Made by a program: the position numbers and the translations under genes
In this document: piece after piece, positions 1 through 12,924 of the stretch
Numbering within the stretch: position 1 is the first letter of the stretch
Layout of the letters: each line of letters opens with the position of its first letter
The notes under the pieces: model-generated
What the model was told of the DNA's origin: nothing
Databases searched by the model: none
The model's input: the letters and a program-made list of their open reading frames with translations, nothing else
NCBI GenBank assembly: GCA_003577005.1
Contig: QEUW01000238.1
Coordinates: 1-12,924, forward strand
Reading direction: 5' to 3'
From: Chloroflexota bacterium
GTDB lineage: Bacteria; Chloroflexota; Anaerolineae; Caldilineales; Caldilineaceae
Length of the DNA stretch: 12,924 nucleotides

Positions 1-444
1 CAGCCGCAGGTGATCCTGGCCGATGAGCCGACCAGCGCGCTCGATGTGGTGGTCCAGCGCCAGGTGATGGAGACGCTGGGCAAAGTGCAGGAGGAGATCG
101 GCGCCTCGCTCATTCTCGTGGGCCACGACATGGGGCTGATGGCGCAGTTTGTCGACAAGATCGGCGTCATGTATGCCGGCAAGCTGGTGGAGCTTGGCCC
201 GGTGGATGAAATTTTTGAAGAGCCGCTCCATCCCTATACGCAGTTGCTCATCGCCAGCCTGCCATCGCTGGAAGGGAAAGGCATCTTCAAGGGCATCCCC
301 GGCATCACGCCCTCGCTGCTCAACCCGCCGCCCGGCTGCCCGTTTCACCCACGGTGCCCTCAGGCGATGGAGCGATGCGGTTCGATTGTGCCCGCGCTGC
401 AAGAGGTACGCCCGGGGCGGTGGGTGTCGTGTTTGTTGTATTAA
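1..444 (+). CDS. Dipeptide/oligopeptide ABC transporter ATP-binding protein, C-terminal part (5' truncated)
   Basis: This is the C-terminal half of an ATPase that powers a dipeptide/oligopeptide/nickel-type ABC importer (DppD/OppD family) on the cytoplasmic face of the membrane. The reading frame is open from base 1, so the gene starts upstream; Walker A and the signature motif are missing only because of the window edge. Visible are Walker B and D-loop (VILADEPTSALD), the switch histidine (LVGHDMG) and the C-terminal oligo/dipeptide extension beginning at HPYTQLL. The extension has four cysteines (GCPFHPRCP...ERC...VSCLL), a pattern reported to hold an iron-sulfur cluster in some DppD proteins. 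It stops at TAA 442-444, 60-72 nt before a second ATPase of the same family, as expected for the paired ATPases of this importer class. The substrate cannot be read from the sequence. Confidence 0.93.
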   Translation, partial: QPQVILADEPTSALDVVVQRQVMETLGKVQEEIGASLILVGHDMGLMAQFVDKIGVMYAGKLVELGPVDEIFEEPLHPYTQLLIASLPSLEGKGIFKGIPGITPSLLNPPPGCPFHPRCPQAMERCGSIVPALQEVRPGRWVSCLLY

Positions 445-445
445 A

Positions 446-470
446 CATCTCCTCAAATCTCCTCCAATTC
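446..470. repeat. AATCTCC-type spacer repeat, copy 1
   Basis: The spacer between the two ATPase genes holds two copies of ATCTCCT (447-453 and 457-463) in a pyrimidine-rich stretch. The same CTCCTCAAATCTCC phrase recurs at 10112-10147, and a shorter form at 11697-11718. Here the motif can pair with AGGAGAT at 488-494, the purine-rich ribosome-binding region of the next gene. The repeat family is seen directly; any effect on translation is inference. Confidence 0.5.
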
Positions 471-486
471 CATAATCAGGAGGTCG

Positions 487-493
487 AAGGAGA
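487..493 (+). promoter_or_regulatory. Ribosome binding site of the second ATPase gene
   Basis: AAGGAGA lies 11 nt before TTG 505 and 23 nt before ATG 517, and a second purine block, AGGAGG, lies at 478-483. The spacing fits TTG 505 better than ATG 517, so the start is not settled. ATCTCCT upstream could sequester this site. Confidence 0.45.
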
Positions 494-504
494 TCTGTGC
501 TCGA

Positions 505-1521
505 TTGGATAAGACTATGGCCCCACTGCTGGAAGCACAAAACGTCAGCAAAATCTTTGGCGGCGGGTTTTTGAGCCGCAAATGGGTGGTTGCACTCGAA
601 TCGGCCTCGGTGACGATCCCCAGTGACCGGCCCACGATCATTGCCATTGCTGGCGAGAGCGGCAGTGGCAAGACCACACTGGCCCGGTTGCTCTTGGGCA
701 TCACCCAGCCGACCAGCGGGGAGATCCGCTACAAGGGCCAGGACCTGCGCACGATGGACGCCAACCAACGGCGCACTTTCCGCCGCGAGGTGCAGGCGGT
801 CTTCCAAGATCCATTTGAGGTCTATAATCCCTTTTACAAGGTAGATCACGTCCTCGAAATGCCCATCGGCAAGTTCTTCCCCGGCACCTCGCGCAATGAG
901 GAGCGCCGCATGATAGAAGAAGCGCTCCAGGCCGTCGGGCTGCGCCCGGAGGAGACGCTGGGGCGCTACCCGCACCAGTTGAGCGGCGGCCAGCGGCAAC
1001 GGGTCATGGTAGCGCGGGCGCTCCTGCTCCGCCCGCGCATTATCGTGGCCGACGAACCGGTCTCGATGGTCGATGCGTCGCTGCGCGCCACCATTCTCGA
1101 AAGCCTGCTCAAGGCGCACGAAGAGTACAACATCTCGCTCGTCTATATCACCCATGACCTGACGACCGCCTACCAGTTGAGCGAAACGATCCTGATGATG
1201 TATCAGGGTGGCGTGGTCGAAGCAGGCGATGTGGACCTGGTCATCAAAGAGCCGCAACATCCCTATACGCAACTGCTCATCGACTCCATCCCGCTGCCCA
1301 ACCCCAAGCTCCAGTGGGGCCAGCACGAGATCCGGGCGCGCCAGAACTTAAACGGCGCCGGCCCCGACCGCTGTCGCTTTGCCGACCGCTGCCCGCATGT
1401 GATGGAAACCTGTGTGAAACAGGCGCCGCCCCTGTACCAGACACACGAGCGGCGAATGGTGGCCTGTTATCTCTATCAGGACGCGCCCGTGGCCGCCAGG
1501 AATCGAGGGGAGGACTCATGA
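505..1521 (+). CDS. Dipeptide/oligopeptide ABC transporter ATP-binding protein (DppF/OppF-like)
   Basis: This is the second ATPase of the peptide-type importer. Counting from ATG 517 it shows Walker A GESGSGKT (about residues 46-53), the Q-loop region AVFQDPFEVYNPF, the signature LSGGQRQR, Walker B IIVADEPVS followed by MVDAS, the switch histidine in VYITHDLT, and a C-terminal extension with HPYTQLL and four cysteines (DRCRFADRCP...ETC...VACYLY). Length (about 334-338 residues) is normal for DppF/OppF. Two starts are possible: TTG 505, better spaced from AAGGAGA at 487-493, or ATG 517, where family similarity begins (LLEAQNVSKIF). Its stop overlaps the next start as ATGA (1518-1521), so the molybdenum hydroxylase is probably translationally coupled to it. 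That coupling suggests the importer brings in the hydroxylase substrate, but this is inference; the imported molecule need not be a peptide. Confidence 0.93.
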   Translation: MDKTMAPLLEAQNVSKIFGGGFLSRKWVVALESASVTIPSDRPTIIAIAGESGSGKTTLARLLLGITQPTSGEIRYKGQDLRTMDANQRRTFRREVQAVFQDPFEVYNPFYKVDHVLEMPIGKFFPGTSRNEERRMIEEALQAVGLRPEETLGRYPHQLSGGQRQRVMVARALLLRPRIIVADEPVSMVDASLRATILESLLKAHEEYNISLVYITHDLTTAYQLSETILMMYQGGVVEAGDVDLVIKEPQHPYTQLLIDSIPLPNPKLQWGQHEIRARQNLNGAGPDRCRFADRCPHVMETCVKQAPPLYQTHERRMVACYLYQDAPVAARNRGEDS

Positions 1522-3860
1522 CAAAAAACGCACCCGCGCCCCAGTTTATGGGTGTGCGCATCAAACGCCGCGAAGACCCGGCGCTGATCACCGGGCAGGG
1601 CAAGTACACAGGCGATATTCAACTGGATGGCATGGTCTATATGGCCGTCGTGCGCAGCCCCTACGCCCATGCCCGCATCGGGCGCATCGACGCGAGTGCA
1701 GTCGCGGCCCTGCCGGGAGTGCTGGGCGTCTTCACCGGCGCCGACCTCAACCCGCAGTTGACCCGGCCGCTGCCCATGGACATCAGCCTCTCCGACCCCG
1801 AGTTTAGCGAACAGCACGAGATTGGTCGCTACCCGCTGGCTACGGATAAAGTACGCCACGTGGGTGACCCTGTCGCCGTGGTCGTGGCGGAAAGCCGCTA
1901 TCTCGCCGCCGATGCTGCAGAAGCGGTCCATGTTGAGTATGAACCGCTACCGGTCGTCGTGGACCCGGAGAGGGCGTTGGCGCCTGAAGCGTCGCTGCTT
2001 TACGAAGAATGGGGCGCCAACCTCGCCTTCCGCTGGCGCAAGGGCCAGGGGGATGTCGATGGCGCATTTGCGGCGGCGGAAAAGGTTGTCGAGCTACGCA
2101 TCGCCAACCAACGTTTGCTGCCCATGGCAATGGAACCGCGCGCAGTCGCTGCCCAGTATGACGCGGCCAACGACCATCTGACGGTGTGGACAAGCACACA
2201 GATCCCGCATAACATCCAGCGCGATGTGGCAGCGATGCTTGGCATGCCCAAAGAGCAGGTGCGAGTGATCGCACTAGAGGTGGGCGGCGGCTTTGGCGCA
2301 AAAGGGAACATCTACGGCGAAGAGGTGCTTGTCCCCTTGCTGGCGCGCAAACTCAACCGCCCGGTGAAGTGGGTCGCCACCCGCTCGGAGGACTTTGTCG
2401 CCACCAGCCACGGTCGCGACCAGATCGACATCATCCGCCTGGCCGCCGGTAAAAATGGCCGTGTCCACGCCGCCGATCTCACCATCATCGCCGACTGCGG
2501 CGCCTATTACAGCCGCGTCACGCCGGGCATCCCACCCCTCACCGCACAGATGATGACCGGCGTCTACGACATCCCCAATGCGCGTTGCGAAGCGCTGGGT
2601 GTGATGACCAACAAGAACATCAACGAGCCCTACCGCGGCGCGGGCCGGCCCGAAGCCGCCTTCCTCATCGAGCGGGCAATGGATGCCTTGGCCGACGAAC
2701 TGGGCATGGACCCGGTCGAGGTGCGCCGCATCAATTTTATCCCGCCGGAGAAGTTCCCCTACCATACACCGACCGGCGCTATGTACGACAGCGGCAATTA
2801 CGCTATGAATCTCGACCGTGCGCTTGAACTGGTGAACTATCCCTCCCTGCGCGCTGAGCAGACGCGACGCCGCCAGCAGGTAGGAAGCAAGCTCCTGGGC
2901 ATCGGGTTGGCCTGTTATGTCGAGGTCTGTGGCTTCGATCCGTCTGAGGCTGGGATCGTCATGGTCGACCAGGAGGGGAAGGCAACAATTCTCAGCGGCA
3001 CCTCCCCGCACGGTCAGGGGCACGCCACAGCGTGGACACAGATCGCCAGCGGTATTTTGCAGATCTCGCCGGAAGAGATTACGGTCATTCACGGCGACAC
3101 CGCCATTGTGCCGCGCGGTTTTGGCACCTACGGCAGCCGCAGCGCGTCGCTGGCCGGCAACGCCGTGGCGGGCAACGCCGAGGTGGTACGCGACCGGGCC
3201 AGAGCCATCGCGGCCCATCTGTTAGAAGCGGCCGTAGCCGATGTAACATTGACCGATGGCAAGTTCCATGTCGTCGGTTCACCGGGCGTGGCCGTCACGT
3301 GGAAAGAGGTAGCTCAGGCCGCATACGGCGAGCAGTTGCCGGAAGAACTGCGCGGCGAACTCAAATCGGAGACCGACTTTGAGTCTGCAAGCGAGACGTA
3401 CCCGTTTGGCACGCATATCGCCGTCGTCGAAGTCGACCCGGAGACCGGCGCCATCGAGATCAAACGCTATGTGACAGTGGACGACTGTGGTCATGTCATC
3501 AACCCGCTGCTGGTCGAGGGGCAGGTCCACGGCGGCATTGCCCAGGGTGTGGGGCAGGCGTTGTTTGAACACGCCCGCTACGATGAGATCGGCAATCTGA
3601 TCACCGGCACGCTGATGGACTATACGCTGCCGCGCGCCGACAATTTTCTACACTTCGAGACCCATCGCACCGAGACACCCTCCCCGCTTAACCCGCTGGG
3701 TATCAAAGGCATCGGTGAGGCGGCGACCATTGGCTCGACGCCCACCATCGTCAACGCCGTAGTCGATGCGCTCTCGCACCTGGGTGTGCGTCACCTGGAT
3801 ATGCCGCTCACGGCAGAGAAAATCTGGCGGGCGATCCACGAGCATAATGGGCAACAGTAA
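1518..3860 (+). CDS. Xanthine dehydrogenase/CoxL-type molybdopterin-binding subunit (form II-like)
   Basis: Large catalytic subunit of a molybdenum hydroxylase of the xanthine oxidase family, which oxidises an aldehyde, N-heterocycle or related carbon centre using water. The product is 780 residues, the usual length. Residues 13-150 form the a/b hammerhead domain (GVRIKRREDP...GKYTGD...VGDPVAVVVAES). Cofactor-binding segments follow: GGGFGAK (256-262), PYRGAGR (371-377), GQGHA (499-503), GTYGSRS (536-542) and GIKGIGEAATIG (728-739), whose E734 is the expected catalytic glutamate. The PYRGAGR loop is the form II/aldehyde-oxidase-like type; the AYxCSFR loop of true aerobic CO dehydrogenase is absent. 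ATG 1518 is preceded by GGGGAGG and overlaps the previous stop, so an upstream extension in the same frame is rejected. No FAD or 2Fe-2S partner gene is present in the window. Substrate unknown. Confidence 0.93.
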   Translation: MTKNAPAPQFMGVRIKRREDPALITGQGKYTGDIQLDGMVYMAVVRSPYAHARIGRIDASAVAALPGVLGVFTGADLNPQLTRPLPMDISLSDPEFSEQHEIGRYPLATDKVRHVGDPVAVVVAESRYLAADAAEAVHVEYEPLPVVVDPERALAPEASLLYEEWGANLAFRWRKGQGDVDGAFAAAEKVVELRIANQRLLPMAMEPRAVAAQYDAANDHLTVWTSTQIPHNIQRDVAAMLGMPKEQVRVIALEVGGGFGAKGNIYGEEVLVPLLARKLNRPVKWVATRSEDFVATSHGRDQIDIIRLAAGKNGRVHAADLTIIADCGAYYSRVTPGIPPLTAQMMTGVYDIPNARCEALGVMTNKNINEPYRGAGRPEAAFLIERAMDALADELGMDPVEVRRINFIPPEKFPYHTPTGAMYDSGNYAMNLDRALELVNYPSLRAEQTRRRQQVGSKLLGIGLACYVEVCGFDPSEAGIVMVDQEGKATILSGTSPHGQGHATAWTQIASGILQISPEEITVIHGDTAIVPRGFGTYGSRSASLAGNAVAGNAEVVRDRARAIAAHLLEAAVADVTLTDGKFHVVGSPGVAVTWKEVAQAAYGEQLPEELRGELKSETDFESASETYPFGTHIAVVEVDPETGAIEIKRYVTVDDCGHVINPLLVEGQVHGGIAQGVGQALFEHARYDEIGNLITGTLMDYTLPRADNFLHFETHRTETPSPLNPLGIKGIGEAATIGSTPTIVNAVVDALSHLGVRHLDMPLTAEKIWRAIHEHNGQQ

Positions 3861-4590
3861 ACTGCCGCGTCTGAAAGTGGGGCCAGCCGCCGGCCCCACT
3901 GACCTGGCCTATATGGCGTTGCAAGTCGATGTTCTCTACCGGCTGGATGCAGCCGGCCGGCTGCGTTGCATCAACGAGGCGCATGAGCCGCCTGCCCCGC
4001 GTTTCTTTGTGGGGCGCACCCGACACGGCAACCTGTGTCGCTTCCGCTATGACCTGCCCGATGAACTCTGTCAAAAACTGGAGCGGCTCTGTGCAGCCGA
4101 ACCAGTGACAACCGATTTTACTGCCCCACCGATTCATGCAGCGGCAATCAAGGAGGCGTTGGCCAGCCACGCGCCGGTCGGCGATGAATATCGTGGGCCG
4201 GCCTATTGGATCCCCGCCGGCTACTCTATTCCACCCCACGTTGTGTTGATCACCGAAGCCAACCAACATCTGCTGCTGTCTGGCTTCTCAGAGATGGTGC
4301 CGGTGACCGGCACAGGTGGCCCAATCACCGCGGCGGTTGTGGATGATACTGCGGTAGCCGTCTGCCATACAGCCCGCATCACCGCCGCAGCCGCCGAAGC
4401 AGGCGTCAAGACGTTGCTCGACTCACGCGGCCAGGGCCATGCCACCGCCGCGGTGGCGGGCTGGGCGGCGGCCATTCGCCAGAGCGGCCGCCTGCCGCTC
4501 TACAGCACCTGGTGGGAGAATCACGCATCGCAGGGGGTAGCCCGCAAACTGGGCATGGTCTTTTATGGGGAGGATTGGTCATTGGGGTAA
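3847..4590 (+). CDS. GNAT family N-acetyltransferase
   Basis: Predicted acetyl-CoA-dependent N-acetyltransferase of 247 residues. The C-terminal third carries the GNAT fold signature: SRGQGHATAAVAGWA (about residues 193-207) is the acetyl-CoA pyrophosphate-binding R/Q-x-x-G-x-G/A loop and helix, followed by PLYSTWWENHASQGVARKLGM (beta5-alpha4) and FYGEDWSL. The N-terminal half (LQVDVLYRLDAAGRL...PRFFVGRTRHGN) resembles the substrate domain of FR47/PF12746-like two-domain GNATs. ATG 3847 overlaps the molybdenum-subunit gene by 14 nt but has little Shine-Dalgarno signal. In-frame ATG 3913, downstream of a 9-bp hairpin, is a plausible alternative and would still keep the recognisable domains. 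The acceptor substrate is unknown; the tight overlap suggests cotranscription with the molybdenum hydroxylase. Confidence 0.85.
   Translation: MGNSKLPRLKVGPAAGPTDLAYMALQVDVLYRLDAAGRLRCINEAHEPPAPRFFVGRTRHGNLCRFRYDLPDELCQKLERLCAAEPVTTDFTAPPIHAAAIKEALASHAPVGDEYRGPAYWIPAGYSIPPHVVLITEANQHLLLSGFSEMVPVTGTGGPITAAVVDDTAVAVCHTARITAAAAEAGVKTLLDSRGQGHATAAVAGWAAAIRQSGRLPLYSTWWENHASQGVARKLGMVFYGEDWSLG
3876..3900 (+). other. Perfect 9-bp hairpin just after the molybdenum-subunit stop
   Basis: AGTGGGGCC (3876-3884) and GGCCCCACT (3892-3900) form a perfect GC-rich stem with a 7-nt loop, 15 nt after the stop of the molybdenum-subunit gene. No U-tract follows, so it is not a canonical intrinsic terminator. It lies inside the first codons of the acetyltransferase if ATG 3847 is used, or in its leader if ATG 3913 is used. 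It could shield the upstream mRNA 3' end or lower downstream translation; this is inference. Confidence 0.55.
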
Positions 4591-4632
4591 CCTGGATCGA
4601 TAAAACGCAAAGCTAAGGCTCAAAACAAGCTC

Positions 4633-4986
4633 ATGATGAACACAGCAAATGTACCCATGGATTTCACCGTCTACCAGCGCGAATCGCGCAAAACCTGGAG
4701 CCTGATCCACACCGATCATCCCATCGTCTATCCCACGTTGGGTCTGGTCAACGAGGCCGGCGAACTGGCCGGCAAGGTCAAAAAGATCTTCCGCGACAAG
4801 CAGGGGCAGATCAGCGCCGAGGACCGGGATGCGCTCAAACACGAACTGGGCGATGTGCTCTGGTATCTGGCGCAAATCTGCACCGAACTCGACCTGACGC
4901 TGGAGGAAGTCGCCACCGCAAACCTGACCAAGTTATTCTCCCGCCTCGAACGTGGTACAATTGGCGGCGAAGGGGATGAAAGATAA
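4633..4986 (+). CDS. MazG-like nucleotide pyrophosphohydrolase
   Basis: All-alpha NTP pyrophosphohydrolase of the MazG-like superfamily, 117 residues, expected to hydrolyse (d)NTPs or modified nucleotides to the monophosphate and pyrophosphate with Mg2+. The metal-binding pattern is present: GLVNEAGELAGKVKK (E41, E44) and HELGDVLWYLA (E71, D74). The C-terminus (LERGTIGGEGDER) resembles the RGxxxGxGDxR ending common in this subfamily, so the gene looks complete. The first of two tandem ATGs (4633, 4636) is used; the Shine-Dalgarno signal is weak, and ATG 4657 (MDFTVYQ) is an alternative closer to the conserved start. It lies 42 nt after the acetyltransferase and 20 nt before the GH4 gene, so probably in the same transcript. 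A second, clearly different MazG-like gene lies at 6819. Role probably housekeeping, but this is uncertain. Confidence 0.88.
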   Translation: MMNTANVPMDFTVYQRESRKTWSLIHTDHPIVYPTLGLVNEAGELAGKVKKIFRDKQGQISAEDRDALKHELGDVLWYLAQICTELDLTLEEVATANLTKLFSRLERGTIGGEGDER

Positions 4987-5006
4987 CAAAAAAGTTCGGA
5001 GGACTC

Positions 5007-6422
5007 ATGACCAAGATTGTATTTATCGGGGCGGGGAGTACGGTTTTCGCTAAAAACTTGCTGGGCGACATTCTCAGCTTCCCCGAATTGCAGGACGTAA
5101 CACTCAGCCTGCACGATATCGACCCGGAACGGCTGCGCACCTCGGAGATCGTGGCGCGCAAGACCGCGGCGGCGCTAGGCGCCAACCCGATCATCGAGGT
5201 AACAACCGACCGCCGCCAGGCGCTGGCCGGCGCTGACTATGCCATCAGCATGTTTCAGGTGGGCGGGTACAAACCCTCGACCGTGGTCGATTTTGAAGTG
5301 CCCAAAAAGTACGGTCTGCGCCAGACCATCGCCGATACGTTGGGCATCGGCGGGATCATGCGCGGGCTGCGCACCATTCCCGTCTTTCTTGACATCTGCC
5401 GCGATATGGAAGAGCTCTGCCCCGATGTCACCTTTCTCCAGTATGTCAACCCCATGGCTATGAACTGCTGGGCGATTGGCCGCGCCACCGGGATCAAGAC
5501 GGTGGGTCTCTGCCACAGCGTCCAGGGAACAGCCGGTGAACTGGCACGCGACATCAAGGTGCCGCTCGACGAGATCAACTATATCTGCGCCGGTATCAAC
5601 CACATGGCCTTTTACCTGCGCTTTGAACGGGATGGCGAAGACCTCTACCCGCGCATCCGCCAGGTGCTAGAAGAGGGACGGGTGCCCAGCGGGAACCGCG
5701 TCCGCTATGAGGTCTTCAAACGGCTGGGCTACTTTGTCACCGAATCGAGCGAACACTTTGCCGAATACGTACCCTGGTTTATCAAGCGCGACCGGCCAGA
5801 CCTCATCGAGGAATTCAACATCCCGCTCGATGAATATATCACCCGTTGCGAGCGCCAGATCGAAGAGTGGCAAGGGATGCGTGTGGCGCTGGAAGACCCC
5901 GACCCCGAGGCCATCGCCCGCTACGAGCGCGAACGCATCGAAGCTCGCATCGCCCGGCTGGAGGCCAAAGACCCGCTGCGGGCAGCCGAATTGCGCCAGC
6001 GGCTCGAAGAATACAGCGCTTCTGGGCAAAAGGTACGCCGCAGCAGCGAATACGGCTCGCTGATCATCCACAGCATGGAGACGGGCGAACCGCGTGTGAT
6101 TTACGGCAACGTATTGAATCAGGGTCTGATCGACAATCTGCCGCAAGGTTGCTGTGTCGAAGTGCCGGTGTTGGTGGATAAAAATGGCCTCCAGCCCACC
6201 AAGATCGGCCAGCTTCCGCCCCATCTGGCTGCACTTATGCAGACCAACGTCAATGTGCAGTCGTTAGTGGTAGAGGCCGCCCTCACCGGCAAGCGCGAAC
6301 ACATCTACCACGCTGCCATGCTCGACCCCCACACCGCCGCCGAACTCTCGCTCGACCAAATCTGGAACCTGGTCGATGACCTGATCGAAGCGCACGGTGA
6401 GTGGCTGCCGAAGTATAGCTGA
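5007..6422 (+). CDS. melA: Glycoside hydrolase family 4 alpha-galactosidase/alpha-glucosidase (MelA-like)
   Basis: NAD+- and Mn2+-dependent GH4 glycosidase, 471 residues, about the usual length, cytoplasmic (no signal peptide). GH4 enzymes cleave by oxidation at C3 and elimination rather than by ordinary acid/base hydrolysis. Motifs: N-terminal Rossmann GAGS (8-11), LHDIDPERL (35-43) at the adenosine ribose, YVNPM (146-150), VGLCHSVQGT (166-175) with C169/H170, and AGINHMAF (195-202) with H199; C169 and H199 are the expected Mn2+ ligands. CHSVQGT is typical of MelA-type alpha-galactosidases and related alpha-glucosidases, not of the 6-phospho-glycosidase branch, so a non-phosphorylated substrate imported by an ABC system fits. 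Start ATG 5007 has GGAGG seven nt upstream region. The nearby CUT1 importer, HAD enzyme and sulfatase support a carbohydrate role. Galactoside versus glucoside or glucuronide specificity is not settled. Confidence 0.9.
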   Translation: MTKIVFIGAGSTVFAKNLLGDILSFPELQDVTLSLHDIDPERLRTSEIVARKTAAALGANPIIEVTTDRRQALAGADYAISMFQVGGYKPSTVVDFEVPKKYGLRQTIADTLGIGGIMRGLRTIPVFLDICRDMEELCPDVTFLQYVNPMAMNCWAIGRATGIKTVGLCHSVQGTAGELARDIKVPLDEINYICAGINHMAFYLRFERDGEDLYPRIRQVLEEGRVPSGNRVRYEVFKRLGYFVTESSEHFAEYVPWFIKRDRPDLIEEFNIPLDEYITRCERQIEEWQGMRVALEDPDPEAIARYERERIEARIARLEAKDPLRAAELRQRLEEYSASGQKVRRSSEYGSLIIHSMETGEPRVIYGNVLNQGLIDNLPQGCCVEVPVLVDKNGLQPTKIGQLPPHLAALMQTNVNVQSLVVEAALTGKREHIYHAAMLDPHTAAELSLDQIWNLVDDLIEAHGEWLPKYS

Positions 6423-6451
6423 AAGCGAAGTTACGTCTTAAAGAGGGCTGT

Positions 6452-6535
6452 ATGCCAGAAGTGAGCCGATTCTATGGAATCATTCATGTTCCCGCGCGTT
6501 GTTTCTGTCCGGTATTTGAGAGAGTATTGGCTTGA
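6452..6535 (+). pseudogene. Remnant 5' end of a DUF4160 gene fused out of frame to DUF2442
   Basis: ATG 6452 is preceded by a good AAGAGGG ribosome-binding site (6441-6447) and encodes MPEVSRFYGIIH, which closely resembles the first residues of DUF4160 proteins (MPEISRFYGI-type). After about 12 codons the resemblance ends, and this frame stops at TGA 6533 after 27 codons, while the DUF2442 gene continues in another frame. DUF4160 and DUF2442 genes are commonly adjacent in that order. The simplest reading is a deletion that removed nearly all of DUF4160 and joined its start to the start of DUF2442 near 6483-6488. The match rests on memory of the family, not an alignment. Confidence 0.55.
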
Positions 6536-6758
6536 ATTGACTTTTGCCGAAGGACGAAAGGGCCGCCTGGATTTTCGCGAGCGCATTTCGGGTCGCGGCG
6601 GCCCCTTCCGTGCTTTGAAGGATGTTGAATTCTTCAAGCAGGTTCGAGTTGATCCGGAGGCAGGTACGTTAGTCTGGCCGAATGATTTGGATCTGGACCT
6701 AGACGTACTTTATTGCGCGGCTATGGGCATCGCTCTGCCAGAGGCGGAGGCGGTTTGA
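6474..6758 (+). CDS. DUF2442 domain-containing protein
   Basis: Small protein of 94 residues, matching DUF2442 (PF10387) over almost all its length: RVVSVRYLREYWLELTFAEGRKGRLDF, then GPFRALKDVEFFKQVRVDPEAGTLVWPN, then LDLDVLYCAA. Molecular function is not established; such genes often sit beside DUF4160 and have been discussed as a possible toxin-antitoxin-like pair. ATG 6474 lacks a ribosome-binding site, and ATG 6486 (MFPRVV) is a natural alternative start. The only good ribosome-binding site upstream belongs to the DUF4160 remnant at 6452, so translation may be weak or depend on reinitiation. The DNA here looks less GC-rich and has different codon use from the neighbouring GH4 gene, which suggests separate acquisition. 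Confidence 0.82.
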   Translation: MESFMFPRVVSVRYLREYWLELTFAEGRKGRLDFRERISGRGGPFRALKDVEFFKQVRVDPEAGTLVWPNDLDLDLDVLYCAAMGIALPEAEAV

Positions 6759-6818
6759 GTTTGCTGCTTGAGAAACAATACACAAACGGACCGCTCTAAA
6801 GCCAAGCTAAGCTTACCT

Positions 6819-7127
6819 ATGACGATCAAAGAGCTACAAGAACAGGCCAGGGAACTCCGAGCGGCACAAGGTTGGCTCGACACTTCTCTTGAGCATCGGA
6901 TCATGTTTCTTGTCACCGAGGTTGGCGAAGTCGTCAACGAGACCCTGAAACTGGTCGGAGCAACCAAACAGTACAGCGATAGCGAGGTGGAGCAGATTAA
7001 AGCGAACCTCGGTCTGGAATTGTATGACGTTTTGTGGAATCTGTGCGATCTCGCCAACCTCGCCGGCATCGACCTAGAGGCAGCTTTTGCCAAGAAGGTT
7101 GCAATCAACCGCACCAGGAAATGGTAG
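6819..7127 (+). CDS. MazG-like nucleotide pyrophosphohydrolase (second, divergent copy)
   Basis: Protein of 102 residues with the MazG/NTP-PPase helix bundle: MFLVTEVGEVVNETLKL (E34, E37) and LGLELYDVLWNLCDLANLAGIDLEAAF (E67, D70) supply the ExxE and ExxD metal sites, followed by KKVAINRTRKW. It is only distantly like the MazG-like protein at 4633, so it is not a recent duplicate. ATG 6819 is chosen because similarity starts at TIKELQEQARELRAAQGW; an in-frame TTG 17 codons upstream (6768) would add a low-complexity polar tail and has no ribosome-binding site. Together with DUF2442 it forms a less GC-rich segment between the GH4 and HAD genes. Its substrate cannot be inferred. Confidence 0.85.
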   Translation: MTIKELQEQARELRAAQGWLDTSLEHRIMFLVTEVGEVVNETLKLVGATKQYSDSEVEQIKANLGLELYDVLWNLCDLANLAGIDLEAAFAKKVAINRTRKW

Positions 7128-7140
7128 ACCCCTTCCAAGT

Positions 7141-7806
7141 ATGATTCAAGCCATCATCTTCGACTTTGACGGCACGATCCTCGACACCGAGCGGCATGAC
7201 TACGGCTGCTGGGTTGAGATCTATCAGGCGCACGAGGTAGAATTGCCGCTGGCAACATGGTCCAACGTGGTAGGCACGGTGACCGATGATTTCGACCCGC
7301 ATCACCTACTGGAGACGCTCACGGGCCGTCCCTTTGATCGCGCCGAGGTGCGGGCGCAACGGCGTCGGCGGCTGATCGAACTGGTGGAACAAGAGCCCAT
7401 CCGGCCAGGGGTACAGATGCTGATCGAGACCGCCCATGCAGCCGGTCTGCGGCTCGGCGTGGCCTCTAGCGGGACGCGCGATTGGGTGGAGGGGCATCTG
7501 GTGGCGCGGGGGTTGCGCGGCTATTTTGAGGTTGTCCGCACCATTGAAGACGTAAAACAGGCCAAGCCCGACCCCGAACTCTATCTTTTGGCGCTGGCGG
7601 CGCTGGGTGTTGCGCCAGAAAATGCGTTAGCCATTGAAGATTCACGCCACGGCATGATGGCCGCCAAGGCTGCCGGCATGAAATGCCTGGTCGTGCCCAA
7701 CGAGATAACCCAGGCCTTCGATTTTTCTGAAGCTGATCTTGTGTTAGAATCGTTAGCAGATGTGGATCTGGCCTGCCTACTAGCTCCCGGCGCGTTGCAC
7801 CCGTAG
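7141..7806 (+). CDS. HAD superfamily hydrolase, beta-phosphoglucomutase/sugar-phosphatase-like
   Basis: Cytoplasmic HAD-IA hydrolase of 221 residues. All four motifs are present: motif I DFDGTILDTE (8-17; nucleophile D8, acid/base D10), motif II VASSGT (107-112), motif III KPDPELY (K142) and motif IV AIEDSRHGMMAA (E166, D167). The helical cap between motif I and about residue 85, and the RPG at the cap-core hinge, are typical of the beta-phosphoglucomutase/phosphatase clade. Start ATG 7141 is directly before the conserved IIFDFDG strand; an in-frame upstream extension would overlap the previous gene. No clear ribosome-binding site is seen, so coupling to the gene 13 nt upstream is possible. 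Position between a GH4 glycosidase and a sugar importer favours a sugar-phosphate substrate, but mutase versus phosphatase cannot be decided here. Confidence 0.9.
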   Translation: MIQAIIFDFDGTILDTERHDYGCWVEIYQAHEVELPLATWSNVVGTVTDDFDPHHLLETLTGRPFDRAEVRAQRRRRLIELVEQEPIRPGVQMLIETAHAAGLRLGVASSGTRDWVEGHLVARGLRGYFEVVRTIEDVKQAKPDPELYLLALAALGVAPENALAIEDSRHGMMAAKAAGMKCLVVPNEITQAFDFSEADLVLESLADVDLACLLAPGALHP

Positions 7807-7890
7807 GGTGCGATGCACCTCTGGTTGTTTCGCACCGGTCAAGGTGCATCGCACCTCTGGCTATCTCGCATCGATCTAGGTGCATCGCAC
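7807..7890. repeat. Tandem palindromic repeat AGGTGCATCGCACCT, about 36-bp period
   Basis: GGTGCGATGCACCT (7807-7820) and AGGTGCATCGCACC (7842-7855) are perfect 14-bp inverted arms with a 21-nt loop. A third copy, AGGTGCATCGCAC, lies at 7878-7890 in direct orientation to the second. Each unit is itself nearly palindromic (AGGTGC ATC GCACCT), and CTCTGG follows the first two copies, giving a tandem unit of about 36 bp. It fills most of the 124-nt gap between the HAD and permease genes. It could act as a transcription terminator, protein-binding array or dispersed genomic repeat. No T-tract follows the stem. Confidence 0.75.
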
Positions 7891-7930
7891 GCCGGGCGTA
7901 CAACGCACTGACTGCTTCAGGATGTAGACT

Positions 7931-8881
7931 GTGACGACCCTGGCTGATTCAACCACCCCCACCCCCCAATCGCAAACCCGCCCTCGTGTCAGCCGCACCG
8001 CCTGGCGGCGTAACCTAGAGGGCTGGCTCTTTGCCTCGCCGTGGATCATCGGTTTTGTACTCTGGACGCTGGGGCCGATGGTCGCCTCCCTCTTTATCGC
8101 CTTTACCGAATGGGACTTGATTACCTCCCCCCGCTGGGCAGGTCTGGCCAATATCCAGGCTATGTGGCAGGATCGGCTGGTGGCGCAGGCGCTCAAAGTA
8201 ACCACCTTTTACGCCCTGGCCAGTGTGCCGCTGCACCTGATCTTCGGGCTGGGGCTGGCGCTGCTGCTCAACAACAAGATTGGCGGGCTGCGCCTCTACC
8301 GCACGGCGTTTTATCTGCCGTCGGTGTTGTCGGGGGTGGCGGTGGCGCTGCTCTGGCGCTGGCTCTTTTCCAAAGAGTTTGGGCTGATCAACGCCCTGCT
8401 CTATCGCATCGGCATCGAAGGGCCAAGCTGGCTGGGGGATGAACGCTGGGCCTTGCCGTCGCTGGTCGCCATGAGCCTGTGGGGCGTCGGCGCAGGGGCG
8501 ATCATCTATCTGGCCGGTCTGCAGGGCATCCCCACCGACCTCTACGAGGCAGCCGAGGTAGATGGCGCGCGCGGCTGGAGCCGTTTCTGGAGCATCACGC
8601 TGCCCATGATGACACCAGTGCTCTTCTTCCAACTGGTGACCGGTTTTATCGGGGCGTTACAGGTCTTTACCGAAGCCTTTATCATGACGCGCGGCGGGCC
8701 CAACAACGCCACGCTCTTCTATCTGCTCTATCTCTATCAAAACGCCTTTGAGTATTTCCGCATGGGATATGGCAGCGCGCTGGCCTGGGTGCTCTTTTTG
8801 TACATTCTTGTGTTGACGCTTCTTACCTTTCGCTCGTCGCAATTTTGGGTCTTTTACGAAGGCGAAGAGAGAAACCGGTGA
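7931..8881 (+). CDS. Carbohydrate ABC transporter permease, MalF/UgpA type (CUT1)
   Basis: Inner-membrane permease of a binding-protein-dependent sugar importer, 316 residues. After a polar N-terminus (1-30) the first membrane helix runs roughly 32-58 (WLFASPWIIGFVLWTLGP), with further hydrophobic spans near 90-113, 126-146, 175-197, 228-248 and 280-300. The ATPase-docking EAA loop is clear: LYEAAEVDGARGWSRFW followed by SITLPMM (about 204-227). MTRGGPNNAT (252-261) is typical of the MalF/UgpA branch. GTG 7931 is chosen, with AGGA at 7919-7922. It opens the importer cluster after a repeat-filled gap. No cognate ATPase gene is visible, so an ATPase encoded elsewhere (MsmK/UgpC type) is likely. 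The substrate is presumably an oligosaccharide. Confidence 0.94.
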   Translation: MTTLADSTTPTPQSQTRPRVSRTAWRRNLEGWLFASPWIIGFVLWTLGPMVASLFIAFTEWDLITSPRWAGLANIQAMWQDRLVAQALKVTTFYALASVPLHLIFGLGLALLLNNKIGGLRLYRTAFYLPSVLSGVAVALLWRWLFSKEFGLINALLYRIGIEGPSWLGDERWALPSLVAMSLWGVGAGAIIYLAGLQGIPTDLYEAAEVDGARGWSRFWSITLPMMTPVLFFQLVTGFIGALQVFTEAFIMTRGGPNNATLFYLLYLYQNAFEYFRMGYGSALAWVLFLYILVLTLLTFRSSQFWVFYEGEERNR

Positions 8882-9163
8882 GGAAACGGGGAACTGGAAA
8901 CGAAGTCTTCCGGCACTCTCTATCGGCAACTGTAGGTCATCGCTTCCGGCATGACATCACTGGCTTGGGGGAGCTTGTCACGCGGGAGGCTACGCAATAC
9001 CGGGAAATTTTGTTGCCAGCGTAATTGGTTGGTTTTCACTTTCAGCCTCGACTTATGAAGATTAAGAGATTGTTTCGGCAACGGTAGGGATTACCGAGCT
9101 AAATTGTGAAGCTTCATTAGTCGAAGGTTGGATGTTACGACCGTAGAGAGGGATTGCGAAGCG
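8882..9163. other. 282-nt non-coding spacer between the two permease genes
   Basis: Paired CUT1 permease genes usually abut or overlap, so this gap is unusual. I see no ORF with family resemblance. It contains an imperfect direct repeat, TCGGCAACTGTAGG (8923-8936) and TCGGCAACGGTAGG (9075-9088; 13 of 14 identical), two copies of CTTCCGGCA (near 8907 and 8950), and a short 5-bp stem CGGTA/TACCG at 9082-9096. Base composition looks less GC-rich than the flanking genes. No convincing promoter or terminator was recognised. Confidence 0.6.
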
Positions 9164-10048
9164 ATGGCTGCAATTGACACCACCCGGCCAGTAGCTGATC
9201 CACCGGCGGGGCTGACTATGCGCCAGCGCCGGTGGATCAGCAAGGGGCTTGTGCATCTGGCGCTCTTGGCCGGGGTGACGCTCATGTTCATCCCCCTGGC
9301 GTGGACGCTCTCCACCTCGCTCAAGAAGCCAGGCGAGGTCTTTCTCTTCCCACCCACCTTTATCCCCAGCGAAATCGTCTGGCGCAACTATGCCGATGCG
9401 GTGACCGCCATTCCGTTCTTCAAGTATCTCTGGAACACCGCCACCATCACCGGCTTGACCATCGTGGGCAAGGTGATGTCGGTGACGCTGGTCGCCTTCG
9501 CCTTTGCCCGTCTGCGCTGGTGGGGGCGCGACACGCTCTTTTTGATTATGCTGGCGACGCTCATGTTGCCGACCCATGTGACGCTCATCCCGCAGTTTAT
9601 TCTGTTCAAAAACCTGGGCTGGATCAACACCTTTCTGCCGTTGATCGTGCCTCATTTCTTTGGCGGCCCGTGGCTGACCTTTCTCGTGCGCCAGTTCTTG
9701 CTCACGCTGCCTCGTGAACTCGATGACGCTGCCCGCATCGACGGCTGTTCCAGCTTTGGCGTCTTTGCCCGCATCATCCTGCCGCTGGCTATGCCGGCGG
9801 TGTTGATCGTGGTGATCTTTGTCTTCAACAACACCTGGAATGACTTTCTGGGGCCGCTGATCTATCTGCACAGCCAGGACAAGTTTACGCTGGCGTTGGG
9901 CCTGCGCATGTTCCAGGGTGAGGCCAGCACCAGTTGGAATTTGCTCATGGCGGCCTCGTTGCTCACGATGCTCCCCGTGCTGATCCTCTTCTTTGCCGCC
10001 CAAAAGTACTTTATGCAGGGGATTGTCTTTACGGGAGTGAAAGGATAA
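9164..10048 (+). CDS. Carbohydrate ABC transporter permease, MalG/UgpE type (CUT1)
   Basis: Second membrane permease of the sugar importer, 294 residues. A first helix spans about 28-50 (LVHLALLAGVTLMFIPLAWTLS), followed by the conserved TSLKKPGEVF and PSEIVWRNYADAV periplasmic segment of the MalG family. Further helices lie near 90-115, 123-148, 155-180, 206-225 and 258-280. The EAA ATPase-docking loop is ELDDAARIDGCSSFGVFARIILP (about 185-207). FNNTWNDFLGPLIYL and the C-terminal MQGIVFTGVKG are family hallmarks, so the 3' end is intact. ATG 9164 is used; TTG 9128 in frame would add 12 non-conserved residues. GAGAGGGA at 9146-9153 is a usable though distant ribosome-binding site. It pairs with the MalF-type permease at 7931 despite the 282-nt gap. 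Confidence 0.94.
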   Translation: MAAIDTTRPVADPPAGLTMRQRRWISKGLVHLALLAGVTLMFIPLAWTLSTSLKKPGEVFLFPPTFIPSEIVWRNYADAVTAIPFFKYLWNTATITGLTIVGKVMSVTLVAFAFARLRWWGRDTLFLIMLATLMLPTHVTLIPQFILFKNLGWINTFLPLIVPHFFGGPWLTFLVRQFLLTLPRELDDAARIDGCSSFGVFARIILPLAMPAVLIVVIFVFNNTWNDFLGPLIYLHSQDKFTLALGLRMFQGEASTSWNLLMAASLLTMLPVLILFFAAQKYFMQGIVFTGVKG

Positions 10049-10049
10049 A

Positions 10050-10147
10050 GGGGGATTGGAGAGATTTGAAGAGATTTGAGGGGATTACGGGGGTTCAAGC
10101 CGATTGGCGGCAATCTCCCCAATCTCCTCAAATCTCCCCAATCCCCC
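10050..10147. repeat. Long imperfect inverted repeat (about 36-bp arms) before the binding-protein gene
   Basis: The left arm 10050-10086 (beginning GGGGGATTGGAGAGATTTGA) and right arm 10112-10147 (ending CAAATCTCCCCAATCCCCC) are complementary over about 36 bp, with four substitutions and one unpaired base, around a 25-nt loop. Three of the four mismatches would be G-U pairs in a minus-strand RNA but A-C mismatches in plus-strand RNA. Within each arm the GAGATT/AATCTC motif is itself repeated. It occupies nearly all of the spacer between the permease stop and the binding-protein ribosome-binding site. It could attenuate or stabilise the transcript, or be a dispersed repeat element; related short copies occur near 446-470 and 11697-11718. 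Confidence 0.75.
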
Positions 10148-10173
10148 AATACCGTCCTGTTCAAAAGAGTTAC

Positions 10174-10180
10174 AAAGGAG
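10174..10180 (+). promoter_or_regulatory. Strong ribosome binding site of the binding-protein gene
   Basis: AAAGGAG ends six nt before ATG 10187 and decides this start over a longer in-frame extension that would run back through the inverted repeat. It is the best Shine-Dalgarno in the window and fits the high expression needed for a binding protein. Confidence 0.8.
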
Positions 10181-10186
10181 AACCAC

Positions 10187-11548
10187 ATGCACAATTATTC
10201 TCTCACTCGCCGCACCTTTTTGCGTGGCGCTGCCTCCGTGGCCGGGTTGGCTGCGCTGGCCGCCTGTGCGCCGGCCGCTCCCGGTGCACAACCCGCCGGT
10301 GAAGATGCTGCGCCCGCCGCCGAGCAGGTGACGCTCACCTTTATCGTGGACACCATCAACGAGGGCCACATCCAGATGCGGGATAAGTGGGCGCAAGAAT
10401 TTATGGACGCCAACCCCGAAGTCCGCATCGATCACCAGACCGTGCCGCAAGAATATGTCACCAAGATCCAGACGCTCTATGCCGCCGGCACGCCCGCCGA
10501 CATCTACCGCTATCTGCAAGAGGTGACGCCCATCATCACGGTGGCGGAAAAGAATATGCACCTGCAACTGGACGATTTTGTCGCCGCCGACAGCTACGAC
10601 ATCGACGATTTCCGCCCCGACGCCATTACGCTCTACACCTGGGAAGACAAGCTCTACGCCCTGCCGCGCGACTACGGCAATCAGAACATCTATTACAATA
10701 TCGACCTTTTTGAAGAGGCCGGCGTCCCTGTCCCCACAGCCAATTGGGAAGACCGAGATTGGAACTTCGAGACCTTCCTTGACGCGGCCATGAAGCTGAC
10801 CAAACGCGAGGGTGACCGCACCACCCAGTGGGGCTTCCTCGTCAACCGGGCGCAGCGGCCCTGGGCCTCGTGGCTCTACTCCAACGGCGGCGGTCTAGTT
10901 CATAAAGATGACCGGGGTGTGGCCACCGAATCAGCCATGACCGATGAAGCATCAGTCGAGGCGTTGCAATTTGTCCAGGACCTGATGCACGTCCACAAGG
11001 TAGCGCCCACCCCAGACCTGGAGTCGGAAATGGGCGGCTTTGAGCTTTTCGCCAGCGGCCGCGTAGCAATGATGGTCAATAATCCCTCAGCCGTCAACCG
11101 CTACCGCACCATCGAAGCTTTCCGCTGGGATGTGGCGACGCTGCCCATCGGCAAGGCCGAGCGCCGCGGCACGGGCGGCGGTGGCACCGGCTGGGCCGCG
11201 GCGGCAGCCACCAGCGCACCGGAATGGGCGTGGAAGTTCATTGCCCATATCTCTAGCGCCCAGGCCGAGCTCGATGAGGTCAGCGTGGGCGCAACCACGC
11301 CGTCGCGCGTCTCGGTGGTGCTCTCCGACGCCTTCCTCAGCCCCGATTTGCCGCCCGCCAACTCGCGCGGTTTCGCCGACGCCCAGGAATATGTGGTGCG
11401 TGACCCGGTGCATGTGCTCTGGCCGGAGATCACCCAGCGCATCTACAACCCCAAGATGGACCAGCTCTGGAGCGGTACGCTCGACGCAGCCGCCGTCGCC
11501 CAAGAGATCGCCGACGAAGCCAATCCGCTGTTTGCCCGGACGGAGTAG
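10187..11548 (+). CDS. Extracellular sugar-binding lipoprotein of the CUT1 ABC transporter
   Basis: Solute-binding protein (SBP_bac_1 family) of 453 residues that captures a sugar outside the membrane and delivers it to the permeases at 7931 and 9164. The N-terminus is a twin-arginine lipoprotein signal: TRRTFLRG (residues 7-14), a hydrophobic stretch, and lipobox LAAC with acylated C27, then an Ala/Pro/Gly-rich linker to about residue 45. The mature part has typical family features: VTLTFIVDTINEGH as first strand, QEYVTKIQTLYAAGTPADIYRYLQEV (the hinge-proximal helix), LYALPRDYGNQNIYYNIDLFEEAGV, and GRVAMMVNNPSAVNRYR. Length is normal and no internal stop is seen. The gene comes last in the importer cluster; binding-protein genes more often come first. 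The preceding inverted repeat and strong ribosome-binding site suggest it is expressed differently from the permeases. Ligand unknown. Confidence 0.94.
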   Translation: MHNYSLTRRTFLRGAASVAGLAALAACAPAAPGAQPAGEDAAPAAEQVTLTFIVDTINEGHIQMRDKWAQEFMDANPEVRIDHQTVPQEYVTKIQTLYAAGTPADIYRYLQEVTPIITVAEKNMHLQLDDFVAADSYDIDDFRPDAITLYTWEDKLYALPRDYGNQNIYYNIDLFEEAGVPVPTANWEDRDWNFETFLDAAMKLTKREGDRTTQWGFLVNRAQRPWASWLYSNGGGLVHKDDRGVATESAMTDEASVEALQFVQDLMHVHKVAPTPDLESEMGGFELFASGRVAMMVNNPSAVNRYRTIEAFRWDVATLPIGKAERRGTGGGGTGWAAAAATSAPEWAWKFIAHISSAQAELDEVSVGATTPSRVSVVLSDAFLSPDLPPANSRGFADAQEYVVRDPVHVLWPEITQRIYNPKMDQLWSGTLDAAAVAQEIADEANPLFARTE

Positions 11549-11582
11549 CGCGGGGTCGGGTGAGATTCACATTCTCGCCTCC

Positions 11583-11649
11583 GGCATTCCGGGAAAGGGC
11601 CTTATGCAGCTGGTCAAATAGGGCATCTACCGCCCTTTCCCGGAATGCC
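11583..11649. other. 18-bp perfect inverted repeat (terminator-like stem) after the binding-protein gene
   Basis: GGCATTCCGGGAAAGGGC (11583-11600) and GCCCTTTCCCGGAATGCC (11632-11649) are exact reverse complements, separated by a 31-nt loop that contains CAGCTG. The stem begins 34 nt after the binding-protein stop. No U-tract follows the right arm, so it is not a canonical intrinsic terminator; it may still stop or stabilise the transporter mRNA, or be a mobile or dispersed palindromic repeat. Confidence 0.75.
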
Positions 11650-11696
11650 TGGCAGGGTTGGCGCAAAATGTTGAAACGCACCCAGCGAGATCAGTA

Positions 11697-11718
11697 CCAA
11701 GTCTCCAAAAATCTCCAG
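11697..11718. repeat. AATCTCC-type spacer repeat, copy 3
   Basis: A short stretch with GTCTCC and AATCTCC just upstream of the sulfatase start resembles the pyrimidine repeats at 446-470 and 10112-10147. It is short, so chance is possible, but it is the third spacer with the motif on the same strand. Confidence 0.3.
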
Positions 11719-11733
11719 TCACCTTAACCCACC

Positions 11734-12924
11734 ATGACCAACTCACGACCCAATGTCATCGTCTTTTTCACTGACCAACAGCGCTGGGACACCACCGGCG
11801 TGCATGGCAACCCGCTGGGGCTGACACCCAATTTTGACCGTATGGCGCAGCGGGGGACGGATGCCGGACAGTATGCCACCCAGACCGGTGTCTGGCGCAA
11901 TGGCCGTACGCTGGCGGAAGATGCAGTCACACTGGCAAAGTGTTTTCGTCAGGGGGGATACACCACCGGCTATATTGGCAAGTGGCACCTGGCTGCCAAT
12001 GACCCCGTGCCCGAAGCCGAGCGCGGCGGCTACGAATACTGGCTGGCATCGAACGTGCTCGAATTTACCTCCGACGCCTACGATCTGGTCATGTACGACA
12101 ACGACAACCAGCCGGTCAAGCTACCGGGCTACCGAGTCGATGGGCAGACCGACGCCGCCATCCGCTATATCGACGCCCACCAGCATGATCCCTTCTTTCT
12201 CTTTTTGTCGTATATCGAGCCACACCACCAGAACCACCTCGATGATTACCCGCCGCCCGACGGCTATCGCGAGCAGTATACAGGTCGTCACATCCCGCCC
12301 GACCTGGCGGCGCTGGGCGGCTCGACGCACCAGCACCTGGGCGGATACTATGGCATGGTCAAACGGCTGGACGAGGCGCTGGGACGGCTCTTCGACGCGC
12401 TCAAGAGCCTGGACCTGCTCGACAACACCATCGTGCTCTTTACCTCCGACCACGGCTGCCACTTCAAGACGCGCAACGCCGAGTACAAACGCTCATGCCA
12501 CGAGAGTTCGATCCGCGTGCCCACAGCCATCTGCGGGCCCGGTTTCGACGGTGGGGGGCGGATTTCGCAACTGGTAAGCCTGGTCGACCTGCCGCCCACG
12601 CTGCTCGATGCCGCCGGCCTGCCCGTTCCGGAGCAGATGCAGGGGCACTCGATCTTGCCGCTGTTGCACGGGCCAAAAGGGGATTGGCCAGAGGAGGTCT
12701 TTATCCAGATCAGCGAGTCGCAGATCGGCCGCGCCCTGCGGACCCACCGCTGGAAGTACAGCGTCACCGCGCCGGGACAGGGCGGCAACAGCGCCCCGGC
12801 CAGCGACCACTATGTGGAGGAGTACCTCTACGACCTCCACGCCGACCCGCACGAGCTGCAAAATCTGGTCAACGTGGAGAACTATGGCGAGGTGAAGGCG
12901 ATGTTGCGCGCCCGGCTCATCGAG
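11734..12924 (+). CDS. Sulfatase family protein lacking the CxPxR formylglycine segment (3' truncated by window)
   Basis: Alkaline-phosphatase-fold sulfatase (type I family), 397 codons open to the window end. The start is ATG 11734; the frame has a stop at 11725, and no ribosome-binding site is evident. Motifs seen: RPNVIVFFTDQQRWD (residues 5-19; metal ligands D14, Q15), YIGKWHLA (K83, H85), FLSYIEPHHQNH (about 157-168), FTSDHG (metal D/H about 239-240), YKRSCHESSIRVP with the sulfate-binding lysine, and the C-terminal YLYDLHADPHELQNL, so little is missing at the 3' end. Residues 41-47 run directly from PNFDRMAQRGT into AGQYATQTGVWRNG. In relatives about 20 residues holding the C-x-P/A-x-R maturation signature lie exactly between these segments. 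Without the modified Cys/Ser and adjacent Arg, sulfatase activity is not expected. The frame is otherwise intact, so this is a recent deletion, an assembly artefact, or a non-catalytic homologue. Confidence 0.88.
   Translation, partial: MTNSRPNVIVFFTDQQRWDTTGVHGNPLGLTPNFDRMAQRGTDAGQYATQTGVWRNGRTLAEDAVTLAKCFRQGGYTTGYIGKWHLAANDPVPEAERGGYEYWLASNVLEFTSDAYDLVMYDNDNQPVKLPGYRVDGQTDAAIRYIDAHQHDPFFLFLSYIEPHHQNHLDDYPPPDGYREQYTGRHIPPDLAALGGSTHQHLGGYYGMVKRLDEALGRLFDALKSLDLLDNTIVLFTSDHGCHFKTRNAEYKRSCHESSIRVPTAICGPGFDGGGRISQLVSLVDLPPTLLDAAGLPVPEQMQGHSILPLLHGPKGDWPEEVFIQISESQIGRALRTHRWKYSVTAPGQGGNSAPASDHYVEEYLYDLHADPHELQNLVNVENYGEVKAMLRARLIE

Follow-up and report, generated by a model that had tools for sequence, protein, structure and literature searches.

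The window, the whole stretch of 12,924 nucleotides that was analysed, ends in a sulfatase gene that lies behind the genes of an ABC transporter. The features on which the analysis turns are as follows.

7931..8881, + strand: ABC transporter permease 1 (BPD_transp_1, E=3.3e-14; 73% identical in L022)
9128..10048, + strand: ABC transporter permease 2 (best NCBIfam match UgpE, 132.8 bits where the cut-off is 297; 65% identical in L022)
10076..11548, + strand: ABC transporter solute-binding protein, carbohydrate type, immediately preceding the sulfatase (SBP_bac_8, E=5.6e-25; start codon uncertain)
11734..12924, + strand: S1-type (formylglycine-dependent family) sulfatase gene (Pfam; 86-89% identity to P0001-P0004)
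11773..11778, + strand: D14-Q15, kept (invariant in 120/120 relatives)
11860..11868, + strand: deletion junction D43-A44-G45 (from alignments with relatives)
11977..11988, + strand: GKWH motif, kept (K83 and H85 invariant in 120/120 relatives)
12445..12456, + strand: SDHG motif, kept (D239 and H240 invariant in 120/120 relatives)

The sulfatase ORF is the last gene of the window, with 397 codons open up to the window end; its 3' end lies outside, and comparison with P0001 indicated that about 40 more codons are to be expected past that point. Pfam Sulfatase (PF00884) matched the protein (E=1.3e-42; 146.6 bits, cut-off 25), indicating that the sulfatase domain is present, and SGSH_C (PF16347) matched its C-terminus with E=2.4e-19. 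A protein search in which 8000 candidates were scored returned at least 7946 relatives at E<=0.001, and the best 120 of these were used. Four of them, P0001-P0004 (456-462 aa), were 86-89% identical to the window protein over aligned columns, and P0001 (457 residues) was the closest among the relatives listed, at 89%. In overall sequence, Pfam domains and the other conserved active-site residues, the window protein thus resembles S1 sulfatases of the SGSH_C type.

The gene order is kept in L022, an Anaerolineae MAG, where two permease genes, a binding-protein gene and a sulfatase gene with an intact CAPAR motif follow one another. The permeases of L022 and the window aligned with 0 and 2 gap positions, and the binding proteins (56% identity) with 17 gap positions in 2 openings, which we take as ordinary divergence between the two sequences. 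When the binding protein was searched by tblastn (E<=1e-10) in 80 loci, matches were found only in L022 and in L039 (25%). The permease-binding protein-sulfatase arrangement therefore seems uncommon in this set, in which many loci end early at contig ends. Most likely, an intact sulfatase at this position would act on a sulfated sugar handled by the adjoining uptake system.

The spacer between the binding-protein and sulfatase genes carries a perfect 18-bp inverted repeat (11583-11600 / 11632-11649, with a 31-bp spacer of its own). Its left arm had no exact match in the 116 related loci that were fetched, and no T-run follows its right arm. RNA of the intergenic region (11549-11733) was predicted to fold more stably than 200/200 shuffled sequences (z -4.1). 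Further upstream, two genes for MazG-type nucleotide pyrophosphohydrolases (4633-4986 and 6768-7127) flank a GH4 (alpha-galactosidase-like) gene and a DUF2442 gene.

The missing block and the residues that remain

A MAFFT alignment of the window protein with the 20 closest of the relatives listed contained a single internal gap of 19 columns, at Asp43/Ala44, and the identical gap was recovered with 120 and with 223 relatives, none of which (0/223) was gapped there. Around the junction the ORF reads ...MAQRGT-D43-A44-G45-QYATQTGVWRNG..., and 19 codons (57 bp), the whole C-[G/A]-P-A-R motif included, are absent between Asp43 (11860-11862) and Ala44 (11863-11865). In the nearest relatives the block reads V-H-x-S-F-T-C-Q-P-V-C-[G/A]-P-A-R-S-x-L-Q, and that of P0001 aligned on the S/C-x-P/A-S-R motifs in three solved-structure alignments. 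The residues just past the junction are unusual as well: Ala44 of the window protein is Thr in 120/120 aligned relatives, and Gln46 is matched by the same residue in 4/120. The excerpts available from two papers give C/S-x-P/A-x-R as the consensus maturation motif of S1 sulfatases (PMC10154612) and describe its converted residue, formylglycine, as their nucleophile (PMC10154612; PMC5066984). Whereas S1 sulfatases carry this motif with its flanks, the window protein has the 19-codon gap in its place. The missing block was not found elsewhere in the window by six-frame translation, motif search or tblastn with the P0001 segment, and the C-x-P/A-x-R matches that do occur there were by chance only, none lying in a sulfatase context.

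These results bear out most of an earlier note on this DNA, which had proposed an in-frame loss of the formylglycine block with about 20 codons missing near 11857..11874. The exact loss is 19 codons, and codons 43-45 fall inside that interval. The frame, said to go on for about 350 codons, continues for 352 after G45 to the window end. The note had allowed that the motif might lie elsewhere in the protein; the block turned up nowhere else in the window. It had also held that the other catalytic motifs remain, and indeed D14, Q15, K83, H85, H164, D239, H240 and K252 are all present in the window protein and invariant in 120/120 relatives. D14-Q15 is what we take to be the metal-site position of S1 sulfatases.

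AlphaFold models of the deleted protein and of the intact P0001, built from matched alignments of 21/20 rows, were both of low confidence, too low for the effects of the deletion to be placed in the structure. The deleted protein scored lower (mean pLDDT 51.0 and pTM 0.58, against 61.8 and 0.68), which is a hint that its fold may be damaged, a comparison of little weight given that the window protein was also modelled without its C-terminal ~40 residues.

Occurrence of the motif in relatives

The possibility that relatives also lack the motif, raised earlier, did not hold. Of the 223 relatives listed, 120 are the best of the search with the whole protein and the remaining 103 were added by a search with residues 24-67; C-x-P-x-R stands in the gap columns of 222 of the 223 (162 CGPAR, 56 CAPAR, 3 CGPSR and 1 CTPAR). 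The search with residues 24-67, which span the junction, returned no relative sharing the deletion among the best 120 of 121 proteins. The sole other departure from the motif among the 223 is P0103, which has CGPAC rather than CGPAR; either an error in sequencing or a further inactive form could account for this.

The same picture was obtained at the level of genomes, where none of the related loci covering the site shares the deletion and the motif is present in 115/115. These belong to a set of 116 loci, 80 from a scan of species genomes (at least 593 stretches from at least 586 relatives) and 36 from whole-genome searches, some of the 116 being one genome reached twice. The 116th, L093, ends at a contig end inside the gene, after the motif, and was left out of the count. 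In one locus, L115, CGPAR is accompanied by QSG in place of QTG, and the other 114 carry the motif by pattern; CGPAR was read directly in L021 and L052. The whole-genome searches drew on three sets. In the family of one relative, 27 of 46 genomes gave a match at E<=1e-100; the order of another relative, by identifier the 46 genomes already named, gave 27 matches at E<=1e-150; and a sample of 400 genomes from the phylum of that second relative gave 7, again at E<=1e-150. The best match across the 46 family and order genomes and the 400 phylum genomes was 77% identical. A search of viral contigs gave no match, and plasmids gave no megablast match to 10000-12924. Among the 223 relatives listed and the 115 loci covering the site, the deletion is, as far as these sequences go, private to the window.

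Selection on the remaining codons

Apart from the junction, the gene looks like that of a working enzyme. At the 149 positions conserved in at least 98% of the 120 relatives, the window protein departs once, at the junction residue, and at 0/148 of the others; each relative departs 0.83 times on average, with a median of 1. Neither stop codons nor frameshifts were found in the rest of the gene up to the window end. Twenty relative-rate comparisons, in which the window was set against P0001-P0004 under five outgroups, gave no consistent excess on the window side; in the two with the largest chi-square values (3.9 and 5.8, P0012 being the outgroup in each) the window was the slower sequence. In a 31-row tree in which the place of the window was weakly supported, its end branch was 0.10, against 0.12 for P0001. 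Of the 120 relatives, P0080 departed most often at conserved positions (7/151); it yet has the motif and is possibly a decaying copy.

Median dN/dS was 0.152 in 20 pairs with the window and 0.153 in 468 pairs without it, all at 72-80% identity, values that are coarse since synonymous sites are far diverged. Of the 115 sequences in the set, which took in the window and one wrong-frame sequence (L052) but not L021 and L093, 95 gave distinct proteins. In 436 closer, non-independent pairs the median was 0.09. Because dN/dS lies near 0.09 in these close pairs, neutral change would run, as a rough estimate, some ten times faster than the constrained rate of the family. On the same rough footing, more than about 2% of the window branch spent without selection would, with a probability of ~95%, have hit one or more of the 148 conserved columns. 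The absence of any such hit therefore means that the loss is very recent, that it is absent from the organism, or that selection has been undiminished since.

With no acceleration, no change at those columns and a dN/dS equal to that of intact pairs, no period of relaxed selection is visible, although dN/dS at the family level is also what one would expect if the loss were recent or artefactual. The marks of a decayed pseudogene (changes at conserved positions, a stop before the window end, a consistent acceleration) were thus not found in the gene. Like pseudogenes and recently inactivated enzyme alleles, it shows a single-lineage loss of an essential catalytic residue; unlike them, it shows no second lesion and no relaxed selection. 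If it is dead, it died very recently. In short, the block is absent from this sequence, it is present in every assessable relative listed, and there is no visible relaxation elsewhere in the gene.

Origin of the deletion

The reading we prefer, at about even chances, is that a formylglycine sulfatase, otherwise ordinary, was inactivated by a very recent deletion; we infer that the organism itself carries the deletion and that the product is inactive. An ordinary sulfatase downstream of a sugar-type ABC transporter would have lost 57 bp in frame, very recently, and with them the cysteine bound for formylglycine, its recognition motif and the surrounding residues (19 in all). Lacking its nucleophile, the protein would have no route to the sulfo-enzyme intermediate, and its folding is probably poor. 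The gene would then be an allele only just inactivated, in whose remaining codons the imprint of selection for activity persists.

The deletion is known from one sequence, and a gene free of decay is what one would expect either from a real but very recent deletion or from an assembly error. It is quite conceivable, if short of probable, that an assembly, amplification-chimera or scaffolding error hides a true gene encoding an intact sulfatase. Outside the gap the gene seems to be functional and under unrelaxed selection, and the deletion recurs in 0/223 relatives listed and 0/115 assessable loci, just as such an error would have it; moreover, the junction lies ~1 kb from the end of the window, which may be a metagenome contig, and a chimeric read or a scaffolding slip is possible. 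Set against this, the 57 missing bases make a whole number of codons and are the only indel relative to the nearest relatives, and the upstream genes, compared with L022 as described above, show few gaps in the permeases and two openings in the binding protein. The in-frame length itself weighs little, having a one-in-three chance for a random loss.

Judged on intact relatives, the breakpoints also offer little for an assembler to confuse. These were used because a repeat collapse would leave a single copy. In 114 intact loci, identical runs spaced 57 bp apart at the breakpoints had a longest length of 3 bases and a median of 2, and the same spacing at control positions gave a median of 1 and a maximum of 7 bases. 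Assemblers require overlaps far above 3 bases. With a longest run of 3 bases, a collapse would have no visible substrate, and no slippage-type repeat that could explain the deletion was found in the 114 loci. The longer repeat list of the window contains none at the junction. An imperfect 10-base direct repeat (9/10) does flank the junction, and the window still has its two copies, one at 11840 and the other at 11890. A collapse over a repeat is accordingly not favoured as the cause of the gap, a judgement drawn from these loci.

The earlier note had set a fresh inactivation and an assembly problem beside a third explanation, a pseudosulfatase kept for binding or as a scaffold. The first two fit the data, and the third found no positive support. 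That catalysis was lost and the protein maintained in a binding, sensing or scaffold role is quite unlikely in our view, even though no stop interrupts the frame before the window end, the remaining active-site residues are intact and dN/dS does not depart from the family level. Repurposing would be expected to change some of the residues needed for catalysis only, but no conserved column outside the junction has changed. A catalytic loss shared across a lineage, which would characterise a maintained pseudoenzyme, was seen neither in the relatives listed, those from the junction-aimed search included, nor in the assessable loci, and the poorer predicted model than that of the intact sister weighs little further against it. 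It would be a long shot that the sulfatase shed its whole formylglycine segment in one step, held on to the rest of its metal-site and pocket residues, and was retained as a sulfated-glycan-binding companion of the adjoining ABC transporter. Barely credible is a still active hydrolase with another nucleophile. Other enzymes of the alkaline phosphatase superfamily use Ser or Thr as nucleophile and provide a precedent, but here the whole nucleophile-bearing segment is gone rather than merely substituted, and the junction residues are D-A-G.

Should the recent deletion be true, the locus would be a clean case of an enzyme losing its activity by one in-frame deletion while the rest of the gene has not yet decayed; should the sequence be an assembly error, the deletion would have no biological meaning. 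Because the protein passes the Pfam cut-off, automatic annotation would still name the gene a sulfatase, a caution against counting functional sulfatases from the profile alone. Among the titles and abstract beginnings of the open-licence literature, nothing matching pseudosulfatases or formylglycine-less sulfatases was found. The nearest likeness is to PF00884 proteins with a changed catalytic position, of which an available excerpt describes 30 with Thr in the Pfam seed, of the TXNXE type (PMC5066984). As far as that excerpt goes, these too are proteins matching the sulfatase profile without the Cys or Ser needed for formylglycine, their activity unproven; they carry the substituted residue in place, whereas the window protein has lost the whole block.
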